Assembly: GCF_900111995.1 (NCBI RefSeq)
Contig: NZ_FOKF01000022.1
Span: 1 to 64,000 of the forward strand
Direction: 5' to 3'
Source of the DNA: Collimonas sp. OK607
GTDB taxonomy: Bacteria; Pseudomonadota; Gammaproteobacteria; Burkholderiales; Burkholderiaceae_D
Length of the DNA: 64,000 bases
Shown here: one piece after another, positions 1 to 64,000 of the stretch
Layout: each line of letters begins with the position of its first letter
Position numbering within the stretch: the first letter of the stretch is position 1
Made by a program: the position numbers and the translations under genes
Notes under the pieces: model-generated
Told to the model about the DNA's origin: nothing
Database searches by the model: none
The model's input: the letters and a program-made list of their open reading frames with translations, nothing else

Positions 1-282
1 AAGGAAACGGTGGAGCGCAGTTTCGCCGATGCTAAGCAGCTACATGGCCATCGCTACGCAAAGATGCGTGGCTTGCGCAAGCTCGCCGAGCAGTGTCTGT
101 TGGGGGCGGCTTGCCAGAATATGAAGAAGATCGCGCTGCTGCTGGCGCGGCTTTTAGCTTCTTTAAACGTCCATTTCGACCGCGCATACGTCTTTATGTG
201 CCATTTCCTCTTGTATGGTGCCTTCTTCTGCCGATTGCCTGTTTTTTTAGAGGCGCGACCCAATTCAAACCACAAAAAATAA
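1..282 (+). mobile_element. IS1182-family transposase, C-terminal fragment cut by the window edge
   Basis: The reading frame is open from base 1 to a TAA at 280-282. Its first half (KETVERSFADAKQLHGHRYA and the following RGLRKLAEQCLL and QNMKKIALLL) is the typical C-terminal end of DDE transposases of the IS1182 group, with the last catalytic Glu region and the helix that follows. The last 40 residues are less conserved. The start lies outside the window, so I cannot say whether the copy is intact. Bases 283-318 probably contain the right end of the element. The gene converges on ilvC with terminators between them. The assignment to the family is by motif recognition. Confidence 0.75.
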
Positions 283-305
283 AACCCACCAAAAAATGGT
301 GGGTT
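276..305 (-). terminator. Rho-independent terminator of ilvC (minus strand)
   Basis: An 8-bp perfect stem (AACCCACC at 283-290, GGTGGGTT at 298-305) has a 7-nt loop. On the minus strand it is followed by a T-rich tract (TTATTTTTT). It lies 60 bp past the ilvC stop codon. It may also be part of the right end of the neighbouring insertion sequence. Confidence 0.6.
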
Positions 306-318
306 CGTCAGCAACCTG

Positions 319-344
319 AGGACGGCAATGCCGTCCTTTTTTTT
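319..344 (+). terminator. Rho-independent terminator (plus strand)
   Basis: AGGACGGC (319-326) pairs with GCCGTCCT (330-337) around a 3-nt loop, followed by eight T residues. It stops transcription leaving the transposase fragment before it can run into ilvC from behind. Confidence 0.7.
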
Positions 345-364
345 CGGAGCTAATCGTTTTCTGA

Positions 365-1432
<1,068 letters not shown>

Positions 1433-1456
1433 TCAGCGCGCCGTCTTGTTCTTTGC

Positions 1457-1948
1457 TTAGACTTTGAGAATGCGTTCGCCGCGACCGATGCCGGAACCGC
1501 CCGTACGGACAGTTTCCAGAATCGCTGCACGATCGATCGAATCGATGAATGCGTCCAGCTTGCCCTTGTTGCCCGTCAGTTCCAGGGTGTAGGACTTGTC
1601 GGTGACGTCGATGATGCGGCCACGGAAAATATCCGCGGTGCGCTTCATCTCTTCACGTTCCTTGCCGACCGCGCGCACCTTGATCAGCATCAGCTCGCGT
1701 TCGATATGTGCGCCTTCGGTCAGGTCGACCACTTTGACGACTTCAATCAGACGGTTCAGGTGCTTGGTGATCTGTTCGATCACGTCATCCGAACCGCTTG
1801 TCACGATGGTCATGCGTGACAAGGTCGCATCTTCGGTCGGTGCGACCGTCAATGTCTCGATATTGTAGCCGCGGGCCGAAAACAGACCGACCACGCGCGA
1901 CAAGGCGCCCGCTTCATTTTCCAGCAATACAGAAACGATATGTCGCAT
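1457..1948 (-). CDS. ilvN: Acetolactate synthase, small regulatory subunit
   Basis: Regulatory subunit of acetohydroxyacid synthase. It activates the large subunit and confers valine feedback inhibition. At 163 residues it has the usual IlvH/IlvN length: an N-terminal ACT domain (residues 2-78, beginning RHIVSVLLENEAGALSRV with the ligand-loop motif NEAGALSRV) and a C-terminal ALS_ss_C domain (about 85-160, IDVTDKSYTLELTG). The start codon is 2 bp past the ilvB stop, which indicates translational coupling. Its position between ilvB and ilvC is the usual betaproteobacterial order. Confidence 0.96.
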   Translation of the reverse strand: MRHIVSVLLENEAGALSRVVGLFSARGYNIETLTVAPTEDATLSRMTIVTSGSDDVIEQITKHLNRLIEVVKVVDLTEGAHIERELMLIKVRAVGKEREEMKRTADIFRGRIIDVTDKSYTLELTGNKGKLDAFIDSIDRAAILETVRTGGSGIGRGERILKV

Positions 1949-1950
1949 GA

Positions 1951-3678
1951 TTACAGATCCTCCGAACCGAGCAGCATTTCAGTCAAGCCCTTGCCCGCCT
2001 TGACCATAGGCCAGACGTTTTCGGTTTGATCCGTAATGAAATTCATGAATACCAGGCGATCCTTCATGCCGAACGCCTCTTTCAGTGCACCGTCCACATC
2101 GGCCGGATTTTCGATCTTCATGCCGACGTGACCGAACGACTCGGCCAGCTTGGTGAAGTCCGGCAGCGAATCCATGTAGGACTCGGAATAGCGCGAACCG
2201 TAATCGATCTGCTGCCATTGACGGACCATGCCGAGGAAACGGTTATTGAGCAGAATGATCTTCGGCGTCAGGTGATATTGCTTGCAGGTAGCCAGTTCCT
2301 GGATACACATCTGGATCGATGCTTCGCCGGTGATACAGGCCACGGTCGAACCCGGATTGGCCATCTGCACACCCATCGCATACGGCAAGCCGACACCCAT
2401 GGTGCCGAGGCCGCCGGAATTAATCCAGCGGCGTGGCTTGTCGAAGCCGTAATACTGGGCAGCCCACATCTGGTGCTGGCCGACGTCGGAGGTGATGAAT
2501 GCATCGCCGTCGGTGATCTGCCAGACCTTCTGTATCACGGACTGCGGCTTGATCACTTCTTTCGAATCGGCAAATTTGAGGCAATCGCGGCCGCGCCATT
2601 CGTTGATCTGCTTCCACCAGTTGGACAGGGCCGGAGCATTTGGCCGGGTCTCGGCAGCATCCAGTTGCGCCAGCAGTTCTTGCAGCACATCCTTGACGTT
2701 GCCGACGATAGGAATATCGACCTTGACGCGCTTGGAAATCGACGACGGATCGATGTCGATATGGATGATCTTGCGCGAGACCGAGGTGAAATTCTTCGGG
2801 TTGCCGATCACACGGTCGTCAAACCGGGCGCCGATCGCGATCAGCACATCGCTGTTCTGCATCGCCATGTTGGCTTCGTAAGTACCGTGCATGCCAGGCA
2901 TGCCGACAAACTTGTCGCTGGACGACTTGTAACCGCCGAGGCCCATCAAGGTGGTGGTGCATGGGTAACCCAGGCGATCCACCAGCTTGTTCAGCTCAGG
3001 CGAAGCATTCGCCAGGATCACGCCGCCGCCGGCATAGATCATCGGCCGTTCGGCTGTCAGCAATAATTGCACCGCCTTGCGGATCTGACCGGAATGACCC
3101 TTGTCGACCGGCTTGTAGGAACGCATTTCGACTTCCTTCGGATAGTCGAAAACGTGGCGGTGCATGGTGATGTCTTTAGGGATATCCACCAACACCGGGC
3201 CGGGACGGCCGGTACTGGCGATAAAGAACGCCTTCTTGATGGTCGATGCCAAATCCTTGACATCCTTGACCAGGAAGTTGTGCTTGACGCACGGGCGTGT
3301 AATACCAACCGTGTCGCATTCCTGGAACGCATCTTCGCCGATCGCATAAGACGGCACCTGACCCGAAATCACCACCATCGGGATCGAGTCCATATAGGCC
3401 GTGGCCAGGCCGGTCACCGCATTGGTGACGCCAGGACCGGACGTGACAATAGCCACGCCAACCTTGTTCGAACTGCGGGAATAGGCATCGGCTGCGTGAA
3501 TCGCAGCTTGCTCATGACGTACCAGGATATGCTGGAATTTTTCTTGCTGGAAAATGGCGTCGTAGATGTACAACACTGCGCCACCGGGATAACCGAACAC
3601 ATGTTCGACACCCTCTTCTGCCAGGCAGCGCACGAGAATTTCCGCGCCGGTAATAGGCAAATTTGTATCTTTGTTCAT
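1951..3678 (-). CDS. ilvB: Acetolactate synthase, large catalytic subunit
   Basis: Thiamine-diphosphate enzyme that condenses two pyruvates to acetolactate, or pyruvate with 2-oxobutyrate. The 575 residues show the PYR domain with the catalytic Glu in RHEQAAIHAADAYSR (about residue 55), the central FAD-binding domain (MPGMHGTYEANMAM; GARFDDRVIGNP), and the PP domain with GLGTMGVGLPYAMG and LNNRFLGMVRQWQ. The diphosphate motif reads GEASIQM where the textbook family has GDGSIQM, so Glu replaces the metal-ligand Asp. Similar GE(A/G)S variants are, as far as I recall, usual in betaproteobacteria, so I do not treat it as inactivating. First gene of ilvBNC. Confidence 0.96.
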   Translation of the reverse strand: MNKDTNLPITGAEILVRCLAEEGVEHVFGYPGGAVLYIYDAIFQQEKFQHILVRHEQAAIHAADAYSRSSNKVGVAIVTSGPGVTNAVTGLATAYMDSIPMVVISGQVPSYAIGEDAFQECDTVGITRPCVKHNFLVKDVKDLASTIKKAFFIASTGRPGPVLVDIPKDITMHRHVFDYPKEVEMRSYKPVDKGHSGQIRKAVQLLLTAERPMIYAGGGVILANASPELNKLVDRLGYPCTTTLMGLGGYKSSSDKFVGMPGMHGTYEANMAMQNSDVLIAIGARFDDRVIGNPKNFTSVSRKIIHIDIDPSSISKRVKVDIPIVGNVKDVLQELLAQLDAAETRPNAPALSNWWKQINEWRGRDCLKFADSKEVIKPQSVIQKVWQITDGDAFITSDVGQHQMWAAQYYGFDKPRRWINSGGLGTMGVGLPYAMGVQMANPGSTVACITGEASIQMCIQELATCKQYHLTPKIILLNNRFLGMVRQWQQIDYGSRYSESYMDSLPDFTKLAESFGHVGMKIENPADVDGALKEAFGMKDRLVFMNFITDQTENVWPMVKAGKGLTEMLLGSEDL

Positions 3679-4299
3679 GATGACTAGATCCTTTCAAGGT
3701 CCATTGGAAATTGATCGGATGCTCTTTCCTGACGAAATGGCGCAGCGTACCAGTGCCACGGCGTCCCTTTTTTGTGCGATCACGTCATTCCGTTGCGTAG
3801 CCGTAGATACGATTCAAAATGGCGCTAAACGCTACTCGTTCGGCCGAAAATTCTGATTCCACCGCTGCCTGTTTCTCGCGCTTGTGGCACGGGTTGGAGC
3901 AAACAGCTTACAAATGTAAAGCATGCCTTTCTGTTGAACAACATCTTGAGTCGTCAGCGAAAAGGCTTGCACTTCAGGATTCTGAAGTGGATAGCTACCA
4001 TAATGCGTAGTTTCATTCCGGTCAAGCCAAATTACATGAAATCCAAGTTAAATCGTGTCTTTTGCTGTAGATTTGCCCACAACCCGCCCCTTTTTTGCTA
4101 GGATTCGGCCAGTCTGGAAATTTATTGCAAGCCATTGTTTTCATTGTTGCTTGTATTGTTTATCCGGACGCAGGCCAAGGGCGGCAAGCGTAGACGAGTC
4201 AACATCGGGGTCCGTCCCAGGCGTGATCGTATTCCGACTCGCAACAGAATCTTGAATTAGCAGTAGGTAGTTAGTGTATGACCCAATTCGCCGCGAAGC
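3679..4299. other. Intergenic region between divergent ilvB and the ECF sigma gene
   Basis: A 621-bp stretch without a convincing gene. It holds a predicted minus-strand promoter at 3997-4025. A perfect 8-bp hairpin follows just past its expected start (CACTTCAG 3970-3977, CTGAAGTG 3982-3989), which would cap the 5' end of an ilvB mRNA with a leader of about 310 nt. I looked for a leader peptide rich in Ile, Val or Leu and saw none. The promoter of the ECF sigma gene must also lie here, but I could not pick it out. Confidence 0.5.
3997..4025 (-). promoter_or_regulatory. Predicted sigma70 promoter of ilvBNC
   Basis: On the minus strand TTGACC (4020-4025) and TATGGT (3997-4002) are separated by exactly 17 bp. 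Transcription would begin near 3989, at the base of a short hairpin. The -35 box matches well and the -10 box only moderately. Confidence 0.45.
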
Positions 4300-4869
4300 A
4301 TGGCCACAGATAAAGAACTTTCCGATTTCCTTGAAAACGTAGAACGCCGGGCTTTCAAGCAGGCGGTGTACGCCGTCCGCAAGGACGAATCCGCCTTGGA
4401 CATCGTCCAGGACGCCATGATCAAACTGGCGGAAAAATACGGCGATAAACCGGCGGCCGAGCTGCCGATGCTGTTCCAGCGCATCCTGCAGAACACTATC
4501 CATGACTATTTCCGCAGGGAAAAGGTACGCAATACCTGGGTCAGCCTGTTTTCCAGCATGGGGCACAACAATGCCAATGACGAGGATTACGACGTCCTGG
4601 AAACCTTCGAGTCGGATGAAGATTCGCAAGCGACCGAATCCAGCGCCAACAAGCTGGAACGTGAGCAAATTCTCAATATGATCGATGAGGAAGTACAGAA
4701 ACTCCCTGCGCGTCAACGAGAAGCCTTCCTGATGCGTTATTGGGAGGACATGGATGTTGCCGAGACCGCGGCCGCAATGGGATGCTCGGAAGGCAGCGTA
4801 AAAACGCACTGCTCTCGCGCAACGCACACTCTGGCGCTATCGCTCAAGGCCAAAGGAATCAGTTTATGA
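4300..4869 (+). CDS. ECF-type RNA polymerase sigma factor
   Basis: A 189-residue group 4 sigma factor. Region 2 lies at about residues 14-75 (ALDIVQDAMIKLAEKYGD; DYFRREKVRN at its end). A variable acidic linker follows (about 85-115, many Asp/Glu/Ser). Region 4 is at about 128-180 (LPARQREAFLMRYWEDMD, then the helix-turn-helix MGCSEGSVKTHCSRA). It should direct RNA polymerase to a small regulon. The next three genes overlap or nearly touch it (an ATGA overlap with the DUF3619 gene), so they form one operon. The single-TM DUF3619 protein is the natural candidate for its anti-sigma partner. The 4300 ATG is chosen because the ATG at 4278 is out of frame. Confidence 0.9.
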   Translation: MATDKELSDFLENVERRAFKQAVYAVRKDESALDIVQDAMIKLAEKYGDKPAAELPMLFQRILQNTIHDYFRREKVRNTWVSLFSSMGHNNANDEDYDVLETFESDEDSQATESSANKLEREQILNMIDEEVQKLPARQREAFLMRYWEDMDVAETAAAMGCSEGSVKTHCSRATHTLALSLKAKGISL

Positions 4870-5273
4870 ACACTAAAGAAATCAATTTCGCTTTCAAGGT
4901 GCGGCACGCACTGAATGAAAACCTGGACAATTTGCCAGCCCCTACCGCTGACCGCCTGGCTGCTGCCCGCAAGGCGGCGATGGCGCGCAAGAAAAAAGAT
5001 GCCCCGACCCGTGTGCTGGCGCGCCAAGGCGTATTGGCAGGCCACGCCGGCAGTTTCTTCGGCGACCGCCTGTCCTGGCTGATGCGGATCGGCGTTGCCG
5101 CACCAATTCTGGTCGGCGTGGTGCTGCTGTCCGGTTTGTATCAATATGAACAGCAACATCGGATTACTGCCGCCGCCGATATCGATGCCGCCATGTTATC
5201 GGACGAATTGCCGCCATCGGCCTACCTGGACCGCGGTTTTAGCGCCTACCTCGCCCAGCAGCAAGAACAATGA
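4866..5273 (+). CDS. DUF3619 family membrane protein, candidate anti-sigma factor
   Basis: A 135-residue protein starting at the ATG that overlaps the sigma factor stop codon (ATGA). The N-terminal 65 residues are basic and probably cytoplasmic (FKVRHALNENLDNL; RLAAARKAAMARKKK). One hydrophobic segment follows at about 73-91 (MRIGVAAPILVGVVLLSGL) and then a short, acidic, outside tail. This layout, with a cytoplasmic helix pair, one TM segment and a small outside part, is that of many anti-sigma factors, and the gene is coupled to an ECF sigma gene. DUF3619 itself has no assigned function that I know of, so the role is inferred from position and topology. Confidence 0.8.
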   Translation: MNTKEINFAFKVRHALNENLDNLPAPTADRLAAARKAAMARKKKDAPTRVLARQGVLAGHAGSFFGDRLSWLMRIGVAAPILVGVVLLSGLYQYEQQHRITAAADIDAAMLSDELPPSAYLDRGFSAYLAQQQEQ

Positions 5274-6031
5274 CGTCAAACTCTTCCTCCAATACGAGCG
5301 CCCGCAAGCTAACCATCAACATGTTAGGCAGCCGCCGCAAGCGTTTCATCGGCGCCGCGTGTGCGTTGCTGGTGACCGGCGCCGCAGCGCTGGCAGTACT
5401 AGGCCCGGTTGCGCCGACCCAGGCCGCCGGCCGCCCGGCTGCCGCCAGCGTCAAGGAAGTCCCGAGCACCCCCGCTGGCAACCAGCCCAAGATGACCAAG
5501 GTGGTGAATAGTGCGGCTCCTACCTGGAATGAGCTGAGCGCCGTCCAGAAACATGTCCTGGAGCCGCTCGCCCCCGACTGGGATAAATTAAAACCGACCA
5601 CCAGGAAGAAGTGGCTGGAAATCAGCAACCGCTACGCCAGCATGACGCCGGCCGAGCAGGAAAGATTGCAGGCCAGGATGCGCGGCTGGGTGACATTGAC
5701 CCCGGAGCAGCGCCGTATCGCCCGTGAAAACTATGCCCGCGCCAACAAGCTTGATACCGAGCAAAGAGCGCTGCGCTGGCAGCAGTATCAGCAATTGTCG
5801 GAGCAGCAAAAGGAAGAGCTGGCTGAACAGGCAACACCGCGCCACAAACGGGTAACCACCTTGCCGCCTGCCACGCTCAACAAATCCAAACCGGCAGCGC
5901 CAGCCAAACTGCCCCCCCCTGCGAACCAGGAACAGACTGCAGTAGTCACACCGACACCAGCGCCTCCATCGGCACCGGTGCCAGCACCTGCAGCGGCTCC
6001 AGCGCCGACGCTGGCGCCAGCCACGAAATAA
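5270..6031 (+). CDS. DUF3106 family exported protein
   Basis: A 253-residue protein with an ATGA overlap to the preceding gene. A hydrophobic stretch at about residues 25-46 (FIGAACALLVTGAAALAVLG) serves as signal or anchor. The DUF3106 core at about 85-190 is rich in Trp, Glu and Gln (PTWNELSAVQKHVLEPLAP; MTPAEQERLQARM; LTPEQRRIARENYA) and is predicted to be helical. The C-terminal 60 residues are a low-complexity Ala/Pro tail typical of wall-spanning linkers. It is likely a periplasmic protein controlled by the upstream sigma factor. Its helical repeats resemble periplasmic stress sensors of the CpxP/Spy kind in character only; I claim no homology. Confidence 0.75.
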   Translation: MTSNSSSNTSARKLTINMLGSRRKRFIGAACALLVTGAAALAVLGPVAPTQAAGRPAAASVKEVPSTPAGNQPKMTKVVNSAAPTWNELSAVQKHVLEPLAPDWDKLKPTTRKKWLEISNRYASMTPAEQERLQARMRGWVTLTPEQRRIARENYARANKLDTEQRALRWQQYQQLSEQQKEELAEQATPRHKRVTTLPPATLNKSKPAAPAKLPPPANQEQTAVVTPTPAPPSAPVPAPAAAPAPTLAPATK

Positions 6032-6036
6032 ACATT

Positions 6037-6585
6037 TTGAATCCTGCCGCAATCGACCAGCTTGCCAGCCAACAGCAGACGCCATCGCTGAAACGCCGCT
6101 TCGGCAGCATCATGTATGAAGCCATGCTGCTGTTCGGCATCCTGTTCATTTCGGGATGGATTTTTTCCACCTTGCTGCAGCAGCGCAACGCGCTTTACCT
6201 GCGTCACGGGCAACAAGCCTGGCTATTTATCGTACTCACCCTGTATTTCGTCTGGTCCTGGAGTCATGGCGGACAAACACTGGCCATGAAAACCTGGCGT
6301 ATCCAGCTGGTCAACCGCGACGGCAGTGCGGTCAAGGCCGGCCGTGCCGCCATCCGTTTCCTGCTCAGCTGGTGCTGGTTCCTGCCCGGACTGGCGCTGG
6401 CCTGGGCGCTAGGCGCGCATACCTGGATGCTGGTATTGATCCCGGCGGCGAATTTCGTGCTCTGGGCCATGACTATCTATCTCGATCCGCAACGGCAATT
6501 CCTGCATGACCGTATCGCAGGCACCAAGCTGGTGAATATGGCGGAAATCGTCAAACCCGCCGGCAGACACAAGTGGTATCACTAA
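6037..6585 (+). CDS. RDD family membrane protein
   Basis: A 182-residue protein with three or four membrane segments (about 26-47, 60-78, 110-130, 132-150) and the RDD hallmarks: Arg in LKRRFGS near the start, and Asp in FLHDRIAGTKLV near the end. The start is probably the TTG at 6037, 5 bp past the DUF3106 stop codon; no ATG fits better. RDD proteins include Na+(Li+)/H+ antiporters and many of unknown job. Last gene of the sigma operon. A long inverted repeat follows its stop codon. Confidence 0.8.
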   Translation: MNPAAIDQLASQQQTPSLKRRFGSIMYEAMLLFGILFISGWIFSTLLQQRNALYLRHGQQAWLFIVLTLYFVWSWSHGGQTLAMKTWRIQLVNRDGSAVKAGRAAIRFLLSWCWFLPGLALAWALGAHTWMLVLIPAANFVLWAMTIYLDPQRQFLHDRIAGTKLVNMAEIVKPAGRHKWYH

Positions 6586-6600
6586 ACTATCCAAAGCCCT

Positions 6601-6681
6601 TGTAGGGTGGGCACGCCTTTGTGCCCACGCGGGCTCCGCATTTGCCATCCAGCGTGGGCACAAAGGCGTGCCCACCCTACA
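6601..6681. repeat. REPIN-like dispersed repeat (30-bp perfect inverted repeat)
   Basis: The arms 6601-6630 and 6652-6681 are perfect reverse complements, separated by 21 bp. Each arm itself folds, because GTGGGCAC and GTGCCCAC are complementary around the central CGCCTTT. A single-arm copy with one mismatch lies at 46790-46818. The repeat sits between the convergent RDD and DUF455 genes, where it may also stop transcription. REP sequences of this layout are usually moved by RAYT (Y1 HUH) transposases. None is in this window. Confidence 0.8.
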
Positions 6682-6695
6682 CCGCAGCCGCTCGC

Positions 6696-7538
6696 TTAGA
6701 GCGGCTTTGTTTCTTCTAACAGGGCAAGTAATTCCAGCTCGGAAAACCCGGCCGCCCTCCTCGCTTCCAGATTGAATGGCCCACGCAATATCGGCGCCTT
6801 GTGCTTCAGCGCCAAGGCTGAAAAGGTTGCCAGCGGCTCCAGCTGACGCGCCTCGCACAGCCAGCCATACCAGTGGTTGCCGATCGCCACGTGGCCAATC
6901 TCGTCGCGCAGGATAATGTCGATGATCGCCGCCGCATCCTCGTCGCCGGCCTGCGCCAGCTTGGCGCGTGTGCGTGGTGATGCGTCCAGGCCGCGTGCTT
7001 CCATCATGCGCGGCACCAGCGCCATCCTGGCCAGGATGTCATGACTGGTTTTCTCCGTCAGTTCCCACAAGCTGTTGTGCGCCGAAAAATCGCCATAGGC
7101 AAACCCCAGCGTCTGCAGGTGACTTGCCAACAAGCTGAAGTGATAAGCTTCTTCCCTGGTGACACGCAGCCAGTCGACGTAATAATCTTCCGGCATCCCG
7201 GTAAAACGCCAGATGGCGTCGAGCGCCAGGTTGATGGCATTGAATTCGATGTGCGCCAGCGCATGAATCATGGCGGCACGCCCTTCCAGCGAAGCCATGG
7301 AGCGATGCTTGACTTCGCGCGGCGGGACCAGCGCCGGCAGTTGCGGGCGCCCGGGTATGCTTAAGGTTGCGCTCAGCACGCGCTGCTTATCCAGTGTCAT
7401 TTCGGCATTTTTCCAGCCTGCCGCCATTGCCTCGACCCCGGCTACCTTGGCGGCAACATCAGCCTCGCAGAGCCAATGCAGGGCTGCACCACGTAGCTCC
7501 GGCTCATCCGGCGTTACGAGAAAGGGAGAATGGTTCAT
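6696..7538 (-). CDS. DUF455 ferritin-like protein
   Basis: A 280-residue protein of the DUF455 family, a ferritin-like four-helix fold. Visible metal-ligand type motifs are IHALAHIEFNAINLALDA (about 92-109, Glu and His), TREEAYHFSLLASHL (about 130-144, E..H) and ILRDEIGHVAIGNHWY (about 215-230, DE..H), as in diiron proteins. The diiron reading comes from these motifs; the reaction is unknown. The neighbouring gamma carbonic anhydrase gene runs divergently from a 124-bp gap. No signal peptide. Confidence 0.85.
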   Translation of the reverse strand: MNHSPFLVTPDEPELRGAALHWLCEADVAAKVAGVEAMAAGWKNAEMTLDKQRVLSATLSIPGRPQLPALVPPREVKHRSMASLEGRAAMIHALAHIEFNAINLALDAIWRFTGMPEDYYVDWLRVTREEAYHFSLLASHLQTLGFAYGDFSAHNSLWELTEKTSHDILARMALVPRMMEARGLDASPRTRAKLAQAGDEDAAAIIDIILRDEIGHVAIGNHWYGWLCEARQLEPLATFSALALKHKAPILRGPFNLEARRAAGFSELELLALLEETKPL

Positions 7539-7662
7539 GTTGACAGCGGTAAAATGGCGCTACTGTTGAAAAATCGCACTTCGGACATATCTACACACAT
7601 TAAATAAGCATCCAGCAAAAGGGCATCACGCAGGCCCGGCAACCAGCATTCTACGGAGATTT

Positions 7663-8187
7663 ATGGCCATCTACCAATTGGGCGAACATGCCCCCGACAT
7701 CGACCCTTCAGCATACATTGCGCCGTCTGCCAATCTGATCGGCAAGGTCAGGATCGAAGCCGACGCCAGCATCTGGTTCGGCGTCACTATCCGTGGCGAC
7801 AATGAATTGATTACGGTCGGCCAGGGCAGCAACGTGCAGGAAAGCAGCACGCTGCACACCGATATGGGTTTTCCGCTGACACTCGGAAAGAACGTCACCG
7901 TTGGCCATCAGGCAATGTTGCATGGATGCACGATTGGCGATGGTGCATTGATCGGAATCCAGGCGGTCATCCTGAACGGCGCCAAAATCGGCAAGAATTG
8001 CCTGGTCGGCGCCGGCGCGCTGGTTACCGAAGGCAAGGAATTCCCGGACAACTCGCTGATTATCGGCTCACCGGCCAAAGCCGTGCGAACCCTGAGCGAG
8101 CAAGATGTTGCGGCGCTGGCCGGCAACGCTACGCATTATATAGAACGCGGGCTAGAGTACAAAACGGGCCTGAAGCAAATCGGATAA
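7663..8187 (+). CDS. Gamma carbonic anhydrase family protein (left-handed beta helix)
   Basis: 174 residues with hexapeptide repeats (about 20-135: [51 protein letters not shown]), as in the YrdA/PaaY/CaiE family. The metal-ligand histidines are present in [18 protein letters not shown] and LHGCTIG, so a bound metal is likely. Trimeric cytoplasmic enzyme. CO2 hydration is the family activity, but many members are unproven. A GGAG ribosome site precedes the ATG. Confidence 0.88.
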
Positions 8188-8262
8188 GCAGTTGCCAATA
8201 AAGTAATACTCAAGCAGAGAATCGGCAACAAATTAGCAGCAACAAATTAGCGGATAAAAAAT

Positions 8263-9231
8263 ATGGACGTAACAAAAATGATGGATGCCGGCGAACTGCA
8301 CGGCGATAGCGACTCACTTCAGAAATTCATGGTTGAGAACGCTGCCGTGCGTGGCGAACTGGTACAGCTGTCTGCCACCTGGCAGCAAACGCTGACGCAC
8401 CGCCAGTACCCGGCGCCAGTCACGACTTTGCTGGGCGAAATGATGGCTGCGGCAGCGCTGCTGTCCGCCAATTTGAAATTCAACGGCGTCATCGTCATGC
8501 AAATATACGGCGACGGCCCGATCCGGCTGCTAGTGGTTGAATGCGATTCACAACTGCGGATGCGCGCCACGGCAAAGCTCGCGCCCGATGCCGTGATCGA
8601 CCCGGACGCTACCATGTCGCAGCTGGTTAATCTGAATGGCCAGGGGCGTTTTGCCATCACGCTGGACCCGCAGGATAAAATGCCCGGCCAAAAGGCTTAT
8701 CAAGGCATCGTCCCGCTGGATGGCGAGAGCATCGCCACCGTCATCGAAAATTATATGCTGCGCTCGGAACAGCTCGATACCAGGCTCTGGCTGGCAGCTG
8801 ACGACAAAGTTGCACGCGGTTTGCTGCTGCAGAAATTACCGAATCACGGCGGCATCGATGTGCCCGTCAACGACGATCTGGAAACATGGAATCGCTTCTT
8901 GGCGCTGGGCGGTACTTTACGTCCTGAAGAAATGCTGGCAACCGATATCCAGACACTGCTGCGCCGCCTGTTCTGGGAAGAAACCATCCGTGTTTTCGAA
9001 CCGCAGCAACCCAGCTTCCAATGCAATTGCTCACGAGAGAAAGTCGGCAACATGTTGAAAATGCTGGGTCAGCCCGAGATCGAGGAAGCCCTTGCCGATT
9101 TGGGCAAGCTGGCGGTGGATTGCGATTTCTGCGGCAAGCATTATGAATTCGACAAAGTCGATTGCGCACACCTGTTTGCCAGCGCGGCGCCGGTTGAAGC
9201 GTTGCTGCCTACAGGCAGCAGCAAGCACTAA
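8263..9231 (+). CDS. hslO: Redox-regulated chaperone Hsp33
   Basis: 322 residues. The N-terminal Hsp33 fold (about 20-255) is followed by the redox switch CxC-x30-CxxC: CNC near residue 252 and CDFC near 285. The four cysteines bind Zn2+ when reduced and form two disulfides under oxidative stress, releasing the substrate-binding surface. The length is slightly above E. coli HslO (about 292) because of an N-terminal extension of some 15 residues. It follows the carbonic anhydrase gene by 75 bp and converges with ftsB. Confidence 0.95.
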   Translation: MDVTKMMDAGELHGDSDSLQKFMVENAAVRGELVQLSATWQQTLTHRQYPAPVTTLLGEMMAAAALLSANLKFNGVIVMQIYGDGPIRLLVVECDSQLRMRATAKLAPDAVIDPDATMSQLVNLNGQGRFAITLDPQDKMPGQKAYQGIVPLDGESIATVIENYMLRSEQLDTRLWLAADDKVARGLLLQKLPNHGGIDVPVNDDLETWNRFLALGGTLRPEEMLATDIQTLLRRLFWEETIRVFEPQQPSFQCNCSREKVGNMLKMLGQPEIEEALADLGKLAVDCDFCGKHYEFDKVDCAHLFASAAPVEALLPTGSSKH

Positions 9232-9268
9232 AGGTAAGTACTAAGGGCTGATATGGAGATGCAAGAGA

Positions 9269-9649
9269 TCAGGGCTCTGATTTCTTGTTCGTTTCGGTTG
9301 GCACCGCGACCGCGACCGTCTTTTCTATCGCTGCCAGTGCCGCATTTGGCGGAGCCGGCGCATCTGCCGGATTGCCGTTCGGATCGAGAATCTGTATGAA
9401 AATCTCGTTTTGCTTGATCATGCCCAGCTCGGTGCGCGCCCGTTCTTCGACCGCACCGGTGCCTTCTTTCAAATCATGTACTTCCGAATCCAGCTTGGCA
9501 TTGCGGGCTTTCAGTTCGTCGACCTTGTCATGGGCAGCATGCACTTGCTGATCCATGTCCCACACACGCAGCCAGCCGCCCTTGCCTAGCCACAGTGGGT
9601 ACTGGACCAGTATCAGCAAAGCGGTCAGGAAAATGGCAATCAGGCGCAT
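9269..9649 (-). CDS. ftsB: Cell division protein FtsB
   Basis: 126 residues: a short cytoplasmic start, one TM segment (about 4-20, [18 protein letters not shown]), then a periplasmic coiled coil (about 32-70, [19 protein letters not shown]) ending in [20 protein letters not shown], the FtsB/DivIC signature. It bridges FtsL and FtsQ at the divisome. The C-terminal tail is longer than in E. coli FtsB (103 aa) and rich in Ala/Pro. It lies downstream of eno, the order found widely in proteobacteria, with a strong hairpin in the gap. Confidence 0.93.
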
Positions 9650-9693
9650 TGTTTGGGGGTGGGTCTACCGTCTTATCTAATCTAGTCAAACGC

Positions 9694-9717
9694 GGGGTGG
9701 GTAGTCATACCCACCCC
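9694..9717 (-). terminator. Strong hairpin between eno and ftsB
   Basis: A 10-bp perfect stem GGGGTGGGTA (9694-9703) / TACCCACCCC (9708-9717) with a 4-nt loop. On the minus strand only a short TTT follows, so it is a weak terminator or a processing/stability element between eno and ftsB rather than a full stop. Confidence 0.45.
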
Positions 9718-9802
9718 ACTCTCTAATCAGTTGAGGAAAGAGTCGCCCAGAAGAGGGTCATTCGCCACGCTACGGTGGCTCTTAAACTCTTTCCCCAATT
9801 TG

Positions 9803-11119
<1,317 letters not shown>

Positions 11120-11217
11120 TTAAAACCATTTACGGGGTCAAACTGCTGGCGCTGCCACTTGTGTGTATAGCGGAAGCGATATAGTCAAACGACTCTAGCG
11201 AGCCCGACCCCAAGCAA

Positions 11218-12072
11218 TCAACCGAAATTGCTTTCGATAAAGCCATTCTTTTTGACGACCCGATCCAGGTCTATCATGGTCGACAACAATTCTTTCATAC
11301 GTCCCAGCGGCACCGCATTCGGTCCGTCGGATTTAGCTTCTGCAGGATTCGGATGGGTTTCCATGAACACCCCGGCAACGCCGACCGCAATCGCAGCCCG
11401 TGCCAATACCGGCACGAATTCACGCTGACCGCCGGAAGTGCTGCCCTGGCCGCCCGGCAATTGCACCGAGTGGGTAGCATCGAACACTACCGGGCAACCG
11501 GTTTCGCGCATGATCGCCAGCGAGCGCATGTCGGATACCAGGTTGTTGTAACCGAACGACGCACCGCGTTCGCATGCCATGAAATTATCTTCCGGCAGGC
11601 CGGCTTCACGGGCAGCGGCACGCGCCTTGGCGATGACATTGATCATGTCGTGCGGCGCCAGGAACTGGCCTTTCTTGATATTCACCGGCTTGCCTGATTG
11701 CGCGCAAGCATTGATGAAATCAGTCTGGCGACAGAGGAAAGCCGGTGTCTGCAAGACATCGACCACCGCCGCCACCGGCTTGATTTCATAGATTTCGTGG
11801 ATATCGGTCAGTACCGGCACGCCGATTTGCACTTTGACGTCAGCCAGGATCTCCAGCCCTTTTTCCATGCCGAGGCCGCGGAAAGAAGTGCCGGACGAAC
11901 GATTCGCCTTATCGAAAGACGATTTGTAAATGAAGTTGATGCCCAGCGCGCTGGTGATCTCTTTCAATTGTCCGGCGGTATCGAGCGCCATCTGGCGCGA
12001 TTCGATAACGCACGGGCCGGCGATCAGGAAAAACGGTTGATCCAGACCAACATCAAAGCCACAAAGTTTCAT
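11218..12072 (-). CDS. kdsA: 3-deoxy-8-phosphooctulonate synthase (Kdo-8-P synthase)
   Basis: Condenses arabinose 5-phosphate with PEP to Kdo-8-phosphate for the LPS inner core. 284 residues, a TIM barrel. Motifs: [11 protein letters not shown] (residues 16-26), [12 protein letters not shown] (about 50-61), LTDIHE and [20 protein letters not shown]. The second position of the metal-type signature is Asn in KANRSS, as in metal-independent KdsA. Separated from pyrG by 9 bp, so very probably in the same operon. Works with kdsB at 60 kb. Confidence 0.96.
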
Positions 12073-12081
12073 GTTCTTTCC

Positions 12082-14061
<1,980 letters not shown>

Positions 14062-15474
14062 ATGAATAAGCTCTTCGGCGATCTCCCCGAGGACGACGGC
14101 CTGCCCGGAGCAACGCGCCGGGTGGCGATTATCGTCGTCATTTTTGGCACCAGCATGAGCGTGCTGGACGGCTCTATCGTCAATGTTGCACTGCCCACGA
14201 TTGCGCGCAGCCTGCAGGTCGATGCGGCTGCCGCCGTATGGATAGCCAACGCCTACATCCTCGCCGGCGCCATCACCATGGTCGCTTTCGCCTCGCTGGG
14301 CGAGGTGCTAGGCTTTCGCCGTGTATATATGAGCGGGATCCTGGTATTCACCCTGGCTTCGCTGGGTTGTGCGCTGTCGCCCTCGCTGGCGATGCTGACC
14401 GGCATGCGTTTTTTACAAGGTCTGGGCGGCGCTGCCGCCATGAGCATCGGTCCGGCGCTCTACCGCAATATATTCCCTACCCGCCTGCTGGGAGCGGCGT
14501 TAGGCGTCAACGCCCTGGTGGTGGCCTCCTCTACTGCTGCCGGCCCGGCGATTGGCGGCCTGATGTTGTCTGTGCTGAGCTGGCCGTGGCTGTTTGCGAT
14601 CAATGTCCCGATCGGCATTATCACGCTGTTGATGGCATGGAGCGTGCTGCCGCGCGATCCGGGACGCGGCGGCAAATTCGACGCCATCGGCGCCGTGCTC
14701 TCGGCAGTGGCCCTGGGCACCTTCGTCATGGCCGTCGACGGCTTGGCGCGCCACGACAGCTGGGGCAAGGAAATGCTGCTCTTCGCGATCGCGCTGGTTT
14801 CAATTGTTTTATTTATCATTAGACAACGACGTTACACAGCACCGTTACTGCCACTTGATATTTTTGCATCACAACGGTTTTCCATGGCGGTAGCTACTTC
14901 GCTTTGCTCTTTTGTCGGCCAGGGAATTGCCTTTATTGCACTACCATTCCTGTTTCAGGGCGCCTATGGCTATAGTCCATTGGTATCGGCAGCCTTATTT
15001 ACGCCGTGGCCGGTGGCGATTGCCATCACGGCGCCGATCGCCGGCCGCCTGGCCGACCACTATTCGGCATCGCTGCTATCAACCTGCGGCCTGCTGGTGC
15101 TAACGCTAGGCCTTGTCTTGCTAGCCTGCCTCGGCGAACACGCTTCGATACCGGATATCTTGTGGCGCGCCTTTGTGTGCGGACTTGGTTTCGGTTTTTT
15201 CCAAAGCCCCAACAATCGCGAAATGCTAAGCAACGCACCGCGTGCGCGCAGCGGCACCGCATCCGGCATGCTGGCGATTGCCCGCACTTTCGGTCAATCC
15301 CTTGGCGCAGCGCTGGTCGCCGTGGTGCTGGCGGCAACCAGCATCGCCCAGGCTTCCGCCGACACCGCGCATATCGACGCCAGCGCGGTCCATTTGTCGC
15401 TATGGCTGGCGGCAGGCGCAGCCTTGCTTGCCACTGTCATCAGCGCACTAAGAATCAAGCACGGGCGAAACTGA
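14062..15474 (+). CDS. MFS drug efflux transporter, DHA2/EmrB type
   Basis: 470 residues with some 12-14 membrane segments. Motif A-like loop and motif C typical of drug:H+ antiporters are present: SVLDGSIVNVALPTIARSL in TM1, LGEVLGFRRVYMSG (loop 2-3), LQGLGGAAAMSIGPALYR, and NALVVASSTAAGPAIGGLM (motif C). The start at 14062 (MNKLFGDLPED) is preferred over 13996 because the extra 22 residues are not like the family. The outer-membrane factor gene follows 170 bp later, so this pump may share or borrow the tripartite channel. Substrate unknown. Confidence 0.88.
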   Translation: MNKLFGDLPEDDGLPGATRRVAIIVVIFGTSMSVLDGSIVNVALPTIARSLQVDAAAAVWIANAYILAGAITMVAFASLGEVLGFRRVYMSGILVFTLASLGCALSPSLAMLTGMRFLQGLGGAAAMSIGPALYRNIFPTRLLGAALGVNALVVASSTAAGPAIGGLMLSVLSWPWLFAINVPIGIITLLMAWSVLPRDPGRGGKFDAIGAVLSAVALGTFVMAVDGLARHDSWGKEMLLFAIALVSIVLFIIRQRRYTAPLLPLDIFASQRFSMAVATSLCSFVGQGIAFIALPFLFQGAYGYSPLVSAALFTPWPVAIAITAPIAGRLADHYSASLLSTCGLLVLTLGLVLLACLGEHASIPDILWRAFVCGLGFGFFQSPNNREMLSNAPRARSGTASGMLAIARTFGQSLGAALVAVVLAATSIAQASADTAHIDASAVHLSLWLAAGAALLATVISALRIKHGRN

Positions 15475-15512
15475 CAGAATTGTCATATTTGCGACAGCAT
15501 CAGGTACTGCAG

Positions 15513-15533
15513 CAGGACTTAAAGTAAGTCCTG
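15513..15533. promoter_or_regulatory. Hairpin between the MFS and outer-membrane factor genes
   Basis: CAGGACTT (15513-15520) and AAGTCCTG (15526-15533) form a perfect 8-bp inverted repeat with a 5-nt spacer. There is no T tract, so it is more likely a regulator site or mRNA structure than a terminator. Confidence 0.35.
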
Positions 15534-15643
15534 AATAATGCCCGATGCTGCGATTGTTGTGACTGTTGCGATTATTGCAACCGCTGCTTGTTCGCCGCTC
15601 GGACATTCCATCCGATGTTCCGAACGTCAGACCAAGCAGACTC

Positions 15644-17152
15644 ATGAATTTCTCCTTTCCCCCAAGATCCCAGCGTTCGTTTGCAACCAGCGTCATGGCT
15701 GCAGCAGTGGCGCTATCACTGACAGCATGCGCAGTCGGCCCCGATTATGTGCGGCCGTCGATGGATGTGCCTGCCAGCTATAAAGAGAGCGGTCCGTGGA
15801 AACAGGCACAGCCGCAGCCAATCGACAGCAGCAACTGGTGGGAAGTGTACGGCGACGCCACCCTGAACAGCTTGATACAGCAAGCTAACCAGGCCAACCA
15901 GAATATTCGCCAGGCGGAAGCCCAGTATCGCCAGGCGCGCGCTGCCGCCGATGCGGCACGTGCCGGTTTCTGGCCGACGATCGGCGTCAACGCCGGCGTC
16001 GACCGCGCCCTCAGCAACACTAACGGCATCAAGCTCAGTAATGGCTACACCGCTGGTGTACAAGGCAGCTGGGAGCCAGATGTCTGGGGTAGCGTGCGGC
16101 GTTCGGTGGAAGCCGGCGACGCCGGTACCCAGGCGAGCGCCGCCGACCTGGCCGCCGCTCGCCTCAGCATCCAGGCAACCTTGACGCAAGACTATCTGCA
16201 ACTGCGGATTACCGATCTGCTGAAAGATTTGTATGCGCGCACCACTGCCGCCTATACCCGCTCGCTGCAACTGACCAAGAGCCAGTACGCCGCCGGAGTC
16301 GCGCTGCGCTCAGATGTGGCGCTGGCGGAAAGCCAGTTGAAAACCGCCGAGGCGCAAGCCATCGACTTGCAAGCGCAGCGCAGTCAGCTGGAACACGCGA
16401 TTGCCATCCTGACCGGCAAGGCGCCTTCCGGATTCAATTTGACCGCACTGCCGGCCGACACCCAAATGTTAAGCAAAATGCAGGCAGGTTTGCCGCCGGT
16501 TCCAACCGGCCTGCCTTCGGATCTGCTGGAACGCCGGCCCGATATCGCCAGCGCAGAACGTCACGTTGCGGTTGCCAACGCCAACATCGGCGTCGCCAAG
16601 GCCGCCTTTTTCCCGGCATTGACGCTGAGCGCGAGCGGCGGCTTCAACAGCGCCAGCCTGGCGCAGTGGTTCAACACGCCAAGCCGGGTCTGGTCGCTCG
16701 GCGCGGCGCTGGCAGAAACCATTTTCGACGGCGGCTTGCGGCGCGCGCACAGCGCTGGGGCAATTGCCGCGTATGACGTCGCGGTAGCGCAATACAAGCA
16801 AACCGTACTGGGCGGCTTCCAGGAAGTCGAAGACAACCTGGCCACGCTGAACGTCCTGGCTCAAGAGGCGATCGCCCAAAACCAGGCGGTGCAAGCCTCG
16901 CAGCTGGCAGAACGGCTGGCGCTCAGCCAGTATCGCGCCGGCACTGCGACTTATCTGACCGTGGTCACGGCGCAAACGCTTTCCCTGAGCAATGAACGCA
17001 CTTTGGTGCAACTGCTTGGACGCCAGTTGCTGGCGAGCGTGGCCTTGATCAAGGCCGTCGGCGGCGGCTGGGATGCCGGCCAGCTGAGCGGCGCCGAGCG
17101 CCCAAGCCAGACTCCAGCGGCACAGCAGGCACAAAACAATACGACCAACTAA
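15644..17152 (+). CDS. RND efflux outer-membrane lipoprotein, NodT/OprM family
   Basis: 502 residues from the ATG at 15644. A lipoprotein signal peptide ends in the lipobox LTAC (Cys near residue 28), followed by VGPDYVRPSMDVPASYK, the usual NodT N-terminus. Two OEP repeats (about 70-260 and 280-470) with long coiled helices form the trimeric channel-tunnel (SYLQLRITDLL-like helices; LLERRPDIASAERHVAVANANIGVAKAAFFP). It exports substrates of the inner-membrane pump through the outer membrane. An Ala/Gln tail ends the protein. 17 bp before the adaptor gene: one operon. Confidence 0.93.
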   Translation: MNFSFPPRSQRSFATSVMAAAVALSLTACAVGPDYVRPSMDVPASYKESGPWKQAQPQPIDSSNWWEVYGDATLNSLIQQANQANQNIRQAEAQYRQARAAADAARAGFWPTIGVNAGVDRALSNTNGIKLSNGYTAGVQGSWEPDVWGSVRRSVEAGDAGTQASAADLAAARLSIQATLTQDYLQLRITDLLKDLYARTTAAYTRSLQLTKSQYAAGVALRSDVALAESQLKTAEAQAIDLQAQRSQLEHAIAILTGKAPSGFNLTALPADTQMLSKMQAGLPPVPTGLPSDLLERRPDIASAERHVAVANANIGVAKAAFFPALTLSASGGFNSASLAQWFNTPSRVWSLGAALAETIFDGGLRRAHSAGAIAAYDVAVAQYKQTVLGGFQEVEDNLATLNVLAQEAIAQNQAVQASQLAERLALSQYRAGTATYLTVVTAQTLSLSNERTLVQLLGRQLLASVALIKAVGGGWDAGQLSGAERPSQTPAAQQAQNNTTN

Positions 17153-17169
17153 TTCTCCGAGCAGACAAC

Positions 17170-18366
17170 ATGACCACCACACTTTCCAAACCACGTTCAA
17201 CGCTGCTCATTACCGCCGCGATACTGGTCCTGATCGGCGCTGCCGGCTGGGGCATCGTACACAAGGCCAGCGCCGTCTCTGCGCCACCCGCCGCAGCCAA
17301 CGCCATATCGGTCACCACCGCAGCCGTCAAGCAGCAAGATATGCCGATCTACCTGACGGGAGTCGGCACCGTCACCTCGAATGCCAGCGTCACTGTCAAG
17401 GCACGTATCGACGGCCAGCTGGACAAGGTCGGTTTTGTCGAAGGCCAGGACGTGAAGGCCGGCCAGTTGCTGGCGCAAATCGATCCGCGCACCTTGCAGG
17501 CGCAACTGGACCAGGCCGTAGCGCAAAAGGCCAAGGACCAGGCGCAACTGGCAAATTCCAGGCTCGATCTGCAACGCTACACCACGCTGGTGCAACAGGA
17601 TGCCGCGACACAACAGACGCTGGATGCAACGCGCGCGCAAGTGACGCAACTGCAAGCCGCGGTGCAAGCCGACGAAGCGCAGATCAACTACGCCAAAGTA
17701 CAACTCAGTTTTACCCGCATCCTGGCGCCGATCAGCGGCCGGGTCGGTGCGCGATTGGTTGATCCTGGCAATATCGTCCACGCTGCCGATGTCAATGGCC
17801 TGGTGGTGATCAATCAAATCGACCCGATTGCAGTCGTGTTTACGCTGCCGGAAGAAACCTTCCAGAACATCAACACTGCCTTGCATGGCAGCCAGAAACC
17901 GTTGAGCGTGCAAACCTTCCCGCGTAACAGCACCACCATGCTGGCCCAGGGTAATCTGGCATTGCTGAATAACCAGATCGACACCAGTACCGGCACGGTG
18001 CAGCTGAAAGGCATTTTCCAGAATCCGTCGCATGTGTTGTGGCCGGGCCAGTATGTCAACGTAAGGCTGGTGCTGGGCGATCGCAAACAGGCGTTGACGA
18101 TTCCTGCAGCGGCAGTACAACGAAGCCAGGACGGCACCTACGTCTACGTCGTCGATGCCGACAATACGGTAAAGAATCAGCAGATTCAACTGATCAATAT
18201 CCAGGACAACGTAGCCGTGATCGACAAGGGGTTGAATCCGGGGCAACGGGTGGTGGTCGATGGCCAGTACAAGCTGAAGCCCGGCATCAAGGTCGCCGAA
18301 GCCGGCGCTGCTGCCAGTAGTACCGGCACCGTACCAGCTCCAGCCGCCAAAGGGGCAAGCAATTGA
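17170..18366 (+). CDS. RND efflux periplasmic adaptor (MdtA-like membrane fusion protein)
   Basis: 398 residues. An N-terminal hydrophobic anchor (about 12-30), then the biotinyl-lipoyl half motifs (ASVTVKARIDGQLDKVGFVEG at about 75-95; FTRILAPISGRVGARLVDPG near 180) flanking an alpha hairpin (about 105-170). The beta barrel and membrane-proximal domain end at about 375 in ALTIPAAAVQRSQDGTYVYV. It links the RND pump to the outer-membrane channel. The stop overlaps the pump start by 4 bp. Closest in kind to MdtA of MdtABC. Confidence 0.93.
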   Translation: MTTTLSKPRSTLLITAAILVLIGAAGWGIVHKASAVSAPPAAANAISVTTAAVKQQDMPIYLTGVGTVTSNASVTVKARIDGQLDKVGFVEGQDVKAGQLLAQIDPRTLQAQLDQAVAQKAKDQAQLANSRLDLQRYTTLVQQDAATQQTLDATRAQVTQLQAAVQADEAQINYAKVQLSFTRILAPISGRVGARLVDPGNIVHAADVNGLVVINQIDPIAVVFTLPEETFQNINTALHGSQKPLSVQTFPRNSTTMLAQGNLALLNNQIDTSTGTVQLKGIFQNPSHVLWPGQYVNVRLVLGDRKQALTIPAAAVQRSQDGTYVYVVDADNTVKNQQIQLINIQDNVAVIDKGLNPGQRVVVDGQYKLKPGIKVAEAGAAASSTGTVPAPAAKGASN

Positions 18367-21300
18367 GCATCTCCGCGAACTTCATTAAACGCCCGATCGG
18401 CACCACGCTGCTCGCTATTGCGATATTCCTGATTGGCGCTGCGGTGTGGCCGCTGCTGCCGGTGGCGCCGTTGCCTCAAGTCGATTTCCCGACGATCCAG
18501 GTTTCCGCCAACCTGCCCGGCGGCAATCCGGAAACCATGGCATCGAGCGTGGCGCAGCCGCTGGAACGGCAATTCTCATTGATTGCCGGTTTGTCGCAGA
18601 TGACCTCGACCAGCACGCTCGGCTCTACGCAAATTACTTTGCAGTTCGACCTCAACCGTAGCATCGACGCTGCCGCGCTGGATGTGCAGGCCGCGATTAC
18701 CGCTGCCAGCGGCCAGCTGCCGGCTAATCTGCCGAGCCCGCCGACGTTCCGCAAAGTGAACCCGGCCGATTCGCCGATCCTGGTGATGTCGGTGCAATCG
18801 GACGCGTTGCCGCTGATCCAGGTGAACGACTATGCCGATAATATTCTGGCGCAGCAGATTTCGCAGATTCCTGGCGTTGGCCTGGTCAACATCGGCGGCG
18901 TGCAAAAACCGTCGGTGCGGATCCAGGTAGATCCGACCAAACTGGCAGCGATCGGCATCAGCCTGGAAGATATTCGCGGCGTCATCGCCAGCCTGACTGT
19001 CAATCAGCCGAAAGGCACGGTAGACGGCGCCAAGCAAAGCTTCACTGTCTACACCAACGATCAGCTGCTGAGCGCAGAACCATGGAACGACATGGTATTG
19101 GCTTATAAGAACGGCGCTCCGATCCGGGTGCGCGACATCGGCGTCGCGATTGATGCGGCGGAAAACCTCAAGGTTGCCGGCTGGGCCTTTGCCGGTGCCG
19201 CCGCACCGGCCGCCAACACGATTACCAACGGCCGCTCGATCGTGCTGGCGGTGACCAAGCAACCTGGCGCCAACGTGATCGAAACCGTGGATCGCATCAA
19301 GGCTGCCCTGCCGCGCCTGCAAGCGGCGATTCCGCCGACAGTGCACGTCAATACCTTGATCGACCGCACCCAGACCATTCGCGCCTCGGTGCTGGATGTG
19401 GAATTTACGCTGGTGCTGACCATCGCGCTGGTGGTGCTGGTGATCTTCCTGTTCCTGCGTAACATCCCGGCTACCTTGATCCCGAGCGTGACCGTGCCGC
19501 TGGCGCTGCTCGGCACCGCAGCTGTCATGTACCTGCTCGGTTTCAGCCTCGATAATTTGTCGCTGATGGCACTGACCATCGCGGTCGGTTTCGTAGTCGA
19601 CGATGCGATCGTGATGCTGGAAAATATCTATCGATATGTCGAAGAAGGCATGTCACCGATGGAGGCCGCCTACAAGGGTGCGGGAGAAATCGCCTTTACG
19701 ATTATTTCGATCTCGGTTTCGCTGGTTGCCGTGTTTATTCCGCTGCTGCTGATGGGCGGTATCGTCGGCCGCCTGTTCCGTGAATTTGCTATCACCGTGA
19801 CATTGACGATTGCGGTATCGGTCGTCATTTCGCTGACGCTGACGCCGATGCTGTGCTCGCGCTTCCTGAAGCCACATAGTGCTGAATCGCATGGCCGCAT
19901 GTATCAGATGTTCGAACGCGGCTTCGATGCCATGCTCAATGGCTACAAGCGCGGCCTCCATGTCGTGCTGCACCATCAGTTCATTACCCTGATGGTGTTT
20001 TTCGCCACTATGGCGGCTACCGTGGTGTTGTTCATCGTGATCCCGAAAGGCTTCTTCCCGCAGCAAGATACCGGCTTCGTTTACGGCTTTGCCGAATCGG
20101 CGCAGGATTCGTCGTTTTCTTCGATGAACAAACGCATGCTGGCGCTGGCCGATGTGGTACGCAAGGATCCTGATGTCACCGGTTTCGGCATGAGCGGCGG
20201 CTTCAGCACATTCAATACTGGTAATTTTTTCATCAGCCTGAAACCAAAAGATGAAGGACGCACCGCCAGCGCCGACGAAGTGATTGCACGCTTGCGGCCG
20301 CAACTGGCCAAGGTGCAAGGGGTCAACCTGTTCCTGCAAGCGGGCCAGGACATCAACGTCGGCGGCCGTTTGTCGCGCACGCAATATCAGTACACGGTGA
20401 CGGACTCGAACCTGGACGAACTGAACGTCTGGGCGCCGAAGCTGATGAACCGTTTCCGCCAATTGCCGCAACTGACCGATGTCGCTTCCGACCAGCAAAA
20501 CGCAGCTGCGGCAGCCAACCTGACGATCGACCGGGCGCGCGCTTCCAGCTTCGGGATTTCACCGGCGCTGATAGACTCGACCATCTACGATGCCATAGGC
20601 CAGCGCCAGGTCGCCCAATATTTCACGCAGATCAACAGCTATCACGTGATCCTGGAAGTGACGCCCAAGCTGCAGCAAGATCCCGAGCTGTTCAGCAAGC
20701 TTTACCTGACCTCGCCGATCACCGGGCAGCAAGTGCCGCTGTCGACCTTTGTCACCGTCGATACCAGCAAAACCTCGTATCTGGCAATCAGCCATCAAGG
20801 ACAGTTCCCGGCCGTGACGATTTCCTTTAACCTGGCGCCGAATGTGGCGCTTGGCGAAGCAGTCGATGCGATCCAGAAGGCCCAGCACGAGATGGGCGTG
20901 CCGGACACCTTGACGGGTGCTTTCCAAGGTACCGCCAAGGCGTTTGGCGATTCGCTGTCGTCGCAGCCGTATCTGATTGCAGCCGCGCTGGTTGCGGTGT
21001 ATATCGTGCTCGGTTTGCTGTATGAAAGTTATATCCACCCGCTGACGATCTTGTCGACCTTGCCTTCAGCCGGTGTCGGCGCCCTGCTGATCTTGATGAT
21101 GGGCGGTTATGATCTGAGTGTGATTGCATTGATCGGCATCATCCTGCTGATCGGTATCGTCAAGAAAAACGGCATCATGATGATCGACTTTGCGCTGACT
21201 GCGGAACGCGAGCACGGCATGAAACCGGAGGAAGCGATCTACCAGGCTTGCCTGCGCCGTTTCCGGCCGATCATGATGACAACCATGTGCGCGCTGCTGA

Positions 21301-21548
21301 GTGGTTTGCCGCTGATGCTGGGTCACGGCGCCGGCTCGGAATTGCGGCGTCCGCTGGGTTATGCGATGGTGGGCGGCCTGGTGCTGTCGCAGGCGCTGAC
21401 CTTGTTCACGACGCCGGTGGTCTATCTGTACCTGGACCGGGCCCACTACTGGTACATGAGCCGCAAGGAAGCGCGGCAGGCACGCAAGGCAAATAAAGCC
21501 GGTATTGCTACAGATATCGGGACGGCAAGCGTGATAGATTCAAAGTAA
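18363..21548 (+). CDS. RND multidrug efflux pump, MdtB/MdtC type
   Basis: 1061 residues, the standard HAE1 size. TTG start overlapping the adaptor stop (TTGA). The N-terminus SANFIKRPIGTTLLAI and PLLPVAPLPQVDFPTIQVSA is of the MdtB/C type. Twelve TM segments in two halves with large periplasmic loops (about 40-335 and 560-870). Proton-relay acids are in TM4 (VGFVVDDAIVMLEN, about residue 405) and the matching Lys in TM10 (LLIGIVKKNGIMMIDFA). In E. coli MdtB and MdtC form a mixed trimer; here only one pump gene exists, so a homotrimer is inferred. Exports drugs, bile acids or metals; substrate not readable from sequence. Confidence 0.94.
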   Translation: MSISANFIKRPIGTTLLAIAIFLIGAAVWPLLPVAPLPQVDFPTIQVSANLPGGNPETMASSVAQPLERQFSLIAGLSQMTSTSTLGSTQITLQFDLNRSIDAAALDVQAAITAASGQLPANLPSPPTFRKVNPADSPILVMSVQSDALPLIQVNDYADNILAQQISQIPGVGLVNIGGVQKPSVRIQVDPTKLAAIGISLEDIRGVIASLTVNQPKGTVDGAKQSFTVYTNDQLLSAEPWNDMVLAYKNGAPIRVRDIGVAIDAAENLKVAGWAFAGAAAPAANTITNGRSIVLAVTKQPGANVIETVDRIKAALPRLQAAIPPTVHVNTLIDRTQTIRASVLDVEFTLVLTIALVVLVIFLFLRNIPATLIPSVTVPLALLGTAAVMYLLGFSLDNLSLMALTIAVGFVVDDAIVMLENIYRYVEEGMSPMEAAYKGAGEIAFTIISISVSLVAVFIPLLLMGGIVGRLFREFAITVTLTIAVSVVISLTLTPMLCSRFLKPHSAESHGRMYQMFERGFDAMLNGYKRGLHVVLHHQFITLMVFFATMAATVVLFIVIPKGFFPQQDTGFVYGFAESAQDSSFSSMNKRMLALADVVRKDPDVTGFGMSGGFSTFNTGNFFISLKPKDEGRTASADEVIARLRPQLAKVQGVNLFLQAGQDINVGGRLSRTQYQYTVTDSNLDELNVWAPKLMNRFRQLPQLTDVASDQQNAAAAANLTIDRARASSFGISPALIDSTIYDAIGQRQVAQYFTQINSYHVILEVTPKLQQDPELFSKLYLTSPITGQQVPLSTFVTVDTSKTSYLAISHQGQFPAVTISFNLAPNVALGEAVDAIQKAQHEMGVPDTLTGAFQGTAKAFGDSLSSQPYLIAAALVAVYIVLGLLYESYIHPLTILSTLPSAGVGALLILMMGGYDLSVIALIGIILLIGIVKKNGIMMIDFALTAEREHGMKPEEAIYQACLRRFRPIMMTTMCALLSGLPLMLGHGAGSELRRPLGYAMVGGLVLSQALTLFTTPVVYLYLDRAHYWYMSRKEARQARKANKAGIATDIGTASVIDSK

Positions 21549-21675
21549 TGCGTCGAAGTAATTCGTCGAAATAATGCATCAACATGATGTACCGAAATAA
21601 AATAGTAAAACGTCTTCCTGCATATCGATCTGTTCCTGGCGATATGCGGGAGACTAGCCAGGAGACAGGCCGCAC

Positions 21676-22389
21676 ATGAAAATCCTGATCGTCGAAGATG
21701 AACAGAAGACGGCCGACTACCTTTGCAAGGGGTTGACCGAGCAGGGTTGCGCTGTCGATGTCGCTCATAACGGCGTCGACGGCCAGCACCTGGCTTTACA
21801 GCATGACTACGACGTCATCGTGCTCGACGTCATGCTGCCCGGCATAGACGGCTTTGCGGTATTGCACGCCCTCCGCGAAATCAAGCAAACCCCGGTCATC
21901 ATGCTGACTGCACGCGATCGCGTGGAAGATCGCATCAAGGGCCTGCAAGGCGGCGCCGACGATTATCTGGTCAAGCCGTTTTCGTTTCTCGAATTGCTGG
22001 CGCGCCTGCAAGCGCTGACGCGGCGCGGCCGCGCTTTGGAGCCGGCGCAATTACGCATCGCCGATCTGCAGATCGACCTGATCAGCCGCAAAGCCTATCG
22101 CGCCAATGTCCGTATCGACCTCACCGCCAAGGAGTTTTCCCTGCTGGCGGTACTGGCGCGGCGCCAAGGTGAAATCCTGTCCAAGACGGCCATCGCCGAA
22201 CTGGTTTGGGACATGAATTTCGATAGCAATACCAACGTCGTCGAAGTCGCCATCAAGCGCTTGCGCGCCAAGATCGATACGCCGTTCAGCCCCAAGTTGC
22301 TGCATACGATACGGGGCATGGGTTATGTTCTGGAACCGCGGGAAGCGCAGGAATCGCAGGAACCGCGCACCCAGGAAAGTAACCAATGA
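21676..22389 (+). CDS. OmpR-family response regulator (CusR/heavy-metal type)
   Basis: 237 residues. Receiver domain 1-112 with acidic residues EDEQK at 8-12, phospho-acceptor Asp in [13 protein letters not shown] (about residue 51), Thr/Ser in VIMLTARD and Lys in LVKPFSF. Winged-helix DNA-binding domain about 130-228 ([44 protein letters not shown]). It lies 127 bp downstream of the RND gene and overlaps the kinase gene by 4 bp. Likely controls the adjacent efflux operon. Confidence 0.94.
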
Positions 22390-23783
22390 AGCGTTCGATC
22401 ACCGTCCGCCTGGTAGCGATGTTCGCTTTGGCCGCGTTGCTGATTTTTTCCCTGATCGGCAGCGCGCTGTATGGCGTGCTGCGACGTGAACTGGCGCGTC
22501 ACCAACAGGATGAGCTCAACACGCGATACCTGGACACCAGTTACATGATCGGTCACAACGGCGACCCGGCACGGTGGCCGCGGGTTCAGGCCAAGCTGGA
22601 TACCCTGTCGCCAGCCGACGGCAGCATCCGTTACTGGGTGCTAGGCGACGATGCGCGTTTTCAATATGGCAAAGGACTGGCTGAAATCGAACAGCTGGAC
22701 CGTAATCCGAATGGCATGGGAGTCATGACGCTGCACGGTCGCGAGTATCCGATGCATACCATGATCGGTACGATCGAGCCATTCCAGGACCGGCCTGCGG
22801 TGCGCCTGATCGTAGCAGTCGATGCCGCACCTTACATGCATACCCTGCATGCCTTCATGACGGCACTGGTCGGCCTGTCTCTGCTGGGTGTGCTGCTGGT
22901 CATGCTGCTGGGTTACTGGATCGCGCAGGTCGGCTTGCGGCCGCTGAAGCAACTATCCAGCGCCGCCCAATCGCTCGGGCCCAAAACGTTATCGCAGCGT
23001 TTGCAAATTTCCCAGCTGCCGGGCGAATTGTCGGATTTGACGATTGCCTTCAACGGCGCCCTGGAACGTATGGAAGGCGCTTACAACCAGCTCGAAGCCT
23101 TCAACGCCGATGTCGCGCATGAACTACGCACACCTCTGGCAAACCTGATCGGCGAAACCCAGGTAGCATTGTCACGGCAACGCACCGCGCCGCAATTCGA
23201 GGAAGTGCTGCAGTCGAACCTGGAGGAACTGGAACGTTTGCGTTCGATCATCAACGACATGCTGTTCCTGGCCCGCGCCGACCAGGGTGAAGCCGCCACC
23301 AGCCTGGTGCGCACCTCGATCGCGCTGGAAATCGGCAAGACCGTGGAGTTCTTTGAATTCGTTCTGGATGATTTGAAAATGGCGGTCACGGTCGATGGCG
23401 ATATCAACGCCGAAGCCTCCATCGAAACCTCGCTGTTCAAGCGCGCCATGAGCAATCTGCTGCATAACGCGATTCAGCACTCCGACCCCGGCGCCGCAAT
23501 TGCGGTCAAGATCACGCAGCAGCCTGCGGCGATCCAGATTGCTGTATCGAATCCCGGCAAACCGATCGCCGAGAATCATCTACCACGCCTGTTCGATCGT
23601 TTCTATCGGGTCGATGCTGCCCGCAACGACACCAATCAAAGCCAGCTGCACGGCCACGGCCTGGGGCTGGCAATCGTCAAGGCGATTGCCAAGATGCATG
23701 GCGGAGGCGTGTTTGCCAGCAGCGTCGACGGCATAACGACGATAGGCTTCAACATTCCTGCCGGCGATGCGGTAACGCACTGA
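22386..23783 (+). CDS. Sensor histidine kinase (heavy-metal sensor kinase type)
   Basis: 465 residues. TM1 about 10-32, periplasmic sensor about 33-155, TM2 about 156-180, HAMP about 180-235, DHp with phospho-His in [20 protein letters not shown] (about residue 245), and a HATPase domain with [10 protein letters not shown] (N box), NPGKPI (G1) and [12 protein letters not shown] (G2). Such kinases in CusS/CopS pairs sense periplasmic Cu/Ag or other metals, but no metal-binding motif stands out in the sensor here. ATGA overlap with the regulator gene. Confidence 0.93.
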
Positions 23784-23902
23784 AATAGCCTGCAGGCTTG
23801 TATAGATGGTAACGCCTGGAAAATAAGGGGTGTTGCGAGGATGTAAAGCGGGCGTGAAACGAGACTAGTGCGGAGTAGTACAGAAATAGTACAAAGGATA
23901 GA

Positions 23903-23998
23903 GGCGAGCCTTGTCTGCGGCACTTGCAGGAAATGGCTGTGGCTGCTTCGTTCCCGACCTGACCAGGTTGACCACGCCACAATGCGCAGGGGCCCGCC
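23903..23998 (-). ncRNA. ffs: Signal recognition particle RNA (4.5S RNA, small bacterial type)
   Basis: On the minus strand the apical domain reads ACCTGGTCAGGTCGGGAACG followed by AAGCAGCCACAGC. It carries the GGAA-type tetraloop region (here GGGAAC) and the AGCAGCC internal loop that binds Ffh M domain and FtsY. The ends pair: GGCGGGCC at the 5' end (23991-23998) with GGCTCGCC at the 3' end (23903-23910), allowing one G-U. This gives a hairpin of about 96 nt, the small SRP RNA of Gram-negative bacteria. Exact ends are uncertain by a few bases. Confidence 0.9.
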
Positions 23999-24112
23999 GG
24001 GGTGAATTGTACCGCATTGCGGCATTGCTGGCAGCGTTTTTTCATCCTTGCTGCCAGTTTCCCCTGCACTTCCTGCAACCTAACCTGCAAACCCCGCCTT
24101 ACAAGAGCTGCT

Positions 24113-25597
24113 TCACAAACCCAACTCTTGCCAGATCTGATCCACGCGCGCCTTTACCTCATCCGTCATGCTGATGGTGCGTCCCCATTCGCGGTTGGTT
24201 TCACCTGGCCATTTATTGGTGGCGTCGATCCCCATCTTGCTGCCCAGGCCGCTGACAGGCGAAGCGAAATCGAGATAATCGATGGGAGTGTTATCAACCA
24301 GGGTAGTGTCGCGGATCGGATCGACCCTGGTGGTGATGGCCCAGATGACTTCGTTCCAGTCACGGATGTCGACGTCCTCGTCGACCACCACGATGAACTT
24401 GGTATACATGAACTGGCGCAGGAAACTCCAGACGCCAAACATCACGCGCTTGGCATGACCGGCATACGCCTTCTTCATTTGCACCACCGCCATGCGGTAA
24501 CTGCAGCCTTCGGGCGGCAAATAGAAATCGGTAATTTCAGGGAACTGCTTTTGCAGCAAGGGAATGAACACCTCGTTCAACGCCACGCCGAGCACCGCCG
24601 GCTCATCCGGCGGCTTACCTGTATACGTAGAGTGATAGATCGGCGACTTGCGCATCGTGATGCGATCGATGGTGAACACCGGGAACCAGTCCTGCTCATT
24701 GTAATAACCGGTGTGGTCGCCATACGGTCCTTCCAGCGCCATTTCATAACCGGATGGATGCGACGGGTCGGGATTGATGTGCCCTTCCAGCACGATTTCG
24801 GCCGAAGCCGGCACCCGCAACTCGCTGCCGATGGCTTTGACCAGCTCGGTGCGGCTGCCGCGCAGCAGGCCGGCAAACTGATATTCAGACAAACTGTCCG
24901 GCACCGGCGTCACAGCGCCTAATATAGTAGCGGGATCGGCGCCCAGCGCTACCGCCACCGGATACGGCTTGTTACCGGTGGCGATCGCATGTTCGCGGAA
25001 ATCCAGCGCGCCGCCGCGATGCGCCAGCCAACGCATGATCACCTTGTTACGGCCCAGCACCTGCTGTCGATAGATGCCGAGATTCTGGCGCTTCTTGTGC
25101 GGCCCTTTGGTAATCACCAGGCCCCAGGTAATCAGCGGCGCCACATCGCCCGGCCAGCAATGCTGGATCGGCAGCCTGGCCAGGTCGACCTCGTTACCTT
25201 CCCACACGATATCCTGGCATGGCGCCGAGCGGTGCTCCTTGGGCGCCATGTCCCACAACGATTTAACCAGGGTGCCAAGGCCGAGGATGTCCTTAAAACC
25301 TTTGGGCGGCTCCGGTTCTTTCAGCATTGCCAGCACGTGGCCGATGCGCCGCAATTCGCTGACGTCGTCGGCTCCCATGCCAAGCGCAACGCGCCGCGGC
25401 GTGCCGAATAAATTAGCTAGCACAGGTATCGAATGCCCGACCACATTTTCAAAAAGAAGCGCCGGTCCGGCTGCCCGCAAAGTACGATCGCAGATTTCCG
25501 TCATCTCCAAATAGGTCGAAATCGGCGTCGAAACGCGTTTTAGCTCACCAATCTGTTCTAATTTGACAATAAAATCACGTAAATCTGAATATTTCAT
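24113..25597 (-). CDS. ubiD: 4-hydroxy-3-polyprenylbenzoate decarboxylase
   Basis: Decarboxylates 3-polyprenyl-4-hydroxybenzoate in ubiquinone synthesis with prenylated FMN made by UbiX. 494 residues, full UbiD length. Features: [20 protein letters not shown] at the start, [19 protein letters not shown] (about 175-193) and the conserved E-rich stretch [28 protein letters not shown] (about 240-270) holding the active-site Arg/Glu pair. [12 protein letters not shown] binds the prFMN/metal. The final Ω-like tail ends [10 protein letters not shown]. Divergent from the lytic transglycosylase and just downstream of ffs, both on the minus strand. Confidence 0.95.
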
Positions 25598-26090
25598 GGG
25601 TTTTACAATGTTTATGAATGTTAATTTGATAATTAAGCCTTTTCGGCCAAGTGCTTGATTTTATTGGCTTGCGGCGGTAAACCGGTATAATCGTTATACA
25701 TAAAAGTTATTGATATTGCTTTTTATAGTATTGACTTGATATAAACCGCCCCCTACAATGCGACCAGCTTGTAGAAGCCGCGTCGCCCAAAAAGCGATTT
25801 TTTGTCGGCTCTCAATTCTCACGGGATCGGGGTCCCAAATGACATTTTAAGGAGTGTTTTCAAAAGGCGTCAGCCTTCTCCCCCGAACAAGCTGTTTGCC
25901 TGTAGCCGGCGCGCTCTACTGCGGCCGATAGATCCAAAGCTACTTAAGCGCAAACAGCAACGACGTATTGGCACACCGCAGACCAAATGCGATGCCTTGC
26001 GATATTGATTACGGTGCACGCAGCATTCAGTACATTTGCTCCAGCTTTACCAAGGGGCCTGCTTGCGCCGCGACGATTCAGGAGGTTCAA
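25598..26090 (+). other. Intergenic region and long leader upstream of the lytic transglycosylase
   Basis: 493 bp. It contains two good plus-strand promoters: TTGGCT (25664-25669) / TATAAT (25686-25691) with 16-bp spacing, and TTGACT (25731-25736) / TACAAT (25754-25759) with 17-bp spacing. The second would start RNA near 25766, leaving about 325 nt before the gene at 26091. That stretch carries hairpins such as AAAAAGCGATTTTT near 25790 and GGGATC/GGTCCC near 25824-25836. I see no convincing ORF with a ribosome site in it. It could be a structured 5' leader or a separate small RNA. Confidence 0.5.
25731..25759 (+). promoter_or_regulatory. Predicted strong sigma70 promoter
   Basis: TTGACT and TACAAT, each 5/6 to consensus, with the ideal 17-bp spacer. 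Drives the leader and probably the lytic transglycosylase gene. Confidence 0.6.
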
Positions 26091-27146
26091 TTGTTAGCAA
26101 GATCTACCAGAGCACTACCGAGTTGGGCTACGCTCGGCTATGCAAAGAAATTCAGCAGTCAGTTCGTCAGCCGCGTGTTTTTTGCGCGCGACACCGTCGG
26201 CGGTTTCATCGCCACCACCCGCATCACCGTTTTATTCAGCGGCTTGCTGGCCATCATCGGTTTCACCACAATGATGGTAAAACCGGACCTGGCATCGAAG
26301 CTCCAGAATCTGCCAGTGTTTGCCAGCAGCACCGCGCAAAACGTTGCGCCGCAAGTGCAAGCTGCACCGGCGCCAGAACTTTCGGGCCAGGCCAATGCCG
26401 CGCCTGCAACAACTGCAGCGCCTAAAGTGGCTGCCCTGACCGTACCTGCACCGGCAGCCGATAACAATCACGTGCTGCGCATGGATGGGATGTTGAACAA
26501 AGCCATCAAACCGGTTGACAGCTCGCGTCAGCAGCAATGGGTCACCAACTGGTTGTCCAAGCGCTATCGCGTAGCGGGCGACGCCACCAACATGTTTGTG
26601 ACGACAGCTTACAAGACAGCACGGGAAACCAAGCTTGACCCGCTGTTGATCCTGGCTGTGATGGCGATTGAATCCGGCCTGAATCCGTTTGCCGAAAGTC
26701 CGGTGGGAGCACAAGGCCTGATGCAAGTCATGTCGAAGGTGCACGAAGACAAGTTTGAAAATCTGGGCGGCATCAAGGCGGCCTTGAATCCGACTGCCAA
26801 CATCAAGGTCGGCTCCATGATCCTGAGAGATTATGTTGCCCAGGGCGGTTCAGTTGAAGCCGGCTTGAAACGATATGTCGGCGCCGCAGCTTTTGCCACC
26901 GACGGTGGTTATGGCTACAAGGTGCTGGCTGAATATCGCCGCCTGCAAGACGTCGCCATCGGCAAGAACGTACCGTCGACCGGCTCGTCTGCACCAATCG
27001 CGACACCGAAACCACGTCAGATACAGGCAGTTTCGCCAATCAATGCTGGCCAGGTACCGGCCGAAGCCGCTGTCAACACGCCGGACGCTAACGAACATCG
27101 CATCCAGCAATCAGACAATCAGCTCAATGCGTTGCCTTTGACCTGA
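26091..27146 (+). CDS. Lytic transglycosylase (SLT domain) membrane protein
   Basis: 351 residues from a TTG at 26091, chosen because a strong AGGAGGT (26080-26086) sits 4 nt before it and no ATG fits. One membrane segment at about 45-63 (ITVLFSGLLAIIGFTTMMV), an Ala/Pro-rich linker (about 80-125), and an SLT/goose-lysozyme-like domain (about 165-290): catalytic Glu in LAVMAIESGLNPFAES, then SPVGAQGLMQVM and ANIKVGSMILRDYV. Cleaves murein glycan strands to 1,6-anhydro ends in the periplasm. The C-terminal 60 residues are low-complexity. Followed by a strong terminator. Confidence 0.88.
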   Translation: MLARSTRALPSWATLGYAKKFSSQFVSRVFFARDTVGGFIATTRITVLFSGLLAIIGFTTMMVKPDLASKLQNLPVFASSTAQNVAPQVQAAPAPELSGQANAAPATTAAPKVAALTVPAPAADNNHVLRMDGMLNKAIKPVDSSRQQQWVTNWLSKRYRVAGDATNMFVTTAYKTARETKLDPLLILAVMAIESGLNPFAESPVGAQGLMQVMSKVHEDKFENLGGIKAALNPTANIKVGSMILRDYVAQGGSVEAGLKRYVGAAAFATDGGYGYKVLAEYRRLQDVAIGKNVPSTGSSAPIATPKPRQIQAVSPINAGQVPAEAAVNTPDANEHRIQQSDNQLNALPLT

Positions 27147-27161
27147 CCGTTGAATCTGCCA

Positions 27162-27194
27162 GATAAAAAAAAAGAGCCTGTGGCTCTTTTTTTT
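27162..27194. terminator. Bidirectional rho-independent terminator
   Basis: An A-tract, GAGCC, a 3-nt loop, GGCTC and a T-tract (stem within 27165-27193). It works on the plus strand for the transglycosylase gene, and its A-run gives a T-run on the minus strand for livF. A second GC-rich hairpin (GGCCGGGG/CCCCGGCC, about 27208-27230) stands closer to livF. Confidence 0.8.
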
Positions 27195-27241
27195 ATCCCT
27201 GCAAACTGGCCGGGGCGGGTTCCCCCGGCCCCGGGTTTCGA

Positions 27242-27963
<722 letters not shown>

Positions 27964-27964
<1 letters not shown>

Positions 27965-28734
27965 TAGTGACCACCTCCCAGATAGGCTTCAATCACTGCC
28001 GTGTTTTTCTGGATTTCAGCCGGCAATCCCTCTGCAATCGGCTTGCCGTAATCAAGTACCGTCAGACGGTCGCACAAGCCCATCATCAGCTTGACATCAT
28101 GTTCGATCAGCAAAATGGTCTTTCCTTCATTCTTGATTTTCACCAGCAGCTCGCGCAGCGCCAGTTTTTCGGTGGCGTTCATGCCGGCTGCCGGCTCGTC
28201 CAACGCCAGCAATTGCGGATCGGTAGCCAGCGCGCGGGCGATTTCCAGGCGGCGTTGATCGCCGTAGGACAAATGCCGGGCAGTACGCTCGCCAAAACGG
28301 CCGATGCCGACGAAATCCAGCAGTTCCTGCGAACGCTTGCGGATAGCTACCTCCTCCAGGCGAGCAGCCTTGTGGCGGAACACAGCGCCGAACAGGCCCT
28401 GCTTGGTACGCACGTGGCAACCCACCATGACGTTTTCCAGCACAGTCATCTCGCCAAACAGGCGAATGTTCTGAAATGTACGTGCAATCCCGGCCTTGGC
28501 CACCTCATGCGGCGCCGAAGGCGAGTATGGCTTGCCGGCCAGCTCAAAGGAGCCGGTATCGGCCTGGTACAAACCGGTAATCACATTAAAGAAAGTCGTC
28601 TTGCCGGCGCCGTTCGGTCCGATCAGGCCATAGATCTGGCCCTGCAGGATCTTGATATTCACTTCCGCCAGTGCCTGCAAACCGCCAAATCGTTTATTGA
28701 CGCCGGAGATATTTAAAATAGTTTGTGCGCTCAT
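27964..28734 (-). CDS. livG: Branched-chain amino acid ABC transporter, ATPase LivG
   Basis: 256 residues. Walker A GPNGAGKTTFFNVI (about 39-52), the LivG insertion and RTFQNIRLFGEMTVLENV (Q-loop, about 86-103), signature LSYGDQRRLEIARALA, Walker B LLALDEPAAGMN, switch LLIEHDVKLMMGLCDR. Forms the ATPase heterodimer with LivF. Between livM and livF with almost no gap. Confidence 0.94.
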
Positions 28735-28743
28735 GTGATCTCC

Positions 28744-29958
28744 TTAAGCCTCTACCACGCCGGTGGCCAGCGTAGGTTTATCGATATCGGCATCCGGCCG
28801 GTCCTCGTGCTTAGGCGCAGGCCACAAGCCGGCTGGACGGGTCAGCATGATCACTACCATCGCCAGGCCGTACAACAACTGGCGCAGCACTTCGGCATCG
28901 ATCAGGACTTTGCCGAAAATGGCCATCTGCATCGGCTCCACGGTATGCCGCAGCACCTCGGGTAACGCCGCCAGTAATATGCCGCCCAGCACCACGCCCG
29001 GGATATGCCCCATGCCACCCAGCACCACCATCGCCAGCACCGCGATCGACTCGGTCAACGAGAACGATTCGGGAGAGACGAAACCCTGGAACGAGGCAAA
29101 CATGGCACCGGCGACGCCGCCAAACGAGGCACCCATCGTAAATGCCAGCAGTTTCATGTTACGGGTATTGATGCCCATTGCCTTGGCGGCAATTTCATCT
29201 TCACGTATCGCCACCCAGGCACGGCCCAGGCGCGAGTTCTGCAAGCGGATCGAAATAGTGATGATCGCAATGCACAGGATGAGGAACAGGAAGTAGTAGG
29301 CATTCACCGATGGCAAGCTGAAACTGCCCAGCTGGACCGTCGCATTGGACCCCCGCTCCCCTGCCAGCGAGACGCCGAAGATGCGGATAGGATCGATCAG
29401 GTTGATACCTTGCGGACCGTTGGTAATGTTGACCGGCGCATTCAGGTTATTCATGAAAATCCGGATGATTTCACCGAAACCGAGTGTCACGATAGCCAGG
29501 TAGTCGCCGCGCAGCTTGAGTGTCGGAGCGCCGAGAATGGCGCCGAACATCCCTGCCAGCGCCGCTCCCAGCGGCACGATCACCCACAACGACAGGTGGA
29601 TGCCGTTCTGGGTGATTTCCGGGCCGCAGATCATCACCAGGAAATTGCCGATGGCCGGATAGGTATTGACGAACGATTCCAGCACCGAAGCAAACTGCGG
29701 AGATGCCAGCAAGCCGGTCATGTAAGCGCCGATCGCATAGAACGCGATGTAGCCCAGATCGAGCAGGCCGGCGAAACCGACCACGATGTTCAGACCCAGC
29801 GCCAGCATGATGTAGAGCAGCGCAAAGTCCATGATGCGGACCCAGGAATTACCGAAATTGGCGGCAATAAACGGGAAAATCACGAACAGGATAGCGAGGG
29901 CGACCAGGCTGGTGTAAGCCTTGGTCGGGTTCTTTTTAGTATCGAAAAAATTAGCCAT
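28744..29958 (-). CDS. livM: Branched-chain amino acid ABC transporter, permease LivM
   Basis: 404 residues, some ten TM segments. LivM features: LGLNIVVGFAGLLDLGYIAFYAIGAY (about 55-80), LRGDYLAIVTLGFGEIIRI (about 150-168, ATPase contact), MGINTRNMKLLAFTMGASFGGVAGA and the end MLTRPAGLWPAPKHEDRP. Forms the pore with LivH. Gap of 14 bp to livH and 9 bp to livG. Confidence 0.93.
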   Translation of the reverse strand: MANFFDTKKNPTKAYTSLVALAILFVIFPFIAANFGNSWVRIMDFALLYIMLALGLNIVVGFAGLLDLGYIAFYAIGAYMTGLLASPQFASVLESFVNTYPAIGNFLVMICGPEITQNGIHLSLWVIVPLGAALAGMFGAILGAPTLKLRGDYLAIVTLGFGEIIRIFMNNLNAPVNITNGPQGINLIDPIRIFGVSLAGERGSNATVQLGSFSLPSVNAYYFLFLILCIAIITISIRLQNSRLGRAWVAIREDEIAAKAMGINTRNMKLLAFTMGASFGGVAGAMFASFQGFVSPESFSLTESIAVLAMVVLGGMGHIPGVVLGGILLAALPEVLRHTVEPMQMAIFGKVLIDAEVLRQLLYGLAMVVIMLTRPAGLWPAPKHEDRPDADIDKPTLATGVVEA

Positions 29959-29972
29959 GTATCCTCCCCGGA

Positions 29973-30902
29973 TTAAGCGCGATCGGCGACACGTTCGCCC
30001 ATGATGCCGGATGGCCGCAGCGTCAGTACGATAATCAGCACGATGAAGGCAAAGATATCCTGGTAGTTACTACCGAAGAAATTGCCAGTCAAATCGCCGA
30101 TATAGCCAGCGCCCAGGCTCTCGATCAGGCCCAGCAGGATACCGCCCAGCATGGCGCCGTAGATATTGCCGATACCGCCCAGCACCGCGGCGGAGAATGC
30201 TTTCAAGCCCGGCACGAAACCCATCGCGAACTGCGCGGAAGAATAGTTCGCGCCCCACATCACACCGGCAACCGCAGCCAGCGCAGCACCGATGGCGAAG
30301 GTCATGACGATGACGCGGTTGGAATCGACCCCCATCAAACCGGCAACCCGCGGATTCTCGGCGGTAGCGCGCATGGCGCGGCCCATCTTGGTTTTTTCAA
30401 CCAGCATCACCAGGCCGAACATCGACGCGGCGGCCAGGATCAGCAGCATGATCTGCGTCGGCGAGATCAATGCGCCGAAGATATGCACCGGATCAGACGG
30501 CATGACTTGCGGCACCGGCAGCGGACTGCGGCCCCAGATCATCATGGCAAACGTCTGTAACAGGATGGAAACGCCGATCGCCGTGATCAGCGGCGCCAGT
30601 CGCGGCGCATTGCGCAGCGGCCGGTAGGCAACCCGCTCGATGATCAGGCTGACGATAACGCAGACCGGGATGGCGCCGATGATGGCAATCGCCAGCTGGA
30701 CAATCCCGGGCAGATCCGGCGCCACGTGTTGCAACAGCTTGAGGATCGACAGGCCAACCATGGCGCCGATCATCAAGATGTCGCCGTGGGCGAAGTTAAT
30801 CAGGTTCAACACGCCGTATACCATCGTATAACCGAGGGCAATCAACGCATACATGCTTCCCAGCACCAAGCCGTTGATAACTTGTTGGATAAAGATATCC
30901 AT
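29973..30902 (-). CDS. livH: Branched-chain amino acid ABC transporter, permease LivH
   Basis: 309 residues with about eight TM segments. LivH features: QQVINGLVLGSMYALIALGY at the start, MVYGVLNLINFAHGDILMIG, TAENPRVAGLMGVDSNRVIVMTFAIG and GLKAFSAAVLGGIGNIYGAMLGG. First gene of livHMGF. No periplasmic binding protein (livJ/livK) lies in the window, so it must be encoded elsewhere. Upstream a small ORF ends inside a terminator-like hairpin 90 bp before the start, which may regulate the operon. Confidence 0.93.
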   Translation of the reverse strand: MDIFIQQVINGLVLGSMYALIALGYTMVYGVLNLINFAHGDILMIGAMVGLSILKLLQHVAPDLPGIVQLAIAIIGAIPVCVIVSLIIERVAYRPLRNAPRLAPLITAIGVSILLQTFAMMIWGRSPLPVPQVMPSDPVHIFGALISPTQIMLLILAAASMFGLVMLVEKTKMGRAMRATAENPRVAGLMGVDSNRVIVMTFAIGAALAAVAGVMWGANYSSAQFAMGFVPGLKAFSAAVLGGIGNIYGAMLGGILLGLIESLGAGYIGDLTGNFFGSNYQDIFAFIVLIIVLTLRPSGIMGERVADRA

Positions 30903-30993
30903 AATTTCCTTGTTCTATGTGTGTTTTGGTTCAAATCGGTCAGAACACTATTGCGACCATAGGTAGCACAGCAAAAATCATTCCCGATACAAA

Positions 30994-31024
30994 AACGGCA
31001 CCCTGGATAAATCCTAGTGCCGTT
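30994..31024 (-). terminator. Minus-strand terminator or attenuator upstream of livH
   Basis: AACGGCAC (31017-31024 read on minus) and GTGCCGTT (30994-31001) form an 8-bp perfect stem with a 15-nt loop. On the minus strand a T-tract TTTTTGTAT follows. It lies between ispH and livH, 90 bp before livH, with the stop codon of a 34-codon ORF at the base of its first arm. Confidence 0.65.
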
Positions 31025-31118
31025 GGGAGACGCCCTTCTGCTCCTCTGGACGAAAGCTGGAAAGGTAATTTGGCCATGCGTGAACAGCCGGAATAAGTAA
31101 AGTGAACAGGGTACACAT
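31014..31118 (-). CDS. Small ORF with ribosome site overlapping the pre-livH hairpin
   Basis: A 34-residue ORF beginning MCTLFTLLIPAVHAWPNYL and ending in SQRH. An AGGAG sits 10 nt upstream of its ATG. The first arm of the terminator-like hairpin (AACGGCAC) encodes its last codons and the TAG is just past it. The peptide is not strikingly rich in Leu/Ile/Val (three Leu and one Ile in the first nine residues), so classical attenuation is only a suggestion. It could equally be a chance ORF or a small membrane-active peptide. I know no homologue. Confidence 0.3.
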   Translation of the reverse strand: MCTLFTLLIPAVHAWPNYLSSFRPEEQKGVSQRH

Positions 31119-31560
31119 ACTCGTTTGTCTCCTATACGTCTTCTGTAAAAACGTTTTTTATCTTAAGTGTATTGCATCGAGGGCAATGCACCATGACTGT
31201 GCAGATCATCACTAACGTTGAGCGATGAACAACTCTGACAGTACTGCAATATTACCCTTCTACCTGCAGTTCGCACAGGGTTTTACAATCAAACCGCAGC
31301 GCCGCAATAATAGCTAGGAAAACAGAAAACTATCGATGGAAAAATAGAGCTTCTTCGAAATATAATTTCGCGCCAGAATGAAGCAGGAAAGCCGCCATAG
31401 GCAACGCTGTCGAAGAAGTTTTGACAGATAACAATCAGAAGTGCGGCAAAGGTGAAGTTGGTGCAAAACAGCGTTGCCAATCCGCATCGATAGATGCCCA
31501 TTGACAGGCTGTTTTGTTATTTCACATATTCCATTTATTTCATTGCTGCCATTATCCGGA

Positions 31561-32493
31561 TCAGACCCGCGCCAGCCCCTTCGGCATAGGGAAAGTGACA
31601 TTCTCTTCGGCGCCGTCCAGCGTCCGCACGTTCTTGGCGCCATAGGCCTTCAAACGGTCTATCACGGCTTGCACCAGTATCTCCGGCGCCGACGCGCCGG
31701 CGGTGACGCCGATGCGGTTTTTACCCTGAAACCAGGCCTGGTCAATCTGCTCGGCGTTATCCACCATGTAGGCGACAGTGCCTTTTTTCTCGGCCACTTC
31801 GCGCAAACGGTTGGAATTCGAACTGTTCGGGCTGCCGACCACGATCACCACGTCAACCTGTGGCGCCATGAACTTGACGGCCTGTTGGCGGTTGGTGGTG
31901 GCGTAACAGATGTCGCCCTTTTTCGGTTCGGTAATCGTCGGAAATTTTTGCTTCAGGGCAGCGATCACGTCGGCCGTATCGTCGACCGACAAGGTGGTCT
32001 GCGACACGTAGGCCAGCATCTCGGGATTCGCCACGTGCAGCTTGTCGACATCGGCCACGGTCTCGACCAGATGCATGCCGCCCTCGGTCTGGCCCATGGT
32101 GCCTTCGACTTCAGGGTGTCCCTCGTGCCCGATCATGACAATTTCACGCCCCTCGCGACGCATTTTTGCGACCTCCATGTGCACCTTGGTCACCAGCGGA
32201 CAAGTGGCGTCGAATACTTTCAAGCCACGCACTTCGGCTTCTTCCTGCACCGCCTTGGAGACGCCATGCGCGGAAAAAATCACGGTATTGCCGGCCGGGA
32301 CATCCGCCAGCTCTTCAATGAAAATGGCGCCTTTATTGCGCAGGTCCGCCACCACGTAAGCGTTGTGGACAATCTCGTGACGTACATAAATCGGTGCGCC
32401 GAATTGCTCCAGCGCGCGCTCGACAATTTCAATCGCGCGGTCGACTCCGGCGCAGAAACCGCGCGGTTGCGCCAATAAAATCTCTTTATCCAT
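31561..32493 (-). CDS. ispH: 4-hydroxy-3-methylbut-2-enyl diphosphate reductase
   Basis: Last step of the MEP isoprenoid pathway: reduces HMBPP to IPP and DMAPP with a [4Fe-4S] cluster. 310 residues from the ATG at 32493 ([20 protein letters not shown]); GAGG lies 8 nt upstream, which is better spacing than for the ATGs further up. Cluster cysteines are in [24 protein letters not shown] and [12 protein letters not shown]. Substrate motif [12 protein letters not shown]. Downstream of the SlpA-type FKBP gene, as in E. coli (fkpB-ispH). Confidence 0.96.
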
Positions 32494-32548
32494 ATTCATT
32501 TCCTCTAACCGCACACTACGCGCTGACTACACGCGAATTACACGTTGT

Positions 32549-33004
32549 TTACAAGACACCGATGATTTTCACTTCAAACTTGAGCGACTGCCCGGCCAGA
32601 GGATGATTGAAATCGAATAAGGCGCCCTGCTCGTCTATTTCACGCAGCACGCCGGCAAACCTGCCGCCGCCCGGCGCTGCAAAGTCCACCAGGTCACCTA
32701 TACGATACTCCTCTCCCAGCTGCGAGTTCTGGCGCAATGTAGCGCGCGAGACACGCTGGATCAGCTCGGGATTGCGCGGGCCGAAAGCTTGTTCCGGCGC
32801 CAGGTCAAAGGTTTGGTGGGTACCTTCCGGCAAACCCAGCAAACAGGTTTCCAGAAACGGCGCCAGCTGGCCCATGCCGAACTGCAGCGTGGCTGGCGAC
32901 TCTTTGAACGTGCTGACAATATCTGTGCCATCTTGCGAGGCGAGGCGGTAGTGCAAGGTCAGATAAGAGGCTTCGGTAACGACGGGGAGAGACGAATTAG
33001 GCAT
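32549..33004 (-). CDS. fkpB: FKBP-type peptidyl-prolyl isomerase, SlpA type
   Basis: 151 residues. Starts with LTLHYRLASQDGTDIVSTF, has the insert-in-flap domain of SlyD/SlpA enzymes (QAFGPRNPELIQRVSRATL) and ends with FDFNHPLAGQSLKFEVKII, the SlpA hallmark (NHPLAG). Cytoplasmic folding helper. No His-rich SlyD tail. 55 bp before ispH. In related genomes radC lies divergently upstream; here that gene is broken (see 33147 and 45939). Confidence 0.93.
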   Translation of the reverse strand: MPNSSLPVVTEASYLTLHYRLASQDGTDIVSTFKESPATLQFGMGQLAPFLETCLLGLPEGTHQTFDLAPEQAFGPRNPELIQRVSRATLRQNSQLGEEYRIGDLVDFAAPGGGRFAGVLREIDEQGALFDFNHPLAGQSLKFEVKIIGVL

Positions 33005-33798
33005 GATTAAGCAAAAGTACCATTAACAAAAAAATAACTACTTGGCGGAAGATGATATTGTAAGCCACCTTGAGCCATAAGACTTCGCCGGCTGCACACC
33101 TGGATTCACCCAGGCTCACCCAGATACACCTAATCCTGACTAAATCATGGCAATTACCTGTTGCGTGTTGCGACCGGCAGCACACGACCCAAAGCCGCCT
33201 GTCACGGTTCGCGGGTTCAACGGCAGAAATGCAGCGGTTGCGGTCGCTGGCTTTCCATGACGCGGTACCCGATGCTGAAGGTATTGGCCTTCCTCAGACG
33301 CAATTCTGAGCGGCGGCTCCACTTCACATAGCGGTCGCTTGCCGATTCAAACGACAAATACTTTGGAGTTACTTTTTTTGAATGGCCAGTTCTATACTTT
33401 GGAACGTTTCCCAAGAGGAGATGGCCAACGTTTGACATGAGCGGACGTATTCAAGTGCCTTCGAGGCACCCACAAGGTAAGCTATCAAGTTCCGACTTAC
33501 TACATTGCGACGTTGCACATGATAGTCAATGACCGTTGAGACTCCGGGCGTCCCAACGAATGCAGCTATCGCAGTGAGAATGCTACCGAACAAAGGGAGA
33601 CCGTTCAATGAAGGCGTGCGAAACTGGCATCGTCTGCTATGACGTTCAAACAGCGGTCGACGCGAAGCATTAGAATAAATTCAAGAAAACCTAGACCGGC
33701 TTTTCTCCGTTCTAGGTTACAGGCCCATTCGTTATGAAGCCCCCTGATGCATACTCTTGATGACCATCAGGCAGCGGCTTCTTGACCGGGGAAACATC
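33005..33798. other. Left junction of the accessory island
   Basis: 794 bp with no intact gene. At 33147 an ATG begins MAIT, the usual first residues of a betaproteobacterial RadC, then diverges. Degenerate repeat copy A follows (33184-33395). A minus-strand 79-codon reading frame at 33369-33608 (MNGLPLFGSILTAIAAFVG at its start) is unrecognised and lacks a ribosome site; it may be debris. A hairpin GAAGCC-CCTGATG / CATCAGG-GGCTTC at about 33738-33785 is the likely porin terminator. Confidence 0.5.
33184..33395. repeat. Degenerate long repeat, copy A (left flank of island)
   Basis: Bases 33186-33310 resemble copy C (44334-44460) and bases 33229-33395 resemble copy B (44150-44316) in the same orientation. 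Shared exact runs include AACGGCAGAAATG (A and C), GCAATTCTGAGCGGC and ATTCAAACGACAAATACTTT (A and B). Confidence 0.75.
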
Positions 33799-34959
33799 TT
33801 AGAAATCGTACTTGATACCAACAGTAATCGCACGCGGATTATGGGCCAGCGTGCCGGGACTGCCGGCATTCCTGGCGCCGCCAATGTCGTATGCAGAGTT
33901 GCTACCGTTGCGCAATTGTGCAACTTGCGACCACAGGTCAACTCGCTTCGACAGTGCATAGCGATAACCCAAGACGAACAAATTAGCCTGTGTACCGTCG
34001 CCGACATAGATCCCGGAAAAGACCGGAGTCTGATTTCCCTGGCCTTTACCTGCATGGTACCAACCCAGTTCAACTCTACCGGGACCGAAATAAACGCGCC
34101 CGACCAGGCCAAAGCCGTTTTGTTTCAGATTGCTCCGACCTGGATTGTCGTACTGCAATGTTTGGTAGTAAGCGCCGATGTAGGCCTGCGGGTTAATGTT
34201 GTAACCGGCGGCCAGCATCACGATGTGATCGTTGAGACCTTGGCCGCGAAGATTGTGATGAAGGTTATAAGCCAGTGCAATATTCACGTCGTTTTGCTGA
34301 TATTGCAGCTTGGTCGACCATGCAAACGGATTGCAGCCGGCGACTTCGCCCAGAGACAAATGCGTTGCGACATTCACGCCATTGATTGAGGGTGAGTCAT
34401 AGCGAATCGAATTACCGTAGCGGTTATCGAATGCAAAACTATTTGTATTGCCGGCATTGCCCGCAACTTGCTTGCAGCCGTCGCTCCCAGGGTTGCTACT
34501 GGTACTGCCGGTAAACGTATTGCCGTAGCCGTTTGCCCAAAAGCCATTCAAATTATCATTGGTCACATTGGTCTGATAACCGGGACCTGCTATCGCATGC
34601 AGATCGTCCAGCGCGTTTAACATATAACCGAACCGCACTTTACCAAAATCACCTTGCAGCCCGACGGTGGTCTCGCGGCTCCCCAATGCCCCGGCGCCGG
34701 TGTCCGGGCTAAAACCGGTTTCGATAACGAAGATGGCGCGCAGGCCGTTACCCAGATATTCCTGCCCTCTAAACCCCAAACGACTCGCCAAGTTGTTTTG
34801 CTGGGTAACCGTCCCACGACCGTCCCCATAACCCGCGTAGTTAACCATCCCGACATTGAGGCGGCCATACACTGCGACATTGCTTTCTTCCTGCGCATAT
34901 CCCGCACCGCTCACCGCGGCGAGCGCGATCACTAATAAAAGCGTCTTTTTCTTGATCAT
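33799..34959 (-). CDS. Gram-negative general porin (Burkholderia OmpC-like)
   Basis: 386 residues. Signal peptide about 1-22 (MIKKKTLLLVIALAAVSGAGYAQ, cleaved after AYA-like GYA). The mature start SNVAVYGRLNVGMVNYAG and the end RAITVGIKYDF, with terminal Phe, are diagnostic of trimeric 16-strand porins of the Porin_4 family. It should let the substrate of the adjacent ABC transporter cross the outer membrane. It lies 236 bp downstream of the ATPase gene on the same strand, so it probably belongs to the sugar operon. Such a dedicated porin in a sugar cassette is a mark of specialised uptake. Confidence 0.92.
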   Translation of the reverse strand: MIKKKTLLLVIALAAVSGAGYAQEESNVAVYGRLNVGMVNYAGYGDGRGTVTQQNNLASRLGFRGQEYLGNGLRAIFVIETGFSPDTGAGALGSRETTVGLQGDFGKVRFGYMLNALDDLHAIAGPGYQTNVTNDNLNGFWANGYGNTFTGSTSSNPGSDGCKQVAGNAGNTNSFAFDNRYGNSIRYDSPSINGVNVATHLSLGEVAGCNPFAWSTKLQYQQNDVNIALAYNLHHNLRGQGLNDHIVMLAAGYNINPQAYIGAYYQTLQYDNPGRSNLKQNGFGLVGRVYFGPGRVELGWYHAGKGQGNQTPVFSGIYVGDGTQANLFVLGYRYALSKRVDLWSQVAQLRNGSNSAYDIGGARNAGSPGTLAHNPRAITVGIKYDF

Positions 34960-35195
34960 TTCATCTCCCTGCCTATAGTCAGATATAGTTCAACATCCCT
35001 CAGAAAATTCCGAGGATTTCTTCGGCGGACATCTTAAAGACGCCCCCCACCCATGAACCGCTCTCCGGCGGCTAAACCACGTGTTTATCCGCTCGCGTGA
35101 GTCATCTCCGCGAGTGATTGCACACCTGCAACACGTTTTATTTACGTCGCAATATGGACGAGAAAAAACTTAGTATCTGTTACGGACTTGTTACC

Positions 35196-36332
35196 TCAGG
35201 TCGGCAATTCAACCGTCCTGGTACAGGCCAATCCGGCGCTGTCGAACAAGTGCAACTGATCTGGCAACAGACGCAGAGACAGGCTTGTTCCCTGCACCGG
35301 TCGCACACTGCCTTCAACGCGAACAGTAAACATCGATGGGCCGCCAGGCAGATTCACATACAACAGTGACGCATCCCCCAGTCGCTCCACATGCTCAAGG
35401 GCTACCTGTATGGATGCGGGTGCGCCCTCCTCACCAAGCACAATGTGCTCCGGACGAATCCCCAACTTCACTGACGCGCCGGCCGCCAGATGGCGTGCGT
35501 CGACGGCAGCATTCAAGCGATGGCCGGCGACCTCCACTACCGCGTGACTGTGCTCGGCGCTGATCAATTTTGCCGACAAGATATTCATTTTTGGAGAGCC
35601 GATGAACTCGGCAACGAACAGACTGGCCGGACGGTGGTAAAGCATCATCGGCGAACCGGTCTGTGCTACGCTGCCTCGCTCCTGGATTAAGTCGCCGGTA
35701 TGAAGCAGAACGATCTTGTCGGCCAACGTCATCGCCTCTACCTGATCGTGCGTAACGTAGATCATGCTCGCGGAACCAAGCTCGCGATGAAGTTTGGCAA
35801 TTTCCAAGCGGGTCTGAACGCGCAAAGCGGCATCGAGATTGGAGAGCGGCTCATCGAACAAGAACACCTTGGGCTCCTTCACGATGGCACGACCGATCGC
35901 CACACGCTGCCGCTGTCCGCCTGACAGTTCCTTGGGCAGCCTGTTCATCAGCGGACCCAGCTGCAGGATGTCGGCGGCGGCCTTGACCTTGCGGTCGATC
36001 GCGGTCCGGTCAGCGCCGAGAATTCTCAATCCGAAAGCCATATTTTCCGCTACCGTCATGTGCGGATAAAGCGCATAAGACTGGAACACCATCGCCACAC
36101 CGCGCTTGGAGGGCGGTAGCTTATTGACGGTCGTGCCGCCGATGATTAACTCGCCCTCGCTGATTTCCTCAAGTCCGGCAACCATGCGCAACAGCGTAGA
36201 TTTTCCGCACCCCGACGGGCCCACGAAAACACAAAACTCGCCATGCTCGACGGTCAGTTCCGCCTTATTGATCGTCAACGGAAGTGCCGGTCCGTAGCGT
36301 TTTGACACTTCCTTGAATTCAATACGTGACAT
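35196..36332 (-). CDS. Sugar ABC transporter ATPase, MalK/UgpC type
   Basis: 378 residues starting at the second of two adjacent ATGs (36332), which is 6 nt from GGAG; the first is only 3 nt away. Walker [17 protein letters not shown] (about 38-53), Q-loop [12 protein letters not shown], signature [16 protein letters not shown], Walker [13 protein letters not shown], His switch [13 protein letters not shown]. The C-terminal TOBE/MalK regulatory domain (about 240-378) contains [12 protein letters not shown]. Energises uptake through the two permeases upstream. The spacing to the permease gene is 54 bp. Confidence 0.93.
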
Positions 36333-36389
36333 CATGTACTCCTTGAATATTTGGCGATTTGAGCGCTCATGTGATTGGATTGGCGCTCT

Positions 36390-37226
36390 TCAGCCTTTGA
36401 CCGCTCCGGCGGTCAGACCGGAAACGATTTTTCTTTGAAAAAACATCACCATCAGGATCAGCGGCAACGTGACCACCACTGAAGCTGCCATGATCGCCCC
36501 CCACGGTATTTCAAATGGGCTGGAACCTGAGATCAGGGAGATACCGACAGGAACAGTCCGCTCTGAATCCTTGACCACAAATGTCAATGCGAACAGGAAC
36601 TCGTTCCATGCATGCATAAAAGCGAGTAGCGTGGTCGACACCAGGGCGGGCCACAGCAGCGGCATAAAGACATTCCAGATAATGCGCAATGGCCCACATC
36701 CATCCATAATCGCGGCTTCCTCGAGTTCGTGCGGCAAATCGCGCATGAACGTGGTGAGTACCCAAACCGTGAACGGCAAGGTGAATATCATGTATGGCAC
36801 CGCTAATCCAATCGCCTTGTTATAGAGACCCATGGCGCGAATGAGTTCGAACATGCCCGACAACACAGCCACTTGCGGAAACATCGATACGCTCAAGATG
36901 GCTATCAACAGCAAGCCCTTGCCCTTGAACCGTATCCGGCCAAGTGCGTAGGAGGCAGTCACCGCAAGAACGAGCGAAATCACCACCACGGTTGTGGCCA
37001 CCATCAATGAATTTAGCATCTGCCGACCGAATGGCTGCGCACTTTGGAATAGGCCGATATAGTTGTGCAGCGTTGCTTGCCGCGGCCAGAGATGCGGGTC
37101 AAACAGCGCCGATCCTGTCTTAAGCGAGGTCGATATCGCGTAAAGGAACGGGTACACTGCAACAATGGTGACCAATGCCGCCAGCAGATACAGCATGACG
37201 CTGCCTAAAGTAGATCGCTTGTTCAT
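36390..37226 (-). CDS. Sugar ABC transporter permease, MalG type
   Basis: 278 residues, six TM segments, CUT1 family inner-membrane subunit. Conserved EAA loop ELEEAAIMDGCGPLRIIWNVFMP (about 185-207), which docks to the ATPase, and the usual end FFQRKIVSGLTAGAVKG. Starts inside the upstream permease gene (4-bp overlap), so the two are translationally coupled. Confidence 0.93.
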   Translation of the reverse strand: MNKRSTLGSVMLYLLAALVTIVAVYPFLYAISTSLKTGSALFDPHLWPRQATLHNYIGLFQSAQPFGRQMLNSLMVATTVVVISLVLAVTASYALGRIRFKGKGLLLIAILSVSMFPQVAVLSGMFELIRAMGLYNKAIGLAVPYMIFTLPFTVWVLTTFMRDLPHELEEAAIMDGCGPLRIIWNVFMPLLWPALVSTTLLAFMHAWNEFLFALTFVVKDSERTVPVGISLISGSSPFEIPWGAIMAASVVVTLPLILMVMFFQRKIVSGLTAGAVKG

Positions 37227-38137
37227 GCTGCAGCCCCCGAAACGCGAACCCGTGCGAGCCGCATGTAAATGATGGTAGCGGCGCCGATGATGAGAAAAAG
37301 TGCCGTCGACGCTGCAGAGCCGAGTCCGATATTGCCGTTATCGATCATTTCGCGGCGTACAAAGCCGGACATGCTAATCGTGCTGCCGCTATTTGAAGTC
37401 AGAATGTAGATGAGATCGAATACCCGCAGCGCGTCCAAGAGGCGGAAAATAACCGCGACCATCAACGCCGGTTTGATCAATGGCAAAGTAATTTTCCAGA
37501 AAACCCGTAACGGGTGGACGCCATCCACCCGAGCCGCCTCGTAACAGTCCTTCGGCAAGGTCTGCAGCGCCGCCAGGATAAGCAAGGCCATGAACGGCGT
37601 GGTCTTCCAGGCGTCAACCAGTACCACGGTCCACAAGGCGTACTGCGCTTCGGCCGTCCAGGCAATCTTGTGCGCTATCAATCCGGTTGACATCAACATA
37701 TCGTTGATGACGCCAAACTGATCGTTCAGCATCCATCCCCACATCTTCGCCGAAACAACCGTGGGAATTGCCCAAGGCACGAGTACGGCTGTGCGTACGA
37801 ACATACGGCCTTTGAAATTAGCGTCCAGTAATAAGGCAACGCCCAACCCTGCCATCGTTTCAAGCCCCACGGAGGCGATAGCAAACTGAAGTGTGTTTAC
37901 AATCGCCATACCCCAATCGCTCTTCCAGAAACCGTCCGTGTAGTTGGGGTTCGCAAACAAACCGAATTCACCGAAGTAGTTCTCGAAGCCGACAAAGCGG
38001 GCATGAGAAAGATCGTTGATATTAGCGTCTGTGAAACTGAACCATATCGATCGGCCGAGCGGCCACACTGCGACCGCCACCAACACGATCAGCATGGGCG
38101 CAAGAAAGATCCAGGCTGTACGAGTCCTGTTATTCAT
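37223..38137 (-). CDS. Sugar ABC transporter permease, MalF type
   Basis: 304 residues with six TM segments, CUT1 family. N-terminus TRTAWIFLAPMLIVLVAVAVWPL. EAA loop DCYEAARVDGVHPLRVFWKITLPL at about 195-218. Partner of the downstream MalG-type permease. 46 bp downstream of the binding-protein gene. Confidence 0.93.
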   Translation of the reverse strand: MNNRTRTAWIFLAPMLIVLVAVAVWPLGRSIWFSFTDANINDLSHARFVGFENYFGEFGLFANPNYTDGFWKSDWGMAIVNTLQFAIASVGLETMAGLGVALLLDANFKGRMFVRTAVLVPWAIPTVVSAKMWGWMLNDQFGVINDMLMSTGLIAHKIAWTAEAQYALWTVVLVDAWKTTPFMALLILAALQTLPKDCYEAARVDGVHPLRVFWKITLPLIKPALMVAVIFRLLDALRVFDLIYILTSNSGSTISMSGFVRREMIDNGNIGLGSAASTALFLIIGAATIIYMRLARVRVSGAAA

Positions 38138-38183
38138 AAAAAAATCCTTTGGGGAAAATGGTTAAGTCCGATTCGCCTTGAAC

Positions 38184-39455
38184 TCACCACTTATTGCGCT
38201 TAATCTGATTGAGCTTGGCCTCGGCCTTTTTCAGGCTCTCTTCGGCACTGACCTTTTTAGACAACACGTCATGGGCGGCGATCCAAACCGTATTGCTGAC
38301 TTCCGGGTACTTCATTGCCGTCACTGTCGACGGCCGCGCTCCGCCGTCCATCAGCGCTGCGTAGATATTAGCCATGAAAGGATTTGATGCCAGCACGTCC
38401 TTGTCCTTAAAGAGTTCTGGTCGAGTCGGGATGTACGAGCCCCTCACTGCGCGATCTTTCTCGACTTCTGCGCTAGTCATGTACATGACCAGATCGGCCG
38501 ACGCAGCGATGTTCCTGGAGTATTTCGACACAGCCAACTCCCGCCCACCCAATGTCGAGGCGGTTTTGCTTGCATCGCTGCCTTTTGGCAGCAGCGCCAA
38601 TCCGACTTTGCCCTTGACAGGGCTGTCAGCCGCCTCCACAAGCTTCAGCGCATAACCCCAATTGCGCATAAAGAGCGCCTTACCGTTTTGAAACACGCCG
38701 CGTGCGTCTTCTTCACCGTAGTTCAGCACACCTGTCGGAGCAATGGTGCCGATCCAGGAAGCGGCGGTGTTCAGTGCTTTAATCCCCCCGGGATTATTGA
38801 TGGTGATCTTGCCGGTGTTATCGACAAAGGTACCGCCGCCAAAGCTCAGGAACCACTCGAGCGTGTTGCACGTCAATCCTTCATACGCCTTGGCTTGAAA
38901 CACGAATCCCTGAAAATCGGCATTGCCCGCCCCTCGCTCGGCAGCTTGAATCTTTTTTGCAGTTGCGGCGAAGTCATCCCAGGTCTTGGGAACATTCAGC
39001 TTGTATTTTTCGAGCAAATCCTTGCGGTAGTAAAGCAAGGCTGCATCGGCGTACCATGGCATGCCGAGCAGCCGCCCATCCACGGTGTTATTGGTAATAA
39101 TCGAAGGGAAATGCTGAAGCTCCGCGCCTTTCGCATAAGGCTTCAAGTCAACAAGGTGGTCCTTTAAGGTTCCTGGAGACGTGACATCGATCATCATGAC
39201 GTCGATATCGGCACTTTGCGCTGCAAACATCTGACGGTACAGCGCCAATGTGTCAGTGGTGGTGATAGGCGCGGAGAAAACATTGATAGTGTTGCCCGTC
39301 TTCTTCGCCCAGGCATCAGCGTGTCGTTTGCAAAATTCGAAGTTTGGTCCGCTAGTCGGTCCACAGGCAATGGTAATAGTGGCAGCGCTTGCGCCCGTCA
39401 CACAGATGGCGGCAAGAAATAAAGCGGCAGCGAAGCCGGATATATGGCGGAACAT
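38184..39455 (-). CDS. Sugar ABC transporter periplasmic binding protein (CUT1)
   Basis: 423 residues. Signal peptide about 1-24 ending ASA (AALFLAAICVTGASA). Family 1 solute-binding fold: DVMMIDVTSPGTLKDHLVDL (about 84-103), GLLGMPWYADAALLYYRKDLL-like core (about 130-150) and KTWDDFAATAKKIQ. It resembles binding proteins for trehalose, maltose or other alpha-glucosides (ThuE/AglE kind). The first residues after the signal, TITIACGPTSGPNFEFC with a later Cys in CNTLEWFLS, are not of the lipoprotein type. First gene of the minus-strand operon, with an operator and a strong promoter about 170 bp upstream. Confidence 0.92.
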   Translation of the reverse strand: MFRHISGFAAALFLAAICVTGASAATITIACGPTSGPNFEFCKRHADAWAKKTGNTINVFSAPITTTDTLALYRQMFAAQSADIDVMMIDVTSPGTLKDHLVDLKPYAKGAELQHFPSIITNNTVDGRLLGMPWYADAALLYYRKDLLEKYKLNVPKTWDDFAATAKKIQAAERGAGNADFQGFVFQAKAYEGLTCNTLEWFLSFGGGTFVDNTGKITINNPGGIKALNTAASWIGTIAPTGVLNYGEEDARGVFQNGKALFMRNWGYALKLVEAADSPVKGKVGLALLPKGSDASKTASTLGGRELAVSKYSRNIAASADLVMYMTSAEVEKDRAVRGSYIPTRPELFKDKDVLASNPFMANIYAALMDGGARPSTVTAMKYPEVSNTVWIAAHDVLSKKVSAEESLKKAEAKLNQIKRNKW

Positions 39456-39617
39456 TAGGTGTCTCCTCGTTTAGAAGGTCATTTTGTATGCAATCTCGAA
39501 GAACGGCCCAATCAGCTTGCAATAGCATGCACATTGCCGACGTTCGAGCTTGCTTACGACTCACATGCTTAGGCGCGGCCGCTGTCGCAGCCATTACCTT
39601 CATGTTTTATTTAAAAT

Positions 39618-39631
39618 TTAAAGCGCTTGCG
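39618..39631. promoter_or_regulatory. LacI-family operator O1
   Basis: TTAAAGCGCTTGCG around the palindromic core AAGCGCTT (39621-39628), the typical CG-centred LacI/GalR half-site pair. The flank TTTAAAGCGCTTGC is shared with O4 read on the other strand. Confidence 0.75.
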
Positions 39632-39633
39632 TA

Positions 39634-39662
39634 AGTATAGGTAGGCTATTTTGCACTGTCAA
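39634..39662 (-). promoter_or_regulatory. Strong promoter of the sugar ABC/porin operon
   Basis: On the minus strand TTGACA (39657-39662, perfect) and TATACT (39634-39639, 5/6) are separated by 17 bp. The operator core AAGCGCTT at 39621-39628 overlaps the start point, so a bound LacI-family protein would block the polymerase. Confidence 0.75.
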
Positions 39663-39782
39663 GCGGCGGCGTAAAACTAATTTTATTAAGCCAGTCATGA
39701 CATGCTGAGAGTTTTAGAAGGCTGAAAGACAACAAAAACATCTGGCTTTGCCTATCGATTCGACCACGATCCTTAACATATT

Positions 39783-39796
39783 TTGAAGCGCTTGCG
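39783..39796. promoter_or_regulatory. LacI-family operator O2, before the regulator gene
   Basis: TTGAAGCGCTTGCG around AAGCGCTT (39786-39793), 72 bp before the regulator start. Suggests autoregulation. Confidence 0.7.
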
Positions 39797-39867
39797 TCTA
39801 CGCCGACTTTCCTCTAACCTGACATCCAAGGCTGACAAGGATCAGCAAGACCACCTAACCAACCACA

Positions 39868-40911
39868 ATGACGAAAAATCGCATGGATCTGAAGATGTTC
39901 GCAGAACGTCTTGGCATTTCCCAATCTACTGTGAGCCGCGCACTTGCCGGACACGAGCAAATTAGCGCAAAAACGCGGCAACGGGTTGCGGAAGCAGCCG
40001 CGGAATTGGGTTATCGCCCTAACCAGGCGGCCAGACGGCTCGCCACCGGCCGCGCCAATGCCATCGGCCTCGTATTTCCTCTTGCGCGACTCTTGATGGC
40101 TCAAACCAACTTCGTTGACGTTCTCGCAGGCATAACCGGAGCACTGAAGCAACGCGACTTCGACCTGGTATTGGCGCCATTTGACGAGGATGACGAAGAA
40201 TCAATCCTGCGCCGACTTGCCGCCACGCGCTCGGTCGACGGCATCATCGTCACCCGAGCGCGCGTGCACGACTATCGCGTTCCGCTCCTCCACTCATTGG
40301 GCCTTCCCTTCATTTTGCACGGACGAACGGAAACCGACACCCCCTACTCGTTCGTCGACATTGACAACGAGGCTATATTCATGAAACCGGCAAATCTGCT
40401 GCTGAACCTAGGACACAAACGCATAGCGACATTAAATGGATTGCCTGAGTTCATGTACTCAGCCACAAGACGCCGAGGATTTCATCGCGCCTGCGAAGCC
40501 CGGGGGATATTGCCCGACCCCGCGCTGCAGCATGAAACATCAATGACTGAAGAGTCCGGATATGCACTTACGATGCAAATGCTTGCCTCACCCTCCCCCC
40601 CGACCGCTATCATCTGCGGCGCGCTCTTTCTGGCGCAGGGCGTCTATCGCGCCCTTAAAGAACATGCGCTTCAGCCTGGCCGCGATATTTCCGTGATCGC
40701 CCACGACGACCAGCTTCGCGGCATTCACGCAAACTCGTTCGAACCGTCACTGACAACGACGGCGGCGTCAGTACGGCTGTCTGGGGAGCACTTGGGAGAA
40801 TTTATCGTGGACCAAATCTTGCACCCCGAAAAAAATATTCAGCCAAAACAGGACATCGCGCCTGTCGACCTCGTTGTAAGAGATTCCATCGGGCCGCCGC
40901 CCGGGCGGTAA
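39868..40911 (+). CDS. LacI-family transcriptional regulator of the sugar cassette
   Basis: 347 residues. N-terminal LacI helix-turn-helix: MDLKMFAERLGISQSTVSRALAG (about 6-28) and the hinge helix NQAARRLATGRANAIGLVFP (about 52-70). The effector domain (about 65-340) is of the periplasmic-binding fold. It lies between the uptake operon and the lyase-glucokinase genes, and four AAGCGCTT operators surround it. It therefore most likely represses both and is released by the transported sugar or a product. The recognised sugar cannot be read from sequence; the overall look is of AglR/ThuR-like regulators. Confidence 0.93.
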   Translation: MTKNRMDLKMFAERLGISQSTVSRALAGHEQISAKTRQRVAEAAAELGYRPNQAARRLATGRANAIGLVFPLARLLMAQTNFVDVLAGITGALKQRDFDLVLAPFDEDDEESILRRLAATRSVDGIIVTRARVHDYRVPLLHSLGLPFILHGRTETDTPYSFVDIDNEAIFMKPANLLLNLGHKRIATLNGLPEFMYSATRRRGFHRACEARGILPDPALQHETSMTEESGYALTMQMLASPSPPTAIICGALFLAQGVYRALKEHALQPGRDISVIAHDDQLRGIHANSFEPSLTTTAASVRLSGEHLGEFIVDQILHPEKNIQPKQDIAPVDLVVRDSIGPPPGR

Positions 40912-41022
40912 TCCCCTCCTGAAGCCGAAGTCCCGTCCTTCGGCTCACATTGCCAGCAGACGTCAATGCTTACAAGTCATGTCACTGGCACATCTCAAAA
41001 TGGCGTTAAAACACCGACAAAA

Positions 41023-41036
41023 TACAAGCGCTTTAA
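41023..41036. promoter_or_regulatory. LacI-family operator O3
   Basis: TACAAGCGCTTTAA with core AAGCGCTT at 41026-41033, upstream of the promoter of the lyase gene; probably an auxiliary operator. Confidence 0.65.
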
Positions 41037-41121
41037 TTACTCCTCCGTACAACCATGTATTTCCGATATCAATCTTCATTGCAAATAGATAAAAACTGAA
41101 TAAATACGAGAATTTGATGTC

Positions 41122-41150
41122 TTGACATCGCAATCCCATCTTAGTATTCT
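41122..41150 (+). promoter_or_regulatory. Strong promoter of the lyase-glucokinase operon
   Basis: TTGACA (41122-41127, perfect) and TATTCT (41145-41150, 4/6) with a 17-bp spacer. Operator O4 begins 3 bp after the -10 box, covering the start point. Confidence 0.7.
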
Positions 41151-41152
41151 TA

Positions 41153-41166
41153 TGCAAGCGCTTTAA
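41153..41166. promoter_or_regulatory. LacI-family operator O4
   Basis: TGCAAGCGCTTTAA with core AAGCGCTT at 41156-41163. On the other strand it shares an extended run (AATTTAAAGCGCTTGC) with O1, which places the two divergent operons under one repressor. Confidence 0.75.
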
Positions 41167-41259
41167 ATTAAAATAAAAAAATACTGCGCAATGATGTATT
41201 TATCCAAGCTGCCGAAGACTTAAAATCAACCGCGTCGGCGGCATTAGAGAAAATTAACC

Positions 41260-42630
41260 ATGATAAATCCAAGATTTACCGACTCCAGAGTCCCCAATGC
41301 CGGCATTCGGACGCTTTTCGACATTGAGAATCGCTGGCAAGCGTGGCTCGATGTAGAGGCAGCTCTGGCACAGTCTCAAGCCGGGTTCGGCATCATCCCG
41401 GCCGCGGCGTCCGATGCTATCAGCACCGCAGCACAACTCAATCAACTGGATTTGGCGCGTATTCGCGTCGGGATCGCAGAGATGAGCCATCCCCTGATGC
41501 CATTGATCGTCGAACTGAGCCGAGTCGTCGGAGAAGCATACGGCGGCTATGTACACTGGGGCGCGACAACGCAAAACATTACCCAGACCGGCGATATTCT
41601 GGTGTTGCAGCGGGTGCACAGCGCTTTGCTTAAGCAGATGTCGCGATTGCTCGTGGTCCTGGCAGATCTCGCTGAGCGCGGGGCGGACATGGTCATTGCA
41701 GGAAGAACCCATGGCCAGCACGCCGTCCCTGCGACGTTCGGATTCAAGGTGGCCGTATGGATTGACGAGCTGGCCCGCCACGCCACCCGCATGACCCAAT
41801 TGGAGCCTCGGCTATTCGTCGCGATTATCGGCGGCGCAGCGGGCACCTTCGCGGCACTTGGCGATCGCGCGCCCCAACTCCAGGCCGACATTGCGCAGCG
41901 GCTCGGCCTTGCTCCAATGGCGATACCTGCGCGCAGTATCGGCGACCACTTCGCAGAATATGTGTGCACGCTAGGCCTTGCAGCAGCGACATGCGGAAAA
42001 ATCGGCCGCGAGATCTACACGCTGATGAAAACCGAATTTGGCGAAGTTGAAGAACCGGTACCTGCAGGGACCGTTGGCAGCTCCACGATGCCGCAAAAAC
42101 GCAACCCGCAGCTGTGCCAGGACATTATCAACATATCGACCGAGATCCGCTCACTCGTCCCTCTCGCGCTGGAAGCGGCGCAATGCGAACACGAAGCCGA
42201 TGGCACCGGCGCATTGATGCACGACGCAGTGACCAGAGCTTCCATTCTGACGGGCGACATGCTGGAGCGAATAATCCTCGTGACATCCGGCCTCCGGCTC
42301 TATCCGGAGAGAATGAAAGCGAATCTCTCACTTTCCGGCGGCCTCATCGCGGCTGAGGCGGTCATGCTGGAGCTTGGCGCAGCAATAGGCAGGCAGCACG
42401 CGCATGACGTCGTCTACGTTGCGGCACAAGCCGTGGCTACTCAAGGCGGCTCTTTTGCGGATCGGCTTATCGCAGATGATCGTGTCAATGCGCACCTTAG
42501 CGCAGATGTCATCCATGCGCTGCTGGAGCCTAGTCGTCACACTGGCTTATCGTCTGACTTGGCGCGGCGCGGGGCAATCGCGGCACGACATGCGGCGGCG
42601 GACCTCGAAGCGCGCAGGAAAGTTGCATGA
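41260..42630 (+). CDS. Fumarase/aspartase-superfamily lyase (adenylosuccinate lyase-like)
   Basis: 456 residues. Superfamily signatures: VHWGATTQNITQTGD (about 97-111, C1 region), AGRTHGQHAVPATFGFKVA (about 147-165, catalytic THGQ-His), and the flexible-loop signature GSSTMPQKRNPQL (about 273-285, catalytic Ser). A C-terminal ADSL_C-like part follows (about 360-445). Members release fumarate, or a close analogue, from aspartyl/succinyl compounds by breaking C-N or C-O bonds; one branch (CMLE, PcaB) is a cycloisomerase. This one is not the housekeeping PurB by context: it sits in a LacI-controlled sugar cassette and is co-directional with a glucokinase. I infer a sugar conjugate as the substrate, with product fumarate or an analogue. 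Class certain, substrate unknown. Confidence 0.85.
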   Translation: MINPRFTDSRVPNAGIRTLFDIENRWQAWLDVEAALAQSQAGFGIIPAAASDAISTAAQLNQLDLARIRVGIAEMSHPLMPLIVELSRVVGEAYGGYVHWGATTQNITQTGDILVLQRVHSALLKQMSRLLVVLADLAERGADMVIAGRTHGQHAVPATFGFKVAVWIDELARHATRMTQLEPRLFVAIIGGAAGTFAALGDRAPQLQADIAQRLGLAPMAIPARSIGDHFAEYVCTLGLAAATCGKIGREIYTLMKTEFGEVEEPVPAGTVGSSTMPQKRNPQLCQDIINISTEIRSLVPLALEAAQCEHEADGTGALMHDAVTRASILTGDMLERIILVTSGLRLYPERMKANLSLSGGLIAAEAVMLELGAAIGRQHAHDVVYVAAQAVATQGGSFADRLIADDRVNAHLSADVIHALLEPSRHTGLSSDLARRGAIAARHAAADLEARRKVA

Positions 42631-42687
42631 TTTGAGAAAAACACGTGCGTTTAAAAACTTGTCTGTGCTCACCCGAAAGCCACCTGC

Positions 42688-43692
42688 ATGTCTTCCACTA
42701 CAACCGTTCATTTCCACGACTTGAACCCCGCGGCATATCCCGATGGCCCCCGCCTCCTGGGTGATGTCGGCGGCACAAATGCTCGCTTTGCCCTGGAGTA
42801 CGCTCCGGGACGAATCGACGCCATTCGGGTACTGCAATGCGCCGACCACGCCGAATTTTCTGATGCGGTCGAAGCATATTTGTCGCAATGCCAGAATCCC
42901 TCAGTGCGACATGCGGCAATCGCCATCGCCAATCCAGTGCGAGGCGATGAAGTGAAAATGACCAACCATAGGTGGAGCTTCTCTATCGACGCCACGCGCC
43001 GGCGTTTAAGTCTGGAAACACTGCTGGTAGTCAACGACTTCGCTGCGCTGGCAATGTCTCTGCCGCATCTGGAGCCTACCCATTGCGTGCAGATCGGTGA
43101 CGGCAAGGCAGTAACGGGCAGCGCAATAGGATTAGTCGGCGCTGGCACCGGACTTGGCGTCGGCGGCCTGATTCCCACAGACGGGCGCTGGCTGGCGCTG
43201 AATAGCGAAGGAGGCCATGTTTCGTTTTCACCCGCCGATGAACGCGAAGTGGCCGTCCTGCAGTATTGCTGGCGCAGTTATTCCCACGTTTCGGCTGAAC
43301 GACTAATCTCCGGCCCAGGCATCGAATTGATTTACCAGGCATTAGCATCACACCGCGGCCATTACAGCAATGCATCGCTGGCAACACCCGAAATCGTCAA
43401 TCGTGCATTGGCCGGTACAGATACTCTTTGCCAGGAGGTAATTGAGTGTTTTTGTGGGATGCTTGGAACGATCGCCGCAAATCTCGCTGTCACTTTGGGT
43501 GCGCTGGGCGGCATCTATATCGGCGGCGGCGTGGTGCCTCGTCTGGGCGAATATTTCACTCAATCACCGTTTCGTTCCCGCTTCGAGAGCAAAGGCCGGT
43601 TCAGCGAATATCTCGCGCAGATTCCGACCTACGTCATCACCGCGCAATATCCGGCATTTGTCGGCGTGGCCGCAATTTTGTCCGAACATTGA
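42688..43692 (+). CDS. glk: Glucokinase, Glk family
   Basis: 334 residues of the proteobacterial Glk type (not ROK). Phosphate-1 motif [13 protein letters not shown] (about 25-37), catalytic Asp in [15 protein letters not shown] (about 113-127), [13 protein letters not shown] (about 151-163), glucose-contact Glu in [12 protein letters not shown], and phosphate-2/adenosine region [19 protein letters not shown]. Phosphorylates glucose at O6 with ATP. 57 bp after the lyase gene on the same strand, so the glucose (or a glucose derivative) probably comes from what the lyase and transporter deliver. Chromosomal paralogues may exist elsewhere. Confidence 0.92.
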
Positions 43693-44475
43693 TCCCGCCT
43701 GTCATCTTTGCCCTATTCTCTATCAATTCAAATAATTCTAAGAGATTTAAAGCTCTTCCAGACTGGGCATGTGCAAATTCTTATTCTGTCGCCTTGAACT
43801 GATCTGTGAGAAAACTGCACCTATCATGATAGCTGCGCCGTGTTGGCTAGCATCAAACTTTGCAGGACTGACCCCAGCGTCTAGATAGCGGGATAGTTGG
43901 CAAGATCGCTTATCTTTTGCGTTGTTTTCATTAGCAGAATTCAAAGTCGTTAGCTGCCCGCCAGCTTTGGCAAACCAGCCGCTGGTTGAGAAATTTCCGG
44001 CAACGGCCGGTCTACCTACCTAAGCCGCCGTTCGTTCCAATGTCGCCAAAGAACGCATTTTGCATAGAGCTGTTTGGCATTCCATCGAATGCCCAGTGGC
44101 CGCACCCAGTCTGAAACGGCCAGTGAAGCCTGATTCATTGAAGTCTGCAATGCAGCGGTTGCGGACATTGATTTTCCATAACGCTGTTACTAGTGTCGAC
44201 GGTATTGGCCGTCCTCAGGTGCAATTCTGAGCGGCTGCTCCACTTCGCATAGCCGTCGTTCCGCGATTCAAACGACAAATACTTTGGCGTTACTTTCTTG
44301 AATGGTCGGTTTCTAAATTTGAGAGACCGGACCCGACCCCGAGCAGCCTGTCACGGCTCGCGGGTCCAACGGCAGAAATGCCGCGGTTGCGGTCATTGGC
44401 ATTCTATGTCACGGTTATTGATGTCGACGATTTTGGACTTTCTCAGATGTAGTTCTCTGAAAGAATAGAAGCGGA
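43693..44475. repeat. Non-coding right flank of the island with repeat copies B and C
   Basis: 783 bp. Bases 43693-44149 hold no gene I can support; a 65-codon minus-strand frame at 43747-43944 has no recognisable content. Copy B of the long repeat lies at 44150-44316 and copy C at 44334-44460, in tandem and in the same orientation as copy A at 33184-33395. The B/C junction is GAGAGACCGGACCCGACC. Confidence 0.65.
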
Positions 44476-44586
44476 TCACATCGTTTCTTCCATTAGGTAA
44501 AGTCGGGCGCCGACCTGCAGGCGAAAGCGCCCCTCAGCCGAATCAAGATCAAGTCCGACCAACTCCGATATGCGCCCAAGTCGGTA
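44476..44586 (-). pseudogene. C-terminal remnant of a PucR/CdaR-family regulator
   Basis: On the minus strand a frame ending at TGA 44476-44478 reads RYRLGRISELVGLDLDSAEG and then RFRLQVGARL. This is the highly characteristic last helix-turn-helix segment of PucR/CdaR regulators (family form: RNTLRYRLxRIxELxGLDLxDPExRFxLxLALRL). Only this end is present; upstream it runs directly into IS1182 transposase sequence at about 44585. So an IS-associated event deleted the rest of the gene. Confidence 0.6.
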
Positions 44587-44938
44587 ACGTATCTTTACGA
44601 AAGCTGGCGATCGTCTTGAAGTCAGGTTTCAGGTGACCCGTTAGCCACATCAGTTCCACATTGCGTTGCGCTTCCCGCTCAAGACGCCGGCTCGATTGAA
44701 TGCGATTGAGGTAACCGTAAATATAGATTTTAAGAAGTACAGAGGGGTGATACGCAGGCCGTCCGGTTTCTGCTGGATTGACGCCATCAAATCCCATCTG
44801 ATCCAGATCCAGTTCATCAACGAAGACGTCGACTACCCGCACTGGGTTGCTTTCTGTAACGTAGTCGTCCAGCTGCTCTGGAAGCAATATGCCTTGCGTC
44901 CGGTCCCTGCCTTCGATGAAACGTCCCATATTGATCAC
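44586..44938 (-). mobile_element. IS1182-family transposase, N-terminal fragment
   Basis: About 117 residues starting INMGRFIEGRDRTQGILLPE and including NPVRVVDVFVDELDLDQMGF, GRPAYHPSVLLKIYIYGYLN and RIQSSRRLEREAQRNVELMW, the N-terminal DUF772 domain of IS1182 transposases. Similarity ends after KTIASFRKD at about 44591, where the frame runs on into other sequence until 44549. The DDE catalytic domain is absent, so it cannot transpose. A related C-terminal piece lies at the window start, but that is another locus. Confidence 0.85.
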
Positions 44939-45938
44939 CCGAGATATGACGAGATATCGCTATGACACGACAGAGCCTATTTCGTTTACTCGGGGAACAA
45001 GAAAATTACGTTATATTTGAAGCCAGTTGCGGCTTGGATCTGTTTTTACACAGTCTGGGCCGCAAGCAGACTCTCAAGATTCATAAGTCAGGCAGGTGTC
45101 CACACTCTTTTAATGCGTCGCTGACTTCGCTTTTCAGGCCAAGCTGCCAACCGTCGCACAACTGATTCATCCATGTTGCGGAAAGAATTGCAACGCATGC
45201 ACTCCAAATCTTCCCAAAAATCGATAACAGATTGAATCATTTGCTCCAGTACGACTTCATAAAGTGTAACGTTTTCGAAAGATGGATATTGGGGGGCGTC
45301 ATGTGGCACAGTAATTTGAAACGGCCCAGCCTGAAACGATTCGCCTGGTGCAAACCAGCCAAACCACAACGTAGGCGCTAGCTCAAACACGCGTTTATCC
45401 TTTCGCTTTACGCTTCCCATTAAAAGAGGTGGCGCCGGTTGGCTTTGTGCTGTTCGCCAATATTTCGTTTCCACCAAATATTCGATCTCCCGGTCTACCC
45501 AATTTCTATCGCCACGCTCCGTTTGCTGACGAACTGGGAGGCTTCTTCAAGGAGGCGCACAAGACGACGACTGCTAAGTTACGAATTCGGAAAAAAGTAG
45601 ATAAATTAGTAGGCTAGAATTTTGATTCCAGCATCAGGCTCGCTCCCACTTAAATATCTCCGGGAAAAGGTCGGAAAGGCCCCTTTCATGCGACCCGCCG
45701 ATTCGTGCCGCATTTTTTGCGGTGTGCGCTACACGTAGCGTTCTCAGAAAAGATGAACTGTTCATTTTTAAGAATCAAGGGCTTGTGACCTACTCTCTCG
45801 AGATTACCCCCTGCATATGGACACGCTGCACCAAGAATTGTCCATAATAAATAAATATTAATGGACAACATGTTTCAATCTAAGTAATTGATTATGTTCA
45901 CTAATACGATGTCCATTTTTGTAAAACTTGTCAGTCCA
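44939..45938. other. Right junction of the island
   Basis: 1000 bp between the IS fragment and the radC remnant. It holds one orphan reading frame (45088-45477, minus). Bases 45618-45938 show nothing I recognise: AT-rich sequence running into the radC fragment. Confidence 0.4.
45088..45477 (-). CDS. Hypothetical protein, possibly a truncated remnant
   Basis: 129 codons beginning at a TTG/GTG pair (LVETKYWRTAQSQ). The sequence has normal protein character: many Trp/Phe, LAPTLWFGWFAPGESFQAG, and a Cys pair in DLECMRCNSFRN. The frame is open a further 16 codons upstream (QQTERGDRNWVDREIEYLV) to a TGA, with no ATG and no ribosome site. That suggests the 5' part is missing or replaced. I recognise no family. 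Its position among island debris fits a remnant. Confidence 0.35.
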   Translation of the reverse strand: MVETKYWRTAQSQPAPPLLMGSVKRKDKRVFELAPTLWFGWFAPGESFQAGPFQITVPHDAPQYPSFENVTLYEVVLEQMIQSVIDFWEDLECMRCNSFRNMDESVVRRLAAWPEKRSQRRIKRVWTPA

Positions 45939-46163
45939 GTCATCTATCCGCGCGAAGTGGTCAAAGCGGCATTGGCGCACAATGCCGCCAGCGTCATGCT
46001 GGCGCATAATCACCCTTCGGGGACACTGGAGCCAAGCGCCGCGGATCGTAAATTAACCAACACTTTGAAGCAGGCGCTGGAGCTGATCGACGTCAGGGTG
46101 CTTGATCATTTCATCGTTGCGGGAACGCAAGTGCACTCGTTTGCGGAGCACGGCCAGCTGTAA
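45939..46163 (+). pseudogene. radC: radC, 3' fragment (JAB/MPN domain end)
   Basis: The reading frame from 45939 ([18 protein letters not shown]) through [20 protein letters not shown] to [10 protein letters not shown] is the C-terminal 75 residues of RadC, with the JAMM metal motif HNHPSG...D intact. The preceding 17 codons ([17 protein letters not shown]) do not match RadC, and the helix-hairpin-helix half and the first part of the MPN domain are missing. A full RadC has about 220 residues. It keeps its usual place upstream of rpmB. The likely 5' stub (ATG GCA ATT ACC, MAIT) is at 33147, so the island probably replaced about 140 codons. Confidence 0.8.
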
Positions 46164-46228
46164 ACCCTCCGATTTCAAATTGTTAAATCTTAAAAAGCGC
46201 AGAAGACACAATTGTTTTTCGCAAGTCA

Positions 46229-46257
46229 TTGAAAAATCTCATATTTTTATATATACT
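46229..46257 (+). promoter_or_regulatory. Promoter of rpmB-rpmG
   Basis: TTGAAA (46229-46234) and TATACT (46252-46257) with a 17-bp spacer, 40 bp before rpmB. AT-rich spacer, as in ribosomal protein promoters. Confidence 0.7.
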
Positions 46258-46298
46258 CACCTTTTTTCCAGTTTCGGAAATCTTTTAGGAGTAAAAAC

Positions 46299-46535
46299 AT
46301 GGCACGTGTCTGCCAAGTCACCGGGAAGGGGCCGATGGTCGGCAACAACGTTTCCCATGCAAACAACAAGACGAAACGTCGCTTTTTGCCTAACTTGCAA
46401 AATCGCCGCATTTTCGTCGAGTCTGAAAATCGCTGGGTCTCCCTGCGCTTGTCCAACGCCGGTCTGCGCGTAATCGACAAAATCGGCATTGATGCCGTGT
46501 TGACCGATTTGCGCGCTCGTGGCGAAAAAGTCTAA
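46299..46535 (+). CDS. rpmB: 50S ribosomal protein L28
   Basis: 78 residues, full length: [20 protein letters not shown] at the start (the L28 signature), [19 protein letters not shown], and ending [14 protein letters not shown] 9 nt upstream of the ATG. Contacts the 23S rRNA near the E site. Directly followed by rpmG after 22 bp, the conserved order. Confidence 0.97.
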
Positions 46536-46557
46536 CTAGCAGAATAAAGGAAGAATC

Positions 46558-46725
46558 ATGGCGAAATCAGGCCGCGACAAAATCAAGCTGGAATCGACCG
46601 CAGGTACAGGTCATTTCTACACAACTACGAAAAACAAGCGTACAACCCCGGAAAAAATGTCGATCATGAAGTTCGACCCGAAGGTTCGTAAGCATGTTGA
46701 ATACAAAGAAACCAAGATCAAGTAA
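46558..46725 (+). CDS. rpmG: 50S ribosomal protein L33
   Basis: 55 residues: [33 protein letters not shown], ending VEYKETKIK. No cysteines, so this is the zinc-free (C-minus) form. It is shorter than most ORF cut-offs but clear in sequence. AAGGAAG ribosome site. Followed by a terminator. Confidence 0.97.
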
Positions 46726-46740
46726 TTGATCCTGTTCTTC

Positions 46741-46778
46741 AAAAAAACCCGCAAGACATCAGTCTCGCGGGTTTTTTT
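46741..46778 (+). terminator. Rho-independent terminator of rpmBG
   Basis: AAAAAAACCCGC (46741-46752) pairs with GCGGGTTTTTTT (46767-46778); GAGA/TCTC-like bases extend the stem. Bidirectional: also suitable for the convergent quinone oxidoreductase gene. Confidence 0.85.
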
Positions 46779-46789
46779 ACGTCCGGCCC

Positions 46790-46818
46790 GTAGGGTGGGC
46801 ACGCTTTTGTGCCCACGC
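46790..46818. repeat. Single REP-like arm
   Basis: 29 bp matching each arm of the REPIN-like repeat at 6601-6681 except one base (T for C in the loop, CGCTTTTG). Lies between rpmG and the quinone oxidoreductase gene. Confidence 0.75.
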
Positions 46819-46830
46819 GTGACCTGGCCA

Positions 46831-47805
46831 TCACGGAATCAACAGCAAGCTGCCGGTGGTGCGCCCTGCTTCAAGATCGGCATGCGCCCTCGCAGCTTCA
46901 GCCAACGGATATTCACCGCCAATTTCAGCCACGACCCCGGCTTGCATCATGGCGATGAGTGCCGCGGATGCCACTGCATAAGTATGCGGATCCGCCAGGT
47001 AAGCCATGATGCTTGGGCGCGCCAGCGAGAGCGAACGGCGAGGCCCTAACTCTCCAACATTGATCGGCGCTATAGGGCCCGCCGCTTGCCCTATGCTTGC
47101 GACCGTACCGAATGGCCGCACACATGCAAGCGTCTTCAGGAGCATGTCGCCGCCGATACCGTCGATCGCGAAATCGACGCCTTTGCCACCGGTCATGGCG
47201 GCAACCTCGGCTACGATATCGGCATCGCGTCCTACGATGACATGATCAGCACCGTATGCCTTGGCGATTTTTGCCTTTTCGGCAGATCCGGCCGTGCCGA
47301 TCACTGTCGCGCCAAGGTGTTTGGCCCAACGCACCAGCAGCGCACCGAGGCCGCCAGCAGCAGCGTGGATCAGAATCGTGCTGCCTGCGCTGGCCGGGTA
47401 AGTGCGAGTGAGCAGCATATGTGCAGTTAGCCCTCGTAACATGGAGGCGGCGGCCAGGCGCGTGTTGATGTTCTCAGGCAACAGAATCGCCTTTGCCTGT
47501 GGCAGCAAACGTGTTGCGGCATAGGCGCCGACCGGTGCGCCGGCATAAGCAATACGATCGCCGATAGCGAGATATTCAACACCCTCCCCGACGGCATCGA
47601 CCACCCCGGCACCTTCGACGCCAAGAACCGCCGGCAACGCTGCAAGCGGATAAAGGCCGGTGCGATGATATATGTCGACAAAGTTGACGCCAATCGCCTC
47701 GTGCCTGATCCGCAGTTCGCCCGGACCGGGCAACTGCGGCTCGCAGGTAACAACTTCGAGTTGATCCGTGCCACCCACACCCGCCATTCTGACCATTTGA
47801 TTCAT
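46831..47805 (-). CDS. NADPH:quinone oxidoreductase (zeta-crystallin type)
   Basis: 324 residues of the medium-chain dehydrogenase superfamily without catalytic zinc. GroES-like domain about 1-120 (GVNFVDIYHRTGLYPLAALP is the quinone oxidoreductase signature) and Rossmann domain with AAAGGLGALLVRWAKHLGATVIG (about 148-170). NADPH-dependent one-electron or two-electron reduction of quinones in the cytoplasm. Divergent from a LysR-type gene with a 103-bp shared promoter region, so probably controlled by it. Confidence 0.9.
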   Translation of the reverse strand: MNQMVRMAGVGGTDQLEVVTCEPQLPGPGELRIRHEAIGVNFVDIYHRTGLYPLAALPAVLGVEGAGVVDAVGEGVEYLAIGDRIAYAGAPVGAYAATRLLPQAKAILLPENINTRLAAASMLRGLTAHMLLTRTYPASAGSTILIHAAAGGLGALLVRWAKHLGATVIGTAGSAEKAKIAKAYGADHVIVGRDADIVAEVAAMTGGKGVDFAIDGIGGDMLLKTLACVRPFGTVASIGQAAGPIAPINVGELGPRRSLSLARPSIMAYLADPHTYAVASAALIAMMQAGVVAEIGGEYPLAEAARAHADLEAGRTTGSLLLIP

Positions 47806-47908
47806 TTTGCCCCCCGTTTTGTCCTTCGTTAAGTTGGACTTATTCTGATCGATTGCGCTTTGTTTGAAAATTCCCTAATATTTGTCATCTTATGTGCAAA
47901 TATTAACA

Positions 47909-48760
47909 ATGGCTGATTGGGAAAATCTTCGGCATTTTGCCGCGTTGGCGCAGGCTGGGACTTTATCCGGCGCAGCGCGACAACTCCATGTCGAACATGC
48001 GACCATAGCGCGCCGCATTGCCGCGCTCGAGGCTGAATTGAACCTTAAGCTGGTAGACCGACGTGGCCGCAGGCTGTCATTGACGATGGATGGCGAACGC
48101 ATTGCAGCCTTGGTCGAACATATGGAGAGGGATGCGCAGGCGATTAACCGCGCAGCCGATGGCGCGCGCTTGGAAGTGGCAGGACATGTCACCATCAGCG
48201 CACCGCCAGCCTTAGCTGCGGCGATGCTGGCGCGACCGCTTGTAGCCCTGCGCAAGCAACACCCCGACCTCGACATCAGCATTCTGGGCGAAACACGCCA
48301 GGTCTCGCTGGAACGCCGGGAAGCCGACATAGCCATCCGCCTCAACCGGCCCACCGACGGCGATTTCATTATCGTAAAGCTTACTGAGCTTACCTATCAC
48401 CTGTATGCCAACCGGGCATATCTCGACCAGACACCACCGGAGGACTGGGCCTACATTGGCTATATCGAGAGCATGGACGCCGCGTCGCAGCAAGCCGCCC
48501 TTATCCGGCACATGGCTGGTGAATCCCTAAGCTTTCGGACGACAACTCTCGATATCCAGATCGCACTGGCGAGTGAAGGCGGCGGCGTGGCAATGCTGCC
48601 AACGTTCATGATGGAGGATGACTCAACCCTGGTCCCGGCAATTCCGGATCAGCAGCCGGTGATGCGGGATGCATGGCTGGTCTGGCATGCAGACTTGAAA
48701 AGCTCGGCCGCTATACGCGCCGTCGTCAAATCTATTCAGGACGCATTCGGCAAGCCATAA
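47909..48760 (+). CDS. LysR-family transcriptional regulator
   Basis: 283 residues from the ATG at 47909 (MADWENLRHFAALAQAGTLS); nine further in-frame codons back to a TTG at 47882 are possible but unlike the family. HTH at about 16-40 (GTLSGAARQLHVEHATIARRIAALE). Substrate-binding domain about 87-280 (ISAPPALAAAMLARPLVALR). Closest in look to LysR proteins that govern quinone oxidoreductases and efflux genes. Probably regulates the divergent qor-like gene. Terminator follows. Confidence 0.92.
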   Translation: MADWENLRHFAALAQAGTLSGAARQLHVEHATIARRIAALEAELNLKLVDRRGRRLSLTMDGERIAALVEHMERDAQAINRAADGARLEVAGHVTISAPPALAAAMLARPLVALRKQHPDLDISILGETRQVSLERREADIAIRLNRPTDGDFIIVKLTELTYHLYANRAYLDQTPPEDWAYIGYIESMDAASQQAALIRHMAGESLSFRTTTLDIQIALASEGGGVAMLPTFMMEDDSTLVPAIPDQQPVMRDAWLVWHADLKSSAAIRAVVKSIQDAFGKP

Positions 48761-48792
48761 AATAAATCTTGAAACAACTCGCCAGGCAAAAA

Positions 48793-48821
48793 AAAACGGT
48801 CCAATTTACATGGACCGTTTT
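48793..48821. terminator. Rho-independent terminator after the LysR gene
   Basis: AAAACGGTCCA (48793-48803) / TGGACCGTTTT (48811-48821), 11-bp stem, 7-nt loop, T/A tracts on both sides; serves the LysR gene and possibly the convergent desaturase gene. Confidence 0.8.
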
Positions 48822-48897
48822 CTTGATAACGATAAGCGCCAGAGAACGCAAGAATCTATTTATGCAAGCACGCTAGCGACCTGCCTTTTATCCTGTA

Positions 48898-50091
48898 TCA
48901 GGAATAGCTACGCAGGCGCAGCGAGAAATCCTGCAACGACTTGATGCCCGAAGCTTCGGCACGTGCACACCAATCCTGCAGCTGATGCAGCAACTGGTCG
49001 CGTGTGAAATGCGAACGTTCCCAGATTGCACCCAACTCAACCCGCATCTCGTGCATGGTCTGCAGTGCTTTGCTATGCAGGAACAACTCTGTCAGCTGCT
49101 GCTTTTGCGGCGCTTCCAGTTTGGTCGGCTCACGTTGCAACAACTTCTTCGACGATTTCAGGAAACCCGATCCCAGTTTAGCCTTGTCGGTCAAATGGCT
49201 GCGTTCTTCATGCCAGGCGCTCTTCAACGATTTTGCATACTTTGCCATGACATCGTAACGGTTCGCGATCACCGATTGCAGCGTATCCAGATCCGGCACC
49301 AGCTTGGCGTGGTTGAATTTCGGCGCAGGCGCTACTTTCTTGACCTTGGCCAGGCCGCAGATTTCCAGAATCCGGATATACATCCAGCCGATGTCGAACT
49401 CGTACCACTTCGACGATAATTTGGCCGAGGTGCCGAACGTGTGGTGATTATTGTGCAGCTCTTCGCCGCCAATGATGATGCCGAACGGGATGATGTTGGT
49501 AGCCGCATCGTTACAGTCGTAGTTGCGATAGCCCCAATAGTGGCCGATGCCATTGATGATGCCGGCGGCGGTAATCGGGATCCAGACCATTTGCACAGCC
49601 CAGACGCTGACGCCAATCACACCGAACAGCATGACGTTAATAAACAGCATCAACACAATGCCCCAGGCGCTGCGTTTGGTATAGACGTTTCTTTCGATCC
49701 AGTCGTCCGGCGTGCCATGGCCGAATTTTTCCATGGTTTCCAGGTTCTTCGATTCTGCGCGATACAGCTCCGCGCCTTCCCAGAATACTTTCTTGATGCC
49801 GCGGGTAACCGGGCTATGCGGATCTTCCTCGGTATCGCATTTCGCGTGATGCTTGCGATGGATCGCCGCCCATTCCTTGGTGACCATACCTGTCGTCAGC
49901 CACAGCCAGAAACGGAAAAAATGACTTGGAATGGCGTGCAGCTCCAAGGCGCGATGGGCCTGGCCGCGATGCAGGAAAATAGTCACTGCAGCGATCGTGA
50001 TGTGCGTCACGACCAGCGTGAACACGACCACTTGCCAGGCGCTTGCGCCTGTTACGCCATTCGACAGGAAATCGAGAATTGCATTGAACAC
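48898..50091 (-). CDS. Membrane acyl-CoA/acyl-lipid delta-9 desaturase
   Basis: 397 residues. Three His boxes of diiron membrane desaturases: HRGQAHRALELH (about 41-52), HRKHHAKCDTEEDPHSP (about 79-95) and ELHNNHHTFGTSAK (about 210-223). Hydrophobic pairs at about 15-40 and 150-190. The C-terminal 120 residues are soluble and helical. Inserts a cis double bond in acyl chains with O2 and a ferredoxin/cytochrome donor; helps cold adaptation. Its divergent upstream neighbour is none; the next gene (mscS) lies upstream on the same strand, 135 bp away. Confidence 0.92.
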   Translation of the reverse strand: MFNAILDFLSNGVTGASAWQVVVFTLVVTHITIAAVTIFLHRGQAHRALELHAIPSHFFRFWLWLTTGMVTKEWAAIHRKHHAKCDTEEDPHSPVTRGIKKVFWEGAELYRAESKNLETMEKFGHGTPDDWIERNVYTKRSAWGIVLMLFINVMLFGVIGVSVWAVQMVWIPITAAGIINGIGHYWGYRNYDCNDAATNIIPFGIIIGGEELHNNHHTFGTSAKLSSKWYEFDIGWMYIRILEICGLAKVKKVAPAPKFNHAKLVPDLDTLQSVIANRYDVMAKYAKSLKSAWHEERSHLTDKAKLGSGFLKSSKKLLQREPTKLEAPQKQQLTELFLHSKALQTMHEMRVELGAIWERSHFTRDQLLHQLQDWCARAEASGIKSLQDFSLRLRSYS

Positions 50092-50226
50092 TATGTGTAC
50101 TCCATGTGTAGATGATGCTACTACTTGCTTTACGGTGAGATACGGGTGAAATGTGAGTAAGATACCAGCACGTTGACGGGTAGTTACCGAACAGTTACCC
50201 GAATTTCGAGTGCAATTGTACCCTTA

Positions 50227-51639
50227 TTATTCGCTCTTTCGAGGTTTTGGCGCATCTTGTTGGCCATCTAATTGCAAGCCGTGTTGTGTATCGGCCTTGA
50301 AGTTGCCACTTTGCAACGTCACAGTATCGCCATCTTCGCCTGTCGTGGCTTGCACTACCTTGATATCTCGTTTCACCTGAGCAATCTTGATTTGACGGGC
50401 TTGCAACACCCGCCAGATTGCCCGGTTAACATCAGACAACACATTCAGGCGACCGTTCTCCGGATCCGTGATCCAGAATCCGACCTCTAGCTCTAGCCCA
50501 TCCGGGCCTATCTTCAGCAGCAAAGCTTGCGGCAAGGTTTCCTGCGAAACGCGGTTAACCTCGATCGTTGCTTGCTCCAACAGCAATAATACACTTTCAA
50601 CATCATCCTGATGTTCAATCATCACTTGTGTCGACAAACGCAGGATCCGATTGGTCAGCGAATAATTCTGTACCGAATTAATCATGAAGATTTCATTCGG
50701 TACTACCGTATCGACCCCGTCCAGACCTTGCAACACGGTATAGCGGCTATTGATCTGGACCACCTTGCCATAAAAGGTACTGACACCGACCATATCGCCG
50801 ATCGCCAGGCTGCGTTCCAGCAAAATCACGAAGCCTGACACATAACTGCTGGCGATTTTCTGTAAACCAAGCCCCAGCGCCACACCCAGTGCGCCGCCGA
50901 AGACCGACAACACGGTTAAGTCGATACCGACCAGCGATAAACTGACCAATACCGCCACCAGGATCAGGAAGGCCCGCGCCATACGCGCTACCACTGTGCG
51001 GATCGAGGAATGCATGGTGTTGACCCGCATCAGGCGCTCTTCCAGCGTGGCGCCGACCCACAATGCGATCACCAGCGTCACCAGTACCGAGATCAGCGCT
51101 TGCATGACCGCGAGTAGCGAAACCTTATGGCGGCCGATCGGCAGCACCGTGCTATCCAGGTAATCAAGCAGATCCGGCCACCAGCCGGTGATATACAGCA
51201 GCAAGCCGATCCAGACCAGCGCGCCGAAACTCTTTTCAAACAACAGGAGGAAAGTACCGACGCCGCTATTGCGCACAAAAATCCGGCGCAAGACATAGAA
51301 CACGAAACGCATCAGCGCCAGCGAAGCTACCAGCGGAATCATCAGCCGCATGAGATTCACCGGCTGATGCCATTTTTGCAGGGCCATTTTGACCAGCACC
51401 AGCAGCAGCAAGGTGATGACGGGCGTCAAGACCTTGACGAAACTGACAAGCCCGATCTGCATCGCCGGCGGCTGGGCCGGATTAAGATTGAAAGTACGGC
51501 GCAGCAGCCGAGCCAGCAACCAGCCCAGGCCGATACATGCCACCAGCAAACCGACTTGCGCCAGCAAACCCGGCGCCCGCAGGTTGCTCAGCAAATCGTT
51601 CAACAGGTCATTGAGGATATCTGGCATCGTTTTGAACAA
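50227..51639 (-). CDS. MscS-family mechanosensitive channel
   Basis: 470 residues, a medium-size MscS protein with extra N-terminal TM segments (about 18-42, 68-90, 100-120, 140-165, 180-205). Pore helix TM3 and beta domain: LTVLSVFGGALGVALGLGLQ (about 250-270), SSYVSGFVILLERSLAIGD, YTVLQGLDGVDTVVPNE (about 300-320). The C-terminal 60 residues are a charged tail with an E/D/K-rich end. Opens under membrane tension on osmotic downshock. 53 bp downstream of rsmB. Confidence 0.92.
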   Translation of the reverse strand: MFKTMPDILNDLLNDLLSNLRAPGLLAQVGLLVACIGLGWLLARLLRRTFNLNPAQPPAMQIGLVSFVKVLTPVITLLLLVLVKMALQKWHQPVNLMRLMIPLVASLALMRFVFYVLRRIFVRNSGVGTFLLLFEKSFGALVWIGLLLYITGWWPDLLDYLDSTVLPIGRHKVSLLAVMQALISVLVTLVIALWVGATLEERLMRVNTMHSSIRTVVARMARAFLILVAVLVSLSLVGIDLTVLSVFGGALGVALGLGLQKIASSYVSGFVILLERSLAIGDMVGVSTFYGKVVQINSRYTVLQGLDGVDTVVPNEIFMINSVQNYSLTNRILRLSTQVMIEHQDDVESVLLLLEQATIEVNRVSQETLPQALLLKIGPDGLELEVGFWITDPENGRLNVLSDVNRAIWRVLQARQIKIAQVKRDIKVVQATTGEDGDTVTLQSGNFKADTQHGLQLDGQQDAPKPRKSE

Positions 51640-51692
51640 AGCGTAACGCCCCGACAGTCACGTGGGCATGCCGCCTGCTTATTTACGCAAAA

Positions 51693-52946
51693 TTATTTAC
51701 GTACAAATACTGCGGCAAAGAAGCCGTCAGTCTGATGCTTGTGCGGCAGCAATTTGAGGTAGTCACCCATCTCCAGCGCAATTTTCTGCTCGGCCAACAC
51801 ATCTTTCATCGGCACCAGCGAAAAATCTTCGTGGCTGGCGAGGAACTGCGCAGCAATCGCTTCGTTTTCTTCATCCAGCAAACTGCAAGTACCGTACACC
51901 AGGCGGCCGCCGGATTTCACCAGGCGCGCGGCGCTGGAGAGAATCGCGATTTGCTTGACATTCATTTCGCCAATCGCTTCCGGTGTCTGCCGCCATTTGA
52001 CGTCCGGATTACGGCGCAAGGTGCCGAGACCGCTGCATGGTGCATCGACCAGCACGCGATCGATCTTGCCGGCCAGGCGCTTCACCTTGCCGTCATTCTC
52101 ATGCGCGATCAACACCGGATGAATATTCGACAAACCACTACGTGCCATACGCGGCTTGAGTTTTGCCAGGCGCTTCTCGGAAACGTCGAAAGCATACAAG
52201 CGACCGGTATTGCGCATGGTCGCGCCCAGGGCCAGCGTCTTGCCGCCGGCGCCGGCACAGAAATCGACCACCATCTCGCCGCGCTTGGCGCCGACGATTT
52301 GCGCCAGCAACTGGCTACCTTCATCCTGCACTTCGATCGCACCGCTCTTGAACAGCGGCAGGTTTTGTAAAGTCGGCTTCTTGATGACGCGCAAACCAAG
52401 CGGCGCATAAGGCGTCGGCACACACAAGATCGGCGCTTCAGCCAAAGTGGTGACGACTTCTTCGCGATTGGCCTTGAGCGAATTCACGCGCAGATCCAAC
52501 GGTGCCGGTTGATTCATCGCATGCGCCAGTTCCAGGGTGGCGGCTTCACCGTCACGCGCTACCAGCTTGTCGAACAACCATTGCGGCAAGTTGGAACGCA
52601 TCAGCGGCGGCATCAGGTCGCGGTTGATTTCGGCAACCCGCTTCAGCCACTCGGTTTCTTCATCCGACAAGCCGCCCAGGGATTCGATGCTGACCGCATC
52701 GGCCAGGCCCAGCAGGGTCATGCGGCGCATGGTCGGGCCGTTGCCGGATTCGGCAAAGCTGGTGTAGATTGCTTTGTTACGCAACAAACCATATACCGCT
52801 TCGGCCACCACGCCGCGTTCACGCGAACCCAGCTTTGGATGGTCACGGAAGTAGCGCGACAAAGTGCCGTCGGCCGGGCCGGTAAAACGTAGGATTTCGC
52901 GCAGAACTTCTTCGGTGTGACCAATGATCGCGGGAGGCAATCTCAT
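51693..52946 (-). CDS. rsmB: 16S rRNA m5C methyltransferase, RsmB type
   Basis: 417 residues. An N-terminal helical NusB-like region (about 1-140), then the Fmu/NOL1/NOP2/sun domain: SAM motif VVDFCAGAGGKTLALGA (about 230-246), motif IV DAPCSGLGTLRRNPDVKW (about 300-317) and catalytic Cys motif VYGTCSLLDEENE (about 350-362). Methylates cytosine 967 of 16S rRNA if it is a true RsmB; the N-terminal part is divergent, so another rRNA m5C target is possible. Upstream gene purN is on the same strand. Confidence 0.88.
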   Translation of the reverse strand: MRLPPAIIGHTEEVLREILRFTGPADGTLSRYFRDHPKLGSRERGVVAEAVYGLLRNKAIYTSFAESGNGPTMRRMTLLGLADAVSIESLGGLSDEETEWLKRVAEINRDLMPPLMRSNLPQWLFDKLVARDGEAATLELAHAMNQPAPLDLRVNSLKANREEVVTTLAEAPILCVPTPYAPLGLRVIKKPTLQNLPLFKSGAIEVQDEGSQLLAQIVGAKRGEMVVDFCAGAGGKTLALGATMRNTGRLYAFDVSEKRLAKLKPRMARSGLSNIHPVLIAHENDGKVKRLAGKIDRVLVDAPCSGLGTLRRNPDVKWRQTPEAIGEMNVKQIAILSSAARLVKSGGRLVYGTCSLLDEENEAIAAQFLASHEDFSLVPMKDVLAEQKIALEMGDYLKLLPHKHQTDGFFAAVFVRK

Positions 52947-53039
52947 AGTAATTCTTTCATAAAATTCTTGTAAACTGTTGATCGTGCCCGGACCGGCCAG
53001 GGCAAACGATCGTCTTGGCGTTCGTGCTAGCCGGCACGC

Positions 53040-53645
53040 TTATGCACTATTACGGACTCGTCCGTCTTCGATACTCAATCGATTTTCGACAAACCAGCGC
53101 ACTGCACGTGGATATAGTTGATGCTCTTCAATCAGCACTCGCTGCTCTAGCGATTGTTCGGTATCGTTTTCCAGCACCGGCACCACTGCCTGCGCTACGA
53201 TCGGGCCGTGATCCAGCTTCGCCGTGACGAAATGGACAGTGACGCCATGCACCTTGACGCCAGCTTCCAGTGCTTGCCTGTGGGTTGCCATTCCCGGAAA
53301 ACTCGGCAGCAGCGAGGGATGGATATTCAACATGCGGCCGGCATAATGTTCTACGAACGGCGCCGTCAAAATACGCATGAAACCCGCCAGCACTACCAGG
53401 TCAGGGGAAAATCCATCGACAACGACGCGTAAGGCGGCGTCGAACTGTTCTCGGTCAGGATAGTCTTTATTCGCTACTACTGCCGTGGGAATACCTTGAG
53501 CAGCAGCAAATTTCAAACCTTCGGCATCGGCCTTGTTGCTGACAATCGCGGCGATTCTGGCAGGCCATTGTTCGGTTTGAGCGGCGCGGACGATGGCTTG
53601 CATATTACTGCCACGCCCGGAAATCAGGATAACAATGCTTCTCAT
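53040..53645 (-). CDS. purN: Phosphoribosylglycinamide formyltransferase 1
   Basis: 201 residues from the ATG at 53645 (MRSIVILISGRGSNMQAIV); thirteen further in-frame codons upstream are not conserved. Transfers formyl from 10-formyl-THF to GAR in purine synthesis. Motifs: SGRGSNMQ (phosphate loop), LAGFMRILTAPFVEHY, catalytic NIHPSLLPSFPG (Asn/His), HGVTVHFV and DHGPIVAQ (Asp). Complete. rsmB lies 93 bp downstream. Confidence 0.96.
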   Translation of the reverse strand: MRSIVILISGRGSNMQAIVRAAQTEQWPARIAAIVSNKADAEGLKFAAAQGIPTAVVANKDYPDREQFDAALRVVVDGFSPDLVVLAGFMRILTAPFVEHYAGRMLNIHPSLLPSFPGMATHRQALEAGVKVHGVTVHFVTAKLDHGPIVAQAVVPVLENDTEQSLEQRVLIEEHQLYPRAVRWFVENRLSIEDGRVRNSA

Positions 53646-53836
53646 GGCGCGCATTGTACCCGTTGCACTGCTGTTTTTGAGCAAACAGGGTGGCTAATTA
53701 TCATAATTGCAGACAATATCGCACTGATTTGCCCGGGGGAATCGGAAAATCGGCTCACTTTACAACAATAAAAAACAGCTAAAACAATTAAGCCAGCGTC
53801 CCCGTCCTGCCAGGCTGGCCGATATTGCAGCTGCCG

Positions 53837-54235
53837 CTATTGGAATGAGTAAAAAACGCGGAACGCTACTTTCTTGTCAGCCCAGAAATCGGCGCTGTCG
53901 CGGAATACGTCGAGCAGGGTTTCCCGGGCTTCTTTATCGAACTTGGGCGTATTCGGCAATTGCTCGATTACCACGATGAAACCTGGCTGCGGGCCGGCTT
54001 TATGGGCCAGATCGGTCAGGCAATCGGCCAGTGCGTCGAAATTCTTGCCAAAATGCCTGGGAAAATGAAAGGCGTGGGCGATATTCGCCAGCACTTGTTG
54101 TTTAGTCGTTGCCTCGGCACAATAGGCATACAGGAAATGCTGCCCGAGACGGTTGGCCTCCGCCTGCAGATCTGTCACACGGAAGGCGCGGATGGACTGC
54201 ACTACATTTGGCGGTACGGTTTTAAACAAACTCAT
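53837..54235 (-). CDS. Barstar-family RNase inhibitor
   Basis: 132 residues from the ATG at 54235 (MSLFKTVPPNVVQS). Barstar-like fold: a helix-strand core with AHAFHFPRHFGKNFDALADC (about 65-84, the RNase-binding loop, as in barstar YFGENLDALWDCL) and FIVVIEQLPNTP. It should bind and block the neighbouring secreted RNase inside the cell. The RNase stop is 73 bp upstream on the same strand, so the two are probably one transcript with inhibitor second. Confidence 0.88.
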   Translation of the reverse strand: MSLFKTVPPNVVQSIRAFRVTDLQAEANRLGQHFLYAYCAEATTKQQVLANIAHAFHFPRHFGKNFDALADCLTDLAHKAGPQPGFIVVIEQLPNTPKFDKEARETLLDVFRDSADFWADKKVAFRVFYSFQ

Positions 54236-54308
54236 TTTTCCCTCAGCTAGAGCAATGATGATGGATTGTTGTTGTATTTCACACACTCGTCTCATTTACC
54301 CTTCTCGG

Positions 54309-54743
54309 TCACTCCTGAATGCGCCTGAAAGTCTGATAGTGGTTGTCAGTGTAATAATATTCGCCAGAAGTCTGGGGATTGCCGCCGGCAATGATCCGGC
54401 GTGCGCCACGATTGCGGGCATACGGGGTCTTTACCGTAAATTCATGATAATACCCACGCCGCTGCCTGGGCAGCATTCCTTCATAATTGCCAAAGGTCAC
54501 ACCATCTTTGGCATATGGAAACGGTCCGCCTTGCTTGATTAATATCAGTGTCGCCTGCGCTTCCTGCGGCAACTGATTTACCGAAATCACGTCTTGCGAC
54601 ACGGTCTCCCGGAACGGCTCCCGGGCAAAAACCTGGAATGACAGCAGCAAACCAAGCAGCAACAGCATCCCGTTACGCAGCATGGCGGCGACGAAATCGG
54701 AACTTAGACCAAAGAAATGATGCCGGGTTGCCTGGCTTTTCAT
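54309..54743 (-). CDS. Secreted guanyl-specific RNase (barnase/RNase Sa type)
   Basis: 144 residues. A hydrophobic signal segment (about 25-40, GMLLLLGLLLSFQVFA) and cleavage after VFA. The mature part of about 104 residues has DVISVNQLPQEAQATLILIK, then the active site of microbial N1/barnase RNases: Glu in YYHEFTVKTP, Arg in RGARRIIAGG and His in YYYTDNHYQTFRRI. Start uncertain: in-frame ATGs at 54743, 54683 and 54668; the last two give a more usual signal peptide. Exported, so the partner barstar protects the cytoplasm before export. Confidence 0.88.
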   Translation of the reverse strand: MKSQATRHHFFGLSSDFVAAMLRNGMLLLLGLLLSFQVFAREPFRETVSQDVISVNQLPQEAQATLILIKQGGPFPYAKDGVTFGNYEGMLPRQRRGYYHEFTVKTPYARNRGARRIIAGGNPQTSGEYYYTDNHYQTFRRIQE

Positions 54744-54868
54744 AAATTCAATATTTTATGGTTCTGATACCGTAGGGTAACGTGTTGATGAAAACGAATC
54801 AACCCGTATCCTTGCCCCGGCTTCTAGTGTTGCAATATTTGACAATATTATTTGACAATATTAATCAA

Positions 54869-56077
54869 TTACAAGTTCTGCCCTTCTTCACCAAGAGCGG
54901 AAACGGGGCCAGGGCCAAAAAATTCGGCCACCTCATCGCGCCGCGCCAGCGTATCTTTCTGGCCCATACGGATCAACTCGCGCGTATAGCCGGATTCAAA
55001 CAACAGATAAGACGCAAGGCCGCCGCCACGCACATCGGTCGCCCCCAGACCGCCCAGCAAGGTTCGGATCGGCAGGGGCAAACTTGAAAAATGCTTCGAT
55101 GCAATATCATCAATTTGTTCCGAAGGCGAAATAATCAGCATCTCCACCGGCTTCAGCGGCGTTTGCTGGCGTTGCTCATCCGTCAAGAAAGAAAGTGTGT
55201 GGTTGATACGCTCCAGGCGTTCGATATCCACCGCCAGCCCATCCAGGAAGATGCTGGACAATGCGTGGCTGGCAATTTGCGCGAGGCTGGGATAACGGGC
55301 AAGCATGGGTGCATCGGCCGGCGCCTCCTTGCGACGCCCGGCGCCAACCACCATCACTTTGCTGGCGCCAAGGTGGATCGCCGGAGAAATCGGCGCCAGC
55401 TGGCGCATCGAACCGTCGCCGAAATATTCGCGACGGCCATCGCAGTAAATCGGGATCGCAGGAAAGATGAACGGAATCGCTGACGACGCCAGCAAATGGC
55501 CGACGCCGATCTGATCCCGGACCGCCCGCCGCTGGCTGCGGGTCCAGCCCTGGATTTCGACGGCGCTCTGGTAAAAAGTAATGTGCTGGCCGCCGCTATA
55601 GGAGGAAGCGGTGATCGCCAGTGCCTGCAAGCTGCCGTTGGCCAGCGCCGCGTCCAGTTTCTCCAGGTCCAGCAGCCGGTGCAGCAAGGTGATCAGCGGC
55701 GTATTGTCGAGCAAGGAGTTAGGCGGGTGCGCATGCCATTTACGCAGCAGCCAGCCAAAAGACAGCAAGGACAACCAGCGCGCGCCGGACCGCAGGACGC
55801 CCAGGGAATCGGCGCGGTACACCTGCTCCACCGTAAAGTGCTCCCAGACATCCATCAGTTTTTGCACGCCAAGGCCGAAATTCTCGACCCGGCAAGCCAG
55901 CGCCGTCGCATTGATGGCGCCTGCGGAAGTGCCGCAAATGATGTCGAAAGGATTTTGCTCCGGCGCCCAGCCCTGCTCGCGCAAGATGGACGCTACTGCA
56001 TCCATCACGCCAACCTGGTAAGCCGCGCGTGCGCCGCCGCCGGTCAAGATAAGGCCCGTTTTCTGTTTTGTCTCCAT
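54869..56077 (-). CDS. Patatin-like phospholipase
   Basis: 402 residues. Patatin motifs: oxyanion loop TGGGARAAYQVGVMDA (about 12-27), nucleophile elbow GTSAGAINATAL (about 49-60, Ser), and catalytic Asp in YFGDGSMRQLAPIS (about 213-226, DGSM where the motif is DGG/DGA). Serine-Asp dyad hydrolase of acyl lipids. No signal peptide is seen, so it is probably cytoplasmic or membrane-associated. The C-terminal 130 residues are a variable helical tail. Confidence 0.92.
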   Translation of the reverse strand: METKQKTGLILTGGGARAAYQVGVMDAVASILREQGWAPEQNPFDIICGTSAGAINATALACRVENFGLGVQKLMDVWEHFTVEQVYRADSLGVLRSGARWLSLLSFGWLLRKWHAHPPNSLLDNTPLITLLHRLLDLEKLDAALANGSLQALAITASSYSGGQHITFYQSAVEIQGWTRSQRRAVRDQIGVGHLLASSAIPFIFPAIPIYCDGRREYFGDGSMRQLAPISPAIHLGASKVMVVGAGRRKEAPADAPMLARYPSLAQIASHALSSIFLDGLAVDIERLERINHTLSFLTDEQRQQTPLKPVEMLIISPSEQIDDIASKHFSSLPLPIRTLLGGLGATDVRGGGLASYLLFESGYTRELIRMGQKDTLARRDEVAEFFGPGPVSALGEEGQNL

Positions 56078-56127
56078 GGCTATGAAGAGTAACAGGGAGA
56101 GGAAATTTGTGGGGAGGTTGGTTTATT

Positions 56128-56230
56128 TAGGACTTACGCAAAACTGTTCCAGCAAGGCACGACGACGAAGACAGTACGAATGTACGGCTAGGAGAAGTAA
56201 CGCCGCTGGGGCAGTTTTGCGTAAGTCCTA
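56128..56230. mobile_element. MITE-like element with perfect 19-bp terminal inverted repeats
   Basis: TAGGACTTACGCAAAACTG (56128-56146) and its exact reverse complement (56212-56230) bound a 103-bp non-coding element. The 5-bp sequence TTATT stands immediately outside both ends (56123-56127 and 56231-56235), consistent with a target-site duplication. No ORF inside. GGACTTACGCAAA ends are of the kind seen on IS elements, so a full-length IS elsewhere probably mobilises it. Confidence 0.75.
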
Positions 56231-56246
56231 TTATTAATACTTGTGT

Positions 56247-56289
56247 AAAACGAAGTAGCAAGTGCATACGTCTTGCACCTGCTACTTCG
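56247..56289 (-). terminator. Rho-independent terminator of hppA
   Basis: On the minus strand CGAAGTAGCAGGTGCA pairs with TGCACTTGCTACTTCG (16 bp, one mismatch) around a 7-nt loop, followed by TTTTACAC. Lies 26 bp past the hppA stop codon. Confidence 0.8.
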
Positions 56290-56314
56290 CCACATCAGTT
56301 GCCCGGGCTCACTG

Positions 56315-58798
56315 CTAGTGAACGCTGACTTCAACCCGTCGTGCCTGCGCGTTATCGCCGCTGCCGGTTGTCACCTGAGGTTTCTCCAGCACGATGGCGT
56401 CTTCCGCCACGCCTGCGATCAGCAGGATGGCTTTTACGCTTTTGGCGCGCTCCTTGGAAATCTCCTCGTTTTTAGCCGGATCGCCGGTGGTGTCGTGGAA
56501 GCCGCTGACCACCACTTTGGCATCGGCCCTGGCTTTGGCCGCATCGACGACAGCCGCCAGTTTTTCAGCGGTATCGGCCGGAGCTTCTACCTTGCCTGAT
56601 TCAAAATAGACGACAGCTGCGGGCGACGCCGCCGCAGCCTTAGCCGCAGTTCCGGCACTGGCGTCGACCGTGACCGCTGCGGGCGCCACCACAATTGCCG
56701 GTGCAACTACCGGTACCGGCACCAACACGACTTCCTGTCCCGTCAGCGCGCCTTGCTGCATGCCCGAAGCCGGTAGCAACGGCACTAGCAACAGGGCCAC
56801 GATATTGATGATCTTGATCAGTGGATTGACCGCAGGACCGGCGGTATCTTTATAAGGATCGCCAACGGTATCGCCAGTGACCGCAGCCTTATGCGCTTCC
56901 GAACCTTTGCCGCCGTGGTTGCCATCCTCGATATATTTCTTGGCGTTGTCCCAGGCGCCGCCGCCTGTGGTCATCGAGATAGCGACGAACAAACCGGTCA
57001 CGATGGTCCCCATCAATAAACCACCGAGCGCTGCCGGCCCCAATATCAGACCGACCAGAACCGGCACTACTACCGGCAACAGCGACGGGATGATCATTTC
57101 CTTGATGGCCGAAGAGGTCAGCATATCGACCGCTTTGTCGTACTCAGGCTTGCCGGTGCCGTCCATGATGCCTTTGATGTCGCGGAACTGGCGGCGCACT
57201 TCAACCACCACCGCACCCGCCGCCCGGCCGACCGCTTCCATCGCCATGGCGCCGAACAGGTAGGGAATCAAGCCGCCGATGAACAAGCCGACGATCACCA
57301 GTGGATTGGACAAATCGAATACCGTGCTCTTCCCTACCGAATCCAGCGCGTGGGTGTAATCTGCAAACAAGACCAGCGCCGCCAAACCGGCCGAGCCGAT
57401 GGCGTAGCCCTTGGTGACTGCCTTGGTGGTGTTGCCGACGGCGTCCAGCGGATCGGTAATCGCTCGCACCGAATCGGGCAAACCCGACATTTCGGCAATA
57501 CCGCCGGCGTTATCGGTAATCGGGCCGTAGGCATCCAGCGCGACAATGATGCCGGCCATCGACAGCATGGCGGTAGCGGCAATCGCAATGCCGTACAGGC
57601 CGCCCAGCCAGTAGGAAGCCAGGATGGCGACACATACTGCCAGCACCGGATAAGCGGTCGATTTCATGGAGACGCCCAGGCCGGCGATGATATTGGTGCC
57701 GTGGCCGGTGGTAGAGGCTTGTGCTATGTGGCGCACCGGTTTGAAATCGGTGCCGGTGTAGTACTCGGTGATATACACCATCAAGCCGGTCAGGATGATG
57801 CCGATCAAGGCGGACCCCATCATCGGCACCCGCATCGGTGCCGGCAAGATCAGCCAGGTAACCACCACAAACCCGATCAGGCTCAGGATCGCTGCCCACC
57901 ACAGCCCGGTATACAGTGCCGACATGATTTTCTTGCCGGGCTTGGCCTTGACCATGGAACAGCCGACGATAGAGGCCAGGATCGATACCCCGCCCAAGGC
58001 CAGCGGATACAACACTGCTTGCAATTCAGCGCCATGTATCAGCAAAGAGCCTAACAACATGGTGGCGATCAGGGTCACCACATAGGTTTCGAACAAGTCA
58101 GCCGCCATGCCTGCACAATCGCCGACGTTGTCGCCGACGTTATCGGCGATCACTGCGGGATTGCGCGGATCGTCCTCCGGAATGCCGGCTTCCACTTTAC
58201 CTACTAGGTCGGCGCCGACATCGGCGCCCTTGGTAAAGATGCCGCCGCCGAGACGCGCGAAAATGGAAATCAGCGAAGCGCCGAAGGCCAGTCCGATCAG
58301 AGGCCGGATGATGTCATGTAACGACAATCCGGAAGGCCCCGCGAACGCCAGCAACCACAAAAAGAACAGGGTCACGCCCAGCAGGCCGAGCCCGACCACC
58401 AGCATGCCGGTGATCGCCCCGCCGCGGAACGCTACATCAAGCGCCGGCCCCATGCCTTTGGTCGCAGCCTGTGCGGTGCGTACATTAGCGCGCACCGAGA
58501 CATTCATGCCGATGAAGCCGCAAGCCCCTGACAGCACGGCGCCGATCAGGAAGCCGGCGGCGGTTATCAAACCAAGTCCTGGCAGTATCGCGATAATAAT
58601 GAACAGCACCACGCCGACCATGGCAATGGTGCGGTACTGGCGCGCCAGATAGGCAGCAGCCCCTTGTTGGATCGCAGCAGCAATTTCCTGCATGCGTGCA
58701 TTCCCCGGGTCCTGCTTCAATATCCAGCTGCGCGAGACTAGCCCATAGATGACGGCAATGATGCCGCAAGCGACGGCAAACCATAGACTTGATGCCAT
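56315..58798 (-). CDS. hppA: Proton-pumping pyrophosphatase with C-terminal OmpA-like domain
   Basis: 827 residues from the ATG at 58798 ([26 protein letters not shown] 5 nt upstream). Core about 1-690: some 16 TM segments; PPi/Mg motifs [21 protein letters not shown] (about 192-212), [20 protein letters not shown] and the late [20 protein letters not shown] with GYAIGSA marks the K+-independent, H+-pumping class. The family ends near here (660-700 aa). An Ala/Val/Pro linker follows (about 690-728), then a 99-residue OmpA-like domain: [40 protein letters not shown] with the Asp and Arg that bind peptidoglycan. The C-terminus of these pumps faces the periplasm, so the fusion could anchor the pump to the wall. 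Confidence 0.92.
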
Positions 58799-59020
58799 GT
58801 TTACTCCTCCAGTTTTTTGGTACGGCTTCACGACAAAGTAAGACAACTACACCATTTCACCTGCATCCATTCATCCCAAATGGGTGGATTGCCGGCCAAT
58901 ACTGCGTAATGCATTTCTTTTCGCTGCCCTTTTTTATTCTTGGAGAAGTGCCGGGGCTGGTTTGCTGCTTAGTTGTTTCTTCTGATGAATTCTAAATTAA
59001 TTAGTTTGTTGATCAAAAGA

Positions 59021-59048
59021 AAAAGCGGACCGAGGTCCGCTTTTTTTT
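59021..59048. terminator. Bidirectional terminator downstream of adk
   Basis: AAAAGCGGAC (59021-59030) / GTCCGCTTTT (59035-59044) with a 4-nt loop and T tracts on both strands (T8 on plus; TTTTTCTTTT on minus). Ends adk transcription and separates it from hppA. Confidence 0.85.
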
Positions 59049-59055
59049 ATGCTTC

Positions 59056-59814
<759 letters not shown>

Positions 59815-59944
59815 TTATATCACGCTATCTTTGCATGAAACTTACCATACAATTTTACCAAACAGCCAGCCCGAAGCACTATTTCTGTTGGTTCAACGAT
59901 AAATTTCCGGCATTTATTTGACACTTAAGCGACACTTTCACACT

Positions 59945-60721
59945 TTATTCGGCACTAAAAAAACGCCTCACCCGCTCCAGATCTTCCGGCGTATCGACGC
60001 CTACCGCGGGCGCCGCCGGTGCGATATGGACCGCAATCGGGTAGCCATGCCAAAGCACGCGTAATTGCTCCAGCGCTTCGATCTGTTCCAACGGCGACAC
60101 CGCCAGCGTCGGATAGGTTTGCAAAAAACCATTGCTGTATGCATACAGGCCGATATGCCGCAACGGCAAGTAGGCGGCCGGCAAATCTTCTCGCGACTGC
60201 GCAAAACCATCCCGATGCCAGGGAATTGTCGCCCGTGAAAAATACAGGGCGCGCCCAGCCTGGTTCAAGACCACCTTGACCACATTCGGATTGAAGGCGT
60301 CGGCCGCAGAATCGATCGCGTGCGCCGCGGTCGCCATCGGCACCTCGCCTGTGATCTGCGCCGCGGTAGCTGCGATCAGCGCCGGATCGATCATGGGTTC
60401 GTCGCCTTGGACGTTGACCACCACCGCATCAGCGGCCAGTCCTAACGCTGCAGCTACTTCGGCAATGCGGTCGGTGCCGGACGGATGATCGGCGCGTGTG
60501 AGCCGCGCGGCGATGCCGTGCTGGGCGCACACCGCCAGGATTTCCGCATGATCGGTAGCCACGATCACCTGTGCAGCTCCCGATTGCGCAGCACGCTCGG
60601 CGGTGCGCACGATCATCGGCTTGCCGCCGATATCGGCCAGCGGTTTATTCGGCAGCCGAGTTGACGCCAGCCGCGCCGGAATGATGACGGTGAAAGGTCT
60701 GGTCGGATTCACAATATCCAC
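59945..60721 (-). CDS. kdsB: CMP-Kdo synthetase (3-deoxy-manno-octulosonate cytidylyltransferase)
   Basis: 258 residues. Activates Kdo with CTP for LPS core assembly. Motifs: [20 protein letters not shown] (about 12-31, nucleotide loop), [24 protein letters not shown] (about 78-94), [14 protein letters not shown] (about 101-114, Mg Asp), [23 protein letters not shown]. Follows ycaR by 12 bp and ends the exbB-exbD-lpxK-ycaR-kdsB run. Works after kdsA (11.2 kb). Confidence 0.96.
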
Positions 60722-60733
60722 AATACGCGCCGC

Positions 60734-60928
60734 TTATGCTGCCGGCGCCGCATCTGCAGCCGGACTGGTCAGGTCACGCGCCTGATCGGCCCACATGATA
60801 GGGATGCCGTCGCGGATCGGATAGGCCAGCTTGTCGGCGTTGCAAATCAGTTCCTGTGCTTTCTTGTCGTAATGCAGCGGCCCTTTGCAGATCGGGCAAA
60901 CCAGGATGTCAAGCAGTTGGGTGTCCAC
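60734..60928 (-). CDS. ycaR: Trm112-like protein, UPF0434 (YcaR)
   Basis: 64 residues. [20 protein letters not shown] gives CxxC; the second CxxC of zinc-ribbon Trm112 proteins is replaced ([19 protein letters not shown] holds one Cys), as usual in bacterial YcaR. Between lpxK and kdsB as in E. coli, and overlapping the end of lpxK by 20 bp. Role not known with certainty; Trm112 relatives activate methyltransferases. Confidence 0.93.
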
Positions 60929-61973
60929 GGAGTTTCTCCAGAATTTGATGTATTTGATGCTGTATTTGATGAGACAGCGCAGCGTCGATCTGAGCCGTCA
61001 CGGGAACGACCCAGATTCTCGGATCGTTCCTGATCGCCTCTATTTGCCGACATTTTACTGCATCCTTTTCCGTAATCAGGATGAGCTCTGCCTGCAGCGC
61101 CGCAAATGGGTTGTCGGAAAAATCATGATGATCAGGCAAGGCCAGTGTCTCAAATACCAATCCGGCCGCGGTCAGCATCGAAAAAAACCGTTGCGGATTA
61201 CCGATGCCGGCAGCGGCGGTAATCCGCAAGGCAGGTTCCCGCAGGCTGGCCAGCGCCCTCACCTGGTTCGCATCGCCAAGCTGCACCGCCTGCTCGCCAA
61301 CCAGCTGCATGCGGACGGTCGAAGCCGGCATCGAGGCTGGAATGGTGGCGGCATTCACCACCGTAAAATCACGCCGGCGCGAAGGCGGTTCACGCAAGGG
61401 ACCGGCCGGCAGCAGCCAGCCGTTGCCGACACCGCGCGCATCGAACAGGACGATTTCGATATCTCGTTGCAGACGATAATGTTGCAATCCATCGTCCGAC
61501 AGAATCAGATTAACCTCGGGATGCGCCTGCAACAAGGCCTTGGCGGCGGCCACCCGATCGCGGCCCACCACCAAAGGACACTGCGCGCGGCCGGCAATCA
61601 ACAAAGGCTCGTCCCCCACTTCGGCCGCCAGCGATGTTTCGCTCACATGGCGTATAGCGGGTTGTCCGGCGCCGGACTGCGCAGCATAACCGCGCGAGAT
61701 CACGCCGGGCACGTAGCCAGCTTCCCGCAACGCTTGCACCAGCCAGATCGTCAGCGGTGTCTTGCCGGTGCCGCCGACAAAAATATTGCCGACCACGATC
61801 ACCGGTACCGGCAAGCGGGTACTGGCTTGCCAGCCGGCTGCATACAAACGGCGCCGCAGTGTCGCCACCAGGCCGAACAAGAGCGACAGCGGCCACAACA
61901 GACATGCCAGCAGACCGCGCCGTTGCCAGGCCGCGCTCAGCGTCGATTCAAGCGAAGATTTATTTGTGGCCAC
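60909..61973 (-). CDS. lpxK: Tetraacyldisaccharide 4'-kinase
   Basis: 354 residues from a GTG at 61973 ([20 protein letters not shown]), overlapping the exbD end by 14 bp. The frame is open upstream inside exbD but is not LpxK-like there. Phosphorylates the lipid A disaccharide precursor at the inner membrane. N-terminal membrane-binding helix (about 17-45), P-loop [19 protein letters not shown] (about 58-76), [42 protein letters not shown] (about 142-173, Walker B), and C-terminal [11 protein letters not shown] and [11 protein letters not shown]. Complete. Confidence 0.94.
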
Positions 61974-62403
61974 TAGTTTGCGCAGCAAACGTGATCTTGT
62001 CGAAACCAGCCAGACGCGCGGCTTCCAGTACATTGATCACGGTCTGGTGGGTCGCCATGGCGTCGGCGTTGATGATTACCACCGGGTCGCCTTTCGATTG
62101 GCCAGACTCACTGCCGGCCTGCGCAGCATTCTTCAGATCTAGCGCCAATGAGGCCGCATCTTTCGACGACACCTGCACATTGTTGACTGCGTATTGCCCC
62201 TGCGGATTGACTGCCACGTTGATTTCCAGCGGCTGCACCATGGCCTTGTCGGCATCGGCAGTCGGCAAGGTAATTTGCAGCGCAGTGAATTTGCTGTAGC
62301 TGGTGGTGACCATCAGGAAAATCACGATCACCAGCAGTACGTCGATAAACGGAATCAGGTTGATTTCGGGGTCCTCGCGACCCTTGCCTTTACGAAAGTT
62401 CAT
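61960..62403 (-). CDS. exbD: Biopolymer transport protein ExbD
   Basis: 147 residues: MNFRKGKGREDPEINLIPFI at the start, TM about 18-40 with the essential Asp in INLIPFIDVLLVIVIFLMV, then a periplasmic domain (VVNPQGQYAV; SKGDPVVIINADAMATHQTVI). With ExbB it forms the proton-driven stator that energises TonB-dependent uptake. exbB lies 2 bp upstream and lpxK overlaps the end: one operon. Confidence 0.94.
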   Translation of the reverse strand: MNFRKGKGREDPEINLIPFIDVLLVIVIFLMVTTSYSKFTALQITLPTADADKAMVQPLEINVAVNPQGQYAVNNVQVSSKDAASLALDLKNAAQAGSESGQSKGDPVVIINADAMATHQTVINVLEAARLAGFDKITFAAQTSGHK

Positions 62404-62405
62404 GT

Positions 62406-63011
62406 TTATTTACGCGCGCCGTGAACAGTATCGACAAATTTTACCGCCTGCTGCTCCATATCCACGACGAAGCTATCCACCAACGCCCGGAAATGGCGAT
62501 AGAAAATCAGTGCCGGCATGGCAATCGCCAGGCCGAAACCGGTGTTGTACAGGGAAACCGAAATGCCATGGCCAAGTTGTGCAGGATCGGCGCCGGCGCC
62601 ATTGGTTGCGCCAAAAATTTCGATCATGCCAACCACGGTGCCGAACAAACCCATCAACGGCGCCAGCGAGGCAATGGTGCCGAGCGTGGTCAGGAAACGT
62701 TCCAGTTCATGTGCCGTGGCCTGGCCGGCTTCTTCAATCGACTCTTTCATCAGGTCGCGCGGCGCGTCGACGTTACGCAGGCCGGCAGCCAGCACCCGTC
62801 CCAGTGGCGAATTGGTTTCCAGATTGGTAAGAACTTCAGTATTGATCTTGCCGTTGTGATAAACCCGTATCACTTCTTGCAGTAACTGCGGCGGCAAAAT
62901 GCGCGGCCGGCGTAGATAAACCAGACGTTCGATAATCAATGCGGTGGCAATGACGGAGGCAATTAACAAAAACCAGATCGGCCAGCCCGCAGCTTGAATA
63001 ATGGCAAACAA
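62406..63011 (-). CDS. exbB: Biopolymer transport protein ExbB
   Basis: 201 residues from a TTG at 63011 (MFAIIQAAGWPIWFLLIASV), preceded by AAGGAG at 6 nt; the frame runs further upstream but those codons are not ExbB-like. Three TM segments (about 10-32, 105-130, 150-175); conserved LRNVDAPRDLMKESIEEAGQ, TLGTIASLAPLMGLFGTVVG and the pore-lining Thr/Glu. Forms the stator pentamer with ExbD. No tonB gene is in the window. Confidence 0.93.
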   Translation of the reverse strand: MFAIIQAAGWPIWFLLIASVIATALIIERLVYLRRPRILPPQLLQEVIRVYHNGKINTEVLTNLETNSPLGRVLAAGLRNVDAPRDLMKESIEEAGQATAHELERFLTTLGTIASLAPLMGLFGTVVGMIEIFGATNGAGADPAQLGHGISVSLYNTGFGLAIAMPALIFYRHFRALVDSFVVDMEQQAVKFVDTVHGARK

Positions 63012-63705
63012 AAGAAACTCCTTGGTGAAATCGCATTCAATATCGACAAATGCCGATGAGGGGTTCATCAGCATGGATGCAGAATGTAACTTGTTGAAGG
63101 CTTGTGAGCAAGCGCGAGTAGCGTTGCGGAGTGGAAATTTTTTACGGTTGATTTCACTGCCATCAAGTGCGGCGCCGAGTTCCACACAAATTATGTGAAC
63201 AAGATTGTGGACAAGTACTTAACTCATCAGTGAAGTCCATGATTTCAAAGGTTTTTTTCATGCTGCATCAAAAACGTGCAGGCTTTGCCGACGATGCGCG
63301 GCAAAAGTTCTCCACAGATTTTGGGGATAACTTTGTGTACAAGCACACTTGAATCACACGAAGTCCTTGATTGGAAACACCTTTTCGCTACTGTTGCGGA
63401 TCGCTTGAAATGCGCCTGAAACAGCCTTTTACAGATAGCGGCAGCATTTTTTTTCATCTTTCATGGTCGTTTTATCATGGCCCGGCCTGCGGATATCCAC
63501 AAGCCCGCGCGTTTCCATAGTTACCCACAGATTATGTGGATAAGCTTGTGCGCAAGCGCACTGCAATCTAGGCAAGCCTTTGATTTGTTTCGCTTTTCCA
63601 TTGATGTTCAGCGACCGTGCTTTACAATGTCAACGCTCGGCCGAATCACTCGCGATAATCACACGCAAATGATCACACGCAAATAAAGACTCCTTGAAAG
63701 CCCGT
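63012..63705. other. Divergent intergenic region between exbB and xseA
   Basis: 694 bp with no gene I can support. It contains six DnaA-box-like nonamers between 63206 and 63543 and several T- and A-rich tracts (for example T8 near 63448 and T7 near 63252). The promoters of exbB and xseA must lie here. The short plus-strand frames in it lack ribosome sites. Confidence 0.5.
63206..63543. promoter_or_regulatory. Cluster of DnaA-box-like sites
   Basis: Compared with TTATCCACA: perfect box on the minus strand at 63535-63543 (TGTGGATAA); single-mismatch boxes at 63206-63214 (TGTGGACAA, minus), 63308-63316 (TTCTCCACA), 63322-63330 (TGGGGATAA, minus), 63493-63501 (ATATCCACA) and 63521-63529 (TTACCCACA). 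Six in 338 bp is far above chance: expecting two strands and 28 allowed words, less than 0.1 would occur. No dnaA, dnaN or gyrB gene is near, so I do not call an origin. Confidence 0.55.
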
Positions 63706-64000
63706 ATGAATTTTTCCAGCACCAGCGACAACCATTCCAGCGGACCGCCAGTACTCACTGTCTCCGCCTTGAATCAAGCTGTTGCGCGCATGCTGGAACG
63801 CAGTTTCCCGCTGGCCTGGGTCTCGGGCGAGATATCGAATTTCAAAAGCTATGCCTCCGGCCACTGGTATTTCACGCTGAAGGACGACGCGGCGCAAGTG
63901 CGTGGCGTGATGTTCAAGGGCCGTGCCCAGCATGCCGGCTTCACGCCGCGCGACGGCGACAAGGTTGAAGTGCGGGCGCTGGTAACGCTGTATGCAGCAC
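63706..64000 (+). CDS. xseA: Exodeoxyribonuclease VII large subunit, 5' part (cut by window end)
   Basis: 98 codons from the ATG at 63706 to the window edge. [20 protein letters not shown] and [39 protein letters not shown] are the N-terminal OB-fold of XseA. The enzyme degrades single-stranded DNA processively from both ends with XseB. A TTG at 63694 in the same frame is an alternative start. The catalytic C-terminal part is outside the window. Confidence 0.93.

Follow-up and report, generated by a model that had tools for sequence, protein, structure and literature searches.

The window, a stretch of 64,000 nucleotides from Collimonas sp. OK607 (contig NZ_FOKF01000022.1), contains at positions 33799-43692 a cassette of eight genes, one more than the seven counted in the preliminary description, and the ORF list and profile searches show every one of them to be an uninterrupted ORF. 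The minus strand codes for an outer-membrane porin (33799..34959; PF13609, 141 bits), a MalK/UgpC-type ATPase (35196..36335; PF00005, OB_MalK and TOBE_2, with 441.1 bits in NF008653 against a cut-off of 432), a MalG-type permease (36390..37226; PF00528), a MalF-type permease (37223..38137; PF00528), and a CUT1 binding protein of the Thermus alpha-glycoside/ThuE kind (38184..39455; SBP_bac_1), in which S93, L270, and R305 replace Trp. The plus strand codes for a LacI-family regulator (39868..40911; PF00356, PF13377), with both the HTH and the periplasmic-type effector domain recognised by Pfam, a lyase of the fumarase superfamily (41260..42630; Lyase_1 and ADSL_C), characterised by N106, Q109, and A313, and a glucokinase (42688..43692), which is the second PF02685 copy of the genome (374 bits in Pfam) and passes the cut-offs of TIGR00749 (335.4 bits vs 225.45) and NF001416. 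The lyase and glk genes run in the same direction, 57 nt apart. Profile matches confirm the families previously assigned to all eight products, and the absence of a glycosidase, phosphorylase, or isomerase from the cassette is likewise borne out.

The cassette is located between fkpB and an ORF with a C-terminal radC remnant (45888..46163, plus strand; 73 matching residues), at a site that in relatives holds the beginning of radC. It is flanked by a direct repeat on the left (33182..33399, plus strand) and, on the right, by direct repeats of two overlapping families with 60-79% identity (44103..44456, plus strand), and an IS-like remnant is present nearby. The radC position and this remnant fit a cassette in flux.

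The two intergenic stretches of the cassette (39456-39867 and 40912-41259) contain four AAGCGCTT cores, a number that none of 2000 dinucleotide-shuffled versions reaches, although the bare core is not rare across the whole window (5 seen vs 2.06 expected). The sites are palindromic and are candidate LacI-binding sites. Specifically, a putative operator at the importer promoter (39602..39639, minus strand; core at 39621-39628, promoter-like hexamers at 39662-39634) is mirrored by a putative operator at the lyase-glk promoter (41145..41182, plus strand; core at 41156-41163, hexamers at 41122-41150), the two forming an inverted pair of 38 nt with 82% identity, and on either side the core follows the -10 element of the best promoter-like site by 5 nt. 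The other two cores, neither assigned to a strand, lie upstream of lacI (39786..39793) and at 41026..41033. Since a matching operator occupies the same place in both promoters, the lyase is probably co-regulated with the importer, and the layout indicates probable joint control of the importer and lyase-glk units, presumably through binding of the LacI regulator. A lyase that acts on a nucleotide or aromatic acid and only shares the regulator, the alternative named in the preliminary description, would agree with this layout too. Homologues of this regulator accompany such importers elsewhere, with 41% identity in a Rhizobium locus (L195) and 35-38% in two others (L187, L104).

The lyase has the fold and the GSSxMPxKxNP loop of the fumarase/aspartase superfamily, and its catalytic loop, GSSTMPQKRNP, is intact. 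Fumarase-superfamily enzymes such as FumC, AspA, and ArgH perform elimination chemistry, and by analogy of fold and loop an elimination activity is expected of the lyase. It matches 18 NCBIfam models and stays below the cut-off in every one. An assignment to PurB is rejected (275.9 bits in TIGR00928, cut-off 326.2), and the genome encodes a PurB elsewhere, on contig C56, which exceeds the cut-offs of two PurB models (764.3 and 438.7 bits); the lyase as the sole purB of the genome, which the preliminary description had set against its own reading, is thus ruled out. PcaB is also discarded on account of the score (239.5 bits in TIGR02426, cut-off 355.75), the missing D-D-R residues, and a PcaB-type copy on contig C74 that falls just above the same cut-off (356.5 bits) and adjoins what we read by eye as pcaH/pcaG/pcaC-like genes. 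Neither the 3-sulfopropionylcysteine synthase XcbD (370.1 bits in NF052536, cut-off 600) nor Tad1, whose Arg is missing, is a better match, and FumC, AspA, and ArgH have separate copies elsewhere in the genome.

In the tree, the side of the lyase is characterised by N106, Q or E at 109, and no Arg313 in 74 rows (N-Q-A in the window), vs D-D-R at positions 106, 109, and 313 in 38/38 rows, one a duplicate, on the side of PcaB, Tad1, and 3c8t. The 'HER' Arg at 313, absent from the lyase clade, aligns with R360 of Tad1, so a tricarboxylate of the PcaB/Tad1 type should not be held in the same way. His154 is missing from the PcaB-type protein of this genome and from the Tad1 row but is kept in many other D-D-R rows and does not, therefore, separate the groups. 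Of 141 positions nearly invariant across its own clade, the lyase retains 133. It is neither a PurB nor a PcaB but falls in a clade that has no name and whose active-site residues are altered. The clade occurs in Pseudomonadota, Rokubacteria, and Actinomycetota, and no curated model fitted it.

Neither the Glk nor the LacI regulator of the window has a counterpart in the 59 lyase loci found elsewhere, many of which end at contig ends, and MalF/MalG homologues are present in only 11 of them, so the substrate of the clade need not contain a sugar. CUT1 genes do adjoin the lyase in Antribacter (L079/L080, in the order SBP-MalF-MalG-lyase) and in three Rokubacteria loci (L052, L053, L078). No neighbour conserved across the whole clade was seen in the neighbourhood clusters or probes. 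Local associations include an HpcH/HpaI aldolase in L038 and, at 86-89% identity, in L037, L041, L042, and L043, and an Amidohydro_2 protein beside the lyase in Rokubacteria; in Promicromonospora (L066), Pfam places an intradiol dioxygenase and a FAD hydroxylase near the lyase, a loosely placed aromatic setting. An iminodisuccinate route, combining the lyase with an MmgE/PrpD epimerase, was considered from locus L151 and dropped, as the L151 protein scores higher against methylcitrate dehydratase (108.4 bits) and cis-aconitate decarboxylase (101.5 bits) than against IDS epimerase (62.8 bits).

Sequence and fold place the importer with the trehalose/maltose (alpha-glycoside, ThuE) systems. Its binding protein scores 398-402 bits, with a TM of 0.85-0.87, against chains of the Thermus protein, and the closest structures are those of alpha-glycoside-binding proteins in complex with trehalose, maltose, and glucose. 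Three near-invariant Trp, however, are lost: in the alignment, residue 93 is Ser vs W in 25/25 homologues, residue 270 is Leu vs W or Y in 25/25, and residue 305 is Arg vs W in 22, Q in one, and H in two of the 25. R305 aligns with Trp287 in the ligand site of the Thermus homologue, for which structures of the W287A and W287F variants with trehalose exist. D90, D137, E192, R374, and Y383 are retained. The three Trp changes are among 12 departures from near-invariant positions, which makes relaxed constraint possible. A specificity for plain trehalose or maltose, which the preliminary description had also set against its reading, would fit the family of the protein but less well its residues at 93, 270, and 305.

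Related importer loci usually carry a GH13 alpha-glucosidase (15 of 19 in the family and order samples), the partner missing from the window. A lyase of the window type is found in none of these 19, nor in any of five plasmid loci, so that homologous cassettes without the lyase, which the preliminary description had named as evidence against its reading, do exist. Two plasmid importer loci carry a ThuA or ThuA-like ORF, annotated as ThuA in the Rhizobium relative and taken by us, on inspection by eye, to be ThuA-like in the Burkholderia relative; Glk homologues occur in two of the 19 loci (L182, L107). Counting the own genome, the order sample of 399 genomes holds the lyase in 18 (E<=1e-90) and the importer protein in 14 (E<=1e-125), and the own genome is the only overlap of the two lists. 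In the family sample, a genome of the same genus (G186) appears in both lists of that sample, but it has a D-D-R lyase on a different contig from the importer, whose locus carries GH13 and a trehalase-like gene. The full combination is seen in one genome only among those sampled from family and order.

Genome-wide searches for the families GH13, GH31, GH37, and GH65 find no member in the own genome, and a single GH15 gene is present, on contig C88, between ORFs that we read as otsB and otsA. The second Glk of the genome is part of a 661-aa frame on contig C67, which we take for the known Glk-HexR fusion, beside MalK/MalG/MalF-like genes and a presumed zwf; the cassette Glk is thus an extra copy. 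With such a set on C67, it is judged unlikely that the importer of the cassette is the basic glucose system of the genome.

The composition of the cassette suggests an unusual release of glucose from an acidic conjugate, with the lyase and a spare Glk replacing the usual glucosidase. We tentatively favour, with somewhat less than even confidence, a LacI-controlled catabolic module in which the porin and the ThuE/alpha-glycoside-type CUT1 importer would take up an anionic glucoside-like conjugate. The second half of this ligand would be no plain sugar and probably anionic; the lyase, under common control with the importer, would cleave it in the cytoplasm by beta-elimination, as enzymes of its superfamily do, yielding fumarate or a relative and the sugar part, and the cassette Glk would trap the freed glucose as glucose-6-phosphate. 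On this reading the substrate might be glucose joined to a C4 dicarboxylate, as had been proposed. A linkage through a malate ether or an aspartyl amine would fit the chemistry of the lyase, and one through an O-linked succinyl ester would not. The earlier interpretation stands in part: the separation of the lyase from PurB and PcaB and the probable co-regulation support it, and the related importer loci without a lyase weigh against it. A narrower version, which we consider quite doubtful, holds that the lyase cuts the glycosidic or N-glycosyl bond of imported alpha-glucosyl- or glucosaminyl-malate by beta-elimination from the dicarboxylate side, giving fumarate and free sugar with no glycosidase needed, and that the N106/Q109/A313 clade is a new lyase family whose window copy is adapted to a sugar leaving group. 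One molecule of the glucosaminyl-malate shape, GlcN-malate, is known from bacillithiol.

The sugar may also be an ordinary one. The nearest solved relatives of the binding protein bind trehalose, maltose, and glucose, ThuA or a ThuA-like ORF accompanies the Rhizobium and Burkholderia relatives, and the genome has a GH15; trehalose, maltose, sucrose, or glucose itself might thus be imported, an unlinked enzyme (GH15 on C88, or ThuAB if present) would free glucose for Glk, and the lyase, sharing the regulator, would act on an acid aglycone or on a dicarboxylate that co-occurs. We regard this as rather unlikely, in view of the three altered Trp of the pocket region and of GH13, GH37, GH31, and GH65 not being found in the genome. 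Less probable by a clear step is that no sugar is involved. The lyase would then cut a C-N or C-O bond in a succinyl compound such as an N-substituted aspartate or an alkyl-malate, perhaps like other members of its clade, and would have been captured with its own substrate under LacI while the importer drifted to that substrate. The active site is indeed conserved clade-wide amid amidohydrolases, a peptide-type binding protein, a TctC receptor, MmgE/PrpD, and an Asp/Glu-racemase-type protein, but the paired Glk would be left without a role, and the binding protein retains several residues of its sugar site.

Finally, the cassette might be a decaying or chimeric island that lost its GH13 gene and was joined by the lyase by chance, with no coherent function. 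Its place in radC, the direct repeats, the IS-like fragment, and a combination found in no other sampled genome agree with such an origin; all eight ORFs, however, are uninterrupted, the operator layout is matched at both units, and the catalytic loop of the lyase is retained, and we consider this explanation improbable, marginally more so than the sugar-free one.

If the acidic-conjugate reading is true, it would add to sugar catabolism a glycosidase-free route that frees glucose from such a conjugate, and would provide a function for a lyase clade without a fitting curated model; even a reading that is correct only in part would offer, in the matched loss of GH13 and three near-invariant Trp, a direct way to the ligand. 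The titles and abstract openings of the literature searched hold no description of such a pathway, 'glucosyl malate' included, which is not a claim of absence from print.

Among characterised enzymes, FumC is 22% identical to the lyase in the alignment, and the PurB adenylosuccinate lyase shares its domain layout and fold, the window protein scoring under the PurB cut-off. The closest solved folds are PcaB (3-carboxy-muconate cycloisomerase), Tad1 (trans-aconitate decarboxylase), and the 3c8t 'fumarate lyase', with a TM of about 0.81-0.87 and 31-33% identity; they share the ADSL_C domain and the GSSTMPQK loop with the lyase and have D, D, and R where it has N106, Q109, and A313 and remains below the curated cut-offs. 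On the side of transport, the ThuEFGK and Thermus alpha-glycoside importers resemble the cassette in a binding protein about 44-60% identical, in the MalF/MalG/MalK set, and, in some relatives, in a LacI regulator and a nearby Glk. Unlike the window cassette, in which the Trp at 93, 270, and 305 are replaced, these systems come with GH13 or ThuAB, in place of which the cassette has a lyase in a second operon.

All eight genes of the cassette (33799-43692) are intact reading frames of the families claimed for them in the preliminary description. The importer genes (porin, MalK, MalG, MalF and binding protein) are transcribed leftwards from 39455, with MalG and MalF overlapping by 4 nt, and those for LacI, the lyase (41260-42630, plus strand) and Glk rightwards, with 57 nt separating lyase and glk. 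The two best promoter consensus matches within 39450-43900 are TTGACA-17-TATACT on the minus strand at the importer side and TTGACA-17-TATTCT on the plus strand at the lyase side, which taken alone is weak evidence, as four promoter-like matches stand against 3.4 expected from shuffles. A AAGCGCTT core begins 5 nt past each of these sites and at both is part of a 38-nt mirror pair (82%). The two intergenic stretches hold four cores, against a mean of 0.04 in shuffled stretches, and none of 2000 shuffles contains four. In the window as a whole such cores are not unusual (5 observed, 2.06 expected, 5 reached in 5 of 100 shuffles), so the evidence for an operator lies in clustering and matched position. 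Since the cores cluster and sit at matched promoter positions, the lyase is probably under common control with the importer, LacI being the putative binder.

The gene order of the genus is fkpB, radC and rpmB; of 14 other genomes, 12 match a 73-residue radC stretch in full and two in part, and rpmB is present in 11 of the 14 loci, which include about 1.5 kb of flank. The cassette lies between fkpB and a C-terminal radC remnant (45888-46163), at the place of radC in the other genomes, and is flanked by direct repeats (33182-33399 and 44103-44456; 60-79% identity), with an ORF read by eye as an IS-like or transposase-like fragment (44549-44938) beside its right end. Its GC content is close to that elsewhere in the window; the exception is the region near 44-46 kb (0.49). 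The cassette is read as an acquired island. The sole Rfam match above the gathering score in the window is a bacterial small SRP RNA (23900-23998).

The genome codes for six Lyase_1 proteins, namely FumC, AspA, ArgH, PurB, a PcaB-type protein and the window lyase; the separate PurB disposes of the concern that the window lyase might be the only purB. The window lyase scores below threshold in each of the 18 NCBIfam models that it matched, including PurB, PcaB and XcbD (3-sulfopropionylcysteine synthase). Its AlphaFold model has the expected fold (pLDDT 89.7), and the nearest solved structures are trans-aconitate decarboxylase Tad1, the "fumarate lyase" 3c8t and P. putida PcaB. In a 115-row alignment, the window lyase and its nearest rows carry HWGATTQNITQTG and EHEAD, whereas PcaB-, Tad1- and 3c8t-like rows have TTQDxxDT or TSQDxxDT plus HER at the matching sites. 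Scored at three positions (N106, Q109 and A313 in the window row, which is included), 38 rows, one a duplicate, are D-D-R and 74 have N at 106 (71 N-Q with A, G or S, one N-E-A and two N-Q with a gap). The arginine of the D-D-R group aligns with Tad1 R360, the R360A structure of which was solved with trans-aconitate. A 108-row tree, supported by SH-aLRT only, makes the same division (38 against 69 rows, support 84 and 85), the N side being smaller because five N rows were omitted. The window lyase has as its sister group 12 rows, mainly from alphaproteobacteria (support 93); it sits on a long end branch, in a tree for which the programme gave a long-branch warning, and lies within no set with support of 95 or more. 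The nearest lyases (60-66% identity) come from ten alphaproteobacterial loci; two of 399 genomes of the same order hold one at 61-63%, and in the 195 genomes of the family no other match exceeds 41%.

Among 59 lyase loci elsewhere, many ending early at contig ends, tblastn (1e-10) finds neither the Glk nor the LacI of the window. MalF/MalG homologues occur in the fetched flanks of 11 (a raw count that includes one D-D-R lyase, L095). In two Antribacter loci SBP, MalF, MalG and lyase are consecutive on one strand, Pfam confirming all three importer proteins in L079 and SBP alone in L080. In Rokubacteria, whose loci are not independent of each other, three (L052, L053, L078) have a CUT1 set at a distance of 76-726 nt from the lyase match and two (L049, L058) have one several kb away. 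On a Geminicoccaceae plasmid (L173, 7721-12650), a LacI gene is divergent from a 56% identical lyase, which is followed by two enolase-superfamily genes resembling sugar-acid dehydratases. Other loci differ widely in their neighbours. In five (L037, L038, L041, L042, L043) an HpcH/HpaI aldolase gene follows the lyase or lies within several kb, the other four aldolases being 86-89% identical to the L038 copy. A 39% identical D-D-R lyase (L110, 4007-9005) stands beside genes that read as a two-component system and a DctA dicarboxylate carrier; the locus may serve a C4 or C6 acid.

Binding-protein homologues, own genome counted, occur in 6 of 195 genomes of the family (E<=1e-100) and 14 of 399 of the order (E<=1e-125). 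The lyase is present in none of 19 related importer loci, which counts against the proposal that importer, lyase and Glk serve together to take up a C4-dicarboxylate glucose conjugate, cleave it by elimination and phosphorylate the glucose. Of the 19, 15 contain a GH13 with 53% identity or more to that of L105, the query itself counted, and L106, L107, L108 and L183 have no such close GH13. The five plasmid importer loci (L191-L195) hold no lyase above 100 bits; L194 has an annotated alpha-glucosidase, L195 an annotated ThuA and L192 an ORF that looks ThuA-like by eye. The window binding protein agrees with the near-invariant positions of the first 18 homologues at 96 and differs at 12. Compared with 25 homologues, it has S for W at position 93 and A for G at 188 (both invariant in the others), L at 270 (W in 24, Y in one) and R at 305 (W in 22, H in two, Q in one).

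Own-genome searches found no GH13, GH37, GH31 or GH65, while control genomes matched in each. Trehalose may be hydrolysed outside the cassette, since the genome has one GH15 (L190, 6170-10221) between ORFs read as otsB and otsA. A second Glk lies in a 661-aa frame that by eye appears to be a fusion with HexR; its neighbours are a gene that, also by eye, resembles zwf, and a further set of MalK/MalG/MalF-like genes. In a genome of the same genus, the importer locus (L105) carries GH13 and a trehalase-like gene, by eye, and a lyase of D-D-R type is on a different contig. In the window, a lyase and not a glycosidase would process the imported ligand, and Glk would take the released glucose. Common control, altered pocket and missing hydrolase agree in this direction, and we regard this general reading as a real possibility that falls somewhat short of an even chance. 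Against this reading, the window lyase shares its active site with the whole clade, and at most of the clade loci examined no sugar importer lies close by; the full arrangement occurs in one genome only among those sampled. Elimination from a malate ether or an aspartyl amine is the reaction that best suits the fold. The specific new reaction, in which the lyase would cut a glycosidic or N-glycosyl bond by beta-elimination and release fumarate and the free sugar, seems unlikely.

Position 305 of the binding protein corresponds to Thermus Trp287, for which W287A and W287F structures were solved with trehalose, and an arginine there would suit an anionic ligand. From the same mutant series, Asp118 and Arg356 are retained (D137 and R374), and the site aligned with Arg49, T69, is variable. 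Among known systems, the nearest to the window protein is this Thermus alpha-glycoside-binding protein (398-402 bits across its chains; TM 0.87, 47% identity), followed by T. maritima MalE3, T. litoralis TMBP and the sulfoquinovosyl-binding SmoF.
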